Source: Dyella sp. S184 (GTDB taxonomy: Bacteria > Pseudomonadota > Gammaproteobacteria > Xanthomonadales > Rhodanobacteraceae). From it: a stretch of 64,000 nucleotides of DNA. The position numbers and the translations under genes are program-made. A model generated the notes under the pieces. It worked only from the letters and a program-made list of their open reading frames with translations. It had not been told where the DNA came from and searched no databases. The stretch is from NCBI RefSeq assembly GCF_009766065.1, contig NZ_LMUE01000005.1:310001-374000 (forward strand), given 5' to 3'. Positions 1-64,000 of this stretch are shown here, in pieces; the stretch's first letter is position 1; each line of letters begins with the position of its first letter.

Positions 1-197
1 GCGGGGTCTACCTGGCGGGCGGCATCCTGCCGCAGATCCAGCCGTTCCTGCTGACCAGCACGTTTGCTGCGCGCTATTTCAACAAGGGCGTGATGCGCCC
101 CTATCTGCAACAGGTTCCGGTACGACTGATCGAGCACGGCCAGCTTGGTGTCATTGGCGCCGCAGGCTGGTTTCTGGATAAGCGGGAGGGAGAGTGA
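1..197 (+). CDS. Glucokinase-family sugar kinase (ROK/Glk), C-terminal part only
   Basis: The window opens inside this gene; frame 3 reads about 64 residues to a TGA at 195-197. The visible tail has the GVYLAGGILPQI motif and the LGVIGAAGW ending typical of bacterial glucokinase (Glk family), which phosphorylates glucose or a related hexose with ATP in the cytoplasm. It lies 107 bases upstream of a TonB receptor, a hexosaminidase and a NagX-type protein. In Xanthomonas, Glk-like kinases in such loci act on N-acetylglucosamine, so a GlcNAc kinase is as likely as a glucokinase. That assignment is inference from context; the catalytic N-terminal part lies outside the window. Confidence 0.8.
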   Translation, partial: GVYLAGGILPQIQPFLLTSTFAARYFNKGVMRPYLQQVPVRLIEHGQLGVIGAAGWFLDKREGE

Positions 198-304
198 GAT
201 GACCCTGATCCAGTGACACGGCGCCAAGCCAACCACCACCACAACAGTCCATGACCGCGCCATGCCGGTCCTGATTTCGAGCCAGCCTCTGAGGGGAGGA
301 CATC

Positions 305-3112
305 ATGAATTACCGCAAGACATTGCTAGCCGCCAGCATCATCAGCAGTCTGTGTCTGTCCAGTGTGCTTTATGCACAGGACAGCACCCAGACCAGTAGC
401 GCTACGACTACGACGACCACGTCGAATACCAAGCCCGACAAGACCAACGTGAAAGAGTTGCCCACCGTTGTTGTCGTCGGTATTCGTGCCAGCCTGCAGG
501 CATCGCTGGACACCAAGCGCAATGCCGACGCCATCGTCGATGCGATCACCGCCACGGACATCGGCAAGTTCCCGACCACCAACGTGGCCGAAGCGCTGGC
601 GCAGGTCCCTGGTGTGACGCTTGACCGCGCCATTCCGGGAACTCAACGCGTCAGCATCGACGGCATGGATCCGAGCCTCAACCTGAGCTTGCTCGACGGT
701 CATCCGGTGGCACAGGCGATCTGGCTGTTCGGCGACAGCCCGAACCGTGGTTTCAACTATTCACTGCTGCCGTCGGAAATTCTCGGTGGGCTGGAGATCT
801 ACAAGAGCCCAGAAGCGCGCTTGCCCGAAGGCAGCATGGGCGGCACGGTGCTCATGCATACCCTCCAGCCGCTCGATGTGGCTCCCAACACGCTGACCGG
901 CTCAGTTGGCGCGAACTACAACGACATGGTAGGCAATTCGCGCCCGAATGCGTCAGTGTTCTATAGCTGGCACAACGACGACAAGACCTTCGGCGTCGAC
1001 GTCTCCGCCCAGCATTACGAGCTGTTCACCTCGCGCGAGGGTATGGAGAACTACGGTTACACGCCCATCGGCGGTCCGGGTTGCACAAACGGTTGCTTGG
1101 ACCAGGCCGCGCTGACCGCGGGCAATAATGTGATTCAGAATGAACTCAACGCCGGTACCATCAAGTCGACTGATCAGATCCCGAACCAGCTCAGTGCCGC
1201 GAACTTCCAGCAGACCGAAAAGCGCAACAGTGTCCTGATCAACCTCCAGTACAAGCCGAACGAGCATTTCGAGAGCACGCTCAGCCTGATGTACATGAAG
1301 GATGGCCTGGATAACGTCAACCAGTCGATGTATCCATGGGCCACGAATCGGCCGGGCGGTATCACGTCACTCACTGAAGGTCCGAACGGCATCATCGTTG
1401 CCGGCACCCAGGTGGGTACGCCGTGCTACAACACCACCACCTGCAACAGCACGTCGAGCACCTTCAGCGATAACTACGCGCGTCAATCGATGGTCAGCAC
1501 CAAGGGTGCCGACTGGAAGGGCAAGTACAGCGGCGATAGCTGGCAGCTTGCTGCCGATGTGGGCATCAGCACGTCGAGCAACCCGATGACTTCCTTCATC
1601 AAGGAGATCTATTACGGCGGCCCGTTCAACTGGAATATCAATCAGGGTGTGCAGTTCACCGATCCAAGTACGGCCAACAACCCGAGTTACTGGGCCGACA
1701 ACGGTTGGGGTGGCAACGAAGAGACCATCCTGTACAAAGCCAAGGACTCCTACGCGCAGCTCGACTTCAGCAAGGATTTCGACGGCTTCTTCAACCAGCT
1801 GCTGGCCGGCGTGCGTTATGCGAGCCACTGGGAAAGCCAGGTAGAGAACGCCTACACGGGTCCGCAGCAGTTGACCCTGGATCAGATCGGTTACGGCGGC
1901 CTGTCTGACCTGTCGGGTATGAGCAGCCTGGGACTGTCCCAGAGCTTTATCTCGCACGTGCAGACGCTGGGCCTCAATGCGATCAAGAATGCGGTTCTCA
2001 GCACGCCCGGCTTCGGCGTTGCGAAAGATGCCAATGTCTATTACGGCAACACCTGGAACGTGCAGCAGCAGAACAGCGCTTTCTATCTGCAGGCGAATTT
2101 CGGTAACGACGTCGTGCATGGCAACATCGGTGCACGTTATGTGCACACCGAGAACGACTCGTCCGGTTTCAACGTTCCCAACGCCTGCTCATCCGCAGAT
2201 ACGTTTGACTGCGCTTTCCCAGCCGGTTTCGGCTACATCACCCAAACCAACACGCACAACAACTGGCTGCCAGCAGCCAATATCGCCTGGAACGTTGCGC
2301 CGGACTTCGTCCTGCGCGGCGCGGCATCCGAGACCGTGGCCTATGCGCCGTATAACGAGATGGCTCCGTACTTCGAGTCGAACGATACGGTGCTGACGGC
2401 CGTCGGTGGCAACCCGAACCTGAGCCCTTATCGCTCGATAAACTTCGACGGATCGGCTGAGTGGTATTTCAACAACCAGTCCGTCATCGCATTGTCGGGT
2501 TTCTACAAGAACATTCTCAACTACATTGTGAATGCGGCAACCTTCCAGGAGCGCATCAATGGTTCCTGGACGCTGCCGGGGTATCTGCAGGCCGAAGGCG
2601 ACGCACAGATTGCCGCTGGTCTTTGCACCACGGCAGGTATCTGCCAGTACAGCGTGACGGCACCGGTCGATGGCGGCCATGCCAAAGTCAAGGGCGCCAC
2701 GGTCAGTTATCAACAGGCGTTCGGCGACAGCGGCTTCGGCCTGCGTGCGAACTACACCTACTCGGACGCCTCGACCAGTAGCGGCGGTGCACTGCCGTAC
2801 AACTCCAAGAACGCGTACAACATCGCCCCGTACTTCGAAAGTGGCCCGTATACCGCGAGCATCGCGTACAACTGGCGTAGCAGCTACCTCGCGGGCGGTT
2901 ACGTCGCCGGTGCGGCGCCGACCAACGTGGCCAGCTTCAAGGAGCTCGATGCTTCGGCCGGGTATCAGATCAACAAGAACTTCTCGCTGTCGCTCGATAT
3001 GCTGAATCTGCTCAACTCCAAGTACTACTCGTACCTGGGTAGCAAGAATCAGCTGTCCGAAGAGTATGTGACCGGTCGCCAGTTCATGCTCGAGGCGCAT
3101 TTCAAGTTCTAA
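305..3112 (+). CDS. TonB-dependent outer-membrane receptor of the GlcNAc/chitin locus
   Basis: This 935-residue protein has an N-terminal signal peptide ending near residue 24 (VLYAQD), a short polar linker, a plug domain from about residue 50 (VVVVGIRASLQ, FPTTNVAEALAQVPGV) and a long beta-barrel ending in F. Such receptors import oligosaccharides or other scarce ligands across the outer membrane using TonB-ExbBD energy. A GAGGGGAGGA Shine-Dalgarno stretch lies just before the ATG. The neighbours (sugar kinase tail upstream, GH20 hexosaminidase and NagX-like protein downstream) point to chito-oligosaccharides or GlcNAc-containing glycans as ligand, as in Xanthomonas carbohydrate-utilisation loci. 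The ligand is inferred; the receptor family is certain. Confidence 0.92.
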   Translation: MNYRKTLLAASIISSLCLSSVLYAQDSTQTSSATTTTTTSNTKPDKTNVKELPTVVVVGIRASLQASLDTKRNADAIVDAITATDIGKFPTTNVAEALAQVPGVTLDRAIPGTQRVSIDGMDPSLNLSLLDGHPVAQAIWLFGDSPNRGFNYSLLPSEILGGLEIYKSPEARLPEGSMGGTVLMHTLQPLDVAPNTLTGSVGANYNDMVGNSRPNASVFYSWHNDDKTFGVDVSAQHYELFTSREGMENYGYTPIGGPGCTNGCLDQAALTAGNNVIQNELNAGTIKSTDQIPNQLSAANFQQTEKRNSVLINLQYKPNEHFESTLSLMYMKDGLDNVNQSMYPWATNRPGGITSLTEGPNGIIVAGTQVGTPCYNTTTCNSTSSTFSDNYARQSMVSTKGADWKGKYSGDSWQLAADVGISTSSNPMTSFIKEIYYGGPFNWNINQGVQFTDPSTANNPSYWADNGWGGNEETILYKAKDSYAQLDFSKDFDGFFNQLLAGVRYASHWESQVENAYTGPQQLTLDQIGYGGLSDLSGMSSLGLSQSFISHVQTLGLNAIKNAVLSTPGFGVAKDANVYYGNTWNVQQQNSAFYLQANFGNDVVHGNIGARYVHTENDSSGFNVPNACSSADTFDCAFPAGFGYITQTNTHNNWLPAANIAWNVAPDFVLRGAASETVAYAPYNEMAPYFESNDTVLTAVGGNPNLSPYRSINFDGSAEWYFNNQSVIALSGFYKNILNYIVNAATFQERINGSWTLPGYLQAEGDAQIAAGLCTTAGICQYSVTAPVDGGHAKVKGATVSYQQAFGDSGFGLRANYTYSDASTSSGGALPYNSKNAYNIAPYFESGPYTASIAYNWRSSYLAGGYVAGAAPTNVASFKELDASAGYQINKNFSLSLDMLNLLNSKYYSYLGSKNQLSEEYVTGRQFMLEAHFKF

Positions 3113-3145
3113 GTTTTCGTATTCCCGTATCACTTTCCCCAAATT

Positions 3146-3176
3146 GGATCTGGCGGCTTGCCAGGTCCTTTTTTTT
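3146..3176 (+). terminator. Intrinsic terminator after the TonB receptor
   Basis: Stem GGATCTGGC / GCCAGGTCC with one G-T wobble and a five-base loop, followed by a run of eight T. It lies 33 bases after the receptor stop codon and separates it from the hexosaminidase, which therefore probably has its own promoter or depends on read-through. Confidence 0.85.
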
Positions 3177-3253
3177 ACCGGCAACATGATCCCCGGGAGT
3201 CGGTGCAGGATCGTGCCGCCTCCCACCTTTTGTCACGCATCACGGGAGATGCC

Positions 3254-5560
3254 ATGCGCATCGCTAGCCTGTTCCTGTTCCTGTTCCTTTGCGGCGCAGC
3301 CATGCGAGTGGACGCGGATGCCACGGCGCCTCCCCTGATTCCGCTGCCGGCCGAACTGAGTTATGGCAGCGGCCACTTGCGGATGGATGCCAGCACGTCG
3401 ATCGTGCTGCAGCCGAATGATGCGGCGAACCGCGCAACCGCAGGTTACCTGTCGTCGCTGTTGCGGCGCACGCGTGGTCTGTCACCCAGGATTCTGGCTT
3501 CGGCGCCGGAGGTTGTAGCCATCACGCTGGTGCGTGATCCCCATGCGACGGTCGTCAACGCCGAAGGCTATGCGCTGGATGTCGATGCCCATGGCGTGCG
3601 CATCGTTTCACGCGATGACGCCGGGTTGTTCCATGGGGTGATCACCTTGTGGCAATTGATGACACCGGATGCGCTACATGGCGCGGTGCAGGTGCCCGTA
3701 CTGCATATCCGCGATCAGCCGCGCTTTGTTTGGCGCGGCCTGATGCTGGATTCGGCGCGACACTTCCAGTCGGTCGCCGAAATCGAGCGACTGCTCGACC
3801 AGATGGCCCAGCACAAGCTCAACGTCTTCCACTGGCATCTCACCGACGACCAGGGCTGGCGCATCCAGATCAAGCGCTACCCGGAGCTTACCCGCATGGG
3901 TGCGTGGCGCACGCCACCAGATGCAGGGCATGACGGTGAGCCGGAACGTTATGGGGGTTTCTACACGCAGGAGCAGATCCGCCAGATTGTTGCCTATGCC
4001 GCCGCACGCCATATCACGGTAGTACCCGAGATCGATATGCCCGGTCATGCGCAGGCCGCGGTGGCGTCTTACCCGCAATTTGGCGTGACCGGCAAGCGTC
4101 CCTCGGTCTCGGTCGACTGGGGTGTCAATCCCTACCTGTACAACGTGGACGACGGTAGCTTCGATTTCATGGACCACGTCCTCGATGAGGTGATGGCGCT
4201 GTTCCCGTCGAAATACATCCATGTCGGCGGCGACGAAGCGGTCAAGGATCAGTGGCAGGCGTCGCCCGAAGTACAGGCGAAGATGCATGCGCTGGGTCTG
4301 AAGGATGAGGACGCGCTGCAAGGCTGGTTCATCAACCGCATCGGACTGTACCTCGCCGCGCACGGCCGCCAGTTGGTGGGCTGGGACGAGATCCTCGACG
4401 GCGGCGTGTCGGTCGATGCCACGGTGATGTCGTGGCGCGGGAGCAAGGGTGCGATCAAGGCCGCGCAACAGGGGCATGACGTGGTGCTGTCGCCCGCACC
4501 CGACCTGTATTTCGACCAGCTGCAGAGTGATCGCGTCGACGAGACGGCCGGGCGCATTCCCGCGCAGAGCCTGGCCCACGTATACGCGTTCGAGCCGGTA
4601 CCGAAGGAGCTCGATGCAGCACAGGCGGCCCACGTGCTGGGCGCGCAGGCGAACATGTGGACCGAGCACATGCCGACGATGAAGCACGTCGAGCATGCGG
4701 TATTCCCGCGGCTGGACGCGTTGAGCGAAGTGGACTGGTCGCCGGCCGCATCGCGCGACTGGAACGGTTTCCTTGGCCGGTTGCCGGCGCAGTTCGCGCG
4801 CTATCGCGCGCAGGGCATCGGCTATGCCGATAGCACGTTTGCGCCGGATATCAAGCTGGATCGCAACGCCGCGCTGGTCGGTGGCACAGCGCAAGTCACG
4901 CTGTCCAACCAGGCTGGCTACGGTGAAATGCATTACACGTTGGACGGCCGCGCGCCCGACCGGCACGCACCGCTGTACCAGGCGCCCTTCACCGTGAAGC
5001 TGCCGGTGACGGTGCGCGCAGCGACGTTTGCCCGCGACGGCAGCATGCTGGCTGCACCACGCCAGCGTGTGCTGGATCGGACCAGCCTGCTCAGCCTAAG
5101 CGGCAACGAGATGCCGAACTGCCCGGGCAGTGATTTCCGCCTGCGCGTGCAACCGATGCCCGATGCCACCTCGCTAGCGCCGGTGTACAGCATCAACGTG
5201 TTCAACGCTTGCCAGCTGTATCCGGCGACGCCGATGGATGGTGTCGCGAGAATCCACGTCGATGCCATACGGCTTGAGCGCAATTACGCGCTGGCACATG
5301 ACGCAAAGCTGGTAGTGTCGCGCCCGCACAACACGCCATTCGGCGAGCTGGTGGTGCACCAGGATCAGTGCACCGGGCTGGTGCTGGCCACGCTGCCGCT
5401 GCCTGATCCGGAGCACAGCGTGCGCCGCTTCACGCTCGACGCAGCGCTGCCGGCGCAGCAGGGCGGCCATCCGCTGTGCTTGATCTATACCGCACCGATC
5501 GATGGCCCGCTGTATGCGCTGGATCGGGTTGCATTGATTCCGGGCACAACGAAGCCGTGA
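3254..5560 (+). CDS. Beta-N-acetylhexosaminidase, glycoside hydrolase family 20
   Basis: This 768-residue exported enzyme removes terminal beta-GlcNAc/GalNAc from chito-oligosaccharides or N-glycans. The start at 3254 is chosen because it has a GGGAG site and opens a clean signal peptide (RIASLFLFLFLCGAA); an open frame continues upstream but has no signal sequence. Residues about 30-150 are the GH20b-like N-domain and about 150-510 the catalytic barrel. The latter has FHWHLTDDQGWR and the catalytic Asp-Glu pair at D327-E328 (HVGGDEAV), the substrate-assisted mechanism of the family. The region from about 560 on includes a CHB_HEX-type C-terminal sandwich (HYTLDGRAP). The stop overlaps the GTG of the next gene by four bases, so both are one transcription unit. 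Confidence 0.93.
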   Translation: MRIASLFLFLFLCGAAMRVDADATAPPLIPLPAELSYGSGHLRMDASTSIVLQPNDAANRATAGYLSSLLRRTRGLSPRILASAPEVVAITLVRDPHATVVNAEGYALDVDAHGVRIVSRDDAGLFHGVITLWQLMTPDALHGAVQVPVLHIRDQPRFVWRGLMLDSARHFQSVAEIERLLDQMAQHKLNVFHWHLTDDQGWRIQIKRYPELTRMGAWRTPPDAGHDGEPERYGGFYTQEQIRQIVAYAAARHITVVPEIDMPGHAQAAVASYPQFGVTGKRPSVSVDWGVNPYLYNVDDGSFDFMDHVLDEVMALFPSKYIHVGGDEAVKDQWQASPEVQAKMHALGLKDEDALQGWFINRIGLYLAAHGRQLVGWDEILDGGVSVDATVMSWRGSKGAIKAAQQGHDVVLSPAPDLYFDQLQSDRVDETAGRIPAQSLAHVYAFEPVPKELDAAQAAHVLGAQANMWTEHMPTMKHVEHAVFPRLDALSEVDWSPAASRDWNGFLGRLPAQFARYRAQGIGYADSTFAPDIKLDRNAALVGGTAQVTLSNQAGYGEMHYTLDGRAPDRHAPLYQAPFTVKLPVTVRAATFARDGSMLAAPRQRVLDRTSLLSLSGNEMPNCPGSDFRLRVQPMPDATSLAPVYSINVFNACQLYPATPMDGVARIHVDAIRLERNYALAHDAKLVVSRPHNTPFGELVVHQDQCTGLVLATLPLPDPEHSVRRFTLDAALPAQQGGHPLCLIYTAPIDGPLYALDRVALIPGTTKP

Positions 5561-6630
5561 ACGCATCGCCGCGCCGGCTCGCTTCGCTCGATGCGCTGCG
5601 TGGCTGCACCGTGGCGGCGATGCTGCTGGTCAACGATCCGGGTGATTGGGGTCACGTCTACGCGCCACTCGATCACTCGGCATGGAACGGCTGTACGCCC
5701 ACCGATCTGGTGTTCCCGTTCTTCCTGTTCGTGGTCGGTGTGTCGGTGGCGCTGGCAATCCTGCCGCGGCTGGAGCAGGGTACTGCGCCGGGAGTATTGG
5801 CCCGTACGGCGCTGTGGCGTGCATTGCGCATTCTCGCGCTGGGCGTGGCGATCAACGTGCTGGCGGCATTGCTGATGCCGGGCGTGCATCTGCGTTTTCC
5901 CGGTGTGCTGCAACGGATCGGCATGTGCTTCGCCGGGGTGGCGCTGTTCGCGATCTACACGAAACCGCGCACACAGTGGCTCACGATCGCGGTGTTGCTG
6001 CTTGGCTACTGGGGTCTGCTGCTGGCTGGTGGCTCGCTGGAGCCTTGGGCGAATATCGTCAGCCGCACCGATAGCGCGGTGCTCGGTCACTTCGTCTATC
6101 TGATCGATCCGGCCACCGGCCGTGGCCACGATCCGGAAGGCTTGCTCAGTACGCTGCCATCACTCGCCAGCACCCTGCTGGGATTACGCGCGGGCTGCTG
6201 GTTGCGCCAGGGGAAACTCAAGACCTTGCTGATCGCTGGCGTGCTGTCCGTGTTGCTCGGTGCGCTATGGTCGCTGTGGCTGCCGCTCAACAAGAACCTG
6301 TGGACGCCTTCGTTCGTGCTGTGGTGCGCGGGCTGGGTCACGCTGGCACTGCTGGCGTTCCACCTATTGATCGATCGGCGTGGCTGGCCGGCGTGGGGGC
6401 GCCGCTTCGGGGTCAACGCGATCGCCGCGTACGCGGGCTCCGAAATGATGCAAGTCCTGCTGCCCGCGCTGGGCTGGCAGAAGTCGATCTATAAACATGT
6501 GTTCGCCGGCTGGATGACGTCCCCGTTCGGCCCATACGTTCCCTCGCTGGCGTTTGCGCTGGTGTTCGTGCTGCTGTGGTGGCTGATCGTCTACGCGATG
6601 GATCGGCGTCACATCTATCTCAAGCTTTGA
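5557..6630 (+). CDS. nagX: NagX-type polytopic membrane protein (DUF5009 / HGSNAT-like acyltransferase family)
   Basis: This 357-residue inner-membrane protein has about ten hydrophobic segments. It opens with RRLASLDALRGCTVAAMLLVNDPG, followed by TPTDLVFPFFLFVVGVS, the hallmark of the COG4299 family that includes human heparan-alpha-glucosaminide N-acetyltransferase and bacterial NagX. NagX proteins sit in GlcNAc-utilisation loci, where a role in uptake or transacetylation of GlcNAc has been proposed but is not settled. The GTG start at 5557 overlaps the hexosaminidase stop (GTGA), implying translational coupling, so the two probably act on the same substrate: hydrolysis in the periplasm, then handling of the released GlcNAc at the inner membrane. 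Confidence 0.85.
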   Translation: MNASPRRLASLDALRGCTVAAMLLVNDPGDWGHVYAPLDHSAWNGCTPTDLVFPFFLFVVGVSVALAILPRLEQGTAPGVLARTALWRALRILALGVAINVLAALLMPGVHLRFPGVLQRIGMCFAGVALFAIYTKPRTQWLTIAVLLLGYWGLLLAGGSLEPWANIVSRTDSAVLGHFVYLIDPATGRGHDPEGLLSTLPSLASTLLGLRAGCWLRQGKLKTLLIAGVLSVLLGALWSLWLPLNKNLWTPSFVLWCAGWVTLALLAFHLLIDRRGWPAWGRRFGVNAIAAYAGSEMMQVLLPALGWQKSIYKHVFAGWMTSPFGPYVPSLAFALVFVLLWWLIVYAMDRRHIYLKL

Positions 6631-6642
6631 AGTCAGCGCTCG

Positions 6643-6801
6643 CTATCGCCGGCCGCGCAGTGCCTTGATGAATAGTCCCATCAACAGTAAGCCGAGCAGG
6701 AAGCCGATGCCGGCGCCCCACAGGGCACCGGTCTGGCCGGCGATCAAATAGCCCACGCCGAAGCCCAAGGGAAACAGCAGCAGCAAAGGCAGGCAGCCCA
6801 T
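6643..6801 (-). CDS. Small two-segment membrane protein, function unknown
   Basis: A short frame of 52 residues starts at the ATG whose complement is at 6799-6801, with a GGAGCG site eight bases upstream. The peptide has two hydrophobic segments, a leucine-rich one (residues 2-20) and a glycine-rich one (about 27-45), and ends in basic residues (KALRGRR), so the C-terminus is probably cytoplasmic. It begins 17 bases after the lhr stop on the same strand and may be co-transcribed with lhr. No family is recognised; the glycine-zipper-like second helix is the only distinctive trait. Confidence 0.5.
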   Translation of the reverse strand: MGCLPLLLLFPLGFGVGYLIAGQTGALWGAGIGFLLGLLLMGLFIKALRGRR

Positions 6802-6818
6802 CGGATCGCTCCTTCGTT

Positions 6819-9800
6819 TCAGTGCGCTGCAGTCAGCGCATCGGGTAGCGACGGTGGATGCCGCAGCAGGGTGTGTTTCGCGGTCTTGGTTTCGGCGCCG
6901 GACAACTCGATTAGCGGCACGAGTTTGCCGCCGATCAGGGCGGCAATCGCCACGCCATCGCGGTACAGCAGGCGCGAACCGGTCAGCGCCGGCACCTTGT
7001 CGCCGACCAGTACGGTGCCGACCAGATTCAATGGATCGCAGCCGCTGAGGCAGACCAGCTCGCCGTCATCCGCGCGCTGGCGTACCGCGCGTAGCGGTGA
7101 GATCGCTTCGGGCAAGGCGAACTGCTCGCCGACCAGACCCTCGATGAAGCGGCCCCCGCGGATCTCGCCGCGGGCCTCGAGCCGTCGGTACACCCGCAGC
7201 AGTTCGCGCCACGATGGCAACCATGGTGCTTCGCGTTCCAGCAGTTTCCAGAACACCACACCGTAGCGGCGCAGCAGGGTGCGCGCGATGTGTTCGATCA
7301 CCTCCGGATCTAACTTGTCCCCGCCCTTGCCTGCAGGAGAAGGTGGTGGCGGGGCGCTCTTGGTCGTGCCACGCGTCAGTGACCAGCGTCCGGCATCCTC
7401 GATACCGTTGAGCAGATGCCGGCGCAGGCGCCGATGCCGACCGCCGTCGCGCTTCGCCGCCGGCAATAGCAGGGCGCGCAGGCCAGCAAAGCTGTCGGCA
7501 CTGACCCGTCCGGCGGCAACGAGCTCACCCAGCGCGTCCTCCAGTTCGGTACGCAGCAGATGCGTTGCGCCGAGCAGCTCGTCGAAGAACACCGCGCCTT
7601 GCTGGCGCAGCGCATCGACGACGGCCTGGGCGCGTGACGACAGCAGGATGTCCTGGGTGTTCTCGATCGATGCGATGGACGTCCAGACGGGCATCTCGCG
7701 TCGCGACAGCAGCACGATTGGTGTGCTGCGCAACGGACCGCCGCCACCACCACTACCGGTACGCAGCCGGCCCCAGCTGATCCGACCGGCACGACAGAGT
7801 TCGTCCAGCCAGCTGATCGAATAATCGTTGATGCGCGCCGGCAGGATTTCCGTCTCCCAGGCGCCGGCCGCCGCCTCGAAACCTTCCAGCTGCGCCAGCG
7901 TAGCGCTCAGCGCATCTGGCCCGCTCAATCGGGTTGCCGCCGACACGTGCTGCCAGTCGAACAGAAAGCGCATCAGTTCGCGTCGGCTGACTGGCTCGAT
8001 CTCGCGACGCAGGCGACCGAGGGTGTAGCGATGGATGCGTGCCAGCAGATGCCGCTCGCACCATTCCGTACCGGTCGCGTCGGCGGTGAAGCGACCCTGC
8101 ATCACATAGCCTTCGGACTGCAGACGGAGCAGGGCGTGTTCGACCTCACCCGCTTCGACCGTCAGCGAATGGGCCAGTGCCGCCATGGTGACCGGGCCGA
8201 GTCCGCCGAGGCGATGGCGTACCAGTTCCAGCAGTGCATCTTCACGGGTCCATACTTGTGCGGTGTATTCGGCGGGGGCGCTGATCGCCGGTTGCATCGA
8301 CGCGGACGGATGCAGGATCTGCCACAGCGGCAGCTTCTCCGCGGATGTCCATATCTGTCTTTCGATGGTGAGCAAGGTTGCGCGGCTGTTCCTGGCCAGT
8401 ACCTGCAGTCGCTCGCTCCAACCGTGATTGGCTGCCACTTCGTCGGCAGTGACGAAGCCCAGCAAGCCCAGTGCTTCGTGCATCTCGTCCGCGTCGCGCA
8501 CCTGTGGCCACGCCTCGTCGCGCACGGCGGCGATCGCCTCGGGATCGAGCCGGCCCAGGTCATCGGCGCTGTCGCTGTCATTCCAGCGGCGTGTCTGCAC
8601 CGCCTGGGTGCGGCGTTCTTCCAGCGGCGCGTCGTCGAGGAAGGCATACGGTGCGGCATTCAGTACTTCGGCGGCGAGCGGACTCGGCGCAGTGAGGTCG
8701 CGTGCGACCACGCTGATCTCGCCGCTCTCAAGCCCGCGCAGGATCTGCAGCAAGCCATCCACGTCCATCGCCTCGCGCAGGCAGTCGTGCATGGTCTGGT
8801 TGACCAACGGATGGTCCGGCACCTCGCGCTCGCCCACGATGTTTTCCAGGCAGGCGACCTGATCGGGAAATACGGCGGCGAGCAGGTCCTCGCTCTTCAT
8901 TCGCTGCAACGGCGGCGGTGTCTTCTTGCCGCCGGTGAAGCGCGGCAGTGCCAATGCGGTTACGGCGTTCCAGCGCCAGCGCGCGGGGAACAGCGGGGCA
9001 TCGAGCAGGGCCTGGATCAGCACGTGTTCGGCAGTGTTCGAATGCAGGTAATGCGCGACTTCCTCCAGCGGGAAGCTGTGGCTGGTCGACAGCGACAGCA
9101 CGATCGCATCTTCGGTTGCCGCCGCCTGCAATTCGAAGTTGAACTGGCGGCAGAAGCGCTTGCGCAGTGCCAGGCCCCACGCGCGATTGATACGGCTGCC
9201 CCACGGCGTGTGGATCACCAGCTGGGTACCGCCGGATTCGTCGAAGAAACGTTCCAGCACCAGCGTGTGCTGGGTCGGCAACACGCCGAGTGCAGCCTTC
9301 GCGCGGGCCAGATAATCGACCAGTTGCTGCGCAGCCGCTTCGCTCAAACCGAGTTGATCGGAGAGCCATGTCATCGCAGCTGGCACGCCGCCGTCATCCA
9401 AATGCGCGGAGATTTCATCACGCAGCCGCGATACGCCGAACGACAACTCCTTGCTGCGTCCGGGTGCTTCGCCCAGCCAGAACGGAATGCTCGGTGGCGC
9501 GCCATGCGCATCTTCCACCCGCAACCGGTCGCGCTCGACGCGCTGGATGCGATAGCTGGTGTTGCCGAGCTGGAAGATGTCGCCGGCCATGCTCTCGACC
9601 GCGAAGTCCTCGTTCACCGTGCCGACGATGATCGCCTGCGGCTCCAGCACCACCTTATAGTCGGCGGTATCGGGAATGGTGCCGCCCGAAGTCAGCGCAG
9701 TCAGCCGTGCGCCGCGGCGCGCCCGCAACTGCCGATGTACGGCGTCGCGATGGATGTACGCCGCGCGTGCGCCGCGGCGGGTGGTGAAGCCCTCGGCCAG

Positions 9801-11231
9801 CATGCGTACCACGGCATCGAAATCGGCGCGTGCCAGCTCGCGATACGGATGCGCTCGGCGCACCAGGTCGTACAGCGCATCCTCGTCCCATTCCTGGCAG
9901 GCGACTTCGGCGACGACCTGCTGGGCCAGCACGTCGAGCGGCTGCGGCGGCAGGATCAGTGCATCAAGTTCGCCGCGGCGCACGCAGTCCAGCAGCGCCG
10001 TGCATTCGATCAGGTCATCGCGGGTGGCGGGGAACAGCCGCGCCTTTGGCGTGCCATCGATGCTGTGGCCGGAACGGCCGGCGCGCTGCAGAAAGGCAGC
10101 GATCGAGCGTGGCGAACCGAGCTGGCAGACCAGATCGACGTCGCCGATGTCGATGCCCAGCTCCAGCGATGCGGTCGCCACCAGTACTGAAAGCTCGCCG
10201 CGCTTGAGTCGTTGCTCGGCATCCAGTCGCAACTCCTTCGCCAGGCTGCCGTGATGCGCGGCGACGGTTTCCTTGCCAAGCCGCTCGGACAGATACCGCG
10301 CCGCACGTTCAGCCATCCGCCGCGTATTGACGAAGACCAGGGTGGTGCGATGCGCCTGCACCAGCTGGGCCAGCCGGTCATAGACCAGTTCCCAGCAGTC
10401 GTTCGACATCACCGCCTCGAGTGGCACTGGTGGTACTTCGATTGCGAGGTCGCGCGGGCGGGTGTGGCCCACGTCGATGATGGCGCAGCCATCATCGACA
10501 AGATGAGTATGGCCGTTGACGGTCACCCCCGGCCCGCCCAGGGAAGATGTGGGTGATGCGCCGACCAGAAAGTTGGCGATTTCCTCGATGGGTTTCTGCG
10601 TCGCCGACAAACCGATCCGCAACAGACGCCGCTGGCACAGCGACTCCAGCCGCTCCAGCGACAACGCCAGATGCGAGCCGCGCTTGCTGCCCGCAATCGC
10701 GTGGATCTCGTCGACGATCACCGTGCGCGTACCGGCCAGCATCGCGCGGCCGGAGTCCGAGCCAAGCAGCACGTATAGCGATTCCGGCGTGGTCACCAGG
10801 ATGTGTGGCGGCAGCTTGCGCAGCAGATTGCGTTCCACCTGGGGGGTGTCGCCGGTGCGCACTGCGGTACGGATCGCCACGTCGGGCAGGCCGAGCTTTT
10901 CCAGTTCGACGCGGATGCCTTCCAGCGGCGCCTCCAGGTTGATGTGGATGTCGTTCGACAGAGCCTTCAATGGCGACACGTAAACCACCGAGGTGGCGTC
11001 CGCCAGCACGCCGCCATGCGCCACGCCTTCACGCACCAGCGAGTCGATTGCCGCCAGGAACGCTGTCAGTGTCTTGCCCGATCCGGTCGGGGCGGCGACC
11101 AGGGTGTGCTGGCCGCTGCGGATCGACGGCCATGCCGCCGCCTGCGCCGCCGTGGGCGCGGCAAAGGTGCGGCGAAACCAGTCGGCAACGGCCGGGTGGA
11201 AATCGTCCAGCGGGCTGGGGTCCAGGCGCAT
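6819..11231 (-). CDS. lhr: Large ATP-dependent helicase Lhr
   Basis: This 1470-residue superfamily-2 helicase matches the long Lhr form. From the ATG at 11231 the helicase core shows Walker A APTGSGKT (about residues 47-54), the DEIH box, motif III SAT, and motif VI-type RAGRSGH preceded by [13 protein letters not shown]. The winged-helix and Lhr-core regions follow, then a long C-terminal Lhr-CTD-like part. Lhr translocates 3'-5' on single-stranded DNA, unwinds RNA-DNA hybrids and is implicated in DNA repair. An in-frame GTG at 11267 is an alternative start, but neither site has a strong Shine-Dalgarno. A proline- and glycine-rich insert ([14 protein letters not shown], encoded at 7307-7360) coincides with a hairpin-forming repeat and looks acquired. 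The gene is divergent from the serine protease pair. Confidence 0.93.
7319..7354. repeat. Hairpin-forming repeat-like insert inside lhr
   Basis: CCCCGCC and GGCGGGG flank a purine/pyrimidine-skewed core around CCTGCAGG. On the lhr strand it encodes the low-complexity proline/glycine stretch. Short palindromic elements of this look are common between genes in Xanthomonadales, and here one appears to sit in frame inside a coding region. Assignment to a named repeat family is not possible by eye. Confidence 0.35.
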
Positions 11232-11320
11232 CGGTGGTTGTCCGCGCTGCGGCAGGGAAGGGATCACCGGATCATATATGGGGCTTTTCTCAGATCCTGC
11301 AATCTGTCATGGAATCCGCC

Positions 11321-12150
11321 GCAGACGTCGGTGCAAGCGCCGTTGGGGCATGTCAATATTCACGCTCGGCCGTCGCAGGTCAGGGGCCCCGTCGGGGAAT
11401 CCGGCGCGGCCTTCATGCGAAGGACGCTCATGCACGTACTGGAAATGATTCTGCGCAAGACAGGCTCAAGGGCGATGGCACTGGCTTGCCTGGTGTGCCT
11501 TGTACTGTGTGGCGGTGCTGCCCGTGCCGCCAGCCTCGACCCGGCGGTGCTGCCGAAGATCCAGGCGGCCACGTTCGAAGTGGTGGCGGCCAAGCCGGTC
11601 AACGATCCGTTGATCTACGAAAAGCCGCTGCCGTTGGAGCTGCTGCCGTTCCAGGAACGCAACGACAAGTACTACTCGATCGGCACGGCCTTCGCGCTGG
11701 GCAACAATCGTTATGTCACGGCGGCGCACGTGCTGCAGGTCGGCATCGACAGCCTGTGGGGTGAACCCGCGCTGCGCGACACCAGTGGCCATGTCTATGC
11801 CATCGACAAGATCGAGAAGTTTTCGCTGCAGCAGGATTTCGTGGTGTTCTCATTGGCCACGCAGCCGGCAACGGCGGTTGCGCTGGATGTCGATACCAAA
11901 CCCGCCTTGAACGAAGTGGTCTATGCGGTCGGCAACGCGCTGGGTACCGGCGTGGTGATTCGCGATGGCTTGTACACCTCCGACACGCCAGAGGAGCAGG
12001 ATGGCCGCTGGAAATGGATGCGCTTCTCGGCTGCTGCGTCGCCCGGCAACAGCGGTGGTCCCTTGCTGGACAAGAGCGGCAAGCTTATCGGCATCGTGCT
12101 GATGAAATCGGCGAACGAGAACCTCAATTACGCGCTGCCGATCAGTGAGG
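11321..12150 (+). repeat. Direct repeat, copy 1 (upstream region plus protease domain)
   Basis: From GTCGGTGCAAGCGCCGTT through the first 240 or so codons of the protease, this stretch is nearly identical to 13486-14317. Similarity falls sharply after the shared CTGCCGATCAGTGAGGT, although the encoded proteins remain alignable to their ends. Confidence 0.8.
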
Positions 12151-13445
12151 TGCTGGGTGCGCCGGAGGGTCAGGCCGTGATGGATGCCCGCGGCGGCTAC
12201 CAGCTCGATCTGTTCGATACGCATCAAAGCGGTACTTTCAAGGCACAGTTCAAGCTTCCGCTCGGCGTGGCCGCTTTCTACAGCGAGTTCAAAAAGCGCC
12301 TCGACGCCTTCAATGATGAACAACTCAAAGCCCTGCTTGCGAAGGAGTCGGCCAATCTGTTTCCCAACGGCCAGGGTTCCGCGCGATTGCTGTACCAGCA
12401 GGCGCAACTCAACGGTTTCCCCACGCTGATCGTGCGCGGCAGCAACGGTGAATGGGCCCGGGTGGGTGAGGCATCGCAGCATTTTGCGCTGGACGGCAAC
12501 GGTTATGTGGATGTTGGCGCCGTGGGCCGCAACGGTCTGGCCCATTTGCGTCGCCCGGATGACGTGGACGCCGCGAAGTTTTATGACGACGCGACATTGC
12601 GCATGGACCTTCTGGCCAGAACCGGCATGTTTCAGCGCACGATCGGCAGCGAAAAAATCAAGATCACCTCGCTCGGCAAACCGACCTTCCGGGCGGTGCA
12701 TACCGACCGCTGGCAACGCCCCTGGTATGTCGAAGTTTGGCCAGTGCCTTACGCAAACGCGCTGATCGTGCTGTATGCGTTGCCGGTTCCAGACGGTTAC
12801 GTGATGCTGAGTCGGACTGTACCAGCTTCCGGCGAGCACGATGCAAAACTGGATATGGACGAAATGAGCAGCTTTGTTTACGTCACCTATCAAGGCACCC
12901 TGGCGCAGTGGAAGCAGTTTCTCGCCGCACCGGCCTTGCAGCCAGCCGTACTCAAGAACATCCACATCGACTTCGACTACGGCCATCACTTCAGCTATGC
13001 ATCGCCGCGGGTGGCTTTTTCGTATACGGATGATGTGCAGGCCATCACGCCAGACAACCTGATGTACCTCGGCTTCAGCTTCTCACTGGACAATGGCCAG
13101 CCGGTCTGGGATGTGGCGGATGTCGATGTCTGGAAGACCACGGCCTCGGACGATCACAACAACGTCAACATCCAGCGCTATGTCGCGCCGCCTACCGGGC
13201 TGGACGACGACATGACGAGTCGCTGGCAGAAATTGTCACAGCGCCAATATCCCTACAATGCCGTGGCGCGTCTCGAGGACGATTTGATGAAGATCGATGC
13301 TGTGGTCGCGCCCGCGGCTGCGGGCGACAAGCCGCCAACGGTGCTGTACACCGCGTTCTATGGCATCGAGGGTACGCAACCCCAGGCTGAGATGAAAGGC
13401 AAGCTCGACCTGCTGATGAAAAACCTGCAGGTCCTGGAGCATTGA
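11430..13445 (+). CDS. Exported trypsin-fold (S1C/HtrA-like) serine protease, tandem copy 1
   Basis: This 671-residue protein has a signal peptide (GSRAMALACLVCLVLCGGAARAA). The start at 11430 follows an AAGGA site by five bases; the ATG at 11415 is a weaker alternative. The trypsin-like domain covers about residues 35-250, with catalytic H100 (VTAAHVL), D136 (QQDFVVF) and S208 (GNSGGPLL). The remaining 400 residues match no domain I recognise and contain no visible PDZ repeat, unlike DegP. It probably works in the periplasm or outside the cell. A paralog lies immediately downstream with the same upstream sequence, so the pair arose by tandem duplication. Substrate and biological role are unknown. 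Confidence 0.8.
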   Translation: MHVLEMILRKTGSRAMALACLVCLVLCGGAARAASLDPAVLPKIQAATFEVVAAKPVNDPLIYEKPLPLELLPFQERNDKYYSIGTAFALGNNRYVTAAHVLQVGIDSLWGEPALRDTSGHVYAIDKIEKFSLQQDFVVFSLATQPATAVALDVDTKPALNEVVYAVGNALGTGVVIRDGLYTSDTPEEQDGRWKWMRFSAAASPGNSGGPLLDKSGKLIGIVLMKSANENLNYALPISEVLGAPEGQAVMDARGGYQLDLFDTHQSGTFKAQFKLPLGVAAFYSEFKKRLDAFNDEQLKALLAKESANLFPNGQGSARLLYQQAQLNGFPTLIVRGSNGEWARVGEASQHFALDGNGYVDVGAVGRNGLAHLRRPDDVDAAKFYDDATLRMDLLARTGMFQRTIGSEKIKITSLGKPTFRAVHTDRWQRPWYVEVWPVPYANALIVLYALPVPDGYVMLSRTVPASGEHDAKLDMDEMSSFVYVTYQGTLAQWKQFLAAPALQPAVLKNIHIDFDYGHHFSYASPRVAFSYTDDVQAITPDNLMYLGFSFSLDNGQPVWDVADVDVWKTTASDDHNNVNIQRYVAPPTGLDDDMTSRWQKLSQRQYPYNAVARLEDDLMKIDAVVAPAAAGDKPPTVLYTAFYGIEGTQPQAEMKGKLDLLMKNLQVLEH

Positions 13446-13485
13446 GCAGCGGTATCGGCTGGCCGGTTCAGGCATGATCCGCGGC

Positions 13486-14317
13486 GCAGGCGTCGGTACA
13501 AGCGCCGTTGCGGCATGTCAATATTCACGCTCGGCCGTCGCAGGTCAGGCCCCCCGTCGGGGGGATCCGGCGACGCTCTTCATGCGAAGGACTCTCATGC
13601 ACGTACTGGAAATGATTCTGCGCAAGGCCGGCTCACGGACGATGGTGTTGGGCTGCCTGTTATGTCTTGTACTGTGTGGCGGCGCTGCCCGTGCCGCCAG
13701 CCTCGACCCGGCGGTGCTGCCGAAGATCCAGGCGGCCACGTTCGAGGTGGTCGCGGCCAAGCCGGTCAATGATCCGCTGACCTACGCCAAGCCGTTGCCG
13801 ATGGAGCTGTTGCCGTACCAGGAGCGCAACGACAAGTACTACTCGATCGGCACGGCGTTCGCGCTAGGCAACAACCGTTATGTCACCGCGGCGCATGTGC
13901 TGCAGGTCGGCATCGGAAGCTTGTGGGGCGAGCCGGCCCTGCGCGATGCCAGCGGCCATGTCTACGCGATCGGCAAGATCGAGAAATATTCGCTGCGGCA
14001 GGATTTCGTGGTGTTCTCGCTGGCCACACAGCCGGCGACGGCTGCGGCGCTGGATGTCGACACCAAGCCGGCCGTGAATGGGGTGGTCTACGCCGTCGGC
14101 AATGCGCTGGGCACCGGCGTGGTAATTCGCGACGGCTTGTATACCTCCGACACACCGGAGGACCAGGATGGCCGCTGGAAGTGGATGCGCTTCTCGGCGG
14201 CGGCTTCACCCGGCAACAGCGGCGGTCCGCTGCTGGACCAGGACGGCAAGGTCATCGGCATCGTGTTGATGAAGTCGGCAAATGAAAACCTCAACTACGC
14301 GCTGCCGATCAGTGAGG
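13486..14317 (+). repeat. Direct repeat, copy 2 (upstream region plus protease domain)
   Basis: Second copy of the 11321-12150 unit, beginning 40 bases after the stop of protease copy 1. The non-coding part before the ATG is conserved too, including GGCATGTCAATATTCACG and the GTCGCAGGTCAGG stretch, so each gene may carry its own copy of the same promoter or leader. Confidence 0.8.
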
Positions 14318-15600
14318 TATTGAACGCGCCGGATCATCTGGCGGTGATCGACAAGCGCATTCCTTACCAATTCGACGTGTTTGATACGACTTCGAACAAC
14401 ATTTTCAAGGAGCAGTTTGCGTTGCCGAAGAGCTTTGCCGATTTCGGCGCCACCTTCATGAAACTGCAGGATGCGTATGTCGACGAGCAGCTCAAGGCAC
14501 TGCTTGCCAAGGATCCAGACAATCTGTTTCCACATGGCAATGGCTCCGATCGCCTGCTGCACAGCAAAGCCGTAATGGACAGTTTTCCCAGCCTGATCAT
14601 CCGCAACAGCAATGGCGACTGGGATCGGTCAATGCAGAAGGGGCCAAAAACCCCGTTGTCCGACAATGCTTACGTGGCCCTCGGCGTTGCAGGACACAGC
14701 GTCCTGATTCATTTGCGCAAGCCAGACAGTGTTCCGGCCAGGCAGTGGTACACCGACCCTACCCAGCTCATGAATCAGCTGACGAAAATCGGTTTCCTGA
14801 AGCGTCCGATTGGTTCCGAACAGATCAAGGTCACTTCGCTGGGCAAACCCGTTCAGGACACGGTTTACACCGATGCATGGCAACGCCATTGGCAAGTGCG
14901 CGTGTGGGCCGTGCCCTATAACAACGGGCTCGTCATCACGTTTTCGCTGCCGGTGCCAGATGGCTATGTGACCATGATGCGGTTCTCACAGGCAGGTCAG
15001 CAGCATGATCATGTCGCCGACATGCAGGCGCTCACCGGTTTCTTCTATGTGACTTACGAAGGCACCTTGGCGCAATGGAAGGACTATCTGCAGAACACCA
15101 CGCTGCTGCCTGCGGCATTCAAGGACATCCGGATCGACTTCGACTACGACCACCGTTTCAGCTATGCATCGAAACGACTGGCGTTTTCCTTCACGCCTGA
15201 ACTGCAGAAAATCGCGCCGACCAGCGTGCTTGCCCTAGGTTTCAGCTACTTCACCGACCACGGCAGGGTCGTGTGGGATGTGGGCGATGTGCGTGTCAGG
15301 ACGGATGCCAGCGAAGAAAACCTGGTCAATATCAGGCGCAACGTGGCCCCCTCAGGCGATCTCGAGGACGACTACAAGAGCGAGTGGCACAAGATCTCGC
15401 AGCACGATCATCCCTACGATGGCGTTGCACTCAGCGAAGGTGACGCGACGAAGATCACCGCCGTCGTCAACGCAGCTGCCGGTGCTGATCCGTCGGTGCT
15501 GTACACCGCGTATTACGGGGCCGAAGGCACGCACCCGCAAGATGCCATGAAAGCCAAGCTTGATCTGTTGATGAAAAACTTGCAGGTGACCGAGCACTGA
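13597..15600 (+). CDS. Exported trypsin-fold (S1C/HtrA-like) serine protease, tandem copy 2
   Basis: This 667-residue paralog of the preceding gene has the same signal peptide style, GAAGGA ribosome-binding site and catalytic triad positions (H100, D136, S208 in GNSGGPLL). The protease domain and the upstream 110 bases are nearly identical to copy 1. The C-terminal 400 residues align along their whole length but have diverged far more (for example NNIFKEQFALPKSFADFG against SGTFKAQFKLPLGVAAFY). This suggests that recent exchange homogenised the front half while the back half, perhaps the substrate-recognition part, evolved separately. No domain is recognised in the back half. It lies in tandem with copy 1 and may be separately expressed. 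Confidence 0.8.
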   Translation: MHVLEMILRKAGSRTMVLGCLLCLVLCGGAARAASLDPAVLPKIQAATFEVVAAKPVNDPLTYAKPLPMELLPYQERNDKYYSIGTAFALGNNRYVTAAHVLQVGIGSLWGEPALRDASGHVYAIGKIEKYSLRQDFVVFSLATQPATAAALDVDTKPAVNGVVYAVGNALGTGVVIRDGLYTSDTPEDQDGRWKWMRFSAAASPGNSGGPLLDQDGKVIGIVLMKSANENLNYALPISEVLNAPDHLAVIDKRIPYQFDVFDTTSNNIFKEQFALPKSFADFGATFMKLQDAYVDEQLKALLAKDPDNLFPHGNGSDRLLHSKAVMDSFPSLIIRNSNGDWDRSMQKGPKTPLSDNAYVALGVAGHSVLIHLRKPDSVPARQWYTDPTQLMNQLTKIGFLKRPIGSEQIKVTSLGKPVQDTVYTDAWQRHWQVRVWAVPYNNGLVITFSLPVPDGYVTMMRFSQAGQQHDHVADMQALTGFFYVTYEGTLAQWKDYLQNTTLLPAAFKDIRIDFDYDHRFSYASKRLAFSFTPELQKIAPTSVLALGFSYFTDHGRVVWDVGDVRVRTDASEENLVNIRRNVAPSGDLEDDYKSEWHKISQHDHPYDGVALSEGDATKITAVVNAAAGADPSVLYTAYYGAEGTHPQDAMKAKLDLLMKNLQVTEH

Positions 15601-15734
15601 CGCAAGGGTGGCGCCAGGCTACGGCATGGCGTGTTTTGGACAAATGGGACAGCTTTCGGATGCCCGCAGGCGAGCTACTAGCCTGTGGATGAATCCGGGG
15701 TGGGTAAAGACCGGCGGGACAAGGGATGCAATTG

Positions 15735-16589
15735 ATGTCACGGACCAACAGCGCGAGCGCAGAGATGCAGGCGACGTGGCTGACGATGGCCGATGGCCAG
15801 CGGCTGTTCCTGCGTGACTGGCCCAAGGCGCAGGCGCGTGGTGCGGTGCTGATCGTGCATGGGCTGGGCGAGCACAGCGGCCGCTACCAGCTGCTGGCGC
15901 AATGGTTCAACCAGCGCGGCTATGCGGTGCGCAGCTATGACCAGCGCGGGCACGGGCAGACGCCTGGGCAGCGCAGTGCCATGCGCCATGGCGACGATTT
16001 GCTGGAGGATCTGGCCACAGTCTACATCGACTATGCCAACGGGTTGCCGCATGCGCCCTTGCTGCTCGGCCACAGCATGGGCGGCCTGGTCGCGGCGCGT
16101 ACCGTGCTGGACGGCCGCATTGCGCCGCCGGCGCTGCTGCTGTCATCACCGGCGCTGCGCAGCTGGGAGTCACCCGGGATGGTGCGCCTGGCTCGCCTGC
16201 TGAACCGGCTGCTGCCGAACCTGCCGCTGCGCACCCGATTGAAGGTCGACAAACTCTCGCACGACGCGCAGGTGGCGCAGGCCTATCGCGACGATCCCTT
16301 GTGCACGAGCTGGATCACGCCACGGCTGGCCAATTTCATCTTCCAGGCCGGCGCGGCGTGCATCGCCGATGCCGCCAGCCTGTCAGTACCGACCCTGCTG
16401 CTGGTGGCCGATAGCGACGAACTGGTCGATCCGTCCGGCAGTCGCGCGTTCGCCCGCAAAGCCGCGTCGACCGGGCAACTGACCACGCGTTTTTTCTCCA
16501 CGCTCTACCACGAGCTGTTCAACGAAGCCGAGCCCGGACGCAGCCAGGTGTTGATGCAGCTGGGCGACTGGCTGGGTAGGCGCGTGTGA
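15735..16589 (+). CDS. Alpha/beta hydrolase, monoacylglycerol lipase / lysophospholipase type
   Basis: This 284-residue hydrolase belongs to the PldB/COG2267 family. The oxyanion-hole segment is VLIVHGLGEHSGRY, the nucleophile elbow GHSMGG, and the acid and histidine lie near the C-terminus (VADSDELVDP, YHELFNE). Such enzymes cleave monoacylglycerols or lysophospholipids; the actual substrate here is unknown. The start at 15735 is preferred to the ATG at 15726 because AAGGG lies nine bases before it but directly abuts the earlier codon. No signal peptide is seen, so it is probably cytoplasmic or membrane-associated. It appears to stand alone between the protease pair and the efflux operon. 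Confidence 0.85.
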   Translation: MSRTNSASAEMQATWLTMADGQRLFLRDWPKAQARGAVLIVHGLGEHSGRYQLLAQWFNQRGYAVRSYDQRGHGQTPGQRSAMRHGDDLLEDLATVYIDYANGLPHAPLLLGHSMGGLVAARTVLDGRIAPPALLLSSPALRSWESPGMVRLARLLNRLLPNLPLRTRLKVDKLSHDAQVAQAYRDDPLCTSWITPRLANFIFQAGAACIADAASLSVPTLLLVADSDELVDPSGSRAFARKAASTGQLTTRFFSTLYHELFNEAEPGRSQVLMQLGDWLGRRV

Positions 16590-16636
16590 GCGTTGCGGCG
16601 CTGCCGACCGGTTTGCGCCGATGAGAGCAAGGCATC

Positions 16637-16669
16637 CTTAAGACAGAACTAAGCCGTACTCTCCAGAAT
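16637..16669 (+). promoter_or_regulatory. PmrA/QseB-like direct-repeat box with -10 before the RND operon
   Basis: CTTAAG (16637-16642), five bases, ACTAAG (16648-16653), ten bases, then CAGAAT (16664-16669) as a possible -10. The response-regulator gene at 25444 has the same architecture with the same spacings. It resembles the known CTTAA-N5/6-CTTAA boxes of PmrA/QseB-type regulators. Predicted transcription would start near 16676. Confidence 0.5.
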
Positions 16670-16675
16670 GATGGT

Positions 16676-18124
16676 ATGTGCCATGCCAACCGTCCACGTC
16701 ACGTACTTCACGTAGTGCGATATCCCGCCCCTGGGACGCGGCGAATACGTCATCTGTTTCAGATGGCGGTAACTCTCGCCGCCGGTCTGCTGCTATCCGC
16801 CTGTGCCACCTATATGCCGGCTCCACTCGGTGATGGTCAGGGTGTCGCCAGCGTAATGCAGCTGACGGCACCGGTTGCTGCGATGCCGGGCTTGGCCTTG
16901 CCAGAGCATCGTTTCGATCCGTCGGATGGGCTCGATGTCACCGAAGTGGCGATGCTGGCCGTGGTCAACAGCCCGGCCTTGAAGCTCAAGCGCGACGAGC
17001 TCGGCATCGCACGCGCGCAGGCGTTTGCCGCGGGCCTGCTGCCCGATCCGCAGCTGACTTTCGGCAAGGACTATCTCACCCATCCCGGGCCCGGTCTGAG
17101 CAGTGCGTACAACCTCGGTCTCAGCGAAGACGTCACGGCCTTGCTGACGCGTTCGTCACGCCGCGCGGCCGCGAGCAACCAGGCCGAGCAGGTGAATCTC
17201 GATCTGTTGTGGGCGGAATGGCAGAGCGTGGCACAGGCCCGACTGCTGTTCGATCAGGTGCAGACCCTGCGTGCGCAACAGGCGCGGCTGCGCATCGAGC
17301 AGGCGGCGCTGGCCCCGCTCGAATCTGCCATCCACGCGGCCCTGCGTGCGGGTAATCTCACTTACGACACCGCCAGTGCAGGCCTCAATGCCGGTGCGGA
17401 CGTGCGCAAGCGTCTGGCCGATACCTCGGTCACGCTGCACCAGGCGGAAAGCGACCTGCATGTCCTGCTCGGACTGGCACCGAATGCGCCGCTCGATCTG
17501 GTCGGTGCGCCGTATCAGGCCAGCGCGACGCCCGAGCAGGTGCAGCAGGCGTTGACCGGCCTGCCGCGGCGGCGGCCCGACCTGCTCGCGCTGCAGGCCG
17601 GCTACCAGTCGCAGGAAGCGCAGCTGCGCGCGGCCGTGCTGGCTCAGTTTCCGGCGCTGAACATCGGCTTCAATAAAGCGCGCGACACCACCGACGTGCC
17701 CACCCGCGGCTTCAGTATCGGTATCACGCTGCCGCTGTTCGATCGCAACCGCGGCAACATCGCGATCGCGAAGGCCACCCGGCAACAGTTGAAGGACGAC
17801 TACGAAGCGCGTGTGCTGGATACCCGCAGCGACATGCAGCGACTCGTCGCCGATCTCGCCACCTTCCAGCAGCAGCGCGTGGCGTTGGCTGCCCATGCGC
17901 AACAGTTGGATGCAGCCTGTCGCGCCGCCGAAGCGGGGTGGCAGCAAGACTTGCTGGACTGGCCGACCTATCTGGCCATCCGCAGCAATGCATTGGGTGC
18001 CGACCTTGATCTGCTCGACCTGCAACAGCAGCAGGCCACTCAGGCGATCGCGCTGGAAGCCCTGCTCGGCAACACCGATCTCGCCACTGCCCACCCTGTT
18101 TCCGTCAAAGCAGTCACGCCATGA
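16676..18124 (+). CDS. Outer-membrane efflux lipoprotein (TolC/CusC-type) of an RND pump
   Basis: The outer-membrane channel of a tripartite efflux system, 482 residues in the longest frame. A lipobox LLSAC places the acylated cysteine at residue 43, and two OEP repeats with long helices follow (about 90-270 and 290-470). The start is uncertain: 16676 gives an unusually long N-region and would coincide with the predicted transcription start, whereas ATG 16763 gives a very short one (MAVTLAAGLLLSAC) without basic residues, and GTG 16715 lies between. None has a good Shine-Dalgarno. The ATG of the adaptor gene overlaps this stop by four bases, so adaptor and pump follow in one operon. Confidence 0.85.
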   Translation: MCHANRPRHVLHVVRYPAPGTRRIRHLFQMAVTLAAGLLLSACATYMPAPLGDGQGVASVMQLTAPVAAMPGLALPEHRFDPSDGLDVTEVAMLAVVNSPALKLKRDELGIARAQAFAAGLLPDPQLTFGKDYLTHPGPGLSSAYNLGLSEDVTALLTRSSRRAAASNQAEQVNLDLLWAEWQSVAQARLLFDQVQTLRAQQARLRIEQAALAPLESAIHAALRAGNLTYDTASAGLNAGADVRKRLADTSVTLHQAESDLHVLLGLAPNAPLDLVGAPYQASATPEQVQQALTGLPRRRPDLLALQAGYQSQEAQLRAAVLAQFPALNIGFNKARDTTDVPTRGFSIGITLPLFDRNRGNIAIAKATRQQLKDDYEARVLDTRSDMQRLVADLATFQQQRVALAAHAQQLDAACRAAEAGWQQDLLDWPTYLAIRSNALGADLDLLDLQQQQATQAIALEALLGNTDLATAHPVSVKAVTP

Positions 18125-19185
18125 ACCGTTCAATCCCTTTGCCCAAGCTGTGCGGCCTGCTGCTGCTCGCTGTGCTGGCCGGCTGCAGCCATGGCGCCGC
18201 CGATGACGACGATGCCGCGGCGCCGCCGGGTCAGGTCGCGGTGACCACGGTGATGCCATCGCAGCAGCCTTTTCACGACACCGTCGAAGCCTGGGGCAGT
18301 GCGCTCGGCGATCCCCAGCGCGCACGCGCGATCAGTCTCGCGCATGGCGGCCAGGTGGCCGCGGTGAATGTGGCGGCTGGCCAGACGGTCAAGCGTGGCC
18401 AGCCACTGCTGCTGGTCACGCCCGATCCGGTAGCGCGCAGCAGCTACCAACAGGCGCAGAGTGGACTGACCCTGGCCAGCGGCGAACTCCAGCGCACCGA
18501 GCAACTGGCTGCCCAGCGGCTGGCCACGCAGTCACAGCTGGCGGCTGCGCACAAGGCGCTGGCCGATGCGCAGGCGGCGCTCGACGCGCAGCGCGCGCTG
18601 GGCGGCGGCGCGGCCGAGGAAGCGGTCAATGCACCGGCCGATGGCGTGGTCACCGCGCTCAGTGTGGGGCTGGGCGAACGTTTCGTGGCGAATGCGCCGT
18701 TGCTGGCTTTTACACCGGCGCATGCGCTGGTGGCCCAGCTTGGCGTGCAGCCAGAAGACGCCGCGAAGCTGCACGTCGGCATGCCGGTTCGACTGCATAG
18801 CGTCTACGGCGCCACGGATGTTGCCGGCAGCTTGAGCATGCTCGGGCAGTCGATCGATCCGCAGACGCATCTGCTGCCGGCACAGGTCGAACTTCCCGCG
18901 GCGGCCGGCGCGACCTTGCTGGCCGGTGCGGCACTGGACGCGAAGATCCGCACGGACGACTTCAACGCCTGGGCGGTGCCCCGTGCAGCGGTGCTGCATG
19001 ACGAGCATGGTGACTACCTGTTCCAGGTCGAACACGGCCACGCCAAACGCATCGGCGTGACGGTACGCAGCCCGGATGGCGAGACCGTCGGCGTGCAGGG
19101 TGCGCTCGATGCGCAGGCCAAGGTGATCGTGCTCGGCGCCTACGAACTCAACGATGGCGATGCGGTGCGGGAGGCCGCCCAGTGA
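18121..19185 (+). CDS. RND efflux periplasmic adaptor (membrane fusion protein)
   Basis: A 354-residue lipoprotein: the signal ends in VLAGC (lipobox) and is followed by an acidic stretch ADDDDAA. It has a biotinyl-lipoyl-like half (GGQVAAVNVAAGQTVKRGQPLLLV), a short alpha-hairpin, the second lipoyl half (APADGVVTALSVGLGERF) and beta-barrel domains. Adaptors of this kind join the inner-membrane RND pump to the outer-membrane channel. ATG and GTG overlaps of four bases on both sides (18121-18124 and 19182-19185) show tight translational coupling in a channel-adaptor-pump order. Confidence 0.92.
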   Translation: MNRSIPLPKLCGLLLLAVLAGCSHGAADDDDAAAPPGQVAVTTVMPSQQPFHDTVEAWGSALGDPQRARAISLAHGGQVAAVNVAAGQTVKRGQPLLLVTPDPVARSSYQQAQSGLTLASGELQRTEQLAAQRLATQSQLAAAHKALADAQAALDAQRALGGGAAEEAVNAPADGVVTALSVGLGERFVANAPLLAFTPAHALVAQLGVQPEDAAKLHVGMPVRLHSVYGATDVAGSLSMLGQSIDPQTHLLPAQVELPAAAGATLLAGAALDAKIRTDDFNAWAVPRAAVLHDEHGDYLFQVEHGHAKRIGVTVRSPDGETVGVQGALDAQAKVIVLGAYELNDGDAVREAAQ

Positions 19186-22100
19186 GCATCACTGCATGGA
19201 TGCAGCGGCATCGTCGTTCGCTGCTGTTCCTTCTCTTGATGCTGGCGATCGGCGGCATCGCCAGCGCGTTGCTGATGCCGGTGGCGCTGTTCCCGAACGT
19301 GGCCTTCCCGCGCGTGCAGCTGACCCTGGATGCGGGCGATCGTCCGGCCGACCAGATGGCGATCGAGGTGACCACGCCGGTGGAGGAGGCGATCCGCCGT
19401 GTGCGTGGCGTGCGCGACGTGCGTTCCACCACCGGGCGCGGCAGCGCGGATGTCGCGGTGACGTTCGACTGGGGCGCAGACATGAGCACGGCGCTGCAGG
19501 AGGTCAACGCGGCCGCCGTGCAGATCCTGCCGCAGCTGCCGGCGGGCACCCAGTTGTCCACCCGGCGGATGGATCCGACCACCTTCCCGGTGCTGGCCTA
19601 TAGCCTGCGCTCGCATACCTTGTCGCCGAGCGCCTTGCATGATCTGGCCGAGTACCAGCTGCGCCCGCTGCTGAGCGGCATCAGTGGCGTGGCCCAGGTC
19701 GAAGTGCAGGGTGGCGAGGTGGCCGAGTTCCATGCCGATGTCGACCCCGGCAAGCTGCGTTCGTTGAACCTCAGCCTGAGCGACGTCGCCGGCGCGGTCA
19801 GCCATGCGGCGACGATTCAGGCGATGGGTCGCGTTTCCGACCATTACAAGCTGTATCTGCTGCTGGCCGACAACCAGCCGGCCACGGTCGCCGCGCTGCG
19901 CGATATCGTGGTGCGTGCCGGCTCTGCCGGGGTGGTGCATCTCGGCGACGTGGCGATGGTCAGTCTCGATCATGTGCCGCAGTGGATCCGCGTCAATGCG
20001 GATGGCCAGAACGCCGTGCTGCTGCAGGTCTATCAGCAGCCCGACGGCAACACGGTGCAGATCGCCAATGAGGTGAAGCAGCGGCTGGCCGACTACGCAC
20101 CGCAGATGCCGACCGGCGTACAGGTTGCCAATTGGTACGACCAGACCCAGCTGGTGACCGGCGCGGCCCGCAGCGTGCGCGACGCGATCCTGATCGGCAT
20201 CGTGCTGGCCGGGCTGGTGCTGTTCGTGTTCCTGCGCAACACGCGGGTGATCCTGGTTGCGCTGATCGTGGTGCCGGCAGTGCTGGCGATCACCGTGCTG
20301 CTGCTTTACGTGCTCGGCATGAGCTTCAACATGATGACGCTGGGCGGCATGGCCGCCGCGGTCGGCCTGATCATCGACGATGTCATCGTGATGCTCGAGC
20401 ACATCGTGCGTCGGCTGCATCCGGGCGAAGGCGCGCAAGGCGCCGGCGAAGTGCGCGAGCGCATCGCCGGCGCGGCGTGGGAGTTCACCCGCCCGCTGAC
20501 CGGCTCCAGCGCCGCCACCGTGGTGATCTTCCTGCCACTGGCCTTCCTGACCGGCGTCACAGGCGCGTTCTTCAAGGCGCTGTCGCTGACCATGGCCAGC
20601 GCGCTGATTATTTCCTACCTGCTGACCTGGATCGCGGTGCCGTTGTTGGCCGAACGCTTGCTGGATCAGCGCCATCGGACCGAGCATCCGCCGGGCCGTT
20701 TCACCCAGCGCACGATGCACGGCTACCAGAACCTGCTGCAGCGCGGGTTGCAGCGGCCGCTGCTGATCCTGTTGCTGGTGTTGCCGCTGCTGCTGGTCGG
20801 TGGGCTGGCCTACACCCGCGTCGGCACCGGCTTCATGCCGCAGATGGACGAGGGCGGTTTCATCCTCGATTACCTATCCAAGCCCGGCACCTCGCTGGAG
20901 GAAACCGACCGCCTGCTGCGGCAGGTCGAGACGATCATCCGCGCCAACCCGAATGTCGATACCTACTCGCGACGCACCGGGCTGCAGCTGGGCGGCGGCC
21001 TCACCGAGGCGAATCAGGGCGATTTCTTCGTGCGCTTGAAAAGCGGTTCGCGTCCCTCGACCGAAGAAGTGATGACGCAGGTGCGCACCGAGGTCGAGCA
21101 GAAGGTGCCGGGATTGGACATCGATTTGTCGCAGTTGATGGAGGACCTGATCGGTGATCTGGTGGCGGTGCCGCAGCCGATCGAGATCCAGCTGTACAGC
21201 GATGACCCCGCAGAGCTGGCGGCCACTGCCGGCAAGGTCGCCGACGCGATCGGCAAGATCACCGGCGTGGTCGGTGTGCGCGATGGCATCAATCCGGCTG
21301 GTGATGCGCTGACCGTGCAGGTCGATCCGGCCAAGGCGGCGCTGGAAGGACTCGATCCGACCAGCGTCACCGATCAGGTCGCGGCAGCGATCGATGGCAC
21401 GGTGGCCGCGCAACTGCCGCAAGGCAGCAGGATGGTCGGCGTGCGCGTGCGCCTGCCGGAGAATGCGCATCGGCGACTGGAGCAGGTTGCCGCGCTGCCG
21501 ATACGTGCGGGCGACGGTCATCTGCTGCCGCTGTCACGGGTGGCCACGCTCCAGCAGGTGCAGGGCCAGCCGGAAATCACCCGCGACAATCTCAAGCGGA
21601 TGGATGCGGTCACCGGCCTGATCAGCGGGCGCAGCCTCGGCGCGACCATCGTCGACATCAAGAAGGTATTGGCGCAGCCGGGCCTGTTGCCGAAAGGCAT
21701 GTTCGTCCAGCTCGGTGGCCTGTACCAGCAACAGCAGCAGGCGTTCCGCGGCCTGACCATCGTGATGCTGGCGGCGATCGCGCTGGTGTTTACCCTGCTG
21801 CTGTTCCTGTACGAGAGTTTCCGCGTGGCGCTGGCGATTTTGGCGATGCCGTTGCTGGCGATACCGGCGGTATTTGCCGGGCTGTGGCTGACCAGCATCG
21901 AGCTCAACATCTCGGCGATGATGGGCATGACGATGATCGTCGGCATCGTCACCGAAGTGGCGATCTTCTATTTCTCCGAACTCGAGCAGGCCAACGCCGA
22001 GATGCCGTTGCACGATGCCCTGCATGCGGCAGGCCAGCACCGCACGCGCCCGATCCTGATGTCCACGCTGGCGGCGATCCTTACCTTGCTGCCATTGGCG

Positions 22101-22247
22101 CTCGCACTCGGCGAGGGTTCGCAGATGCAGCAGCCGTTGGCGGTGGCGATCATCGCCGGCCTGCTGGTGCAGGTGCCGCTGGTGCTGCTGGTGATGCCGG
22201 TCTTGTATTCGCTGTTGCGGCGTCGCGATACAGGAAAGGTCGGCTAA
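19182..22247 (+). CDS. RND efflux pump, inner-membrane permease (AcrB/HAE family)
   Basis: A 1021-residue proton-driven pump with GTG start in a four-base overlap with the adaptor. The first transmembrane helix (residues 10-30) leads into a porter domain, and the central helices carry AAAVGLIIDDVIVMLEHIV, whose paired aspartates are the proton-relay residues of AcrB-type pumps. The second half repeats the pattern (NISAMMGMTMIVGIVTEVAIFYF). Gaps in the docking and porter loops resemble multidrug pumps more than metal pumps, but the substrate cannot be read from sequence. With the adaptor and the outer-membrane lipoprotein it forms a complete tripartite system, probably under control of the nearby two-component system. 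Confidence 0.93.
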   Translation: MSITAWMQRHRRSLLFLLLMLAIGGIASALLMPVALFPNVAFPRVQLTLDAGDRPADQMAIEVTTPVEEAIRRVRGVRDVRSTTGRGSADVAVTFDWGADMSTALQEVNAAAVQILPQLPAGTQLSTRRMDPTTFPVLAYSLRSHTLSPSALHDLAEYQLRPLLSGISGVAQVEVQGGEVAEFHADVDPGKLRSLNLSLSDVAGAVSHAATIQAMGRVSDHYKLYLLLADNQPATVAALRDIVVRAGSAGVVHLGDVAMVSLDHVPQWIRVNADGQNAVLLQVYQQPDGNTVQIANEVKQRLADYAPQMPTGVQVANWYDQTQLVTGAARSVRDAILIGIVLAGLVLFVFLRNTRVILVALIVVPAVLAITVLLLYVLGMSFNMMTLGGMAAAVGLIIDDVIVMLEHIVRRLHPGEGAQGAGEVRERIAGAAWEFTRPLTGSSAATVVIFLPLAFLTGVTGAFFKALSLTMASALIISYLLTWIAVPLLAERLLDQRHRTEHPPGRFTQRTMHGYQNLLQRGLQRPLLILLLVLPLLLVGGLAYTRVGTGFMPQMDEGGFILDYLSKPGTSLEETDRLLRQVETIIRANPNVDTYSRRTGLQLGGGLTEANQGDFFVRLKSGSRPSTEEVMTQVRTEVEQKVPGLDIDLSQLMEDLIGDLVAVPQPIEIQLYSDDPAELAATAGKVADAIGKITGVVGVRDGINPAGDALTVQVDPAKAALEGLDPTSVTDQVAAAIDGTVAAQLPQGSRMVGVRVRLPENAHRRLEQVAALPIRAGDGHLLPLSRVATLQQVQGQPEITRDNLKRMDAVTGLISGRSLGATIVDIKKVLAQPGLLPKGMFVQLGGLYQQQQQAFRGLTIVMLAAIALVFTLLLFLYESFRVALAILAMPLLAIPAVFAGLWLTSIELNISAMMGMTMIVGIVTEVAIFYFSELEQANAEMPLHDALHAAGQHRTRPILMSTLAAILTLLPLALALGEGSQMQQPLAVAIIAGLLVQVPLVLLVMPVLYSLLRRRDTGKVG

Positions 22248-22320
22248 GGCACGCATAAGCCGGTGCCGGCATTCTGCAGTGGCGAGCTCCACACTTTCCC
22301 CGTTCATTCGAGGTATCACC

Positions 22321-23352
22321 ATGCAACTACGCTTAAGCAGTTTCATTCCAGCGCTGCTCGCGCTGGCCTGCCTTCCGCAAGCGGCCGCCGCAGCTGCGCC
22401 AAGCGCGACGTATCAGGTGCTTTCGCGTCTGCCGCTGACCGGCGCGGGTGGCTGGGATTACTTGAGTTTCGATGCACAGCACCGCCATCTTTTCGTCAGC
22501 CGCGGCGACCGCGTGTTGGTGATCGACGTCGACCAGGAAAAACAGGTCGGCACGATCGCCGACACCCAAGGCGTGCACGGCATCGCGATCGCCCCCGATC
22601 TGCAGCGCGGCTATACCAGTAACGGCAAGAGTGCGTCGGTAACCGTGTTCGATCTGGGTTCGTTGAAAACCGTGGCGACGATCACCGGCACCGGCGAGAA
22701 GCCCGATGCGATTGTCTACGACAGCGCTTCCCATCACGTGTTCACCTTCAACGGCAAGAGCGGCACGGCCAGCGTGATCGACCCGGCCAAAAATGCGGTG
22801 ATCGGTACGATCACGTTGCCGGGCAAGCCGGAGTTCGCGGTGTCCGATGGCGCCGGCCACGTCTATGCGAACATCGAAGACAAGTCCGAGCTGGTGCAGA
22901 TCGATACGGCCAGCAACAAGGTGCTGCACACCTGGTCGCTGGCGCCGTGCGAATCGCCGAGTGGTCTGGCCATCGATGCCGCGCATCACCGCCTGTTTTC
23001 GGTATGCGACAACCGCACGATGGCGATCACCGATGCCACAAACGGTCATCAGGTGGCGACCGCCGTGATCGGTGATGGCCCGGATGCGGTGGTGTTCGAT
23101 GCGGCCGAGGCGATGGTCTACAGCTCCAATGGCGAGAGTGGCACGATCACCGCGGTGCATGAGAGCGATCCGGATCATTTCAGCGTGGCAGCGACGATTC
23201 CCACCCAGACCAGTGCGCGTACACTCGCGCTCGATCCGAAGCTGCACTTGCTGTATCTCTCAGCCGCGCGTTTAGGCGCAACCAAGCAGGCCAACGGCCG
23301 GCCCATGATCGAGCCGGACAGCTTCAGCATTCTTACCGTCGGGCGTCACTGA
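22321..23352 (+). CDS. YncE-like periplasmic beta-propeller (YVTN repeat) protein
   Basis: A 343-residue exported protein with signal peptide IPALLALACLPQAAAAAAP, then repeated 40-45-residue blades of the YVTN/NHL type (for example HRHLFVSRGDRVLVIDVDQ and GYTSNGKSASVTVFDLG). These form a seven-bladed propeller whose usual role is protein or ligand binding; the function of YncE relatives is poorly defined. The start at 22321 has a CGAGG site and gives the signal peptide. It lies 73 bases after the RND pump on the same strand and probably shares its transcript. Its end overlaps the convergent histidine kinase gene by seven bases. Confidence 0.85.
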   Translation: MQLRLSSFIPALLALACLPQAAAAAAPSATYQVLSRLPLTGAGGWDYLSFDAQHRHLFVSRGDRVLVIDVDQEKQVGTIADTQGVHGIAIAPDLQRGYTSNGKSASVTVFDLGSLKTVATITGTGEKPDAIVYDSASHHVFTFNGKSGTASVIDPAKNAVIGTITLPGKPEFAVSDGAGHVYANIEDKSELVQIDTASNKVLHTWSLAPCESPSGLAIDAAHHRLFSVCDNRTMAITDATNGHQVATAVIGDGPDAVVFDAAEAMVYSSNGESGTITAVHESDPDHFSVAATIPTQTSARTLALDPKLHLLYLSAARLGATKQANGRPMIEPDSFSILTVGRH

Positions 23353-24782
23353 GCCGGCGTCACCGGACTGTCGTCGTGGGTAACAGCCTGCGGCGACAGC
23401 GGAATCGCGACACTTACCCGCAGGCCACGACCGTAAGGCGAATCAAGCAGCTCGATCGTGGCACCGTGCAGTTGTGCCGCACGCTGCACGATCGACAGGC
23501 CCAACCCGTAGCCGTCACCGTGTCCGCCCGCTTCGCGATGAAAGCGCGCGAACACGCTCGCGCGGCGTTCCGCTGGAATGCCGGGGCCATCGTCGATGAC
23601 ATCCACCAGCGCTACGCGCTCGCCGAGTTCGATCGACAACTGCACCTGGCCGCCGGCGGGGACATGACGCATGGCGTTTTCCAGCAGGTTGCGCAGCAGG
23701 GCGGCGAGCGCCGCCTCGTAACCGAGAATGATCACCTGCGGCGGCAGTGGTGCCACGCTCATTTCCACTCCGCTCTCGGCAATCACCGGAGCCAGCTCCT
23801 CGATCACATCCATCGCGATGGCGACAAGATCGATCGGCGTGCGCTGGCCAGATGCCGCACCCGACTCCAGCCGGGCCAGCGCCAGCAACTGCTCGATGCG
23901 CCGGGCCAGTGCGGCGACGCCATGCTGGGCGCTGGCCAGCGAGGTGTGTAGCTCGACCGGGTCGGCCGTCGTCATCGCGCTCTCCAGGTTGATCATGGCC
24001 GAGGCCAGTGGCGTGCGCAGTTCATGTGCCACGTCGGCGCTGAAGCGGCGTTCGCGCTCCAGCGCATCTTCCATGCGGACGAGTTGTCCATTCAGCGCGC
24101 TCAGTACCGGCTGCAATTCCAGCGGTGCGTCGGGCAGCACCACCGGCTCCTGCGTGCCAGGCTCCCGAGCAGACAAGGCGCGGGTCAGCGACTCGAGCGG
24201 GCGCAATCCTCGGCGTACCGCCCAGCCCACCAGCAGGGCAAGCAACGGCAGGGCGATCAGCAGCGGCAGACTGTGCTCCAGCCATACGGCATGCGTGATG
24301 TCGTGGCGGCTGTCATAGCGCTCGCCGGTGCGAATCACGATGTCGTCGGCGAGATCGTGCAGGGTGAACACGCGCCATCGGTAGCCGCCCTGTTGTACAT
24401 CCTGGAAATTGGCATCACCGGTTGCCGGTGGTGGCAGCGAAGCAAGGTTTGCGGTTGCCAGCACCACTCGTCCGGAATGATCGAAGATCTGAAAACCGAC
24501 TTCGGACTCGTGCGTATGACCAAGTGTTTTCGTCGGCCTGGGGTAGGTTGTCTCGATCGGTACCTGGATGCCTTCGGCCGCGTGGTCGCTGATCGCATGC
24601 ATGCCGGCATGCTCGATCAGCACCTGCAGTGTTCGCGCCGATTGCGCCAGTCGCCCATCGGACAGTTCGTCTACTTCGGTGATGGTCCGGCGGAAGCTCA
24701 TCACACCCAGTGGCAGCAAGACCGCGGCAAGCACGACGATGATCAGCCAGCGCAGCCTGGCATGCAGGCTGTTCAGCCTCAT
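23346..24782 (-). CDS. Sensor histidine kinase, QseC/TctE type
   Basis: A 478-residue inner-membrane sensor with TM1 at about residues 12-28, a periplasmic domain of about 140 residues and TM2 at about 168-188. A HAMP-like linker leads to the HisKA domain with phospho-accepting H253 (DVAHELRTPLASA) and an HATPase domain (NLLENAMRH, DDGPGIP, GYGLGLSIVQ). It autophosphorylates on sensing an unknown periplasmic or membrane cue and passes phosphate to the response regulator encoded just upstream. Its ATG overlaps that gene's stop by four bases. It is convergent with the YncE-like gene of the RND operon and ends seven bases inside it, so transcripts may interfere. Confidence 0.93.
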   Translation of the reverse strand: MRLNSLHARLRWLIIVVLAAVLLPLGVMSFRRTITEVDELSDGRLAQSARTLQVLIEHAGMHAISDHAAEGIQVPIETTYPRPTKTLGHTHESEVGFQIFDHSGRVVLATANLASLPPPATGDANFQDVQQGGYRWRVFTLHDLADDIVIRTGERYDSRHDITHAVWLEHSLPLLIALPLLALLVGWAVRRGLRPLESLTRALSAREPGTQEPVVLPDAPLELQPVLSALNGQLVRMEDALERERRFSADVAHELRTPLASAMINLESAMTTADPVELHTSLASAQHGVAALARRIEQLLALARLESGAASGQRTPIDLVAIAMDVIEELAPVIAESGVEMSVAPLPPQVIILGYEAALAALLRNLLENAMRHVPAGGQVQLSIELGERVALVDVIDDGPGIPAERRASVFARFHREAGGHGDGYGLGLSIVQRAAQLHGATIELLDSPYGRGLRVSVAIPLSPQAVTHDDSPVTPAQ

Positions 24783-25444
24783 TTCGGCTCCCGTGGAATC
24801 ATGTAGCCGAATCCCCGTACGGTCTGGATCGTGTCGAAACTCAGCTTGCGGCGCAGGGTATGCACCAGCACCTCCAGCGCGCTGCTGCCGACCATGTTGT
24901 CGATACCGTACAGCGAATTTTCCAGGCTCTCGCGGCGCACCAGCCGACCGGCGCGTTCCATCAGGATCTGCAGCAGGGAGAACTCGCGCCGGGTCAGTTC
25001 GACGTGTTCATTGCGAAAGGTGACCTCGGAGGTGCCCAGATCGATGCTCAGCGCGCCGACCTCGATGCGGTTCGCGGCCAGGCCGTGGGCACGCCGGGTC
25101 AGCGAACGGATGCGCGCACCCAGTTCGTCGAGGTGGAACGGCTTGATCAGGTAGTCGTCGGCACCGGCATCCAGGCCACGCACACGGGCTTCCAGTGCGT
25201 CACGTGCCGTCATCACGATCACCGGCGTCTTCACATGGGCGCGCCGCGCCTCAAGCAGTACGTCCAGACCATCTTTGCCAGGCAAGCCTAGATCAAGCAG
25301 CACCAGATCGGCGGTCTGGTCGCGCAATGCAATCAAGGCCTCGCGGCCATCGCGCAACCAGCTCACCGTATAGGCAAGACGCTCCAGCGCCCGCTGGATC
25401 GCGGCGCCAAGCTGAAGATCATCTTCCACCAGGATGATATGCAC
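24779..25444 (-). CDS. OmpR/QseB-family response regulator
   Basis: A 221-residue DNA-binding regulator with a receiver domain that has acidic pocket E7-D8-D9 and phospho-acceptor D51 (VLLDLGLPG), then a winged-helix OmpR-type C-terminal domain (about 125-220, ending VRGFGYMIP). It is translationally coupled to the kinase gene. A box of PmrA/QseB type lies 79 bases upstream of its own start and a matching one before the RND operon, suggesting autoregulation plus control of efflux. The box resemblance rests on the known CTTAA-type direct repeats of this family; the regulon is inferred. Confidence 0.93.
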   Translation of the reverse strand: MHIILVEDDLQLGAAIQRALERLAYTVSWLRDGREALIALRDQTADLVLLDLGLPGKDGLDVLLEARRAHVKTPVIVMTARDALEARVRGLDAGADDYLIKPFHLDELGARIRSLTRRAHGLAANRIEVGALSIDLGTSEVTFRNEHVELTRREFSLLQILMERAGRLVRRESLENSLYGIDNMVGSSALEVLVHTLRRKLSFDTIQTVRGFGYMIPREPK

Positions 25445-25751
25445 GAACGAACTCCTTCGGCCGCGTCACGCCATGACTGGCATGAAGGCGCTGCGCCTGC
25501 CGGTGGATTATCCGGTCATCCGCTTACAAAGTGCTTAAGGCAGAGGGGTGGTTTTGGAAACGAACGCATCGCAGTTCTTTTTCGCAGCGCGTGGTTGGTT
25601 TGCCATCCCACTTCATGACTACGAATCCCACCTGCGTGGGAGATAGGTCAGGATATATCCACAAGGCGAATTCCGTTTGGTGCTGTTGGCAATTGATATC
25701 GGACGGGGCATGCTTGGGGGCATTGAGAACGCAAAAATGGTAGTGCGCAAC
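25445..25751. other. Intergenic region between the two-component system and the chimeric regulator
   Basis: About 300 bases without a supported gene. It holds the response-regulator promoter described separately and a perfect six-base inverted repeat, TCCCAC-CTGC-GTGGGA (25626-25641). The latter might be an operator or the scar of the recombination that created the downstream chimera. No tRNA or obvious attachment site was found, which is notable because P4-type integrases usually insert at tRNA 3' ends. Confidence 0.5.
25507..25539 (-). promoter_or_regulatory. PmrA/QseB-like box with -10 before the response regulator
   Basis: Read on the minus strand: CTTAAG (25539-25534), five bases, TGTAAG (25528-25523), ten bases, GATAAT (25512-25507) as -10. 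Transcription would start near 25500, leaving a leader of about 55 bases. Spacings are identical to the element at 16637-16669. Confidence 0.55.
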
Positions 25752-27107
25752 ATGCCCCTGACTCACGCCGCAATACGTACTGCCAAGGCGGCCGAGAAAC
25801 CCACGCGTCTATACGACAGCGGCGGCCTGTATGTGGAAGTATCCCCAGCGGGGAGCAAGCTTTGGCGGCTGAAGTACCGCTACGGTGGCAAAGAGAAACG
25901 CCTATCGTTGGGGACTTTCCCGGAGATCGGCCTGAAGGAGGCTCGCGGGAAGCGCGATGCGGCTCGTTTGATGCTGGCTGACGGGGTCGATCCAGGCGAG
26001 CATCGAAAAGTCGCAAAGGGCGCCGGCGCCAGGATCATCGCTTCCAACGACATGGCTGAGCTGCCAACGCAGGCGCAGATCGCGCTTCCATCGCCCACCT
26101 GGGCGAGATCGCTGGAGGCTCTCGGCATCAGTGAGCTCGAAGAGCGCGCCTATTGCATTGTTCTGGAGCACCATGCGATGACGATGGAAGATGTCGCAGC
26201 TTTGCTCTCCTTGCCAGCGGACAAGGCGCAGTGGTTGCTTGATGCTATCGAATCCTATGGGCTGGTATCTCACTCGCCCGAATGGCCGCCGCGCTATAGC
26301 GCCGTTCCACCAGAAGTCGCCATCGAAGCGCTGATCAACCAACGCCAATCCGGACTTGAAAAGGCACGACTGGCCATACCGAAACTCAAGAACCGGGCCA
26401 AGCGGCATGTAGACGGGAAAGAACGTGAGCAGGTGGTGGAAGTCATCAACAGCGGTGCCGTACTCGCTCAGGTTGTCGAGCGCTTGCTCAAGACAGTCAA
26501 GTACGAAATTATTGGTTTTCAACGGGCCCCAATGATTTTTCCGCGCGAACCGGAACCGGTGCCTGCAGGCACGCAAGCAAAAAGCGTATCCGATGCCAGT
26601 TACCTTGAGATGCCAGGTGCGATCGAGAATTTGCGGCGCACGGTAGAAATGGGCGAAGAGGCCAGAACCTACGCAATACTTCCGTTCAAGATGGTTATCG
26701 TCGATCGGCGCCTGGGCCTCATCACATTGCACTCCGAGAATTTGGGCGGCGCTGCCATGCTGGTTCGCCCGTCTGCCTTGCTTGATGCACTGTGCATGCT
26801 TTTTGATCTGGTCTGGGAACGGGCAACGCCCTTCGTGACCGAAACTTCTGGGGTGCTGGAGATGGATCATGCGCCCTCTCGGTTGACGAGGACGGCTGAG
26901 CAGTTGATTCCTTTGTTGGCGGCAGGGCTCAACGATAAAACGATCGCAGCTGAAGTGAACATATCCGCGATGACGCTCAATCGACGTATCGGTGAGCTCT
27001 TGAAACATTACGGAATACGCACGCGCTTCCAACTGGGCTGGCGTGCAGCCATGGACATGTATCCGAACGGCAGGCCGCAAGCCCAGGGATCACAAGCGGC
27101 TGTCTGA
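25752..27107 (+). CDS. Chimeric regulator: P4-integrase arm-binding domain fused to TrmB/LuxR-type regulator
   Basis: 451 residues from the preferred ATG; 25737 is an alternative. Residues 1-88 are an integrase N-terminal arm-binding domain (DUF4102): AIRTAKAAEKPTRLYDSGGL, GSKLWRLKYRYGGKEKRLSL, GVDPGEHRK. The core-binding and catalytic domains with the Tyr nucleophile are absent. Residues about 118-215 form a TrmB-type winged helix (LGISELEERAYCIVLEH). About 225-365 resembles the PLD-like effector region of TrmB-LuxR regulators (PFKMVIVDRRLGLI, LLVRPSALLDALCMLFD), and about 375-435 is a LuxR helix-turn-helix (LAAGLNDKTIAAEVNISAMT). An internal ATG at 26052 (residue 101) could be the ancestral regulator start, but lacks a clear ribosome-binding site. 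It probably controls the adjacent S53 protease genes. Domain calls are confident; the function of the fusion is unknown. Confidence 0.75.
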   Translation: MPLTHAAIRTAKAAEKPTRLYDSGGLYVEVSPAGSKLWRLKYRYGGKEKRLSLGTFPEIGLKEARGKRDAARLMLADGVDPGEHRKVAKGAGARIIASNDMAELPTQAQIALPSPTWARSLEALGISELEERAYCIVLEHHAMTMEDVAALLSLPADKAQWLLDAIESYGLVSHSPEWPPRYSAVPPEVAIEALINQRQSGLEKARLAIPKLKNRAKRHVDGKEREQVVEVINSGAVLAQVVERLLKTVKYEIIGFQRAPMIFPREPEPVPAGTQAKSVSDASYLEMPGAIENLRRTVEMGEEARTYAILPFKMVIVDRRLGLITLHSENLGGAAMLVRPSALLDALCMLFDLVWERATPFVTETSGVLEMDHAPSRLTRTAEQLIPLLAAGLNDKTIAAEVNISAMTLNRRIGELLKHYGIRTRFQLGWRAAMDMYPNGRPQAQGSQAAV

Positions 27108-27174
27108 TGGAGCGTGTCTTTCGGCGTGGCAACAAAAGCCAGTCTGCTCCATTCGAAATAGCCGGCTAAACGGC

Positions 27175-27190
27175 TGGTAGATATCTACCA
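27175..27190. promoter_or_regulatory. Perfect 16-bp palindrome, candidate operator
   Basis: TGGTAGATATCTACCA is identical to its reverse complement. It lies 68 bases after the chimeric regulator gene and about 390 bases before the S53 protease start. The two-fold symmetry and length suit a dimeric LuxR-type DNA-binding domain; the binding protein is not known. Confidence 0.4.
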
Positions 27191-27510
27191 AAGTGGGAAA
27201 TCCATCAACGCATTCGCTTGCGCGCGTCTCCGCCTGTGTCAATACTCGGTTCGACAGGGGGAAAGACAGCTTCGAGACAGGATGGTTTCCAAAGCACTGT
27301 CGAGGGAGTATCTGCCGACAGCCTGAATATCCTGAGGATGCCGCCGCAGATCTTGTTCAGTGTGCCAGCGCTCTTTGGCGGTCCATACCGCCAAGGATCG
27401 GGAGAGTGTGTGCGACGTATTGAACGGGTACGGATGTTTTGCTTTCCCGGTTGAATTTCTCCGAGCCGTGCAAGAAGCCACAGGATGTGGCAACGCTGCG
27501 CACGCAAGGT

Positions 27511-27583
27511 GCTGTTCGCAAAGGTAGATCCGGCAAGTGCGCCATCAACTTTTTGACCAACTTACAGAAAGGGAGCTATATCC
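27511..27583 (+). repeat. Conserved S53 protease leader, copy 1
   Basis: GCTGTTCGCAAAG, GCGCCATCAACTTTT and CAACTTACA are shared with 30607-30673 before the second protease. The sequences further upstream are unrelated. The block ends in the ribosome-binding site (AAAGGGAG) and carries a near-repeat ATCAACTT ... ACCAACTT with a 12-base period. Confidence 0.7.
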
Positions 27584-30079
27584 ATGAAACAGGGCTATTT
27601 CATTCTCAGCGCATCCATTGCAGCGGCGCTCGCCGGCGCACCGGTGCTGGCGCAGCCGGTGGCTGCAAGCAATCTCGTCACGGCCGCCGGCACCAGTGAG
27701 GCGCCGCGTGTCACCCAGACGATCAACAACCAGCTGGTTTCCCCGCTTGCGAAGACCCACCTCAAGTTCGTTGAAACGAAAGCGCCGGGCAAGCAGCTGG
27801 CCGATACCTTCAAGATGAATCACCTGCAGCTGGTGCTCAAGCCGAGCGCCGCGCGGCAGGCCGCCCTGACCAGCCTGATCGCCGACCAGCACAACCCGAA
27901 GTCGTCCAGCTTTCACAAGTGGCTGACTCCGGAGCAGTTCGGTGAATCGTATGGCGTGGCCGACAGCGACATCGCCGCGGTCACGGCGTGGCTGAAGTCG
28001 CAGGGCTTCACCGTCAACAACGTGTACCCGAACAAGACCCAGATCGATTTCAGCGGCACCGCCGGCCAGGTGAAGGCGGCGTTCCATACCCAGGAAAACA
28101 TCTACAACCTCGCCAATGGCAGCAAGACTAAGGAACAGCACATCGCCAATGCCGGCGATATCAGCATCCCGGTGGCGCTGAAGGACGTGGTGGCCGGCGT
28201 GATGGGCCTGAACGATTTCCACCCGAAGGCGATGAACAAGCCGATCAAGGGCGCCAAGTGGGACACCACCAAGAAAGGCCTGGTACTCAGCCAGCCGGCG
28301 GCCTCCAGCAAGCTCGGTGGCAAGAGCCAGGCGATCAGCGTCGCCTATCCGAATTATAATCCGCAGGGCGTGATCCGTGGCCTGGTACCCAATGATCTGG
28401 CGACCATGTACGGCGTCAGCACGATCCGCGCCAATGGCATCACAGGTACGGGTGTCACCATCGCGGTGGTCGAAGACGACTCGATGGTGCCGGCGGACTG
28501 GACCAATTTTGAAACCACCTTCAACCTGACCAGGTTCGGCGGCACCTTCAATCAGTTCCAGCCAGCGCCGAGCAGTGGCGCCAACAATTGCTATGACCCG
28601 AACGTGGAATACGGCGCGGGCCAGGATGATGGTGAAACCCTGCTGGACGCGGAATGGTCGGCGGCCATCGCGCCGGGCGCGAACATCCAGGTCGCTACCT
28701 GCGCGGACTATTACTATCAGGGCAGCAACTTCTACTACGCGACCACCAACTTCTTTGGCGGTGTCTTTGTCGCGGCGACCAATCTGATCAACGAAACGAG
28801 CGGCCGTCCGAACATCATCAGTGCCAGCTATGGCTACGGTGAACAATTCACCGACAGCGCCAGCAAGACCGCGATCGACCTGATGTGGGCACAGGCGGAT
28901 GCCGAGGGTATTTCGGTGTTTGTCTCCACCGGTGACTCCGGCTCCAACCCCAGCTTCAATGGCGGCCTGATCAACGGCAGAGACGGCAACACGGCGGTCG
29001 ATGCCAATTCGTTCGCGACCTCGCCGAACGATACCGGCGTCGGCGGTACCGATCTGGCCGACATCATCGATGGCACCACCAGCAAGTACTTTGCGGCGAC
29101 GCCGAGTGCGGTGGGCGGCTCGGCCCTGTCGTATGTGCCGGAGATTCCGTGGAACGAGTCGTGCGGCAATGGCGTGGCATCCACGGCGATGGGTTACGCC
29201 TCGCCGATCGCCTTCTGCAATGCCGCCCTGGCTTATGCGCTGAACCCCCCCGCTACGCCAACCAACCTGCAGTACTACGCGAATACCTTCGAAACCTCCG
29301 AAGCCGGCAGCGGTGGTCCGTCCTCGGTCGATCGCAAGCCGGTCTGGCAGCGTCAGGTCTACAACGCGGCACCGGATCAGTCGCGTGACCTGCCGGACGT
29401 GGCGTTGTTCGCCGGCTCGTTTGGCGATGACACCTTCGTGGCCGTCTGCTCGCAGGGTTACGTGTGCACGCCGGACTTCACCGCCGGCACCGCAGCCAAT
29501 CCGAACCCGAGCGGCGTCGGCCTCAGCGGGGGCACCTCGCTGGCTTCACCGATGTTCGCCGGCATCCAGGCGTTGATCGATCAGGGTCTGGCGGCACGTG
29601 GTTTGCCCCTGGATCAGGGCAATGCGGCACCGACGCTGTATGCGCTGGCGGGCAACGAGTACGGTACCGCTTCGCAGCCGAATTCGGCGAGCCTGAGCAC
29701 CTGCAATGCCAACAACGGCGCCACCGGCACGAGTGGTTGCGTGTTCCACAACGTCACCAGCGGTTCGATTTCCAGCGCCTGTTATAGCGAGACGGGTGTG
29801 GGCACGTACGCTGCGGACACGTTCGTGACGCCGAATTGCTATTACTACAACACCTTCCTTGTTGATGGTACGGCAGGAAGTGGCAATACGTTGACGGTCA
29901 ATATCGGCCTCACCACAAGCAACCCCAACCCCGCCGGCTATACCCCGACGAACAAGGCCTTCCCGGCCCAGCCGGGCTGGAGCTTTGCGTCGGGTCTGGG
30001 TTCGGTGAACGTCACGAACCTGCTGATCGCATGGCGTGCCTTCGTGGGTGCTCCGGCAGCGCCACCACCGGCACCGTAA
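27584..30079 (+). CDS. Secreted S53 serine-carboxyl protease (kumamolisin/sedolisin family), paralog 1
   Basis: 831 residues. A signal peptide (KQGYFILSASIAAALAGAPVLAQ) is followed by a pro-kumamolisin activation domain (about residues 50-200; FHKWLTPEQFGESYG, VNNVYPNKTQIDFSGT), then the S53 catalytic domain. The catalytic residues are E351 and D355 (GETLLDAEW), oxyanion D451 (STGDSGS) and nucleophile S652 (GGTSLASP). Such enzymes cleave proteins at acid pH after autocatalytic removal of the propeptide and are exported. The C-terminal region ends in a GWSFASGLGSVNVTNLL motif and a proline tail. It lies between the chimeric regulator and a second S53 gene and has its own terminator. Confidence 0.93.
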   Translation: MKQGYFILSASIAAALAGAPVLAQPVAASNLVTAAGTSEAPRVTQTINNQLVSPLAKTHLKFVETKAPGKQLADTFKMNHLQLVLKPSAARQAALTSLIADQHNPKSSSFHKWLTPEQFGESYGVADSDIAAVTAWLKSQGFTVNNVYPNKTQIDFSGTAGQVKAAFHTQENIYNLANGSKTKEQHIANAGDISIPVALKDVVAGVMGLNDFHPKAMNKPIKGAKWDTTKKGLVLSQPAASSKLGGKSQAISVAYPNYNPQGVIRGLVPNDLATMYGVSTIRANGITGTGVTIAVVEDDSMVPADWTNFETTFNLTRFGGTFNQFQPAPSSGANNCYDPNVEYGAGQDDGETLLDAEWSAAIAPGANIQVATCADYYYQGSNFYYATTNFFGGVFVAATNLINETSGRPNIISASYGYGEQFTDSASKTAIDLMWAQADAEGISVFVSTGDSGSNPSFNGGLINGRDGNTAVDANSFATSPNDTGVGGTDLADIIDGTTSKYFAATPSAVGGSALSYVPEIPWNESCGNGVASTAMGYASPIAFCNAALAYALNPPATPTNLQYYANTFETSEAGSGGPSSVDRKPVWQRQVYNAAPDQSRDLPDVALFAGSFGDDTFVAVCSQGYVCTPDFTAGTAANPNPSGVGLSGGTSLASPMFAGIQALIDQGLAARGLPLDQGNAAPTLYALAGNEYGTASQPNSASLSTCNANNGATGTSGCVFHNVTSGSISSACYSETGVGTYAADTFVTPNCYYYNTFLVDGTAGSGNTLTVNIGLTTSNPNPAGYTPTNKAFPAQPGWSFASGLGSVNVTNLLIAWRAFVGAPAAPPPAP

Positions 30080-30112
30080 TGAAATAGCGCTTGAATGTTG
30101 TGGTGTTTGATT

Positions 30113-30149
30113 GAAGCCCTTGGCTGCATGGCAGCCAGGGGCTTTTTTA
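30113..30149 (+). terminator. Intrinsic terminator after S53 protease 1
   Basis: Stem AAGCCCTTGGCTGC / GCAGCCAGGGGCTT with a short ATG loop, followed by six T. It ends the protease 1 transcript, so protease 2 needs its own promoter. Confidence 0.85.
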
Positions 30150-30606
30150 TTCATCTATGGAATCAGGCGTGGCGCACGGTCTATGCGCGATATTCGTAAA
30201 ATATCACGTTAGGCTAATTAGCTACGCAAATTATTACGATTAAGCTTTCATCGTTCACTAACATAAATCCCATTGCAGATATGGAATGCAAGTCGCACAC
30301 TCAAAAAACCGACTGGAAGGGTGGCCATCAAGTCCGGGCGGAATGAATAGGGGTGTGCAGACCGTAATTGACCCAACGACGAAATGCCTATGGCCATGGC
30401 GATCAGCCATGGCTATGCGATTTTCATGAATTGGCCATTCGCACAGAACCGGGGTTTGTATAACCGCAGTCAGGTAATGCAACGCGTCATACGCATGCGC
30501 AACAGGATTTGATTGGTGCAAACCATAACGAGAGTCGAAAGTGGGAGACAACGAGCGGTAATTCAGGGGGTCGTGACAGGCAGGCATGTAAGCAGATGTC
30601 GTGAGT
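30150..30606. other. AT-richer intergenic region between the S53 genes
   Basis: About 460 bases without a supported gene. Positions 30180-30270 are clearly richer in A and T than the rest of the window (TAAAATATCACGTTAGGCTA) and include the palindrome GCTAATTAGC (30213-30222). A hairpin ATGGCCATGGC-GATCA-GCCATGGCTAT lies at 30390-30416 with one mismatched position. A promoter for protease 2 is expected here, but no clear -35/-10 pair stands out. Confidence 0.5.
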
Positions 30607-30673
30607 GCTGTTCGCAAAGTGGATCTGGTAATTGCGCCATCAACTTTTGATCAACTTACACAGGAGCTTCATC
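30607..30673 (+). repeat. Conserved S53 protease leader, copy 2
   Basis: Second copy of the 27511-27583 block. Here it contains a perfect direct repeat, ATCAACTT-TTG-ATCAACTT, with an 11-base period (one helical turn), followed by ACA and an AGGAG ribosome-binding site. It could be an operator, a promoter element or an mRNA leader signal. Confidence 0.7.
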
Positions 30674-33058
30674 ATGAAACAAAGCTATTTCATTCTCAGT
30701 GCGTCGATCGCCGCCGCGTTGGCCGGCGCACCAGCCATGCTGATGGCGCAGCCAACGGTTTCAGCCGGTGCCAGCGAGGCACCACAGGTCACCCAAGCCG
30801 TCAGCAATACCAGTCTGTACACGATCCCGAAGACCCGTCTGGCATTCATTGCCCAGGCAACGGCAAGCACCCCGCTGCCTGGCACCACCAAGCTGAATCA
30901 CCTGCAGCTGATACTCAAGCCCAGCGCGGCGCGTCAGGCCGCGATGGAAACGACCATCGCCAATCTACACAATCCCAAGTCGGCCCAGTTCCAGAAGTGG
31001 CTGACACCACAGGAGTTTGGTCAGGAGTTCGGCGCGAACCCTGCTGATATCGCCGCCGTCACGGCCTGGCTGACTGCGCAGGGGTTCACCGTCAACAACG
31101 TCTACCCGAACAAGACACAGATCGATTTCAGTGGCACGGTCGCGCAGGTGAATGCGGCGTTCCACACGCAGGAAAGCGTCTACACGCTAAGTCAAACAGT
31201 TCGGGACAGTACCACCGGAAAGCTCACCCAGACCCCGGTCAAGCACCTGTCAAATTCCAGCGACATCAGCATTCCGGCGGCGTTGGCACCCGTGGTGGCC
31301 GGTGTGATGGGCCTGAATGACTTCCATGCAACATCCCTGGCCAAGAAGCCCAAGGTCGCGCAATGGAATGCGTCGAAGAAGGGCTTTGTCGCCAAGACCG
31401 CCACGCCCACAGCCCCAAAGGGAATCGCCCAGGCCGTCTCGTTCAACGGGGGCGCCTTGCGTGGTCTGGTGCCGAACGACATGTCCACGATCTACAATGT
31501 CAAGACGATCCGCGGTAATGGCCTCACCGGCGCCGGCGTGACCATTGCGGTCGTTGAGGACGGCGACATGGTGCCGGGGGATTGGACCAATTTCGTCAGC
31601 ACCTTCAATCTTGGCCAATACGGCGGTACATTCAGTCAGGTCAATCCGGCGCCGCCCAGTGGCACGAACAACTGCGAAGATCCGGATGCCGTTTTTGGCT
31701 ATGCTCAGGATGACACGGAGACTGTGCTCGATGCGGAATGGTCTACCGCGATCGCGCCCGGCGCGAACATCGAGGTCGCTACCTGCGCGGACTATTACGT
31801 CAACAACAGCAACTTCTACTATGCGACCAGCAACTTCTTTGGCGGTGTATTTGTTGCGGCGACCAATCTGATCAACGAACCGAGTGGTCGTCCGGACATC
31901 ATCAGTGCCAGCTACGGCTACGGCGAGTACTTTACCGACCCCGCCAGCAAGACCGGCATCGATCTGATGTGGGCGCAGGCCGACGCCGAGGGTATTTCGG
32001 TGTTCGTCTCCGCCGGTGACTCCGGTTCCAACCCGAGCTTCAATGGCGGCATCATCAACGGCGAGTCGGGCGACTCGGCGGTCGACGCCAACGCGTTCGG
32101 CACTTCGCCGCATGACACCGTGGTTGGTGGCACGGACTTCGCCGACTATATCGAAGGCACCACCAGCAAGTATTTCGCGCCGACGCCGAGTGCGGTCGGT
32201 GGTTCGGCGCTGTCGTATGTGCCGGAGATTCCATGGAACACGTCCTGCGGCAACGGCGTCGCCGCGACGGCGCTGGGTTTCAGCAGTGCTCTGGCGTACT
32301 GTCAGGAATACCTGAAGTACGACCCCAATGGTGACTACGTGACCTCCGAAGCCGGCAGCGGTGGGCCGTCCAGGGTGGATGCGAAGCCCGTATGGCAGCG
32401 GCAGGTCTACAACGCGGCGAACGATCAGTCGCGCGATGTACCCGATGTCTCGCTGTTCGGCGGGTCGTGGGGTGACCACACCTGGGTGATCCTCTGCTCC
32501 AACAAGTATCCATGCGAGCCGGGCTTTACCACGGCGACCGCTCTGGAGGCTGGTACCTCGTTGTCGTCACCGATGTTTGCCGGTATCCAGGCGTTGATGG
32601 ATCAGGGGCTGGCTGCGCGCGGTCTGCCGATGGACCAAGGCAATGCGGCACCGACGCTGTATGCGCTGGCGGCACAGGAATACGGCGGCGCGACCGGTAC
32701 ACCGCCGGCCACGCTGGCCGCCTGCAACGCCAACAATGGCACCACGGGAACCAGCGGCTGCGTATTCTACAATGTCACCAGCGGCTCGAATTCCACGCAG
32801 TGCTATCAGGAGCAAGGGTTCACCACGGCCAACTGTTACTACTATGGAACAGTGGACTACAACAATGTACAGGTGGGTCTGACCAGCACCGTCGCTGCAC
32901 CTACCAATTATACGGCGACCAACAAGGCCTTCCCGGCCCAGCCGGGCTGGAGCTTTGCCAATGGCCTGGGCTCGGTGAATGCCACCAACCTGTTGATCGC
33001 ATGGAGGGCATTCGACAACGCGCCACCGGCCGCACCGGCTGTAGTTACTGTCAAGTAA
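30674..33058 (+). CDS. Secreted S53 serine-carboxyl protease (kumamolisin/sedolisin family), paralog 2
   Basis: 794 residues, start fixed by CAGGAG and by the signal peptide KQSYFILSASIAAALAGAPAMLMAQ, which matches paralog 1. The pro-domain shares the KWLTPQEFGQEFG and VNNVYPNKTQIDFSGT segments. Catalytic residues are E349 and D353 (ETVLDAEW) and S629 in AGTSLSSP; the family glycine before the GTS motif is alanine here. The oxyanion aspartate is in SAGDSGS. It lacks one of the inserts and the proline tail of paralog 1. The high similarity, including the leader, indicates tandem duplication, and both are probably exported proteases under one control. A terminator follows at 33085. Confidence 0.93.
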   Translation: MKQSYFILSASIAAALAGAPAMLMAQPTVSAGASEAPQVTQAVSNTSLYTIPKTRLAFIAQATASTPLPGTTKLNHLQLILKPSAARQAAMETTIANLHNPKSAQFQKWLTPQEFGQEFGANPADIAAVTAWLTAQGFTVNNVYPNKTQIDFSGTVAQVNAAFHTQESVYTLSQTVRDSTTGKLTQTPVKHLSNSSDISIPAALAPVVAGVMGLNDFHATSLAKKPKVAQWNASKKGFVAKTATPTAPKGIAQAVSFNGGALRGLVPNDMSTIYNVKTIRGNGLTGAGVTIAVVEDGDMVPGDWTNFVSTFNLGQYGGTFSQVNPAPPSGTNNCEDPDAVFGYAQDDTETVLDAEWSTAIAPGANIEVATCADYYVNNSNFYYATSNFFGGVFVAATNLINEPSGRPDIISASYGYGEYFTDPASKTGIDLMWAQADAEGISVFVSAGDSGSNPSFNGGIINGESGDSAVDANAFGTSPHDTVVGGTDFADYIEGTTSKYFAPTPSAVGGSALSYVPEIPWNTSCGNGVAATALGFSSALAYCQEYLKYDPNGDYVTSEAGSGGPSRVDAKPVWQRQVYNAANDQSRDVPDVSLFGGSWGDHTWVILCSNKYPCEPGFTTATALEAGTSLSSPMFAGIQALMDQGLAARGLPMDQGNAAPTLYALAAQEYGGATGTPPATLAACNANNGTTGTSGCVFYNVTSGSNSTQCYQEQGFTTANCYYYGTVDYNNVQVGLTSTVAAPTNYTATNKAFPAQPGWSFANGLGSVNATNLLIAWRAFDNAPPAAPAVVTVK

Positions 33059-33084
33059 CCAAGTAACGGGTACTCTGCTTCAAC

Positions 33085-33125
33085 GATGCCCTGGCGGCTG
33101 ATGCTGCCAGGGCATCGTCCGTTTT
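33085..33125 (+). terminator. Intrinsic terminator after S53 protease 2
   Basis: Perfect 11-base stem GATGCCCTGGC / GCCAGGGCATC with loop GGCTGATGCT, then GTCCGTTTT. The T run is short and offset, so efficiency is uncertain. Confidence 0.7.
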
Positions 33126-33218
33126 GCAGCCTGGTCGCGGCCAGGTTCATTTTTCTGTCATACGCGTTTAACATAAGCGGCTAGCATCGCTAAATAAGCC
33201 TGTCGGCGTGGGGGGCGA

Positions 33219-34028
33219 ATGACCATTATCTCGCTGCATTTACCAAAGACGGCGGGAACGAGCTTCGGTAGTTCACTGGCGTCCCATTTCGGCGATCGAT
33301 ACAGGCGAGATTACGCTGATCAGGGCATCTGCAAGCCCATGGCTCAGCGCTGCGAGGCTGCGCTTGCGGCAGGCGTAGAGATTGCTGCACAGGGGCTGGG
33401 TGACATCGAATGCGTGCACGGGCACTTCCTGCCGGTGAAGTATCTGCCGCTTGCGGCCACGCGGGAGCTTACCTTCGTGACCTGGATGAGAGACCCTGTC
33501 ACACGGATGATCTCGCATTATTACTACTGGCAGGAAAGCTACGATGAGAAAGCTTCCGCGCCGCATCATCGACAAGTCATTGAAGAGAGTTGGACGCTGG
33601 AGCAGTTCTGCCTCAGCGAACGGTTCAGGAATATCTATACCCAGTACCTGTGGAATTTTCCGCTGGATAATTTCGCCTTTATCGGCATCAGCGAGCATTA
33701 CCAGGAGGACTTGCAGGAGTTCTGCCGGCGCTACCTGTCCACGAGCCTGGAACCGCGATCGCGCAACACGACGAAATATTCTGGCTTGCGTCAGGCGCCG
33801 GATACCGCCTTCCTGGACAAGGTGCGTGAGTTCCATGCAGCCGATATGGAACTGTATCAACGGGCATTGACGTGGCGCGCGCGAAGCATCGGTGCGCGCG
33901 AAGGTCAGGCAGCCAACGTGGTTGATGGTGTCGGGATTAGGTCGAGCGTGAACCGGTTGCAGTCACTGCCCGAGGTTCTTGCCGGCTCCATGGAGCCACT
34001 CGTTCCTATCATGCGGTCCGTTGAATGA
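33219..34028 (+). CDS. Sulfotransferase-family protein
   Basis: A 269-residue protein of the sulfotransferase-2 type. The 5'-phosphosulfate loop is at residues 7-14 (HLPKTAGTS), and the 3'-phosphate-binding motif is WMRDPVTRMISHYYYW at about residues 88-103. Enzymes of this fold transfer sulfate from PAPS to sugars or other hydroxyl groups. The start has a GGGGGGCG ribosome-binding site. The following minus-strand genes encode a GT4 glycosyltransferase and a polysaccharide deacetylase, so an exported or surface glycan is a plausible acceptor, but this is inference. No signal peptide or membrane segment is visible. Confidence 0.8.
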   Translation: MTIISLHLPKTAGTSFGSSLASHFGDRYRRDYADQGICKPMAQRCEAALAAGVEIAAQGLGDIECVHGHFLPVKYLPLAATRELTFVTWMRDPVTRMISHYYYWQESYDEKASAPHHRQVIEESWTLEQFCLSERFRNIYTQYLWNFPLDNFAFIGISEHYQEDLQEFCRRYLSTSLEPRSRNTTKYSGLRQAPDTAFLDKVREFHAADMELYQRALTWRARSIGAREGQAANVVDGVGIRSSVNRLQSLPEVLAGSMEPLVPIMRSVE

Positions 34029-34077
34029 TGATTGCCGTTCGGGCCGGGTCGAGTTCATCGTGGCCCGGATCCACGCG

Positions 34078-34115
34078 TTCTACGCGTTCCTGAAGTACGC
34101 CAGGAACGCGTAGAA
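34078..34115. terminator. Perfect 15-bp inverted repeat between convergent genes
   Basis: Left arm TTCTACGCGTTCCTG (34078-34092), an eight-base loop AAGTACGC, right arm CAGGAACGCGTAGAA (34101-34115). It sits between the ends of the convergent sulfotransferase and glycosyltransferase genes and would form a hairpin in both transcripts. There is no T run on either side, so a termination or mRNA-protection role is inferred. Confidence 0.5.
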
Positions 34116-34143
34116 CTGCAGCGCGGATTGATCCGACGCAGCC

Positions 34144-35220
34144 TTAGTCCTCAAGCAGGACGCACTGGAATTCTTCGGCGATCACCCGCGTGCTGAAATG
34201 CTGTTGTACATACGCTTGCGCGGCGGTACCCATCGACATCCGCAGTGCGGGGTCGCATAACTTCAGGATGGCCTCGCGCCACGCGTCGACGTCACCTGGC
34301 GGCAGCAGCAGGCCGGTGACACCGGCGTCCAGAGTCTCCGGGATCCCGCCGATATCGCTGCCCAGTACGGGAACTCCCGTGGCCTGCGCCTCGACCGAGA
34401 CCCGGCCGAATGTTTCCGTCGCGATCGACGGGAAGGCCAGCATCGAGAACGCGCTGTAATAGGGGTGGACGTCATGGATCCAGCCCACGAAGTGGTGTCG
34501 TGCCGAGGTTGGGTGCGCCGCGGCGCGATCACGCAGGGCTTGCGCATCCGTGCCATCGCCCACCCATACGCAGTGCAGTCGTGCCTCCACAGCCATGGCC
34601 GCCGCGGTGGCTTCGAACAGCGAGACGATGCCCTTGTCGTTGTGCATGCGGCCGGTGTAGCCGAGCACGATCGCATTCTCGTCGATACCGAGCGAGTGCA
34701 GGATCTCACTATGCTGCTGCGGATCGAACCGGCACAGCTCCATGTTCACCGGGTTGTACAGCACGCGCACCAACTGGCCTGGGGTGCCGCGATCGAGGTA
34801 AGCCTGACGGGCATGCTGCGAGACGGCGAAGAAACGCTGTGCCAGACGCGGGATCAGGTAGGCGGAAAATCGCTTCATCGCCGGCGTGCGATGCCGAAAC
34901 AGCGCGACCGGCACCCGTAGCAAGCGTCCGGCCAGGATCAGCGGCCAGTACTCCTTGCCGAAGTTGCCGATCAGCCAGTCGGGTTTCAGATCTCGCGCCG
35001 CCTTGAACACGGCGGCATAGCCGCGCAGGTCGAGCACGTTACGGAATTTCGCCTTGTACAGCCGGACATGCGACTGCGCCAGCCCCTGCCAGATCTGGCT
35101 GTCGGGATGGACCACTGCGCTGACCTCATGCCCGGCCTCGGCCATCGCCTGCACCAGGGCGACGAAGTGGCTGGCGGCCCCGGTATTTTCGGGGTTGGTT
35201 CCGACAAAGAGCAGTTTCAC
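34144..35220 (-). CDS. Glycosyltransferase family 4
   Basis: A 358-residue GT-B glycosyltransferase. The N-domain begins KLLFVGTNPENTGAASHFVALVQ, and the C-domain carries the nucleotide-sugar signature ETFGRVSVEAQATGVPVLGSDIGG with the paired glutamates of the GT4 family. The GTG start at 35220 is preferred because it overlaps the stop of the deacetylase gene by four bases and has GAGGA nine bases before it; the frame is open further upstream but only as a shadow of that gene. It probably adds a hexose to a cell-surface glycan (LPS outer core or exopolysaccharide); donor and acceptor are unknown. Confidence 0.88.
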   Translation of the reverse strand: MKLLFVGTNPENTGAASHFVALVQAMAEAGHEVSAVVHPDSQIWQGLAQSHVRLYKAKFRNVLDLRGYAAVFKAARDLKPDWLIGNFGKEYWPLILAGRLLRVPVALFRHRTPAMKRFSAYLIPRLAQRFFAVSQHARQAYLDRGTPGQLVRVLYNPVNMELCRFDPQQHSEILHSLGIDENAIVLGYTGRMHNDKGIVSLFEATAAAMAVEARLHCVWVGDGTDAQALRDRAAAHPTSARHHFVGWIHDVHPYYSAFSMLAFPSIATETFGRVSVEAQATGVPVLGSDIGGIPETLDAGVTGLLLPPGDVDAWREAILKLCDPALRMSMGTAAQAYVQQHFSTRVIAEEFQCVLLED

Positions 35221-35957
35221 CCGCGGCGATCCTCGTAACCCGACATCACGCGCATGGCGAACTGTGGCAACAGGTGGTGGCGTGCGATCTGCACCCGCGG
35301 CAGTCGCCACAGATCCATGCCGGCGCTGGCCCGGCCGCGCGCCGTAGTGGTGGCGGCGGCGAAGCCGGCTTCGCGGACCACGCCGGCCACGCGATCGTCG
35401 GCATCGCCGTACGGGTAGCAGAACTGCGTGACCGGTGTGCCGAGGTAGTCTTCCAGCGTCGCCTTGCTGCCGTGGATCTCGTCGCGCAGTTGCGCGTCGC
35501 TGCATTGCGTCAGCCGGGGATGACTGCGGGTATGCGCGCCGATCTCCATGCCGCCGCGTTGCCACTCGCGCAGTTGCTCCGCCGACATCAGCGGTTTGCG
35601 CACGCCCAGCCGCTCGGCATCCCACTGGTTGTATTGCCCGATGCTGCCGCTGACGACGTAGCAGGTAGCACTGAAACCATAGCCTTGCAGCACCGGCAGC
35701 GCAGACTCCAGATTGTCCACGTAACCATCATCCAGCGTAATGATGGCGATGCGGCCGGTGCGCTCGCCTTGCAGGTAGGGCATCGCGGCAGACATGGACA
35801 GCCCGGTGTAGCCAAATCGCCGCAGCAGCCACATCTGTCGCGCGAACGTTCCGGGGCTCACGTACAGGCTGCGCCAGCGGCGGATGTCGCGCGGCGCGTT
35901 CGCGATGTTGTGGTAAGTGAGGATCGGCAGGCGAGTGGCCGAGGTATCGCGGCTCAT
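35217..35957 (-). CDS. Polysaccharide deacetylase (carbohydrate esterase 4)
   Basis: 246 residues with a NodB-like fold: LPILTYHNIA at the N-terminus, the metal and base motif TLDDGYVDN with D76-D77, the zinc-binding H142 and H146 (GAHTRSHPRL), and the CYPYGDADD motif. CE4 enzymes remove N- or O-acetyl groups from polysaccharides using a divalent metal. No signal peptide is evident, so it may act on a lipid-linked precursor in the cytoplasm or be exported by other means. It is translationally coupled to the downstream GT4 gene, and the pair probably modifies one glycan. Confidence 0.88.
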   Translation of the reverse strand: MSRDTSATRLPILTYHNIANAPRDIRRWRSLYVSPGTFARQMWLLRRFGYTGLSMSAAMPYLQGERTGRIAIITLDDGYVDNLESALPVLQGYGFSATCYVVSGSIGQYNQWDAERLGVRKPLMSAEQLREWQRGGMEIGAHTRSHPRLTQCSDAQLRDEIHGSKATLEDYLGTPVTQFCYPYGDADDRVAGVVREAGFAAATTTARGRASAGMDLWRLPRVQIARHHLLPQFAMRVMSGYEDRRG

Positions 35958-36143
35958 GTGCTGCCCCGTGCTTCACGATGAGCCGCTTGCGCGCAGGCCA
36001 TGACGCCGGCTTGGCTGAGGCGGGCGCGCTTACGCCGGCGAAGGGGCAGCCGGCAAGGACTGGAATGGGTCGGCATGGTGAGGTGAGGCCTTCGGATACT
36101 GGTGCAATTTCACACGGTGCACCCTTTCGTGCGCCTGTCGGGC

Positions 36144-37061
36144 TCAATAAGGCGCAGGGGCATCCGCCGGCCGTGTCTTGAAGCGCTTGTGCACCCACAG
36201 ATACTGTTCCGGCGCCTCGTGCACCATCTGCTCGATGCAGGCGTTGACGCGTGCCGTGTCGGCCAGCACATCCGTGCCCGGAAAGCCTTCCAGTGGTGCG
36301 CCCAGACGCAGGGCGTAGCCCTGGCCACCCGGCAGGCGGCGATGGAAGAACGGGATCACCACCGCGCCGGACATCCTGGCCAGGTGGTGGGTGGCGGTGA
36401 TGGTAGCCGCCGGTATACCGAAGAACGGCACGAACACGCTGTCCTTGCTGCGCATGTCCTGGTCCGGCGCGTACCACAGCGTGCCGCCGCCGCGCAGGTG
36501 TTTCACCGTGCCGCGGATGTCGTCCTTGTCGAACATTGCCTCGGCGTAATGCAGGCGCGAGCGCAGCACGATCCACTCGAACACGGCTGAATCCATTTTC
36601 CGGTACATGCCGGAAATCCGGATGCGTTGCGAGACCAGCCGCGCGCACAGTTCCAGATGCGAGAAGTGGCCGCCCACCAGCAGCACGCCCTTGCCCTGCG
36701 CACGCGCGGCTTCCAGATGCTGCAGTCCCTCGATGCGGGTCGGGGTGCGCGCCATGCGCCGATCGCTGCCCATCCAGCCCAACGCGAACTCGACCATCAT
36801 CAGGCCGATGTCGCGCAGGTTGGCATCGACCAGCCTGGCTTGTGCGGCCGCATCGAGTTCAGGGAAGCACAGCGCGATATTCGCTTCAGCGACATGCCGT
36901 CGTTGCGAGGGAACGCGCAGCACTAGCGCGCCGAGCCGGCGGCCGAGCCACAGCAGCGCGGCCTGCGGCAGTTGCGCGATCAGCCAGATCACGGCCACGC
37001 CGAACCATGCCGGCCAATGGCGCGGAGCAAGCAGCGAGCGGGTGAAGGTGGGGCGGGGCAT
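36144..37061 (-). CDS. Lipid A biosynthesis acyltransferase, LpxL/HtrB family
   Basis: A 305-residue inner-membrane acyltransferase. An N-terminal hydrophobic segment (about residues 18-38) anchors it, and the catalytic HX4E motif is H132-E137 in LLVGGHFSHLELCARL. This family adds secondary acyl chains (laurate or myristate) to Kdo2-lipid IVA, and the divergent neighbour is kdtA, which makes that substrate, so the pairing fits. An ATG nine bases upstream at 37070 is equally possible. Which LpxL/LpxM/LpxP member it is cannot be told from sequence alone. Confidence 0.88.
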   Translation of the reverse strand: MPRPTFTRSLLAPRHWPAWFGVAVIWLIAQLPQAALLWLGRRLGALVLRVPSQRRHVAEANIALCFPELDAAAQARLVDANLRDIGLMMVEFALGWMGSDRRMARTPTRIEGLQHLEAARAQGKGVLLVGGHFSHLELCARLVSQRIRISGMYRKMDSAVFEWIVLRSRLHYAEAMFDKDDIRGTVKHLRGGGTLWYAPDQDMRSKDSVFVPFFGIPAATITATHHLARMSGAVVIPFFHRRLPGGQGYALRLGAPLEGFPGTDVLADTARVNACIEQMVHEAPEQYLWVHKRFKTRPADAPAPY

Positions 37062-37123
37062 GCCGGGCATCGTGCGTATTGTAGCGGGCCGCCTCGCATC
37101 AGGCCCATGCGGGCCGCTCTCGC

Positions 37124-37129
37124 TATACT
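37124..37129 (+). promoter_or_regulatory. Candidate -10 for kdtA
   Basis: TATACT lies 27 bases before the kdtA start in an otherwise GC-rich stretch between the divergent lpxL-like and kdtA genes. No convincing -35 is seen at the expected distance. The flanking GCGGGCCGC is repeated directly on its upstream side. Confidence 0.3.
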
Positions 37130-37155
37130 CCTGCGTTGCCGGCAAGGATCGACCG

Positions 37156-38421
37156 TTGCGCTACCTCTATACCCTCGCGATGTTCCTGGTAACGCCCGTG
37201 CTGGTACTGCGCCTACTCGCGCGTGGGGTGCGTTCGCGACCGTATCCCCGGCGCTGGCCGGAGCGCTTCGGCTTCTTCCGGTCACCAGGCTTCAGCGGCA
37301 GTGTGTGGGTGCACGCCGTATCGGTCGGCGAGGTGAATGCGGCGGAGCCGTTGATCAAGGCATTGCGTCGGGATTATCCGGACGCGCCGCTGGTGATCAC
37401 CACGATCACCCCGACCGGCACGGCCCGGGTGCATCAGCTGTTTGGCGACAGCGTGTTCCATGTTTACTTGCCGTACGACCTGCCGTTTTCAGTGAGCCGT
37501 TTCCTCAACCGGGTGCGGCCACGGCTGGCGCTTATCGTGGAAACCGAGATCTGGCCAAACCTGTATTTCGCCTGCCGCCGTCGCGGCATCCCGCTGATGA
37601 TCGTCAACGCGCGATTGTCCGAGCGCTCGATGCGCGGCTACCGACCATTCCGTGCGCTGGCGCGCTCGGCGTTGCGCTGCGTACGCCAGATTGCCGCGCA
37701 GTCACGCACCGATGCTGCGCGTTATCGGCTGCTAGGCGCGGATCCGCAACAGATAGTGGTTACCGGCAACATGAAGTTCGACATGCTGATACCGGAGGGT
37801 GCGGTGGCTGATGGCGCGGCGATGCGCAATCACTGGGGACCGCGGCGGCCGGTCTGGATGGCGGCCAGCACGCACGAAGGCGAGGAACAGGCCGCACTCG
37901 AGGCGCATCTGCAGGTGCTCACGCGATTGCCGGATGCGTTGTTGTTGCTGGCGCCACGTCATCCGGAACGTTTCCGCCTGATCGAAAACTCGGTGCGCAG
38001 CCTGGGTTTTTCGGTGGGCACGCGTAGCGCCGACGGCACGCCGTCACCGTCGAACCAGGTGTTCGTGATCGATGCGATGGGTCAATTGATGCCGTTCTTT
38101 GCGGCGGCCGATGTGGCCTTCGTTGGCGGCAGTCTGGTGCCGATCGGCGGCCACAACGTGCTGGAGCCGGCAGCCTTGTCGATCCCGGTGCTGGTGGGGC
38201 CGCATACCTTCAACTTTGAAGAGATCACACGCAGCCTGATCCAGCAGGGCGGAGCCGAGCTGGTGAGGGACAGCAGTCAGCTCGGTCCCGACGTACTGCA
38301 ACTGCTGCGCGATCCGGTTAAACGGGAACGCATGGGACTGGCAGCACAACAGGTTTTCGAACGCGAGCGTGGTGCCGTGCAGCGCATCATGCAGATGATC
38401 GATACCTTGCTGCAGGAATAG
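37156..38421 (+). CDS. waaA: 3-deoxy-D-manno-octulosonic-acid (Kdo) transferase
   Basis: The 421-residue KdtA/WaaA adds Kdo from CMP-Kdo to lipid IVA at the cytoplasmic face of the inner membrane. It has an N-terminal hydrophobic anchor (LRYLYTLAMFLVTPVLVLRLL), WVHAVSVGEVNAAEPLIKAL, the ETEIWPN motif with its conserved glutamates, and a GT-B C-domain (FVGGSLVPIGGHNVLEPAAL). The TTG start at 37156 follows AAGGA by seven bases and matches family length; a long open frame upstream is antisense to the acyltransferase gene. An intrinsic bidirectional terminator follows. Confidence 0.93.
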   Translation: MRYLYTLAMFLVTPVLVLRLLARGVRSRPYPRRWPERFGFFRSPGFSGSVWVHAVSVGEVNAAEPLIKALRRDYPDAPLVITTITPTGTARVHQLFGDSVFHVYLPYDLPFSVSRFLNRVRPRLALIVETEIWPNLYFACRRRGIPLMIVNARLSERSMRGYRPFRALARSALRCVRQIAAQSRTDAARYRLLGADPQQIVVTGNMKFDMLIPEGAVADGAAMRNHWGPRRPVWMAASTHEGEEQAALEAHLQVLTRLPDALLLLAPRHPERFRLIENSVRSLGFSVGTRSADGTPSPSNQVFVIDAMGQLMPFFAAADVAFVGGSLVPIGGHNVLEPAALSIPVLVGPHTFNFEEITRSLIQQGGAELVRDSSQLGPDVLQLLRDPVKRERMGLAAQQVFERERGAVQRIMQMIDTLLQE

Positions 38422-38423
38422 CC

Positions 38424-38462
38424 ACAAAAAAATACGGCCGGGCGTGAGCCCGGCCGTATTCT
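38424..38462. terminator. Bidirectional terminator between kdtA and tolC
   Basis: Perfect 13-base stem AATACGGCCGGGC / GCCCGGCCGTATT with loop GTGA. An A run on its left gives the minus-strand transcript a U tract, and the convergent kdtA and tolC genes both end beside it. Confidence 0.85.
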
Positions 38463-38485
38463 GCAATGCGATCGGCGGTTGCGGT

Positions 38486-39835
38486 TTACTGCAGCAGCGC
38501 GTTGATCGTCTGGATGTCCTTCAGTTCGACCGTACCGGCAGACTGTAGGAGCAGCAGCTTGTTCAGCACGAACTGATGCCGGGCCTGCGAATAGGTGCTC
38601 TCCGAGGAAGTCAGCGTCTGGATCGCCAGCAGTACGTCGGTCATCGTCTGGGTACCCACCGAGAAGCCCGCGCGGGTTGCCTCCAACGCCTCCTGGCCCG
38701 ATTGCACCGCAGCCTTGCCAGACTGCACCTGGGCGATGCCGGCGAGCACTGAGCGGTAGTAGTTCAAGGTGCTGGCCTTGATCTGGCGACGCGCGGATTC
38801 CATGGCATCCTGGGCAGCATCGCGCTGGTCGATCGACTGGCGTACCTGTGACTGGACGAGGCCGCCGGAGAAGATCGGCACGCTCAAGGTCAGCCCGATC
38901 GTGGTCGAGGCGGGCGTGTTCTGGTGGATATCGGCGTTCTGGTACCAGCTCGAACTCTTGCCGTAGGTGACGTTGGCGCTGATTGTCGGCAGGTGGCCCG
39001 CGCGGGCGGCGCTGATGTTGTGCTCGGCCGTCTCGACGTTGTCGCGCTGCGCGAGCAGGCTGGGATTGGACTCCAGCGCGGTCTTCACCCAGGCGTCGGC
39101 GTCGTTCGGTATCGGCGGATCGAGCGGCAGGTCGTTACGCAGCTTTTTCAGGTTGCCGGTCGGTTGGCCGGTGATCTGGCTCAGCGCCTCACGGTCGTTG
39201 TCGAGAGTGTTCTGGGCGACAATCGTCTGTGCCTTGGCGGCCTCGTAAGCGGCCTTGGCCTGATACGCGCCGGTGATCGCCGCCACGCCGACCTTGTACT
39301 GCTGGTCGGCCTGGTCGTACTGCCGCTTGAGGGCGTCTTCGTTGGCCTTGGCAAAGGTCAGCTCGTCCTCGTCGGTGAGGACGGTGAAGTAGGCGGTGGT
39401 GACGCGTACGAACAGGTCCTGCAGTGCCGCCTGGTAGGTCTGGTCCTGGGCATCCGCGGCCGAGTGGGCTGCCTTCAGGTTGGCGTACTTACTGAAGTCG
39501 AGCACGCTCTGGCTGAGCTGGCCGCTGATGTCGCGCGTACGGGTATGGCCGAAACCGCTGCTGTCGATGGTCTGGCCCGGGTTGTTCGGGTCCTCGATAA
39601 TCTCGCTGCCGTCGCTCTTGGTCTGGCTGAAGGTCAATCCGGCCGAGACCTGCGGGAGCAACAGCGCGCGTGCCTGATCCACGCCTTCGCCGGTGGATAG
39701 TCGAGTGGCATCGGCCTGCGCCAGCACCGGATCATTGGCGCGCGCTTGCTGGTAGGCATCGAGCAGATCCTCGCCATGGCTTGGCAGCGAAATGGCGGCC
39801 ATCGCCAGGGCCAGAGTGAGCAGCTTCAAACGCAT
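38486..39835 (-). CDS. tolC: TolC-type outer-membrane efflux/secretion channel
   Basis: A 449-residue exported protein with signal peptide LLTLALAMAAISLPSHG and mature start EDLLDAYQQARANDPVLAQA, a typical TolC N-terminus. The two structural repeats include GLTFSQTKSDGSE, ISGQLSQSVLDFSKY and the second-half counterpart TIGLTLSVPIFSGGLVQSQV. TolC forms the trimeric outer-membrane conduit for type I secretion and multidrug efflux. Unlike the channel gene at 16.7 kb it has no lipobox and stands alone beside pcm, an arrangement common in gammaproteobacteria, so it is probably the general-purpose channel. Confidence 0.9.
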   Translation of the reverse strand: MRLKLLTLALAMAAISLPSHGEDLLDAYQQARANDPVLAQADATRLSTGEGVDQARALLLPQVSAGLTFSQTKSDGSEIIEDPNNPGQTIDSSGFGHTRTRDISGQLSQSVLDFSKYANLKAAHSAADAQDQTYQAALQDLFVRVTTAYFTVLTDEDELTFAKANEDALKRQYDQADQQYKVGVAAITGAYQAKAAYEAAKAQTIVAQNTLDNDREALSQITGQPTGNLKKLRNDLPLDPPIPNDADAWVKTALESNPSLLAQRDNVETAEHNISAARAGHLPTISANVTYGKSSSWYQNADIHQNTPASTTIGLTLSVPIFSGGLVQSQVRQSIDQRDAAQDAMESARRQIKASTLNYYRSVLAGIAQVQSGKAAVQSGQEALEATRAGFSVGTQTMTDVLLAIQTLTSSESTYSQARHQFVLNKLLLLQSAGTVELKDIQTINALLQ

Positions 39836-39870
39836 GGGTTGCCTCGTGGGGATTCGGTCGGGGGCGTAGT

Positions 39871-40530
39871 TCAGAAGACGAACCGTTGGGGCGGTTCGGC
39901 ATGAGTCAGGTATGGCAGGTCGGTTTCGAACAGCACTTCTTCGCGGTAGCGGCCCGCGCCTTCATGGGTCAGCAAGGTGGCGTGCTGCACCGGCGACTGC
40001 CCGTGCACAATCAACGCACGACCGCCGGGTTTGAGCCAGGTCAGCCAGCGCGCAGGAATCTCGGCTACCGCGCCGGTTACCACCAGCGCGTCGAACAGCC
40101 CCTGCGGTTGCCACGCGTTGACTGCTTCGCCGGTGATCAGGGTGGCGTTGGCAATGCCCGCGGCAAGCAGACGCTTGGTGGCTGCCGCGATGAAATCGGC
40201 GTGGATGTCGAGGCTCGTTACCTGGGCCGACAGCGTGGCCATGCAGGCGGTGAGAAAGCCCGAACCGGTGCCGATCTCCAGTACCTGATCGGTCGGCTGC
40301 AAGGCTAGCGCCTGCAGCACGCGGCCTTCCACCACCGGCTTCATCATCACCTCGCCGTGGCCCAGTGGCAGGCACAGGTCGGCAAAGGCCAGCTGGCGAT
40401 GCGCGCTATCGACGAAATCCTCGCGATGCACGTGGCTGATGACATCCAGCACGCGGGCGTCCAGCACCTCCCACGGGCGCACCTGGTTTTCCACCATGTT
40501 CAGCCGTGCCTGCTCGAAGTTCATCGCCAT
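39871..40530 (-). CDS. pcm: Protein-L-isoaspartate O-methyltransferase family protein
   Basis: A 219-residue SAM-dependent methyltransferase with the SAM motif VLEIGTGSGFLTACMATLS and the family segment FVDSAHRQLAFADLCLPLGHGEVMMKP. Pcm enzymes methylate isoaspartyl residues to start repair of aged proteins. The family's usual post-motif DG segment is shortened (LFDALVVTGAVAEIPA), and close relatives next to tolC in Xanthomonadales are often annotated only as Pcm-like. It lies 35 bases upstream of tolC on the same strand and may be co-transcribed. Confidence 0.82.
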   Translation of the reverse strand: MAMNFEQARLNMVENQVRPWEVLDARVLDVISHVHREDFVDSAHRQLAFADLCLPLGHGEVMMKPVVEGRVLQALALQPTDQVLEIGTGSGFLTACMATLSAQVTSLDIHADFIAAATKRLLAAGIANATLITGEAVNAWQPQGLFDALVVTGAVAEIPARWLTWLKPGGRALIVHGQSPVQHATLLTHEGAGRYREEVLFETDLPYLTHAEPPQRFVF

Positions 40531-40737
40531 CTGCTGGTGTCCCGTACGGATCGAAAAAGGTCAAAAAGGATAAGCGCTTGCGCCCGGTCCCACAACGATA
40601 ACCTTCGACAACGACAAGCCTGCCGCTTGCGCGCCGGCCTACGTAGTGCCGGAAGTCATCGCAAGCGGTTGACGGCCGTCACCTGGCGCAAGGGTGCACA
40701 TGAATGGCGTGCCTGAACCGAGCGGAAGGTAGCATTC

Positions 40738-40766
40738 TGGAAAATAATTGAACCGTCTCGTATAAT
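40738..40766 (+). promoter_or_regulatory. Candidate promoter of the TetR gene
   Basis: A consensus TATAAT (40761-40766) lies 33 bases before the start, with TGGAAA 17 bases upstream as a weak -35. The AT-rich AATAATTGAACCGTCTCG between them is a likely site for autoregulation by the TetR protein; no clean palindrome is visible. Confidence 0.45.
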
Positions 40767-40799
40767 AAAGTCTGGATTCCCATTTGTGAAGGTGCGGGC

Positions 40800-41453
40800 A
40801 TGGTTACCAGCGCGCAAATCAGACCCCAGCAGGGCCCTGGTCGCCCGAAGGACATGGAAAAGCGTGCGGCGATCCTGGTCGCGGCCAAGGCATTATTCAT
40901 CCGCAATGCGTTTGCAGGAACCAGCATGGATGCCATTGCGGCAGACGCTGGTGTGTCCAAGCTCACCGTGTACAGCCATTTTGGTGACAAGGACAATCTG
41001 TTCCGTGAGGTGATCCGCTCGCGCATCCAGGATCTGCTGCCGGAGGAGACTTATCTCTTCGACGCGCACGTCGATATCCGCGATACCTTGCTGCGGGTGG
41101 CGCTGACGCATGCCCATGTGGACTGCAATCCAGAAACCGTGGGTACCTTCCGCGCCATCCTCAGCGACTGCCGCCAGGGCAATCCGCGCTACGGCCGGCT
41201 GATCTGGGAAGAGGGCTCGACGCGCACGCATGGCTTGATGGAACGCCTGCTGACGCAGGCGGTTGACGCCGGCCAGCTGGAAATTGAGGACGTGCCGCGC
41301 GCCTGCGTGCAGTTCCTTACGCTGATCAAGGGCAACCTGATGATGCGTCAGATGTTCGGCTGTACCGATTGCCCCGAGAGCTATGCCCAGGAAATCGAGG
41401 CCACCGCGCGCGCCGGCGTCACCATGTTCCTGCGTGCCTATCGGCCGCGTTGA
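40800..41453 (+). CDS. TetR/AcrR-family transcriptional regulator
   Basis: 217 residues with the TetR helix-turn-helix at about 20-65 (RAAILVAAKALFIRNAFAGT, AGVSKLTVYSHFGDKDNLF) and a C-terminal ligand-binding domain of the AefR-like type (CVQFLTLIKGNLMMRQMFG). Such proteins repress efflux or detoxification genes until an effector binds. An AAGGTG site precedes the ATG. It is divergent from pcm-tolC, with 269 bases between, and efflux through TolC is one possible target; this is inference. Confidence 0.88.
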   Translation: MVTSAQIRPQQGPGRPKDMEKRAAILVAAKALFIRNAFAGTSMDAIAADAGVSKLTVYSHFGDKDNLFREVIRSRIQDLLPEETYLFDAHVDIRDTLLRVALTHAHVDCNPETVGTFRAILSDCRQGNPRYGRLIWEEGSTRTHGLMERLLTQAVDAGQLEIEDVPRACVQFLTLIKGNLMMRQMFGCTDCPESYAQEIEATARAGVTMFLRAYRPR

Positions 41454-41500
41454 GCCGTGCACTCGCCGACTGCCCCGCTTCGTGCTTGAATAGCCCGGTT

Positions 41501-43576
<2,076 letters not shown>

Positions 43577-43585
43577 GGGCCACCG

Positions 43586-45424
43586 ATGAAACTCTCAGTT
43601 CCGTTCGTCCAGTTGCCGCTGCATTTCGACGCTGAACGGCTGTCTGAGGAGGTGCGTGCTTTCGACAAATCCTGCTGGCGTCTGCATCCACAGAAGTTTC
43701 CCGGCAATTTTGCGTTGCCGCTGATTTCGGTGAACGGCAATCCCGACAATGACGCCATCAACGGCCCGATGCGGCCAACACCCTATCTCGAACAATGCCC
43801 TTACCTGACTCAGGTGCTGCATAGGATAGGTGCGGTGTGGGGACGCACGCGCCTGATGAAGCTGAGCGGTCACGCCGAGGTCACGCCGCACGCCGATGTC
43901 AGCTACTACTGGCGCGAGCGCACGCGCGTCCACGTACCGATTGTGACCAAGCCCACCGTTCGGTTCTTCTGCGGCGAAGCTGAAGTCAATATGGCAGCTG
44001 GTGAGTGCTGGATTTTCGATACTTGGCGCAGCCACAAGGTGATCAATGCCGACGAGGACGAACGGATCCACCTGGTAGCAGACACGGTCGGCAGTGAAGG
44101 ATTCTGGGGTCTGGTCAATCGCGGTCGGGCGCCGGGGCAACCCGGCTTCGAAAGCTGGCGCGAAGAAGCTGTTGCAGCGACGCTCGAAGAATGTCCCACG
44201 CTGCTATATGAGTCAGTCAATGTGCCCGTGGTGATGACTCCATGGGAACTACAGGAGCATCTGGTCTTCCTTCTCGGGGACGTAAACCCCCACCAGTACC
44301 TGGCTACGGCGCAGCAAGTGGCAACGCAATTCATTACCAACTGGAAGATGCTGTGGGCGCAATACGGTACTGACCGCACGGGATGGCCGTTCTATCGCGA
44401 AGAGTTGAACGCATTCGCGCATGCCATGGAAAAGATCACGGCGCCGCTCATGCTAGTCAATGGCACAAAGGTCATGGACGCTCTGCGCCCCATGCTGCTG
44501 GACGTCGCTATCGCTGGTGCCGGCAAGGATCTCGGTGCCTACGAGCCGCGGCGGCCTGTGGTGTCCGGATCACGGCCTGCCGTGAATGATCGCGATAAAG
44601 TATTCGATCGCCCGGTGTTCATCGTCTCGTCGCCACGTTCGGGCTCGACCTTGCTGTTCGAAACATTGGCACAGGCTCCAGGTCTGTTCACCACCGGGCA
44701 GGAGAGTCATGGCTTGATCGAAGGCATCCAGGGGCTGCATCCAGCGCATCGGGACTATGAATCCAACCGGCTCGATGCGGCAGCAGTGACGCCAGTACGG
44801 ATGAAAGAGTTGCGCGATCGCCTGCTTGCCAAATTGCGTGACAGAGAGGGACAGCCAGCATCGCAGAGGCCGATTCGTCTGCTGGAGAAAACCCCGAAGA
44901 ACGCATTGCGCGTACCTTTTCTGGCAAAAATATTCCCGGAGGCGCAGTTCCTGTATCTGTACCGCGATCCACGCCAGACACTGAGCAGCATGATCGAGGC
45001 CTGGCAGTCTGGCCGTTTTCGCATGTACCCGGACCTCCCCGACTGGAATGGCCTGCCATGGTCGCTGCTGCTCGTGCCGGGCTGGCGTGAGCTGATCGGA
45101 CGGCCACTGCAGGAGATCGTGGCAGCGCAGTGGGAGACCACCACGCGCATCCTGCTGGACGATCTCGAGGCGCTGGCGCCCGGTCGTTGCCATGTAGCAC
45201 GATACGATGCCTTCCTCGCGGATCCGGCGGCTGAAGTGGCGCGACTATGCGGCGCGCTTGAACTCGAGTGGGATCGTTCGCTCGATGGGGTGCTCCCACT
45301 TTCCTGCCATACCGTCACCGAGCCCGCTTCCGACAAATGGCGGCGACATGAGGATCTGATCGAACAGGTCATTCCAGGCCTGCAGGCCACGCTCGATCGA
45401 GCCGAGCGGTTCATCGCACGCTGA
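43586..45424 (+). CDS. Two-domain aspartyl/asparaginyl beta-hydroxylase - sulfotransferase protein
   Basis: 612 residues. Residues about 1-170 form an aspartyl beta-hydroxylase-like 2-oxoglutarate/iron domain: H102-x-D104 in EVTPHADVSYYWRERTRVHV and H150 in WIFDTWRSHKV. Residues about 190-335 form a linker with no recognised fold. Residues about 340-610 are a sulfotransferase with the PAPS loop IVSSPRSGSTLLFETL and the LYRDPRQTLSSMIEAWQSG 3'-phosphate motif. One chain may thus hydroxylate a substrate and sulfate the new hydroxyl; substrate unknown. The start follows AAGGG and is nine bases after thiC, and the next terminator comes after this gene, so it is probably on the riboswitch-controlled transcript. 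Both domains retain their key residues. Confidence 0.82.
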   Translation: MKLSVPFVQLPLHFDAERLSEEVRAFDKSCWRLHPQKFPGNFALPLISVNGNPDNDAINGPMRPTPYLEQCPYLTQVLHRIGAVWGRTRLMKLSGHAEVTPHADVSYYWRERTRVHVPIVTKPTVRFFCGEAEVNMAAGECWIFDTWRSHKVINADEDERIHLVADTVGSEGFWGLVNRGRAPGQPGFESWREEAVAATLEECPTLLYESVNVPVVMTPWELQEHLVFLLGDVNPHQYLATAQQVATQFITNWKMLWAQYGTDRTGWPFYREELNAFAHAMEKITAPLMLVNGTKVMDALRPMLLDVAIAGAGKDLGAYEPRRPVVSGSRPAVNDRDKVFDRPVFIVSSPRSGSTLLFETLAQAPGLFTTGQESHGLIEGIQGLHPAHRDYESNRLDAAAVTPVRMKELRDRLLAKLRDREGQPASQRPIRLLEKTPKNALRVPFLAKIFPEAQFLYLYRDPRQTLSSMIEAWQSGRFRMYPDLPDWNGLPWSLLLVPGWRELIGRPLQEIVAAQWETTTRILLDDLEALAPGRCHVARYDAFLADPAAEVARLCGALELEWDRSLDGVLPLSCHTVTEPASDKWRRHEDLIEQVIPGLQATLDRAERFIAR

Positions 45425-45481
45425 ACGATCAAACACGCTACAGGCAATAAACAGGTCGACCGTGGTGCCTGCTGCGATGGG

Positions 45482-45514
45482 AGCCAGGTTGAAGTGTTCT
45501 TCACCTGGCTTTTC
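45482..45514 (+). terminator. Intrinsic terminator ending the thiC transcript
   Basis: AGCCAGGT-T-GAAG, loop TGTT, CTTC-ACCTGGCT followed by TTTT. One T is bulged in the stem. It lies 58 bases after the fusion gene and before the ferritin-like gene. Confidence 0.75.
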
Positions 45515-45593
45515 CATGCGGATTCCTACGCTGCGTGGACTTTCGGCGGAAATACACGTCGATGCCCGTCCCCTCATCCCGCAGGAGCAAGCC

Positions 45594-46193
45594 ATGGCCA
45601 AGACCAAGCCGTTCGTCAGCGACATCGAGAACATCCGCAAGCGCGCACGCAAGGACATCGAGAAGGGCGCGATGACCGCGGGCTACAGCGCCGACCGTGC
45701 CACCGTGGTCAAGCTGCTCAATCATGCGCTGGCGACCGAACTGGTCTGCGTGCTGCGCTACAAGTACCACTACTACATGGCGTCGGGCATCAACTCGCAA
45801 AGCGTCAAGGCCGAATTCCTGGAACATGCAAACGAGGAGCAGGGTCACGCCGACCTGATCGCCGAGCGCATCACCCAGCTCGATGGCAAGCCGAACCTGT
45901 CGCCGGAAGGCATGCTCAGCCGCAGTCATGCCGACTATGTCGAGGGCGAAGATCTGGTCGACATGATCAAGGAAGACCTGGTCGCCGAGCGCATCGCGAT
46001 CGACAGCTACCGCGAGATCATCGATTACATCGGTACCGATGATTCGACCACGCGGCGCATGCTGGAAGGCATTCTGGCGATGGAAGAAGAACACGCCGAA
46101 GACATGAACACGCTGCTGGAGCAGCTGGGCAAGAAGGGTGAGCCAGCCAAGCCGGCGCCCGGCAAGAAGTCGGCTGGCAGCAAGCACGACTGA
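45594..46193 (+). CDS. Ferritin-like (bacterioferritin-type) di-iron protein
   Basis: A 199-residue four-helix protein with ferritin-like ligands: E in LATELVCVLRYKYHYYM, EEQGH in EHANEEQGHADLI, E in EDLVAERIAIDSYREII and the EEEH of AMEEEHAEDM. It may store iron or protect against oxidative damage like Dps or bacterioferritin. Its Lys/Pro-rich tail (KPAPGKKSAGSKHD) is unusual and could bind DNA or surfaces. The ATG at 45594 has a GCAGGAG site; the frame is open upstream but lacks one. Confidence 0.82.
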   Translation: MAKTKPFVSDIENIRKRARKDIEKGAMTAGYSADRATVVKLLNHALATELVCVLRYKYHYYMASGINSQSVKAEFLEHANEEQGHADLIAERITQLDGKPNLSPEGMLSRSHADYVEGEDLVDMIKEDLVAERIAIDSYREIIDYIGTDDSTTRRMLEGILAMEEEHAEDMNTLLEQLGKKGEPAKPAPGKKSAGSKHD

Positions 46194-46201
46194 GTTTCTT
46201 C

Positions 46202-46229
46202 GTGGATGGTGCGTATGCGCACCATCCAC
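46202..46229. terminator. Perfect 12-bp hairpin between convergent genes
   Basis: GTGGATGGTGCG, loop TATG, CGCACCATCCAC. It lies between the convergent ferritin-like and quinone-reductase-like genes. There is no T run, so it may be a weak or factor-dependent terminator or an mRNA-end structure. Confidence 0.5.
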
Positions 46230-46239
46230 CAGTCACATA

Positions 46240-47256
46240 TCACCAGCCAGCCAGTGTGAGTTTGCCGATACTGGTGCCTGATTCAAGCCGACGATGTGCC
46301 TCACGCAAGTTGGCAGCGTTGATCGGTGTCAGTGTTTCGGTGCGAGTACTGCGTAGTTCGCCGGCATCAAACAATGCAGCCACGCGCTCGAGAATGCGCC
46401 CCTGCTCGGCCTGATCTGGCGTCTTGAAGCGCGGACGGGCGAACATCATTTCCCAGTGGATGCCGATGCACTTGGCCTTGTACGGGTCGCCGATCTTCAG
46501 CATGCCGCTGGGTTCCACGATCAGGCCGACATGGCCTTGCGGCGCCAGCAACTCGCCCAGGGTTTCCCAGTAACGATCGGTGTCGGCGAGATTGATCGCG
46601 GCATCGATCTGCGTGAAGCCCAACGCCGCCAGTTGCGGCGCCAGCGGCTCACGATGATTGATAACATGCTGCGCGCCCATCGTGCGGCACCATTCGATGG
46701 TCTCGGGACGCGAGGCCGTGGCGATCACTGTAAAGCCGGCGCGCCGCGCCAGCTGTATCGCGATCGAGCCGACACCACCGGCACCAGCGATGACAAGCAA
46801 CGACTTGCCTTCGCCACCATGCTCGCTGTCGAACGGCATGCGCTGGAACAGCAGCTCCCATACGGTGATCGCCGTCAGCGGCAGCGCCGCCGCATCGGCA
46901 AGATCCAGCGATTGTGGTGCATGGCCGACCAAGCATGCATCGACCAACTGGTACTCGGCATTGCTGCCGGCGCGGGTGACATCACCGGCGTAGTACACGC
47001 GGTCGCCCGGTTTGAACCCGGTGACCGACTCGCCGATCGCTTCGACCGTACCGGCCGCGTCATAGCCGAGCACTTTCGGCTGCGCTTCGACCTGCGGCTT
47101 GGGCGAGCGGATCTTGGTGTCGACCGGATTCACCGAGACGGCTTCGACGCGCACCAGCAAATCGTGTGCGCTGGCAACCGGTCTGGGTAGTTCGACATCG
47201 ACGAGGGATTCCGGGTCGTCGATCGGCAGATAACGGGTGAGGGCGACGGCTTTCAT
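46240..47256 (-). CDS. Zinc-type alcohol dehydrogenase-like / quinone oxidoreductase (MDR family)
   Basis: 338 residues with a GroES-like N-domain (VRVEAVSVNPVDTKIRSP, VLGYDAAGTVEAIG) and a Rossmann fold with GAGGVGSIAIQLARRAGFTVIATAS for NAD(P)H. Zinc ligands of classical alcohol dehydrogenases are missing, so it is a quinone-oxidoreductase-like enzyme (ZADH/COG0604) reducing quinones or enones. GGGAG precedes the start at 47256. It lies 42 bases downstream of the aldo/keto reductase gene, and with the MFS gene forms an apparent three-gene unit divergent from a LysR regulator. Confidence 0.88.
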   Translation of the reverse strand: MKAVALTRYLPIDDPESLVDVELPRPVASAHDLLVRVEAVSVNPVDTKIRSPKPQVEAQPKVLGYDAAGTVEAIGESVTGFKPGDRVYYAGDVTRAGSNAEYQLVDACLVGHAPQSLDLADAAALPLTAITVWELLFQRMPFDSEHGGEGKSLLVIAGAGGVGSIAIQLARRAGFTVIATASRPETIEWCRTMGAQHVINHREPLAPQLAALGFTQIDAAINLADTDRYWETLGELLAPQGHVGLIVEPSGMLKIGDPYKAKCIGIHWEMMFARPRFKTPDQAEQGRILERVAALFDAGELRSTRTETLTPINAANLREAHRRLESGTSIGKLTLAGW

Positions 47257-47297
47257 GGGGACTCCCGGGTAATGCATGGCTTGCATGATGGGACGAT

Positions 47298-48329
<1,032 letters not shown>

Positions 48330-48349
48330 GAAAGAGGTCCTTGCGAAAG

Positions 48350-49570
48350 TCAGAGAACGGTTTCGGCGCAGGCCACGGCGGGTAGACGCCGCGGCAGCCG
48401 GGTATCCAGTCGGACGCTCCACAGCGCCACGACGAGGCCGAGCACCGGCAGCAGGGCCGCAACCCATGTCACCGCGCCCAAGCCCGGCCCGTGGCTGATC
48501 ACCACACCGCCCAGCCAAGCACCGATCGCGTTTCCGAGATTAAACGCGGCGATGTTGAAGCTCGACGCCAGCACCTGGCCGCCAGTGGCCTTCTGCAATA
48601 CGCGCAACTGCAGCGGTGCCACGGTGGCGAATGCGGCGACGCCGAGCAGGCCGCTGAAGGCGATCATCGCCGGCTTGCTGTGCAGTGCGAAGGTCATCGT
48701 GCCGAGCACGATCGCCAATGCCGCCAGCGAGCCCAACAGGGTTGCCACCAGTCGTTTGTCGGCTAGACGGCCACCGAGCAGGTTGCCGATCACCATGCCG
48801 CCGCCGAATACCAGCAGGATCGGCGACACCGCAGAGTCGGTGAAGCCAGTGACGCGGGTCAGGATCGGCTGGATATAGGTGAACACCGTGAACACGCCGG
48901 CGAAGCCGAGCACGGTCATCAGCAGCCCGAGCAGCACCTGCGGATGCGCGATGCCTTTCAGTTCCTCGACGAACTTCATCGGTGCGCTTTCGCCGCGGTC
49001 GGCCGGCACCAGCGTGGCGATGATCATGGTGGCGAGCACGCCGATTGCGCTGACTGCCCAGAACGTTGCGCGCCAGCCGAAGTGCAGGCCCAGCCAGGCA
49101 CCAGCGGGCACGCCGAGCAGGGTCGCCACGGTGAGGCCGGTGAACATGATCGAGATCGCCGAGGCCTTGCGATCCTCCGCCACCAGTCCGGTCGCCACCA
49201 CCGCGCCGACGCCGAAGAAGGTGCCGTGGGCCAGTGAAGTGATCACCCGAGCGAGCATCAGCACGCCGTAGCTTGGCGCCAACGCGCTGGCCAGGTTGCC
49301 GATGGTGAAGATCACCATCAACGCGATCAGCGCGGTCTTGTGCGGCAACCGGCTGGTGGCCGCTGTGAGCAGGGGCGCGCCGACAAACACACCCAGCGCA
49401 TAGCCGGAGATCAGCAGGCCGGCCGCGGCGATGCTGACGTGCAGGTCGGCGGATACCTGCAACAGCAGCCCCATGATCACGAATTCGGTGGTGCCGATGC
49501 CGAACGCGCCTGCGGTCAGCGCGTACAGCGCCAACGGCGTGCGTGCTCGAGTGATGGCGATGGTGGGCAT
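48350..49570 (-). CDS. MFS transporter, AraJ/drug-exporter type
   Basis: A 406-residue inner-membrane transporter with 12 predicted helices. It has the motif PLALYALTAGAFGIGTTEFVIMGLL and the antiporter-like GGRLADKRLVATL loop between helices 8 and 9, with the AEDRKASAISIMFTG segment after helix 4. AraJ/YdhP-family members export sugars, sugar-like drugs or other small molecules with proton exchange. It heads the unit MFS-AKR-quinone reductase, which reads like a detoxification cassette controlled by the divergent LysR gene 100 bases away. Confidence 0.88.
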   Translation of the reverse strand: MPTIAITRARTPLALYALTAGAFGIGTTEFVIMGLLLQVSADLHVSIAAAGLLISGYALGVFVGAPLLTAATSRLPHKTALIALMVIFTIGNLASALAPSYGVLMLARVITSLAHGTFFGVGAVVATGLVAEDRKASAISIMFTGLTVATLLGVPAGAWLGLHFGWRATFWAVSAIGVLATMIIATLVPADRGESAPMKFVEELKGIAHPQVLLGLLMTVLGFAGVFTVFTYIQPILTRVTGFTDSAVSPILLVFGGGMVIGNLLGGRLADKRLVATLLGSLAALAIVLGTMTFALHSKPAMIAFSGLLGVAAFATVAPLQLRVLQKATGGQVLASSFNIAAFNLGNAIGAWLGGVVISHGPGLGAVTWVAALLPVLGLVVALWSVRLDTRLPRRLPAVACAETVL

Positions 49571-49670
49571 GACAACAATCCGGGCAGAAGTGATTCGTCA
49601 GCTTAGGCAGTTGCCTTTTCCTCAAAAACCACCAAGATGACTAATCATTATCAACAAATGATTGAAAGTT

Positions 49671-50591
49671 ATGGATCGTGTCGGCGACCTCAGCCTGTTT
49701 CTGCGCGTACTCGACCTGGGTTCGATCAGTGCGGCTGCACGCAGCATGGACCTGTCGGTTGCGGTGGCCAGCCAGCGCCTGAAGCGGCTGGAGCGCGACC
49801 TCGGTGTGCGGCTGTTGCATCGAACCACGCGCCAGCTGCACGCCACGCCGGAAGGCACCGCGCTGGCCGAACAGGGCCGCGCCCTGGTGGAGGATCTGGA
49901 AGCGCTGACCGGCGGCCTGCGCCAAGGCGCCACCGAGGTTACCGGTACCTTGCGGGTCACCATGTCGGCCTCGTTCGGCCGCCAATACGTCTCGCCGTTG
50001 CTCCCGGAATTCCTAGCCCTGCATCCGCGGGTGAAGCTCAGCGTCAACCTCAACGACCAGATGCTGGATCTGGTGGCCTCCGGTTTCGATCTGGCGATAC
50101 GCGTCGGTGCGCTGGGTGACTCCGGTCTGGTGGCGCGCAAGCTGGCGGCCAATCGGCGCGTGCTGTGTGCGTCACCGGATTACCTGCGCCAGCACGGCAC
50201 GCCGCGCACGCCGGCGGATCTGGCCGAGCACGACTGCCTGTTGCTGGTCGGCAGTCAGGGGCGACAGGATGTATGGCATTTCGGCGATGGCAAGGGCGGC
50301 GAAATCGCCCAGCGCGTGCACGGTCGCTTCGAGAGCAATCTGGGCGAACTGCTGCGGGATGCTGTCGTGGCCGGGCTTGGCATCGCCTTGCATTCGGTCT
50401 GGCACGTGCATGAAGAACTACGTGCGAAGCGGCTGCACGTCGTGCTACCGGATTATCCGATCGCGGAAACCGGTATCTACGCGGTGATGCCGCAGCGCCG
50501 GCTGGTGCCGCCGCGGGTGCGCGCCTTCGTCGATTTTCTGGCCGAACGGCTGGGCGAGGTTCCGCCGTGGGAGCGGACGCGCCACCGCTGA
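49671..50591 (+). CDS. LysR-family transcriptional regulator
   Basis: 306 residues: a winged helix-turn-helix at 1-60 (SISAAARSMDLSVAVASQRLKRLE) and a two-lobed periplasmic-binding-like effector domain with the usual VRVGALGDSGLVARKL segment. It is transcribed divergently from the MFS cassette, the usual layout for LysR activators, and probably responds to a substrate or inducer of that cassette. ATG 49671 is preferred; TTG 49662 is in frame but would only add three residues. Confidence 0.9.
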   Translation: MDRVGDLSLFLRVLDLGSISAAARSMDLSVAVASQRLKRLERDLGVRLLHRTTRQLHATPEGTALAEQGRALVEDLEALTGGLRQGATEVTGTLRVTMSASFGRQYVSPLLPEFLALHPRVKLSVNLNDQMLDLVASGFDLAIRVGALGDSGLVARKLAANRRVLCASPDYLRQHGTPRTPADLAEHDCLLLVGSQGRQDVWHFGDGKGGEIAQRVHGRFESNLGELLRDAVVAGLGIALHSVWHVHEELRAKRLHVVLPDYPIAETGIYAVMPQRRLVPPRVRAFVDFLAERLGEVPPWERTRHR

Positions 50592-50622
50592 AGGTGGCAC
50601 GCCATCGATCATCAATCAGGCC

Positions 50623-51168
50623 TTAAGCCTTGGTGGGCTGGCTCGCCAGGTAACGCTCGACGCCGGCCACGATCTCGGCCTTCGCCTCGTCGGCGCCGAC
50701 CCAGCCTTCAATCTTCACCCACTTGCCCTTCTCCAGATCCTTGTAGTGCTCGAAGAAGTGGCCGATGCGCTCCAGCCAGTGCGGCGAGACGCCCTTCATG
50801 TCGGTGATATGTGCATAGCCCGGGAAGATCTTCGGTGCGGGCAGCACGATCAACTTCTCGTCACTGCCGGCCTCGTCGGACATCTTCAGCATGCCGACCG
50901 GAATGCAGCGGATCACCGAACCGGGGATCAGCGACAGCGGTAGGATCACCAGTGCGTCCAGCGGATCGCCGTCGCCACCGAGCGTGCCCGGCACGTAGCC
51001 GTAGTTGCACGGGTAACGCATCGGGGTGGACAGGATGCGGTCGACGAAGATCGCGCCGCTTTCCTTCTCCACCTCGTACTTGATCGGCTCGGCATCCTTG
51101 GGGATTTCGATGATGACGTTGATTTCGTCCGGCACGTTGCGACCGGCGGGGACAAGATGCAGACCCAT
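50623..51168 (-). CDS. ppa: Inorganic pyrophosphatase, soluble (family I)
   Basis: 181 residues with the family signature DRILSTPMRYPCNYGYVPGT and the catalytic aspartates in LGGDGDPLDALV. It hydrolyses PPi to phosphate with Mg2+ in the cytoplasm. The start follows AAGGA and excludes a 16-residue upstream extension. It stands three genes from a membrane H+-PPase and five genes from a PPi-dependent phosphofructokinase, so three enzymes that use or remove PPi are encoded within about 8 kb. Confidence 0.95.
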   Translation of the reverse strand: MGLHLVPAGRNVPDEINVIIEIPKDAEPIKYEVEKESGAIFVDRILSTPMRYPCNYGYVPGTLGGDGDPLDALVILPLSLIPGSVIRCIPVGMLKMSDEAGSDEKLIVLPAPKIFPGYAHITDMKGVSPHWLERIGHFFEHYKDLEKGKWVKIEGWVGADEAKAEIVAGVERYLASQPTKA

Positions 51169-51261
51169 GGGATGTCCTTGCACTGATGAGAAAGTTGGCC
51201 AGCAAGGATACGCCAAACGCTGCTGCGGCGCAGCAATGGCCGCATCAGGCGTGGCCTGGAC

Positions 51262-52116
51262 TCACGCCTGTCGCTGACCGCGGTAGGGCCGTTCGCGCAG
51301 CCATTTGGTGGCAATCCATTTCTCGCCGCGCAGTACCGACAGGCCGGCATGCAGCGAACTGTGGTCGCCGCCTTCATAGGCGAAGTAGACGGCCGAGCCG
51401 CGTCGTGCGGTGACCGTCAGGCCAATCTCGGGGAAGGCGGTGCCGCCACCTTGTTCGGGCGTGTTCAGATACATCACCACGCTGGCAATGCGTTGACCGC
51501 CGACGGCTGTCACCGCGCCGAAGCCAGGCAGTTCGGGATCGAACCAGTCGTAATGCGGTTCGTATTCCTGGCCGGGCAGGTAATGCAGAATCTGCAGGCC
51601 TTCGCCGTGATTCACCGGTACGTCGAGCAAGGCCGCCAGGCGTTGCTCGATCCGGCCGATCAGCGGCAGTTCGTTCAAGGTGAAGAACATGCCTTCGCTG
51701 GTGCGGCGATGATCCACCTGATTCTTGCCGTCGCTGTCCACCGTGAGCGCGCGTTGCAGCCGTGGCTGGGCCAGCTCGATCAGTTCAATGCATTCCTGCT
51801 CGGTGAGGATGCCTTCCAGCACGCGCAGCATCGGCGTATCCACGCTGAGCGAAACGTGGATGGTGTGGCCGTCGATGGTAACGTCGGGCGCCTCGGGGTG
51901 CTTTGTACGCAGTCCTGGCGGTGCCGTCTTGTCGGCGCTGGCGAGCAACGCGGCCAGCGGCAGCTTCAGTACCTCGGCGACGATGCTGCGGCTCTGCCGC
52001 GGATCGTAGCCGTTCTCTTTCATCAGTCGCAGCACGTCCGGCACACCATGCCCGGCACGGGTCGTGGCGAGAATCCATTCGCGCAGTTCGGGGCTGATCG
52101 TGATGCGTGGGTGCAT
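51262..52116 (-). CDS. 2-oxoglutarate/iron-dependent oxygenase, prolyl-4-hydroxylase-like
   Basis: 284 residues. The C-terminal half has the P4H double-stranded helix with H-x-D in GQEYEPHYDWFD, VMYLNTPEQGGGTAFPEIG and the distal H in SSLHAGLSV, with a likely 2-oxoglutarate-binding lysine in GEKWIATKW. The first 90 residues form a separate helical region of unknown role. Bacterial members hydroxylate proline or other residues on proteins or peptides; the substrate here is unknown. The start has no clear Shine-Dalgarno and is preceded by a GTGTGTGTG tract. Confidence 0.88.
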   Translation of the reverse strand: MHPRITISPELREWILATTRAGHGVPDVLRLMKENGYDPRQSRSIVAEVLKLPLAALLASADKTAPPGLRTKHPEAPDVTIDGHTIHVSLSVDTPMLRVLEGILTEQECIELIELAQPRLQRALTVDSDGKNQVDHRRTSEGMFFTLNELPLIGRIEQRLAALLDVPVNHGEGLQILHYLPGQEYEPHYDWFDPELPGFGAVTAVGGQRIASVVMYLNTPEQGGGTAFPEIGLTVTARRGSAVYFAYEGGDHSSLHAGLSVLRGEKWIATKWLRERPYRGQRQA

Positions 52117-52188
52117 GGCGGTGTGTGTGTGGTTCAGTGACCCAGAAGGTTACTTCACGTGCCGGCGCCGGCGAAGCCCATCGAACAT

Positions 52189-52222
52189 CCAAATAACGCG
52201 AGCCGGCAAGAGCCGGCTCGCG
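52189..52222 (-). terminator. Terminator after the P4H-like gene and before the S9 peptidase end
   Basis: Perfect 11-base stem CGCGAGCCGGC / GCCGGCTCGCG with loop AAGA (52197-52222), with TTATTTGG following on the minus strand. It lies between two co-oriented minus-strand genes, in the leader of the P4H-like gene's neighbour, and probably ends the S9 peptidase transcript. Confidence 0.65.
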
Positions 52223-52249
52223 GATATTGCAATGACCGCGGGAGTCGTC

Positions 52250-54376
52250 TTATTTCAACTGGTCCCACAGGAAATCGTAGGCCAGTGCGTGCATCAACGC
52301 GGCCTGCTTGTTGTCGGCGCCGGCGCCATGGCCACCTTCGAGGTTCTCGTAGAACCACACGTTCGGGATGCCCATTGCCTGCATCTTCGCGGCCATCTTG
52401 CGTGCCTGCACCGGGCCGACGCGGTCGTCGCTGGTGGTGGTATAGAACAGCACGGGCGGGTAGTGCGCGTCCTTGTGCAGGTTCTGATAAGGCGAGAAGG
52501 TCTTGATGAAGTTCCAGTCCGCGGTATCCGGATCGCCGTATTCGGCCATCCACGATGCACCAGCGGACAGGTGGGTGTAGCGCTTCATGTCGAGCAACGG
52601 CACTTCGCAGGCGATCGCGCCGAACAGCTGCGGATACATCGTCAGCATGTTGCCCATCAGCAGGCCGCCATTGCTGCCGCCTTCGGCACCCAGGTGCTTG
52701 GCCGAAGTCACGCCGCGCTTGACCAGATCCTCGGCGACAGCCGCAAAATCTTCATACGCACGCGGACGATTCGCCTTCAGTGCGGCCTGGTGCCACTGCG
52801 GGCCGTATTCGCCACCGCCGCGGATGTTCGCAACCACGTACACGCCGCCACGATCCAGCCACGCGCGGCCGATGCTGCCGCTGTAGTGCGGTTGCAGCGA
52901 GACTTCGAAGCCACCGTAGCCGTAAAGCAGGGTGCGGTTGGAGCCATCCAGCTTCATGTCCTTCGGCGCGATCTCGAAGTAAGGCACGCGGGTGCCGTCC
53001 TTCGAGCTGACGAAATGCTGGCTGACCACAAACTTCGAGGCGTCAAAGAACGTCGGGTCCTGCTTGATCGTTTCAGCCGGCACGCTGCCCAGCACGCCGC
53101 GCTGCAGGGATGAAGGTGTAAGGAAACCGGTGACGCCGAGCCAGTATTCGTCGCTGTGGTCCGGGTCAGTGTCGACCACGCTGATCGTGCTCATCGCCGG
53201 TGCGCCCGGCATCGCCTCGCGCTTCCAGTCGCCGGCACTTTGCGGTGTCAACACTTCCACGCGGCTCTTGACGTCGTCCAGCACGTCGAGGATCAGGTGA
53301 TGCTGGGTCCAGTCGTACGAAGCCAGCGAGGTGTGTGCATCCGGCTTGAACAGCACGGTGAAATGTGACTTGCCGGCCATGAAGTCATTGAACTTGGTCG
53401 CCAGCAATGCACCGGACGGATAGGTGGTTCCGCCGATCGTCCACGGCGAACGTGTCTGCACCAGCAACCATTCGCGATGGGCGTCGGCACTGGCATCGGT
53501 CGGCACGTTGACGCGGATCAGCTTGTCGCCGATGCGTTGGTACATCTCGCTGTGGAAGAAGTCCTTGGCGACGGAAACGAAGTCGCGCTCGTAGCCCGGC
53601 GTGCGGTCATGCGAGGCGCTGACGGCGAGGTCGGTCGACTTGCCGGCATACACCGTGGCGGCTGCAGTCAGTGGCGTGCCGCGCTTCCATTCCTTGACGA
53701 TGCGCGGATAGCTCGATTCGGTCATCGTGCCAGGGCCGAAGTCGGTGCCGACGTAGATCGTGTTGTCATCGATCCAGCTGGCATCGGTCTTCGCCACCGG
53801 CAGCTCGAAGCCGCCCTTGACGAAGGATTTGCTGGGAATATCGAATTCGCGCACGGTCACCGCATCACCGCCATCGGGCGACAGCGAAATCAGGCAGCGA
53901 TCGTAGTTCGGCTTCAGGCATTGCACGCCCTTGAACACCCAGCGCTTGTTCTCGGCCTTGTTCAACGCGTCGATGTCCAGCACGACGTCCCACTGCGGCT
54001 CGGCCTTGCGGTACTCGGCCAGCGTGGTACGCCGCCAGATACCGCGCGGATGCGCCTTGTCGCGCCAGAAGTTGTAGAGGTAGTCGCCCATGCGGCCGAC
54101 TTCGGGAATGCGTGCGTCCGAGTCGAGCACTTCGAGGATGCTGTCGCGGGTCTTGACGAACTCGGCGTTGTCGACGAACTGCTTCGTCGTTACCGCGTTT
54201 TCCTGTTTCACCCAGTCCATCGAACGGGTGCCGCGGATGTCTTCCAGCCACAGGTACGGGTCGTCGGTCACCTGGGTGTCCGTGGGTGTCTTGGCGGGTT
54301 TGTCGTTCTGGGCATTGGCGTTATTCATGCCCGTCAGTGTGACGCCGAGTGCCAGCATCAGCCAGACCGATTTCAT
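52250..54376 (-). CDS. Prolyl oligopeptidase family serine peptidase (S9)
   Basis: 708 residues with an apparent signal peptide ([20 protein letters not shown]), an N-terminal beta-propeller, and a C-terminal alpha/beta-hydrolase. The nucleophile lies in [10 protein letters not shown], the acid in [14 protein letters not shown] and the histidine in [10 protein letters not shown]9A enzymes cut peptides after proline, with the propeller restricting access to short peptides. GAGGGG precedes the start. It is probably periplasmic and could complete digestion of peptides released by the secreted proteases of this window, which is inference. Confidence 0.92.
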
Positions 54377-54506
54377 CGTGTGCCCCTCGTGTGCGAATGG
54401 ACGTGTATGGATACGGCGGACATGGCCCGCGGCCGATCGAGCGTAACTGCCCGATCATACGGGCGCCCGTGACTAAAGTCAGGGTAAGCCGAGCCGTCGG
54501 CACAAA

Positions 54507-54533
54507 CGAAAAGTCCCGCCGAAGCGGGACTTT
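54507..54533 (-). terminator. Terminator after hppA
   Basis: Stem AAAGTCCCGC / GCGGGACTTT with a CGAA loop (54510-54533); on the minus strand it is followed by TTTTCG. It lies 22 bases past the hppA stop. Confidence 0.8.
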
Positions 54534-54554
54534 CGCTATCACGGAACGCGTGGC

Positions 54555-56603
54555 TTACAGCAATGGAATCAGCAGCAGTGCCACGATGTTGATGATCTTG
54601 ATCAGCGGGTTCACCGCCGGGCCCGCGGTGTCCTTGTACGGATCGCCGACGGTGTCACCGGTGACCGCGGCCTTGTGCGCCTCGGAACCCTTGCCGCCGT
54701 GATGGCCATCCTCGATGTACTTCTTCGCGTTGTCCCACGCGCCACCGCCGGTGGTCATCGAGATCGCCACGAACAGGCCGGTGACGATGGTGCCGATCAG
54801 CACGCCGCCGAGCGCCTGTGCGCCAGCCTCGGCACCACCCAACCACTTGAAGCCAAACACGACGACGACCGGCACCAGTACCGGTAGCAGCGACGGCACC
54901 AGCATTTCCTTGATCGCCGACTTGGTCAGCATGTCGACCGCACGCGAGTAATCCGGCTTGCCGGTGCCATCCATGATGCCGGGGATCTCGCGGAACTGGC
55001 GGCGTACTTCCACCACCACCGCACCAGCGGCGCGACCCACCGCCTCCATCGCCATCGCGCCGAACAGGTACGGGATCAGGCCACCGATCAACAGACCGAT
55101 AATTACGTAGTGGTTCGACAGGTCGAAGCTGATGGTCGGCACGTTGAAGTGCTGGCTGAGGTTGTGCGTGTAGTCGGCAAACAGCACCAGCGCGGCGAGG
55201 CCGGCCGAACCGATCGCATAACCCTTGGTCACCGCCTTGGTGGTGTTGCCGACCGCATCGAGCGGATCGGTTACGCCACGCACTTCCGGCGGCAGGTCGG
55301 CCATCTCGGCGATGCCACCGGCGTTGTCGGTGATCGGGCCGTAGGCATCCAGTGCCACGATCATGCCGGTCATGCTGAGCATCGCCGTGGCGGCGATCGC
55401 AATGCCATACAGGCCGCACAAGGCGTACGCGCTCCAGATCGCCGCACACACGGCGAGCACCGGCAGCGCGGTGGATTTCATCGATACGCCAAGCCCGGCG
55501 ATGATGTTGGTGCCGTGGCCGGTGGTCGATGCCTGGGCGATGTGCTGCACCGGTCCGTATTCGGTCGCGGTGTAATACTCGGTGATCACCACCATCGCGC
55601 CGGTCAGCACCAGGCCGATCAGCGTGCAGCCGTATAGATGGCTGAAGCTGAAACTGGAATCGGCCATCAGCGCCGAAGTGATCGGCCAGAACGCAACCGC
55701 GGCGAGAATGGCCGATACGGCGACGCCGGCGTAAAGCGCGTTCATGATCTTCGGGCCACGCACCTTGACGAAGAACGTGCCGATGATCGAGGCAATGATC
55801 GAGGCGCCGCCGAGCAGCAGCGGATACAGCACGCCGTTGGCACCCACCTGTTCAGCCATCACGCCGCCAAGCAGCATGGTGGCGATCAGCGTCACCGCAT
55901 ACGTCTCGAACAGGTCGGCGGCCATGCCGGCACAGTCGCCGACGTTGTCGCCGACATTGTCGGCGATGACGGCAGGGTTGCGCGGGTCGTCTTCGGGAAT
56001 GCCGGCCTCGACCTTGCCGACCAGGTCGGCGCCGACGTCCGCGCCCTTCGTGAAGATGCCGCCGCCCAGCCGGGCGAAGATCGAGATCAACGAGGAGCCG
56101 AAGGCCAGCCCGATCAGCGCATGCAAGGCGTGCATGGTCTCATAGCCCAGATACCGCAGTATCAGGTAATAGCCGGTGACCCCGAGCAGGGCCAGCCCGA
56201 CCACCAGCATGCCGGTGATCGCACCGCCGCGGAACGCCACTTTGAGTGCCGCTGCCAACCCGTTGCGCGCCGCCTCGGCGGTACGCACATTCGCCTGCAC
56301 CGACACGTTCATGCCGATATAACCGGTGGCCCCTGAGAGCAGCGCGCCGATGGCAAAGCCAATTGCAGTGGCCCAGTCCAGTGCCAGGCCAACAATCAGA
56401 AACAAAACAACGCCCACCGCGCCGATGGTGGTGTACTGACGATTGAGGTAAGCGCGCGCGCCTTCCTGGATCGCCGCGGCAATCTCCTGCATCCGTTGAT
56501 TGCCCGGTGACTGCGCCATGATCCAGCGCACCGAAAATGCACCATAAAGAATCGCTACTACCGCACACGCCAGCACGATCCACACGCCATACTGCTGCAG
56601 CAT
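54555..56603 (-). CDS. hppA: Membrane-bound proton-translocating pyrophosphatase (H+-PPase, K+-independent type)
   Basis: A 682-residue integral membrane enzyme that couples PPi hydrolysis to proton export. The catalytic motif is [20 protein letters not shown] with [19 protein letters not shown]. The key [16 protein letters not shown] has lysine where K+-dependent enzymes have alanine, so it should not need potassium. The start at 56603 has a GGGGAGG site, and the upstream open stretch is not coding. It neighbours a PPi-dependent phosphofructokinase and soluble PPase, and in several bacteria hppA and pfp genes are linked. It may conserve the energy of PPi released in biosynthesis. Confidence 0.95.
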
Positions 56604-56720
56604 CGGAGCCTCCCCATGAGTTGTCAGTAGCCGTCCGGAACGGGCGGTCTCATGGAGTATAGGCAGACCTTGTGACACAGGCTGTTGTGCGGCGCAGCGC
56701 ATCGATGCGGCACCCTCCAC

Positions 56721-56752
56721 AAAAGAAAAAGGCCATGCACGGATGCATGGCC
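56721..56752 (-). terminator. Terminator after the RcnB-like gene
   Basis: GGCCATGCA / TGCATGGCC hairpin (56731-56752). On the minus strand it is followed by TTTTTCTTTTG, a clear U tract. Confidence 0.85.
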
Positions 56753-56791
56753 TCGGGTCATTCGCGTCGATGCAGATTCAAAGCAACGCGT

Positions 56792-57181
56792 TCAATGCAG
56801 CGCCATGTCCAGGATGATGCCGGTGGCAATGCCGACCAGCAGGTAGTCGTTGTCTGCGCGCACCCAGTGATAGCCGCGCGGTGGGGGACGCAGGCGGTAA
56901 TGGCCGTAGTCGCGTACCACATAAGTCGGGCCGTCATAACGGTGGCCGCGCTCCCAGTGACGATGCCGGTCATAGCGCGGCGCATCGTGGTAACCGTAAC
57001 GGCGGTGGTCGTCGCGTCGATCGCCCTGCTGGCGATGGTCGTCGTGGCGCACATCATGGCGGGAATTCCCTTGGCCATGAGCTTGCCCGCGCTGGTCGTG
57101 ATCGCGTTGATCCTGGGCCAGCGCCAGGCTGCCGGTGCTGAGCAGGGTGGCAGCCATGAGCAGGCGGCTGATGAGTTTCAT
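56792..57181 (-). CDS. RcnB-family periplasmic protein
   Basis: 129 residues: signal peptide (LISRLLMAATLLSTGSLALA), a His/Asp/Arg-rich middle (HDQRGQAHGQGNSRHDVRHD) and the RcnB core HYRLRPPPRGYHWVRADNDYLLVGIATGI. RcnB of E. coli is a periplasmic protein for nickel and cobalt homeostasis, and the histidine-rich stretch suits metal binding, although relatives of this type are widespread with unproven roles. GGAGGAG lies before two adjacent ATGs at 57184 and 57181; the second has the better spacing. Confidence 0.8.
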   Translation of the reverse strand: MKLISRLLMAATLLSTGSLALAQDQRDHDQRGQAHGQGNSRHDVRHDDHRQQGDRRDDHRRYGYHDAPRYDRHRHWERGHRYDGPTYVVRDYGHYRLRPPPRGYHWVRADNDYLLVGIATGIILDMALH

Positions 57182-57337
57182 CATGATCTCCTCCACGAAA
57201 GGTCGTGGCCACAACGGCGCAGCCATCGACTCGGGTTGAGGGAATCGTAAAAAAATGCGACTGAACGCAAGGTTGCTAGCTCACAACAGCTTCAGGCTGG
57301 ACTCAGCGGGCCTCGCGGTATCGCAAAGACTTGCGAG

Positions 57338-58615
57338 TCAGCGCGGAAACGCTGGCAGCTTCTTGGTCACTGCGCTGTTCTTCAATTGCACATAGCGTGG
57401 CAGGCCGTTCTTGCCGTAGGGCAGCGGTGCCTCGCCACGGATCAGCGGTGCGAGATAACGGCGCGCGGCAGCGGTAATGCCGAAGCCGTCGCGGCTGATG
57501 AAGTTCTTCGGCATTTTCTTTTCGCGATTGGCGATCTTCGCCAGCGGCGCCGCCTCGACCTTCCAGCGATAAGGCGCGTCGCTACTGCGCACGATCACCG
57601 GCATCACCGCGTTCATGCCGGCCACCGCGTACTCGACTGCAGCCTTGCCGACGGCGAAGGCCTGCTCGGCGTCGACCTCCGATGCGGCATGCCGCGCGGA
57701 GCGCTGCAGGTAATCGGGCAGCGCCCAGTGATATTTGTAGCCAAGCTTCTCCTTCACCAAGGCGGCCAGCACTGGTGCCACACCACCAAGTTGCGCATGG
57801 CCGAACGCGTCGCGCGTACCGGCCTCGGCGAGGAACTGCCCGGCCGCATTGCGCACGCCTTCGGAGGCAACCACGGTGCACCAGCCGACGCGCTCGACGG
57901 TCGCCTTCACCTTGGCCAGGAACGCCGCTTCGTCGAACGTGTTCTCGGGGAACAGGATCAGGTGCGGTGCCGCGTCCGCGCCTTCGCCGGCCAGCCCGGC
58001 GGCGGCGGCGATCCAGCCGGCATGGCGGCCCATCACTTCGAGGATGAATACCTTGGTCGAGGTCTCGGCCATCGAGGCAACGTCGAGGCTCGCTTCCAGC
58101 GTGGAGATCGCGGTGTATTTCGCCACCGAGCCGAAGCCGGGGCAGCAGTCGGTGACAGCGAGGTCGTTGTCCACTGTCTTCGGCACGCCGATGCAGCGGA
58201 TGTCGTAGCCCATCGCCTTGCCCAGCTGCGAGATCTTCAGCGCGGTATCGGCCGAGTCGTTGCCGCCGTTGTAGAGGAACCAGCGGATGTCGTGGGCGCG
58301 GAACACGTCGATCAGGCGCGCGTATTCAGCGCGGTTGTCCTCCAGCGATTTCAGCTTGTAGCGGCAGCTGCCGAAGGCGCCACCGGGGGTGTGGCGCAGC
58401 GCGGTGATGGCCGCGGCCGACTCCTTCGAGGTGTCGATCAACTCCTCGCGCAGCGCACCGAGGATGCCATTGCGCGCCGCGTACACCTTTACTCCCTTGG
58501 TGCGGGCAGCCTCGATCACGCCGGCGGCGGTGGCGTTGATCACCGCCGTGACGCCGCCGGACTGGGCGTACAGCAGGTTGCCGGTAACGGCTGGCTGGCG
58601 GCGGTTCGGGCTCAT
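57338..58615 (-). CDS. pfp: Pyrophosphate-dependent 6-phosphofructokinase
   Basis: 425 residues of the phosphofructokinase family. PPi use is suggested by PKTVDNDL, where the lysine before T-x-D-N-D marks PPi-type enzymes and ATP-type ones have glycine, and by GGNDSADTA in the phosphate-donor loop. It catalyses the reversible step between fructose 6-phosphate and fructose 1,6-bisphosphate in the cytoplasm. GAGGA lies six bases before the start at 58615. It is divergent from adk and near hppA and ppa. Confidence 0.9.
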   Translation of the reverse strand: MSPNRRQPAVTGNLLYAQSGGVTAVINATAAGVIEAARTKGVKVYAARNGILGALREELIDTSKESAAAITALRHTPGGAFGSCRYKLKSLEDNRAEYARLIDVFRAHDIRWFLYNGGNDSADTALKISQLGKAMGYDIRCIGVPKTVDNDLAVTDCCPGFGSVAKYTAISTLEASLDVASMAETSTKVFILEVMGRHAGWIAAAAGLAGEGADAAPHLILFPENTFDEAAFLAKVKATVERVGWCTVVASEGVRNAAGQFLAEAGTRDAFGHAQLGGVAPVLAALVKEKLGYKYHWALPDYLQRSARHAASEVDAEQAFAVGKAAVEYAVAGMNAVMPVIVRSSDAPYRWKVEAAPLAKIANREKKMPKNFISRDGFGITAAARRYLAPLIRGEAPLPYGKNGLPRYVQLKNSAVTKKLPAFPR

Positions 58616-58758
58616 GGGCATCCTCAATCGGGCAGTGGCAAACGGATCGGCGATCAGCAGCAAAGCATTTCGCAACAATCACTTGGCCTAAGTTCGTCAA
58701 TGCCGCCGTTTGACGGCATCGGGTGCAGCGGCTAATTTGGAGGTTAATTCTGGGAATC

Positions 58759-58791
58759 TGGCGGGCTGCCACAGTGTGCGGCAGCCCGCCA
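58759..58791 (+). promoter_or_regulatory. Perfect 12-bp hairpin in the adk leader
   Basis: TGGCGGGCTGCC (58759-58770), nine-base loop ACAGTGTGC, GGCAGCCCGCCA (58780-58791). The stem ends 15 bases before the adk ATG and just before its GGAG site. It lacks a T run, so it is more likely a translation-control or mRNA-stability element than a terminator. Confidence 0.5.
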
Positions 58792-58806
58792 AACTTGTGG
58801 AGCATT

Positions 58807-59391
58807 ATGCGACTCGTCCTACTTGGTGCGCCCGGCTCGGGCAAAGGTACGCAGGCAACCCGGCTGAAGGTGGAGCTGGGCGTGCCGCATATCTCGACCG
58901 GCGACATGCTGCGTGCCGCGGTCGCGGCGGGCACCGCGATGGGACTCAAGGCCAAGGCGGTGATGGATGCCGGCCAGCTGGTGTCCGATGACATCCTGCT
59001 CGGCATGCTGGAAGAGCGTCTGGCCCAGGACGATGCCAGGGCGGGTTTCATCCTCGACGGTTATCCGCGCAATCTGGCCCAGGCCGATGCGCTCGATCAC
59101 CTGCTGATCAAGCTGAACCAGCCGCTGGATGCCGTGGTGAAGCTCGATGTGCCGAACGAAGCGATCATTGCCCGCTGCGAGATCCGCTTCAAGGCCGAAG
59201 GTCGTGCCGACGACAATCCGGATACCGTGCGCAAGCGTCTGGCGATCTACGCCGAGCAGACGGCACCAGTGGCGGAATTTTATGCCCGACGCGGCAAACT
59301 GCAGGTAGTCGATGGTGTCGGTGAACTGGCTGAGGTCACCGTGCGGGTCAAGCGCGCACTTCAGCAAGAATCAGCGGCAGCGAACAGCTGA
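58807..59391 (+). CDS. adk: Adenylate kinase
   Basis: 194 residues: Walker A GAPGSGKGTQA at 7-17, NMP-binding TGDMLRAAVAAG, DGYPRNLAQAD and the substrate arginines of EGRADDNPDTVRKRL. It is the short form without the LID insert, as in Xanthomonas. It interconverts ATP+AMP and 2 ADP. GGAG lies before the ATG at 58807. It is divergent from the PPi-phosphofructokinase and preceded by a strong hairpin in its leader. Confidence 0.95.
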   Translation: MRLVLLGAPGSGKGTQATRLKVELGVPHISTGDMLRAAVAAGTAMGLKAKAVMDAGQLVSDDILLGMLEERLAQDDARAGFILDGYPRNLAQADALDHLLIKLNQPLDAVVKLDVPNEAIIARCEIRFKAEGRADDNPDTVRKRLAIYAEQTAPVAEFYARRGKLQVVDGVGELAEVTVRVKRALQQESAAANS

Positions 59392-59438
59392 GCACATCGC
59401 GCTCCGATCGGAGCGGGTTGCAAGGAATTTCTCCCAGC

Positions 59439-60797
59439 ATGCGTATGCATATCCTCGGCATCTGCGGCACCTTCATGGGTGGTGTCGCTGCACTGGCGCG
59501 CGAACTGGGCCACACGGTCGAGGGTTCCGACGCCAACGTCTATCCGCCGATGAGCACCCAGCTCGAAGCGCTCGGCATCGAGCTGATGCGCGGCTATGCG
59601 GCCGAGCATCTGCAGCCAGCACCTGACTTGGTCGTGGTCGGCAATGCGATGACGCGCGGCAACCCCGCCGTCGAATACATGCTCGATACGCAGTTGCGCT
59701 ACATCTCCGGCCCACAGTGGCTGGGCGAGACGCTGCTGGCCGGGCGTGAGGTGCTTGCGGTGGCTGGCACCCACGGCAAGACCACCACCACCAGCCTGCT
59801 GGCACACCTGCTCGAACAGGCCGGACTTGCACCGGGTTTCCTGGTCGGCGGCGTGCCGGCCAATTTCGGCGTGTCGGCGCGGCTGGGGCAGGGCAAGCCA
59901 TTTGTCATTGAAGCGGACGAATACGACACCGCGTTCTTCGACAAGCGCTCGAAGTTCGTGCATTACCGGCCGCGCATCGCGATCCTCAACAATCTCGAAT
60001 ACGACCACGCGGACATCTTTCCGGATGTCGCGGCGATCCAGCGCCAGTTCCATCACCTGGTGCGCACCGTGCCGGGCAATGGCCGCTTGATCGTCAACGC
60101 TCACGACAAGCATCTGGCTGAAGTGCTGACAATGGGTTGCTGGACGCCGGTGGAAACCTTCGGTATCGGCTGCGGCGACTGGCAGGCGACCCTGGTCGAA
60201 GCGGATGGCTCGGCGTTCACCGTGCATCGCAGCGGCGAGTTGATCGGCGACGTGCACTGGTCGCTGCTCGGCAACCACAGCGTGATGAACGCGCTGGCTG
60301 CGCTGGCTGCTGCCACCGCGGCGGGCGCCGATCCGCGCGCGTTGCTGCCGGCATTCGCCACGTTCGAGAGCGTCAAGCGACGGATGGAGCTGGTCGGTGA
60401 AGTGAACGGTGTACGCGTCTACGACGACTTCGCCCACCACCCTACTGCGATCGCCACCACACTGGCCGGGCTGCGCGCCAAGGTTGGCGCCGCGCGCATC
60501 GTGGTGGCGCTGGAGCCACGCTCCAATTCGATGCGCCAGGGCGCGCATGCCGAGGCGCTGGCACCGTCGCTGGCCGATGCCGATGCCGTGGTATTCCTGC
60601 ATCGTCCCGAGCTGCCTTGGGATGCACGTCATGTCACGGCGGCACTCGGCGGTCGCGGCAGCACCGTCCCCAACGTGGATGCGCTGCTCGAAGCACTGCG
60701 CGCCCAGGTAAAGTCCGGCGACCAGGTGATCTTCATGTCCAACGGCGGCTTCGAGGCAGCGCCGCGGCGGTTTGTCGAGCGCCTGCGGCACGATTGA
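59439..60797 (+). CDS. mpl: UDP-N-acetylmuramate:L-alanyl-gamma-D-glutamyl-meso-diaminopimelate ligase
   Basis: About 452 residues of the Mur ligase family. It begins MHILGICGTFMGGVAALARELG, typical of Mpl, and has the ATP motif GTHGKTTTTSLLAHLLE, EADEYDTAFFDKRSKFVHY and NNLEYDHADIF. Mpl attaches recycled murein tripeptide to UDP-MurNAc, allowing peptidoglycan recycling. Two nearby ATG codons (59439 and 59445) are possible, with the AAGGA site rather far upstream. It lies 47 bases after adk and may share its transcript. Confidence 0.93.
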   Translation: MRMHILGICGTFMGGVAALARELGHTVEGSDANVYPPMSTQLEALGIELMRGYAAEHLQPAPDLVVVGNAMTRGNPAVEYMLDTQLRYISGPQWLGETLLAGREVLAVAGTHGKTTTTSLLAHLLEQAGLAPGFLVGGVPANFGVSARLGQGKPFVIEADEYDTAFFDKRSKFVHYRPRIAILNNLEYDHADIFPDVAAIQRQFHHLVRTVPGNGRLIVNAHDKHLAEVLTMGCWTPVETFGIGCGDWQATLVEADGSAFTVHRSGELIGDVHWSLLGNHSVMNALAALAAATAAGADPRALLPAFATFESVKRRMELVGEVNGVRVYDDFAHHPTAIATTLAGLRAKVGAARIVVALEPRSNSMRQGAHAEALAPSLADADAVVFLHRPELPWDARHVTAALGGRGSTVPNVDALLEALRAQVKSGDQVIFMSNGGFEAAPRRFVERLRHD

Positions 60798-60859
60798 GTC
60801 TGCGCTCGGCGTGATGGTTACCGCTGACCGGAGGCCGTGGCACTCGTTACACTTGCCGC

Positions 60860-61462
60860 ATGGCTGCCCAATCGCCACTCATCGAGTTGCCCTTGTTCCC
60901 GCTGTCCTCCGTGCTGTTTCCCGGGGGCCAGTTGCAGCTGCGCATCTTCGAGCCACGCTATCTCGACCTGGTGCGCGAGTGCACGCGTCATGGCACCGGT
61001 TTCGGCGTGTGCCTGATCCTCGAGGGGCACGAGGCAGGTGCGCCGGCGGTGCCGGCGGCGATCGGCACGATGGCGCGGATCAGCGATTTCCATAGCGGCG
61101 AGGACGGCCTGCTTGGCATCACTGCCGAGGGTGGTTCGCGCTTCCGGGTCGCGCGTAGCCGGGTGCGCTCCGATGGCCTGGTGCGTGGCGATGCGGAAGT
61201 CTGGCCAGCCGAGCCGGAGTTGGCGGTGCCAGTGGAATTCGCCCTGCTGCAGAGCATCCTTGAACGATTGATCGAGACGATGGCGCCGCACTGGCGGCAT
61301 GCTCCACGCAGTTCATATGACGACGCCAGTTGGCTGGGCTTTCGTCTCACCGAACTGCTGCCACTGGACAAGGCCGAGCAGCAGCACATGCTCGAGTTGA
61401 CTGATCCGCTGCTGCGGCTGGCCGAGCTGCGTGACATCCTGCCGCGCTTCCAGAAGCCGTGA
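60860..61462 (+). CDS. LON substrate-binding-domain protein (peptidase S16, N-terminal-like)
   Basis: A 200-residue protein consisting only of the LON N-terminal domain: LPLFPLSSVLFPGGQLQLRIFEPRYLDL at the start and an all-helical second half (GFRLTELLPLDKAEQQHMLEL). It has no ATPase or protease domain, so it is not a protease in itself; stand-alone LON domains are thought to bind proteins or act as adaptors. It lies 62 bases after mpl, which may make it part of that transcript. Confidence 0.88.
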   Translation: MAAQSPLIELPLFPLSSVLFPGGQLQLRIFEPRYLDLVRECTRHGTGFGVCLILEGHEAGAPAVPAAIGTMARISDFHSGEDGLLGITAEGGSRFRVARSRVRSDGLVRGDAEVWPAEPELAVPVEFALLQSILERLIETMAPHWRHAPRSSYDDASWLGFRLTELLPLDKAEQQHMLELTDPLLRLAELRDILPRFQKP

Positions 61463-61521
61463 ACGCGCAGCAGGTAAACTGACCAGCCGCACACCTGCAC
61501 TTTCCGATGGAGTCGATACGC

Positions 61522-62340
61522 ATGGGCACCCTGGCCGGCAAGACCTTGTTCATCACCGGCGCCTCGCGCGGCATCGGCCTGGCGATTGCACTGCGCGCTG
61601 CGCGCGATGGTGCCAACATCGTCATCGCAGCCAAGAGTGGTGTGCCGAATCCGAAGCTGCCCGGTACGATCCATACCGCTGCCAGCGCCGTCGAGGCAGC
61701 CGGCGGCAACGCGCTGGCGCTGCAGGTGGATATCCGCGAAGAGGATCAGGTACGTGCTGCGGCGGCGCAGGCGGCCGAGCGCTTTGGTGGCATCGACATC
61801 GTGGTCAACAATGCCAGCGCGATCTGGCTGGCCGGCACTGCCGATACGCCAATGAAGCGTTACGACCTGATGCACCAGGTCAATACCCGCGGCACCTTCC
61901 TGGTCACCCAGAGCTGTCTGCCGTACCTGAAACAGGCGGCCAACCCACATGTATTGATGCTTTCGCCGCCGCCGAACCTCGACCCGAAATGGTTCGCGCC
62001 GCACACGGCTTACACCATCGCCAAGTACGGTATGAGCCTGTGCGTGCTCGGCATGAGTGCGGAGTTCGCGCCGCTCGACATCGCGGTCAACGCGTTGTGG
62101 CCGCGCACGGTGATAGCCACGGCGGCGATCGGCATGATCGATGGCGTCAAGCCCGAGCATTGCCGCAAGCCGGAAATCGTCGCCGACGCTACGCACGCCA
62201 TCCTGACCCGTCCGTCGCGCAGTTATACCGGCCAATTTTTCATTGATGAAGAAATCTTGCGAATGTCAGGCGTAAATAATTTCGACTGCTATGCAGTATC
62301 TCCCGGTATGCCGTTATTGCCGGATTTATTCCTCGACTGA
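61522..62340 (+). CDS. Short-chain dehydrogenase/reductase (HSDL2-like)
   Basis: 272 residues with the NAD(P) motif TGASRGIGLAIALRAARDGA, NNASAIWL and the active-site YTIAKYG (Y-x3-K). Together with LMLSPPPNLDPKWF this matches the HSDL2-like subgroup of SDR enzymes, whose substrate in bacteria is unknown. The start at 61522 has GGAG eight bases upstream; ATG 61507 is an alternative. The last codons are less GC-rich than the rest (AATTTTTCATTGATGAAG), unlike the neighbouring genes. Confidence 0.88.
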   Translation: MGTLAGKTLFITGASRGIGLAIALRAARDGANIVIAAKSGVPNPKLPGTIHTAASAVEAAGGNALALQVDIREEDQVRAAAAQAAERFGGIDIVVNNASAIWLAGTADTPMKRYDLMHQVNTRGTFLVTQSCLPYLKQAANPHVLMLSPPPNLDPKWFAPHTAYTIAKYGMSLCVLGMSAEFAPLDIAVNALWPRTVIATAAIGMIDGVKPEHCRKPEIVADATHAILTRPSRSYTGQFFIDEEILRMSGVNNFDCYAVSPGMPLLPDLFLD

Positions 62341-62465
62341 GGCCAATGTGACAGCAGACCGTACTGGTTTCTCGGTGTCTTGGAAGCGTTTCTAAGCCAT
62401 TCGGGCTATTCCTTAAAAGGTCATTCCGCTGCATTAATTCGGGCGTATAGTCCCCCACCAAGTTG

Positions 62466-62503
62466 CGCTATTGGAAATAGCGTCGGCGCACCTCACGTGC
62501 GCC
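62466..62503 (+). promoter_or_regulatory. Two adjacent hairpins upstream of the sigma-54 activator
   Basis: CGCTATT-GGA-AATAGCG (62466-62482) and GGCGCAC-CTCAC-GTGCGCC (62485-62503) stand two bases apart, 76 bases before the start. They may be part of the leader or an operator pair. No -24/-12 sigma-54 promoter was found here. Confidence 0.4.
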
Positions 62504-62578
62504 ATGCCATGCCATGGATGGATCTGAAAGCGTCCATGCTGACAACCCATCAACTTAGGGTTGGGACGGGAGGAGATG

Positions 62579-63925
62579 ATGGACGAGACTGCGAGGGGCG
62601 GCCGTTGCGTAGTCTGGTTTGGTCGACCCATAACTTCTGAGCAACATACCCTGGCCAACTCTGGTTGGTCAGTCCGGATAGCCAATATCAGCATGTGCGA
62701 AGGCGTTGGCGTCCGCGCGGGAGAAACCGTGGTGGCGATGGCCGATTTGCGCCATGGCGATGACCATGTGCTGCAGGCCATGGAGCATCAGATCGCTCAA
62801 TATCCGCAGCTGCCGTGGATTGCGCTGGTTTCGTCAGAGACGCCGACACAAGAGCCCCTGATAAAACGTGTTTTGCTCAACTGCGTCGACTTGTTCACAG
62901 CGCCGATCGATATGCAGCGGCTGCTGCAGACACTAGCGCGCTTCAGCGACGACAGGTCGCCATGCCTCGCGATACCCGAGCCGGATATGCTCGGCATGAT
63001 CGGGCAGAGTCGGGCGGTCCAGGCGATGCGCGCAAGCATTCGCAAATTCGCACCAGTGGATCTGCCCGTGCTGATCACGGGCGAAACGGGTACGGGAAAG
63101 GAAGTTGCCGCGAGCGCGTTGCATGGGTTGTCGGCACGCGCGGCGTGCCCGTTCGTGCCGATCAATTGCGGCGCATTGCCGTCTAACCTGGTCCAGTCGG
63201 AGCTGTTCGGTCACGAACGAGGCGCGTTTACCGGCGCCAATGCGCGGCGGATCGGTCACATTGAAAGCGCCTCCGGCGGTACGGTGTTCCTGGACGAGAT
63301 CGGTGACTTGCCACTGGAAGCGCAAACCAGCCTGCTGCGTTTCCTGCAGGAGGGCAGCATCGAGCGGGTTGGCAGCAGCCACTCGATCCATGCTGACGTA
63401 CGTGTCCTGGCAGCCACCCATGTCGATCTGGAGATGGCGGTAGCTGCAGGCCGTTTCCGCGAGGATCTCTATTATCGGCTCAATGTGCTGCGCCTTCGCA
63501 TGCCTGCATTGCGCGAGCGCGCGGATGACGTCGAGCTGCTTGCGCAACATTTTCTTGATGCCTTCCGCGAGCAGCACAGTAGCTGCGCCCGACTGTTCAG
63601 TAGTGCCGCCAAGCAGGCCATGCGCACATTTGAGTGGCCTGGCAACGTACGCGAGTTGCTCAATCGCGTGCAGCGCGCCGCGGTGGTGGCCGAGGGCGCA
63701 CTGATCAACGTGGCTGACCTGGACCTGCAGGATGTATCGCTGTCGTGCCCACCACGTTCCAGCCTGGGGCTGACCCGGGTGACAGCGGAGCGCGATGCCG
63801 TCGAGACCTGCCTGCGTGAGAGTCGTTACAACATCAGCGAATGCGCACGGCGGCTGAAGGTGTCGCGGGTCACTATCTATCGGTTGTGCAAGAAGCATCA
63901 GCTGGCACTCGAAGAAATGCGCTGA
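62579..63925 (+). CDS. Sigma-54-dependent Fis-family transcriptional activator
   Basis: 448 residues. The N-terminal 130 residues resemble a receiver-like domain with no clear phospho-acceptor motif (WFGRPITSEQ; ALVSSETPT). The AAA+ domain (about 140-370) has Walker A GETGTGKE at 168-175, the sigma-54 contact GAFTGA at 215-220 and Walker B GGTVFLDEIGD. A Fis-type HTH closes the protein (NISECARRLKVSRVTIYRLCKK). It activates sigma-54 promoters by remodelling the polymerase. VpsR- and FleQ-like relatives bind c-di-GMP, but no such motif is recognised here. ATG 62579 is preferred for spacing to GGAGG; 62576 is adjacent. Confidence 0.92.
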   Translation: MDETARGGRCVVWFGRPITSEQHTLANSGWSVRIANISMCEGVGVRAGETVVAMADLRHGDDHVLQAMEHQIAQYPQLPWIALVSSETPTQEPLIKRVLLNCVDLFTAPIDMQRLLQTLARFSDDRSPCLAIPEPDMLGMIGQSRAVQAMRASIRKFAPVDLPVLITGETGTGKEVAASALHGLSARAACPFVPINCGALPSNLVQSELFGHERGAFTGANARRIGHIESASGGTVFLDEIGDLPLEAQTSLLRFLQEGSIERVGSSHSIHADVRVLAATHVDLEMAVAAGRFREDLYYRLNVLRLRMPALRERADDVELLAQHFLDAFREQHSSCARLFSSAAKQAMRTFEWPGNVRELLNRVQRAAVVAEGALINVADLDLQDVSLSCPPRSSLGLTRVTAERDAVETCLRESRYNISECARRLKVSRVTIYRLCKKHQLALEEMR

Positions 63926-63948
63926 AGCGGTGTTGGCCGCCGTGCCGA

Positions 63949-64000
63949 TCAGAACATGTAGGGAATCTTGAAGTTCAGTGTGTAATTCGGTGCGTCTGGC
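63949..64000 (-). CDS. Outer-membrane beta-barrel protein, C-terminal end only
   Basis: The reverse strand reads PDAPNYTLNFKIPYMF and stops at 63949-63951. The alternating hydrophobic residues and final phenylalanine are the C-terminal beta-signal recognised by the BAM complex, so this is the last strand of an outer-membrane barrel, perhaps a TonB receptor or surface porin. Only 16 residues are visible, and the gene starts beyond the window. It converges on the sigma-54 activator with 23 bases between. Confidence 0.5.
   Translation of the reverse strand, partial: PDAPNYTLNFKIPYMF

Follow-up and report, generated by a model that had tools for sequence, protein, structure and literature searches.

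An integrase arm domain joined in frame to a TrmB/LuxR-like regulator, with arm-type repeats upstream: a probable 5'-end replacement

Background

As set out in the paper on IntS, the integrase of prophage KplE1, this protein represses its own promoter about 5-fold through binding sites that overlap the promoter, one arm-type site lying over the -10 box (PMC2951348). Its authors propose that autoregulation could apply to most tRNA-associated integrase genes, and mention self-regulation of the integrase in P4. The gene analysed here, located in a 64,000-nucleotide stretch of DNA (the window), resembles those of P4-like tyrosine integrases in that its product begins with an arm domain recognizable by sequence and fold (as in the HPI and HAI7 arm domains, 3jtz, 3ju0 and 3rmp), and in the arm-type-like repeats directly upstream. 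It differs from them in that no catalytic motif or domain was found and in that its C-terminal part is a TrmB/LuxR-like regulator. As for IntS, candidate sites overlap a putative promoter upstream of the gene of the presumed binding protein; IntS, however, is a working recombinase, whereas repression of the fused gene is presumed. With the TrmB family (TrmB, TrmBL2) the protein shares a winged helix and a PLD-like effector region, the predicted model being similar in fold to TrmB/TrmBL2 and PLD proteins, but here the TrmB helix is internal, following the arm domain and preceding a LuxR-like helix-turn-helix (HTH). One homologue, in genome G006, resembles LexA in having a LexA DNA-binding domain and a LexA-type palindrome where the arm stands elsewhere, although that domain is joined to the same TrmB/LuxR-like body. 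Among the listed matches in the open-licence full-text literature, in the portions available, an arm-TrmB/LuxR architecture is not described. If the interpretation developed below is correct, the DNA-binding domain of a mobile element works in a host regulator together with its own operator, and a new transcription-factor circuit can arise through one recombination event.

Domain architecture

Positions 25752–27107 form a single open frame of 451 codons, with its ATG at 25752 and its stop at 27105–27107, and are confirmed to encode an intact integrase arm domain of the P4-like kind, fused to a regulator that is TrmB/LuxR-like (Table 1). Arm-DNA-bind_3 (PF13356) matches residues 3–86 with 86.2 bits against a Pfam cut-off of 27, and the sequence match to 3jtz, the solved HPI integrase arm, has an E value of 4.1e-19. 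In the AlphaFold model of the fused protein (mean pLDDT 84.2, pTM 0.39) the arm domain superposes on this structure with an rmsd of 0.8 over 74 columns at 53% identity. Pfam found no tyrosine-recombinase domain in the fused protein up to E 1, and the integrase motif H[GDAS][FMLT]R, carried by 83 of the 88 non-fused arm frames that reach 340 aa, occurs in none of the eight fused proteins. An earlier note on this DNA, which had read the first 88 residues as an arm domain lacking the recombinase core and the frame as unbroken across the join, was thus correct on both counts. Its assignment of the remainder to a TrmB helix, a PLD-like region and a LuxR HTH is borne out as well, the last as a LuxR-like segment. 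TrmB (PF01978) scores 43.8 bits at residues 121–188 against a curated Pfam cut-off of 25.6, and in the domain-by-domain fold comparison further parts of the model match TrmBL2 from archaea (5bpd) and Nuc, a member of the PLD family (1byr). The GerE (LuxR) match at residues 378–427, at 16.1 bits (19.6 bits in the G006 homologue), falls under its curated cut-off of 23.5, so that the name LuxR-like is based on weak sequence similarity and on a C-terminal segment with four helices at residues 377–436 of the model. The two unfused paralogues in the window's own genome (G000) align to the fused protein from residue 118 on, and comparison of residues 89–118 among homologues, where the note had suggested looking for the junction, revealed a poorly conserved linker.

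Table 1. Features of the fused gene and its surroundings (window positions)
Feature	Position	Strand	Evidence
Candidate promoter TTGGCA-N17-CATGCT	25686..25714	+	weak, 8/12 consensus bases, read by eye
Arm-type site pair GGGGCAT-N5-GGGGCAT, 12 bp apart	25705..25723	+	unique in 64 kb; identical in 3 orthologues, flanks vary
Integrase arm DNA-binding domain, residues 1–88	25752..26015	+	PF13356 E 1.6e-24; 3jtz by sequence and fold; dN/dS ~0.1
Variable linker, residues 89–118	26016..26105	+	low conservation; pLDDT <50 at 98–117
TrmB winged helix, residues 121–188	26112..26315	+	PF01978 E 2.4e-11
PLD-like / TrmB-type effector region (putative), residues 189–365	26316..26846	+	model matches to TrmBL2 5bpd and Nuc 1byr
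LuxR-type HTH (putative), residues 371–435	26862..27056	+	sub-cut-off GerE, weak NarL/DevR sequence matches, model helices
Perfect 16-bp palindrome TGGTAGATATCTACCA, between regulator stop and protease genes	27175..27190		3/3 window-clade loci
Pro-kumamolisin (S53-type) protease, likely target	27584..30079	+	PF09286 E 2e-28
Second pro-kumamolisin (S53-type) protease	30632..33058	+	PF09286 E 1.2e-26

Distribution and ancestry

Homologues that have the same join and match over the full length show 82–85% and 47–53% identity. Full-length fusions were found, among 45 genomes of the genus, in G000, G016, G017 (two), G023 and G025, and among the 233 genomes of the family a second genus contributes two tandem fusions, both in G116. 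The family search, scoring at most the best seven candidates per genome, gave at least 45 regulator matches at E ≤1e-42 in at least 28 of the 233 genomes. Parsing of 39 of these 45 (six regions were left out) yielded one LexA fusion, 30 regulators with neither domain, two of them in the window's genome alongside five further arm-domain matches, and eight arm fusions in two genera, so that the architecture recurs within the family, where the earlier note had thought it should be sought. No fusion was found outside the family among 398 genomes of the order, family included, with the best four candidates at most taken per genome.

The arm set comprises 110 frames, of which 107 entered the tree (L161, two rows, and L169 were left out), and the site counts given below cover the 88 non-fused and eight fused arm frames that remain once frames under 340 aa are left out. 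The arm tree needs three changes and the regulator-core tree four, two being forced in each (in the arm tree by well-supported branches), where changes may be gains or losses. The two distinct site and arm subtypes favour more than one arm capture, although the AU test does not reject a single clade of fused arms (p 0.12). Recent decay of an integrase beside a regulator is ruled out, there being eight open fusions in two genera. An apparent internal stop in the G016 and G017:C11 matches proved to be simply where these proteins, which are shorter, end.

Selection on the arm domain

The arm domain of the fused gene is under purifying selection, with a dN/dS of about 0.1 over its 88 codons in three window-clade pairs (0.047/0.42, 0.034/0.39 and 0.050/0.56). 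Arm dN is lower than that of the middle of the regulator in both pairs containing the window sequence (0.047 and 0.034 vs 0.108 and 0.100), and in the third pair the order is reversed (0.050 vs 0.015). Of 36 residues conserved in the 88 integrase-type arms (mean 33.1), between 32 and 34 are retained in seven of the eight fused arms, and 28 in the more diverged arm of G017:C16.

Arm-type repeats and promoter

The label ‘arm-type’ derives from position and the integrase literature, the sites being known from sequence alone. In G000 and in G016 the exact pair GGGGCAT-N5-GGGGCAT has a single occurrence, at the fused gene. G017 has a further exact pair that is not at the fused gene (L205), and no frame of at least 80 aa begins within 200 bp of it. 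Under site classes drawn up post hoc, after the upstreams had been inspected, at least two arm-type-like sites lie within 85 bp upstream of all eight fused genes and of 74 of the 88 non-fused arm frames, mostly integrases. The corresponding counts are 66 of 1660 in a mononucleotide-shuffled control built from the upstreams of the 83 motif-bearing frames, and two of 31 for unfused regulator upstreams, both in the loosest class. Upstream of integrase-type arm frames direct copies are usually 10–12 bp apart, and in 57 of the 88 two or more direct copies are accompanied by an inverted one; the window clade is without an inverted copy, and no significant direct repeat was found upstream of G017:C16.

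The fused gene and its nearest classified integrase arm have a common site subtype in six of eight cases, namely GGGGCAT in the window clade, GGGGCAA in G116 and CGGTA in G017:C16, and the G023 and G025 fusions mismatch their nearest integrase by one base (GGGGCAC vs GGGGCAT). Of 74 integrase-type frames with sites, 57 agree in subtype with their nearest arm (mean after shuffling 17, maximum 33), an agreement partly raised by relatedness. The CGGTA match is the most telling, because only three of the 88 integrases have this type, and those are the three nearest kin of the G017:C16 fusion. Sites are also better conserved than their flanks in five upstream comparisons (Fisher p 0.0003 to 0.03), with identical positions at 21/21 vs 33/54 and 17/21 vs 28/52, and, in three comparisons that come from one clade and are therefore not independent, at 14/14 vs 46/61, 43/57 and 38/57.

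The hexamers and spacing of the candidate promoter recur in G017:C11, and G016 has TTGGTG as its first hexamer; since a sigma-70 consensus scan at ≥9/12 returned no promoter in 25445–27620, the assignment is tentative. Weak pair matches (up to two mismatches) exceed those to the reversed pattern in G000 (48 vs 20), G016 (56 vs 16) and G017 (55 vs 15), being 2.4 to 3.7 times as many, so that the arm domain may have other targets. Separately, a pair with one mismatch, which may be due to chance, is found 40 bp before a frame for a secreted esterase-like protein (L206, G000:C3:96376-96394).

Downstream genes

The secreted proteases that the earlier note had placed beside the regulator are indeed a common feature, S53-type matches occurring on the same strand, no more than 3.5 kb downstream, at 17 of the 39 loci, six of the eight fusions among them, and two of the 17 being weak (about 26% identity). 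Two further loci, L044 and L048, have a pro-kumamolisin gene by Pfam, and at L051 the regulator is followed by an autotransporter, at L079 by a YadA-like adhesin. No target was identified for the remaining regulator loci, two of which have less than 500 bp of downstream sequence, and for the G116 fusions an S53 gene was not found within the 3.8 and 5.6 kb of adjoining sequence. The TrmB/LuxR part most likely regulates the secreted proteins encoded next to it, and in the window it probably controls the S53-type proteases. The palindrome TGGTAGATATCTACCA is present in none of the other 36 loci within 700 bp past the stop, and as the stretch around it is 92% identical overall its conservation is no proof of function. 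Local amplification of the module is seen at L043 (G023:C4:150000-169900), where two regulator genes are each followed by two S53-type protease genes.

The LexA fusion

The regulator of G006 has, in the place of the arm domain, a LexA DNA-binding domain (PF01726, 60.2 bits), followed by ARELLVSGVDLSEQRKMAK, which in a by-eye alignment is like the end of the arm domain (about residues 71–89); the search match of the window protein to this regulator starts at residue 63. No other LexA part was found in the fused protein in Pfam. Directly upstream of its start lies the palindrome TTTCACC-N6-GGTGAAA, which also precedes 23 of 24 other LexA-type loci (the best-scoring of the matches in 118 genomes), the 24th having the variant TTTTCGCC. 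Within the G006 genome this palindrome, at up to one mismatch, is found once, at the LexA fusion, and a second match to the LexA domain at E 1e-6 was not found. The fusion is known from one genome, and its branch in the regulator tree is a long one. As a parallel case it supports the capture reading set out below. Judged from sequence, two kinds of self-regulated DNA-binding module, arm and LexA, appear to have been captured together with their operators. The large autotransporter (TIGR01414) that follows the G006 regulator, at L051:9231-14864, may be tied to a LexA-type signal.

Origin and function of the fusion

We consider it moderately probable that the gene is chimeric, the gene of a TrmB/LuxR-type regulator of secreted proteins having exchanged its 5' end for that of a P4-like integrase gene; the captured piece would consist of the upstream region with its arm-type sites, the start codon and the arm domain. 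The arm domain would still bind the repeats in its own promoter and limit transcription of its own gene, as in integrases of the same layout, while the TrmB/PLD-like/LuxR part would, as it did ancestrally, sense a signal and control the S53-type proteases next to it. Since integrases with such a promoter layout can repress themselves (PMC2951348) and the fused genes keep this layout, autoregulation by the arm domain is, by analogy, its most likely function. This suggests a ready-made self-control switch, an integrase domain with what are likely its own sites, captured from mobile DNA; arm-type sites being short and defined, binding and autoregulation are directly testable. Alternatively, the repeats could have been retained as a relic that serves promoter strength.

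The earlier note had held that an integrase DNA-binding module was recruited, which an intact domain under selection bears out, and that it may add target specificity or a second binding site, perhaps at the neighbouring genes, which the position of the sites does not favour. With the pair in the gene's own promoter, and with a search of the window's protease promoters finding none, autoregulation is better supported than extra target specificity. An arm domain that tethers the regulator and aids its action at the downstream protease promoters, in trans or by looping, would suit the arrangement of regulator and proteases side by side on one strand, with about 1.9 kb between the site pair and the first protease gene. 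Such a role is nevertheless unlikely, since beyond the fused-gene sites the scan found no arm-type pair in the window, nor in five of six further fused loci, and the single weak pair of the sixth, L039, lies at 14693, past its second protease gene. It is likewise doubtful that an integrase promoter alone was selected, with the arm domain a tolerated passenger bearing the start codon. The captured unit does take in the upstream region, and a lexA-like upstream region came along with the LexA domain in G006, but arm dN lies below that of the mid-regulator in both window pairs (the third pair pointing the opposite way), the repeats are conserved more than their flanks, and the conserved arm residues are retained.

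That the arm domain occupies arm sites in incoming elements or in islands already resident, and interferes with their integrases, is quite improbable; the fused arms are like those of same-genus integrases and G017 has its second exact pair away from the fused gene, yet in G000 and G016 the exact pair is at the fused gene only. The earlier note had also allowed for a coincidental upstream frame, with translation from the in-frame ATG at 26052 (residue 101). Homologues without the arm do exist, the unfused paralogues starting shortly before the equivalent of residue 118, but the two nearest to the window protein are both arm-fused, the fusion is found at eight loci, and in an alignment this ATG is not conserved, being Leu in G016. 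Conservation of, and selection on, the arm segment rule this reading out, and we give it next to no weight. Within the favoured 5'-replacement chimera, a broader and more tentative proposal, to which we give somewhat less than an even chance, is that self-regulating cassettes of promoter, operator and cognate DNA-binding domain are interchangeable units taken up whole by 5' gene replacement. In this one regulator family, integrases would have been the source on probably more than one occasion and lexA on a single one, where the lexA piece seems to have overwritten an arm domain already in place, and new autoregulation would thereby be gained in one step.

Apart from the fusions, stand-alone arm proteins of 154–159 aa lie directly upstream of another arm frame at L016:443, L114:6001, L118:6001 and L137:487, the downstream frame being full-length at three of these loci and short at L118. 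They occur in the window's genus, Desulfovibrionaceae, a delta-proteobacterial MAG and Nitrospinota, and are possibly dedicated integrase regulators.
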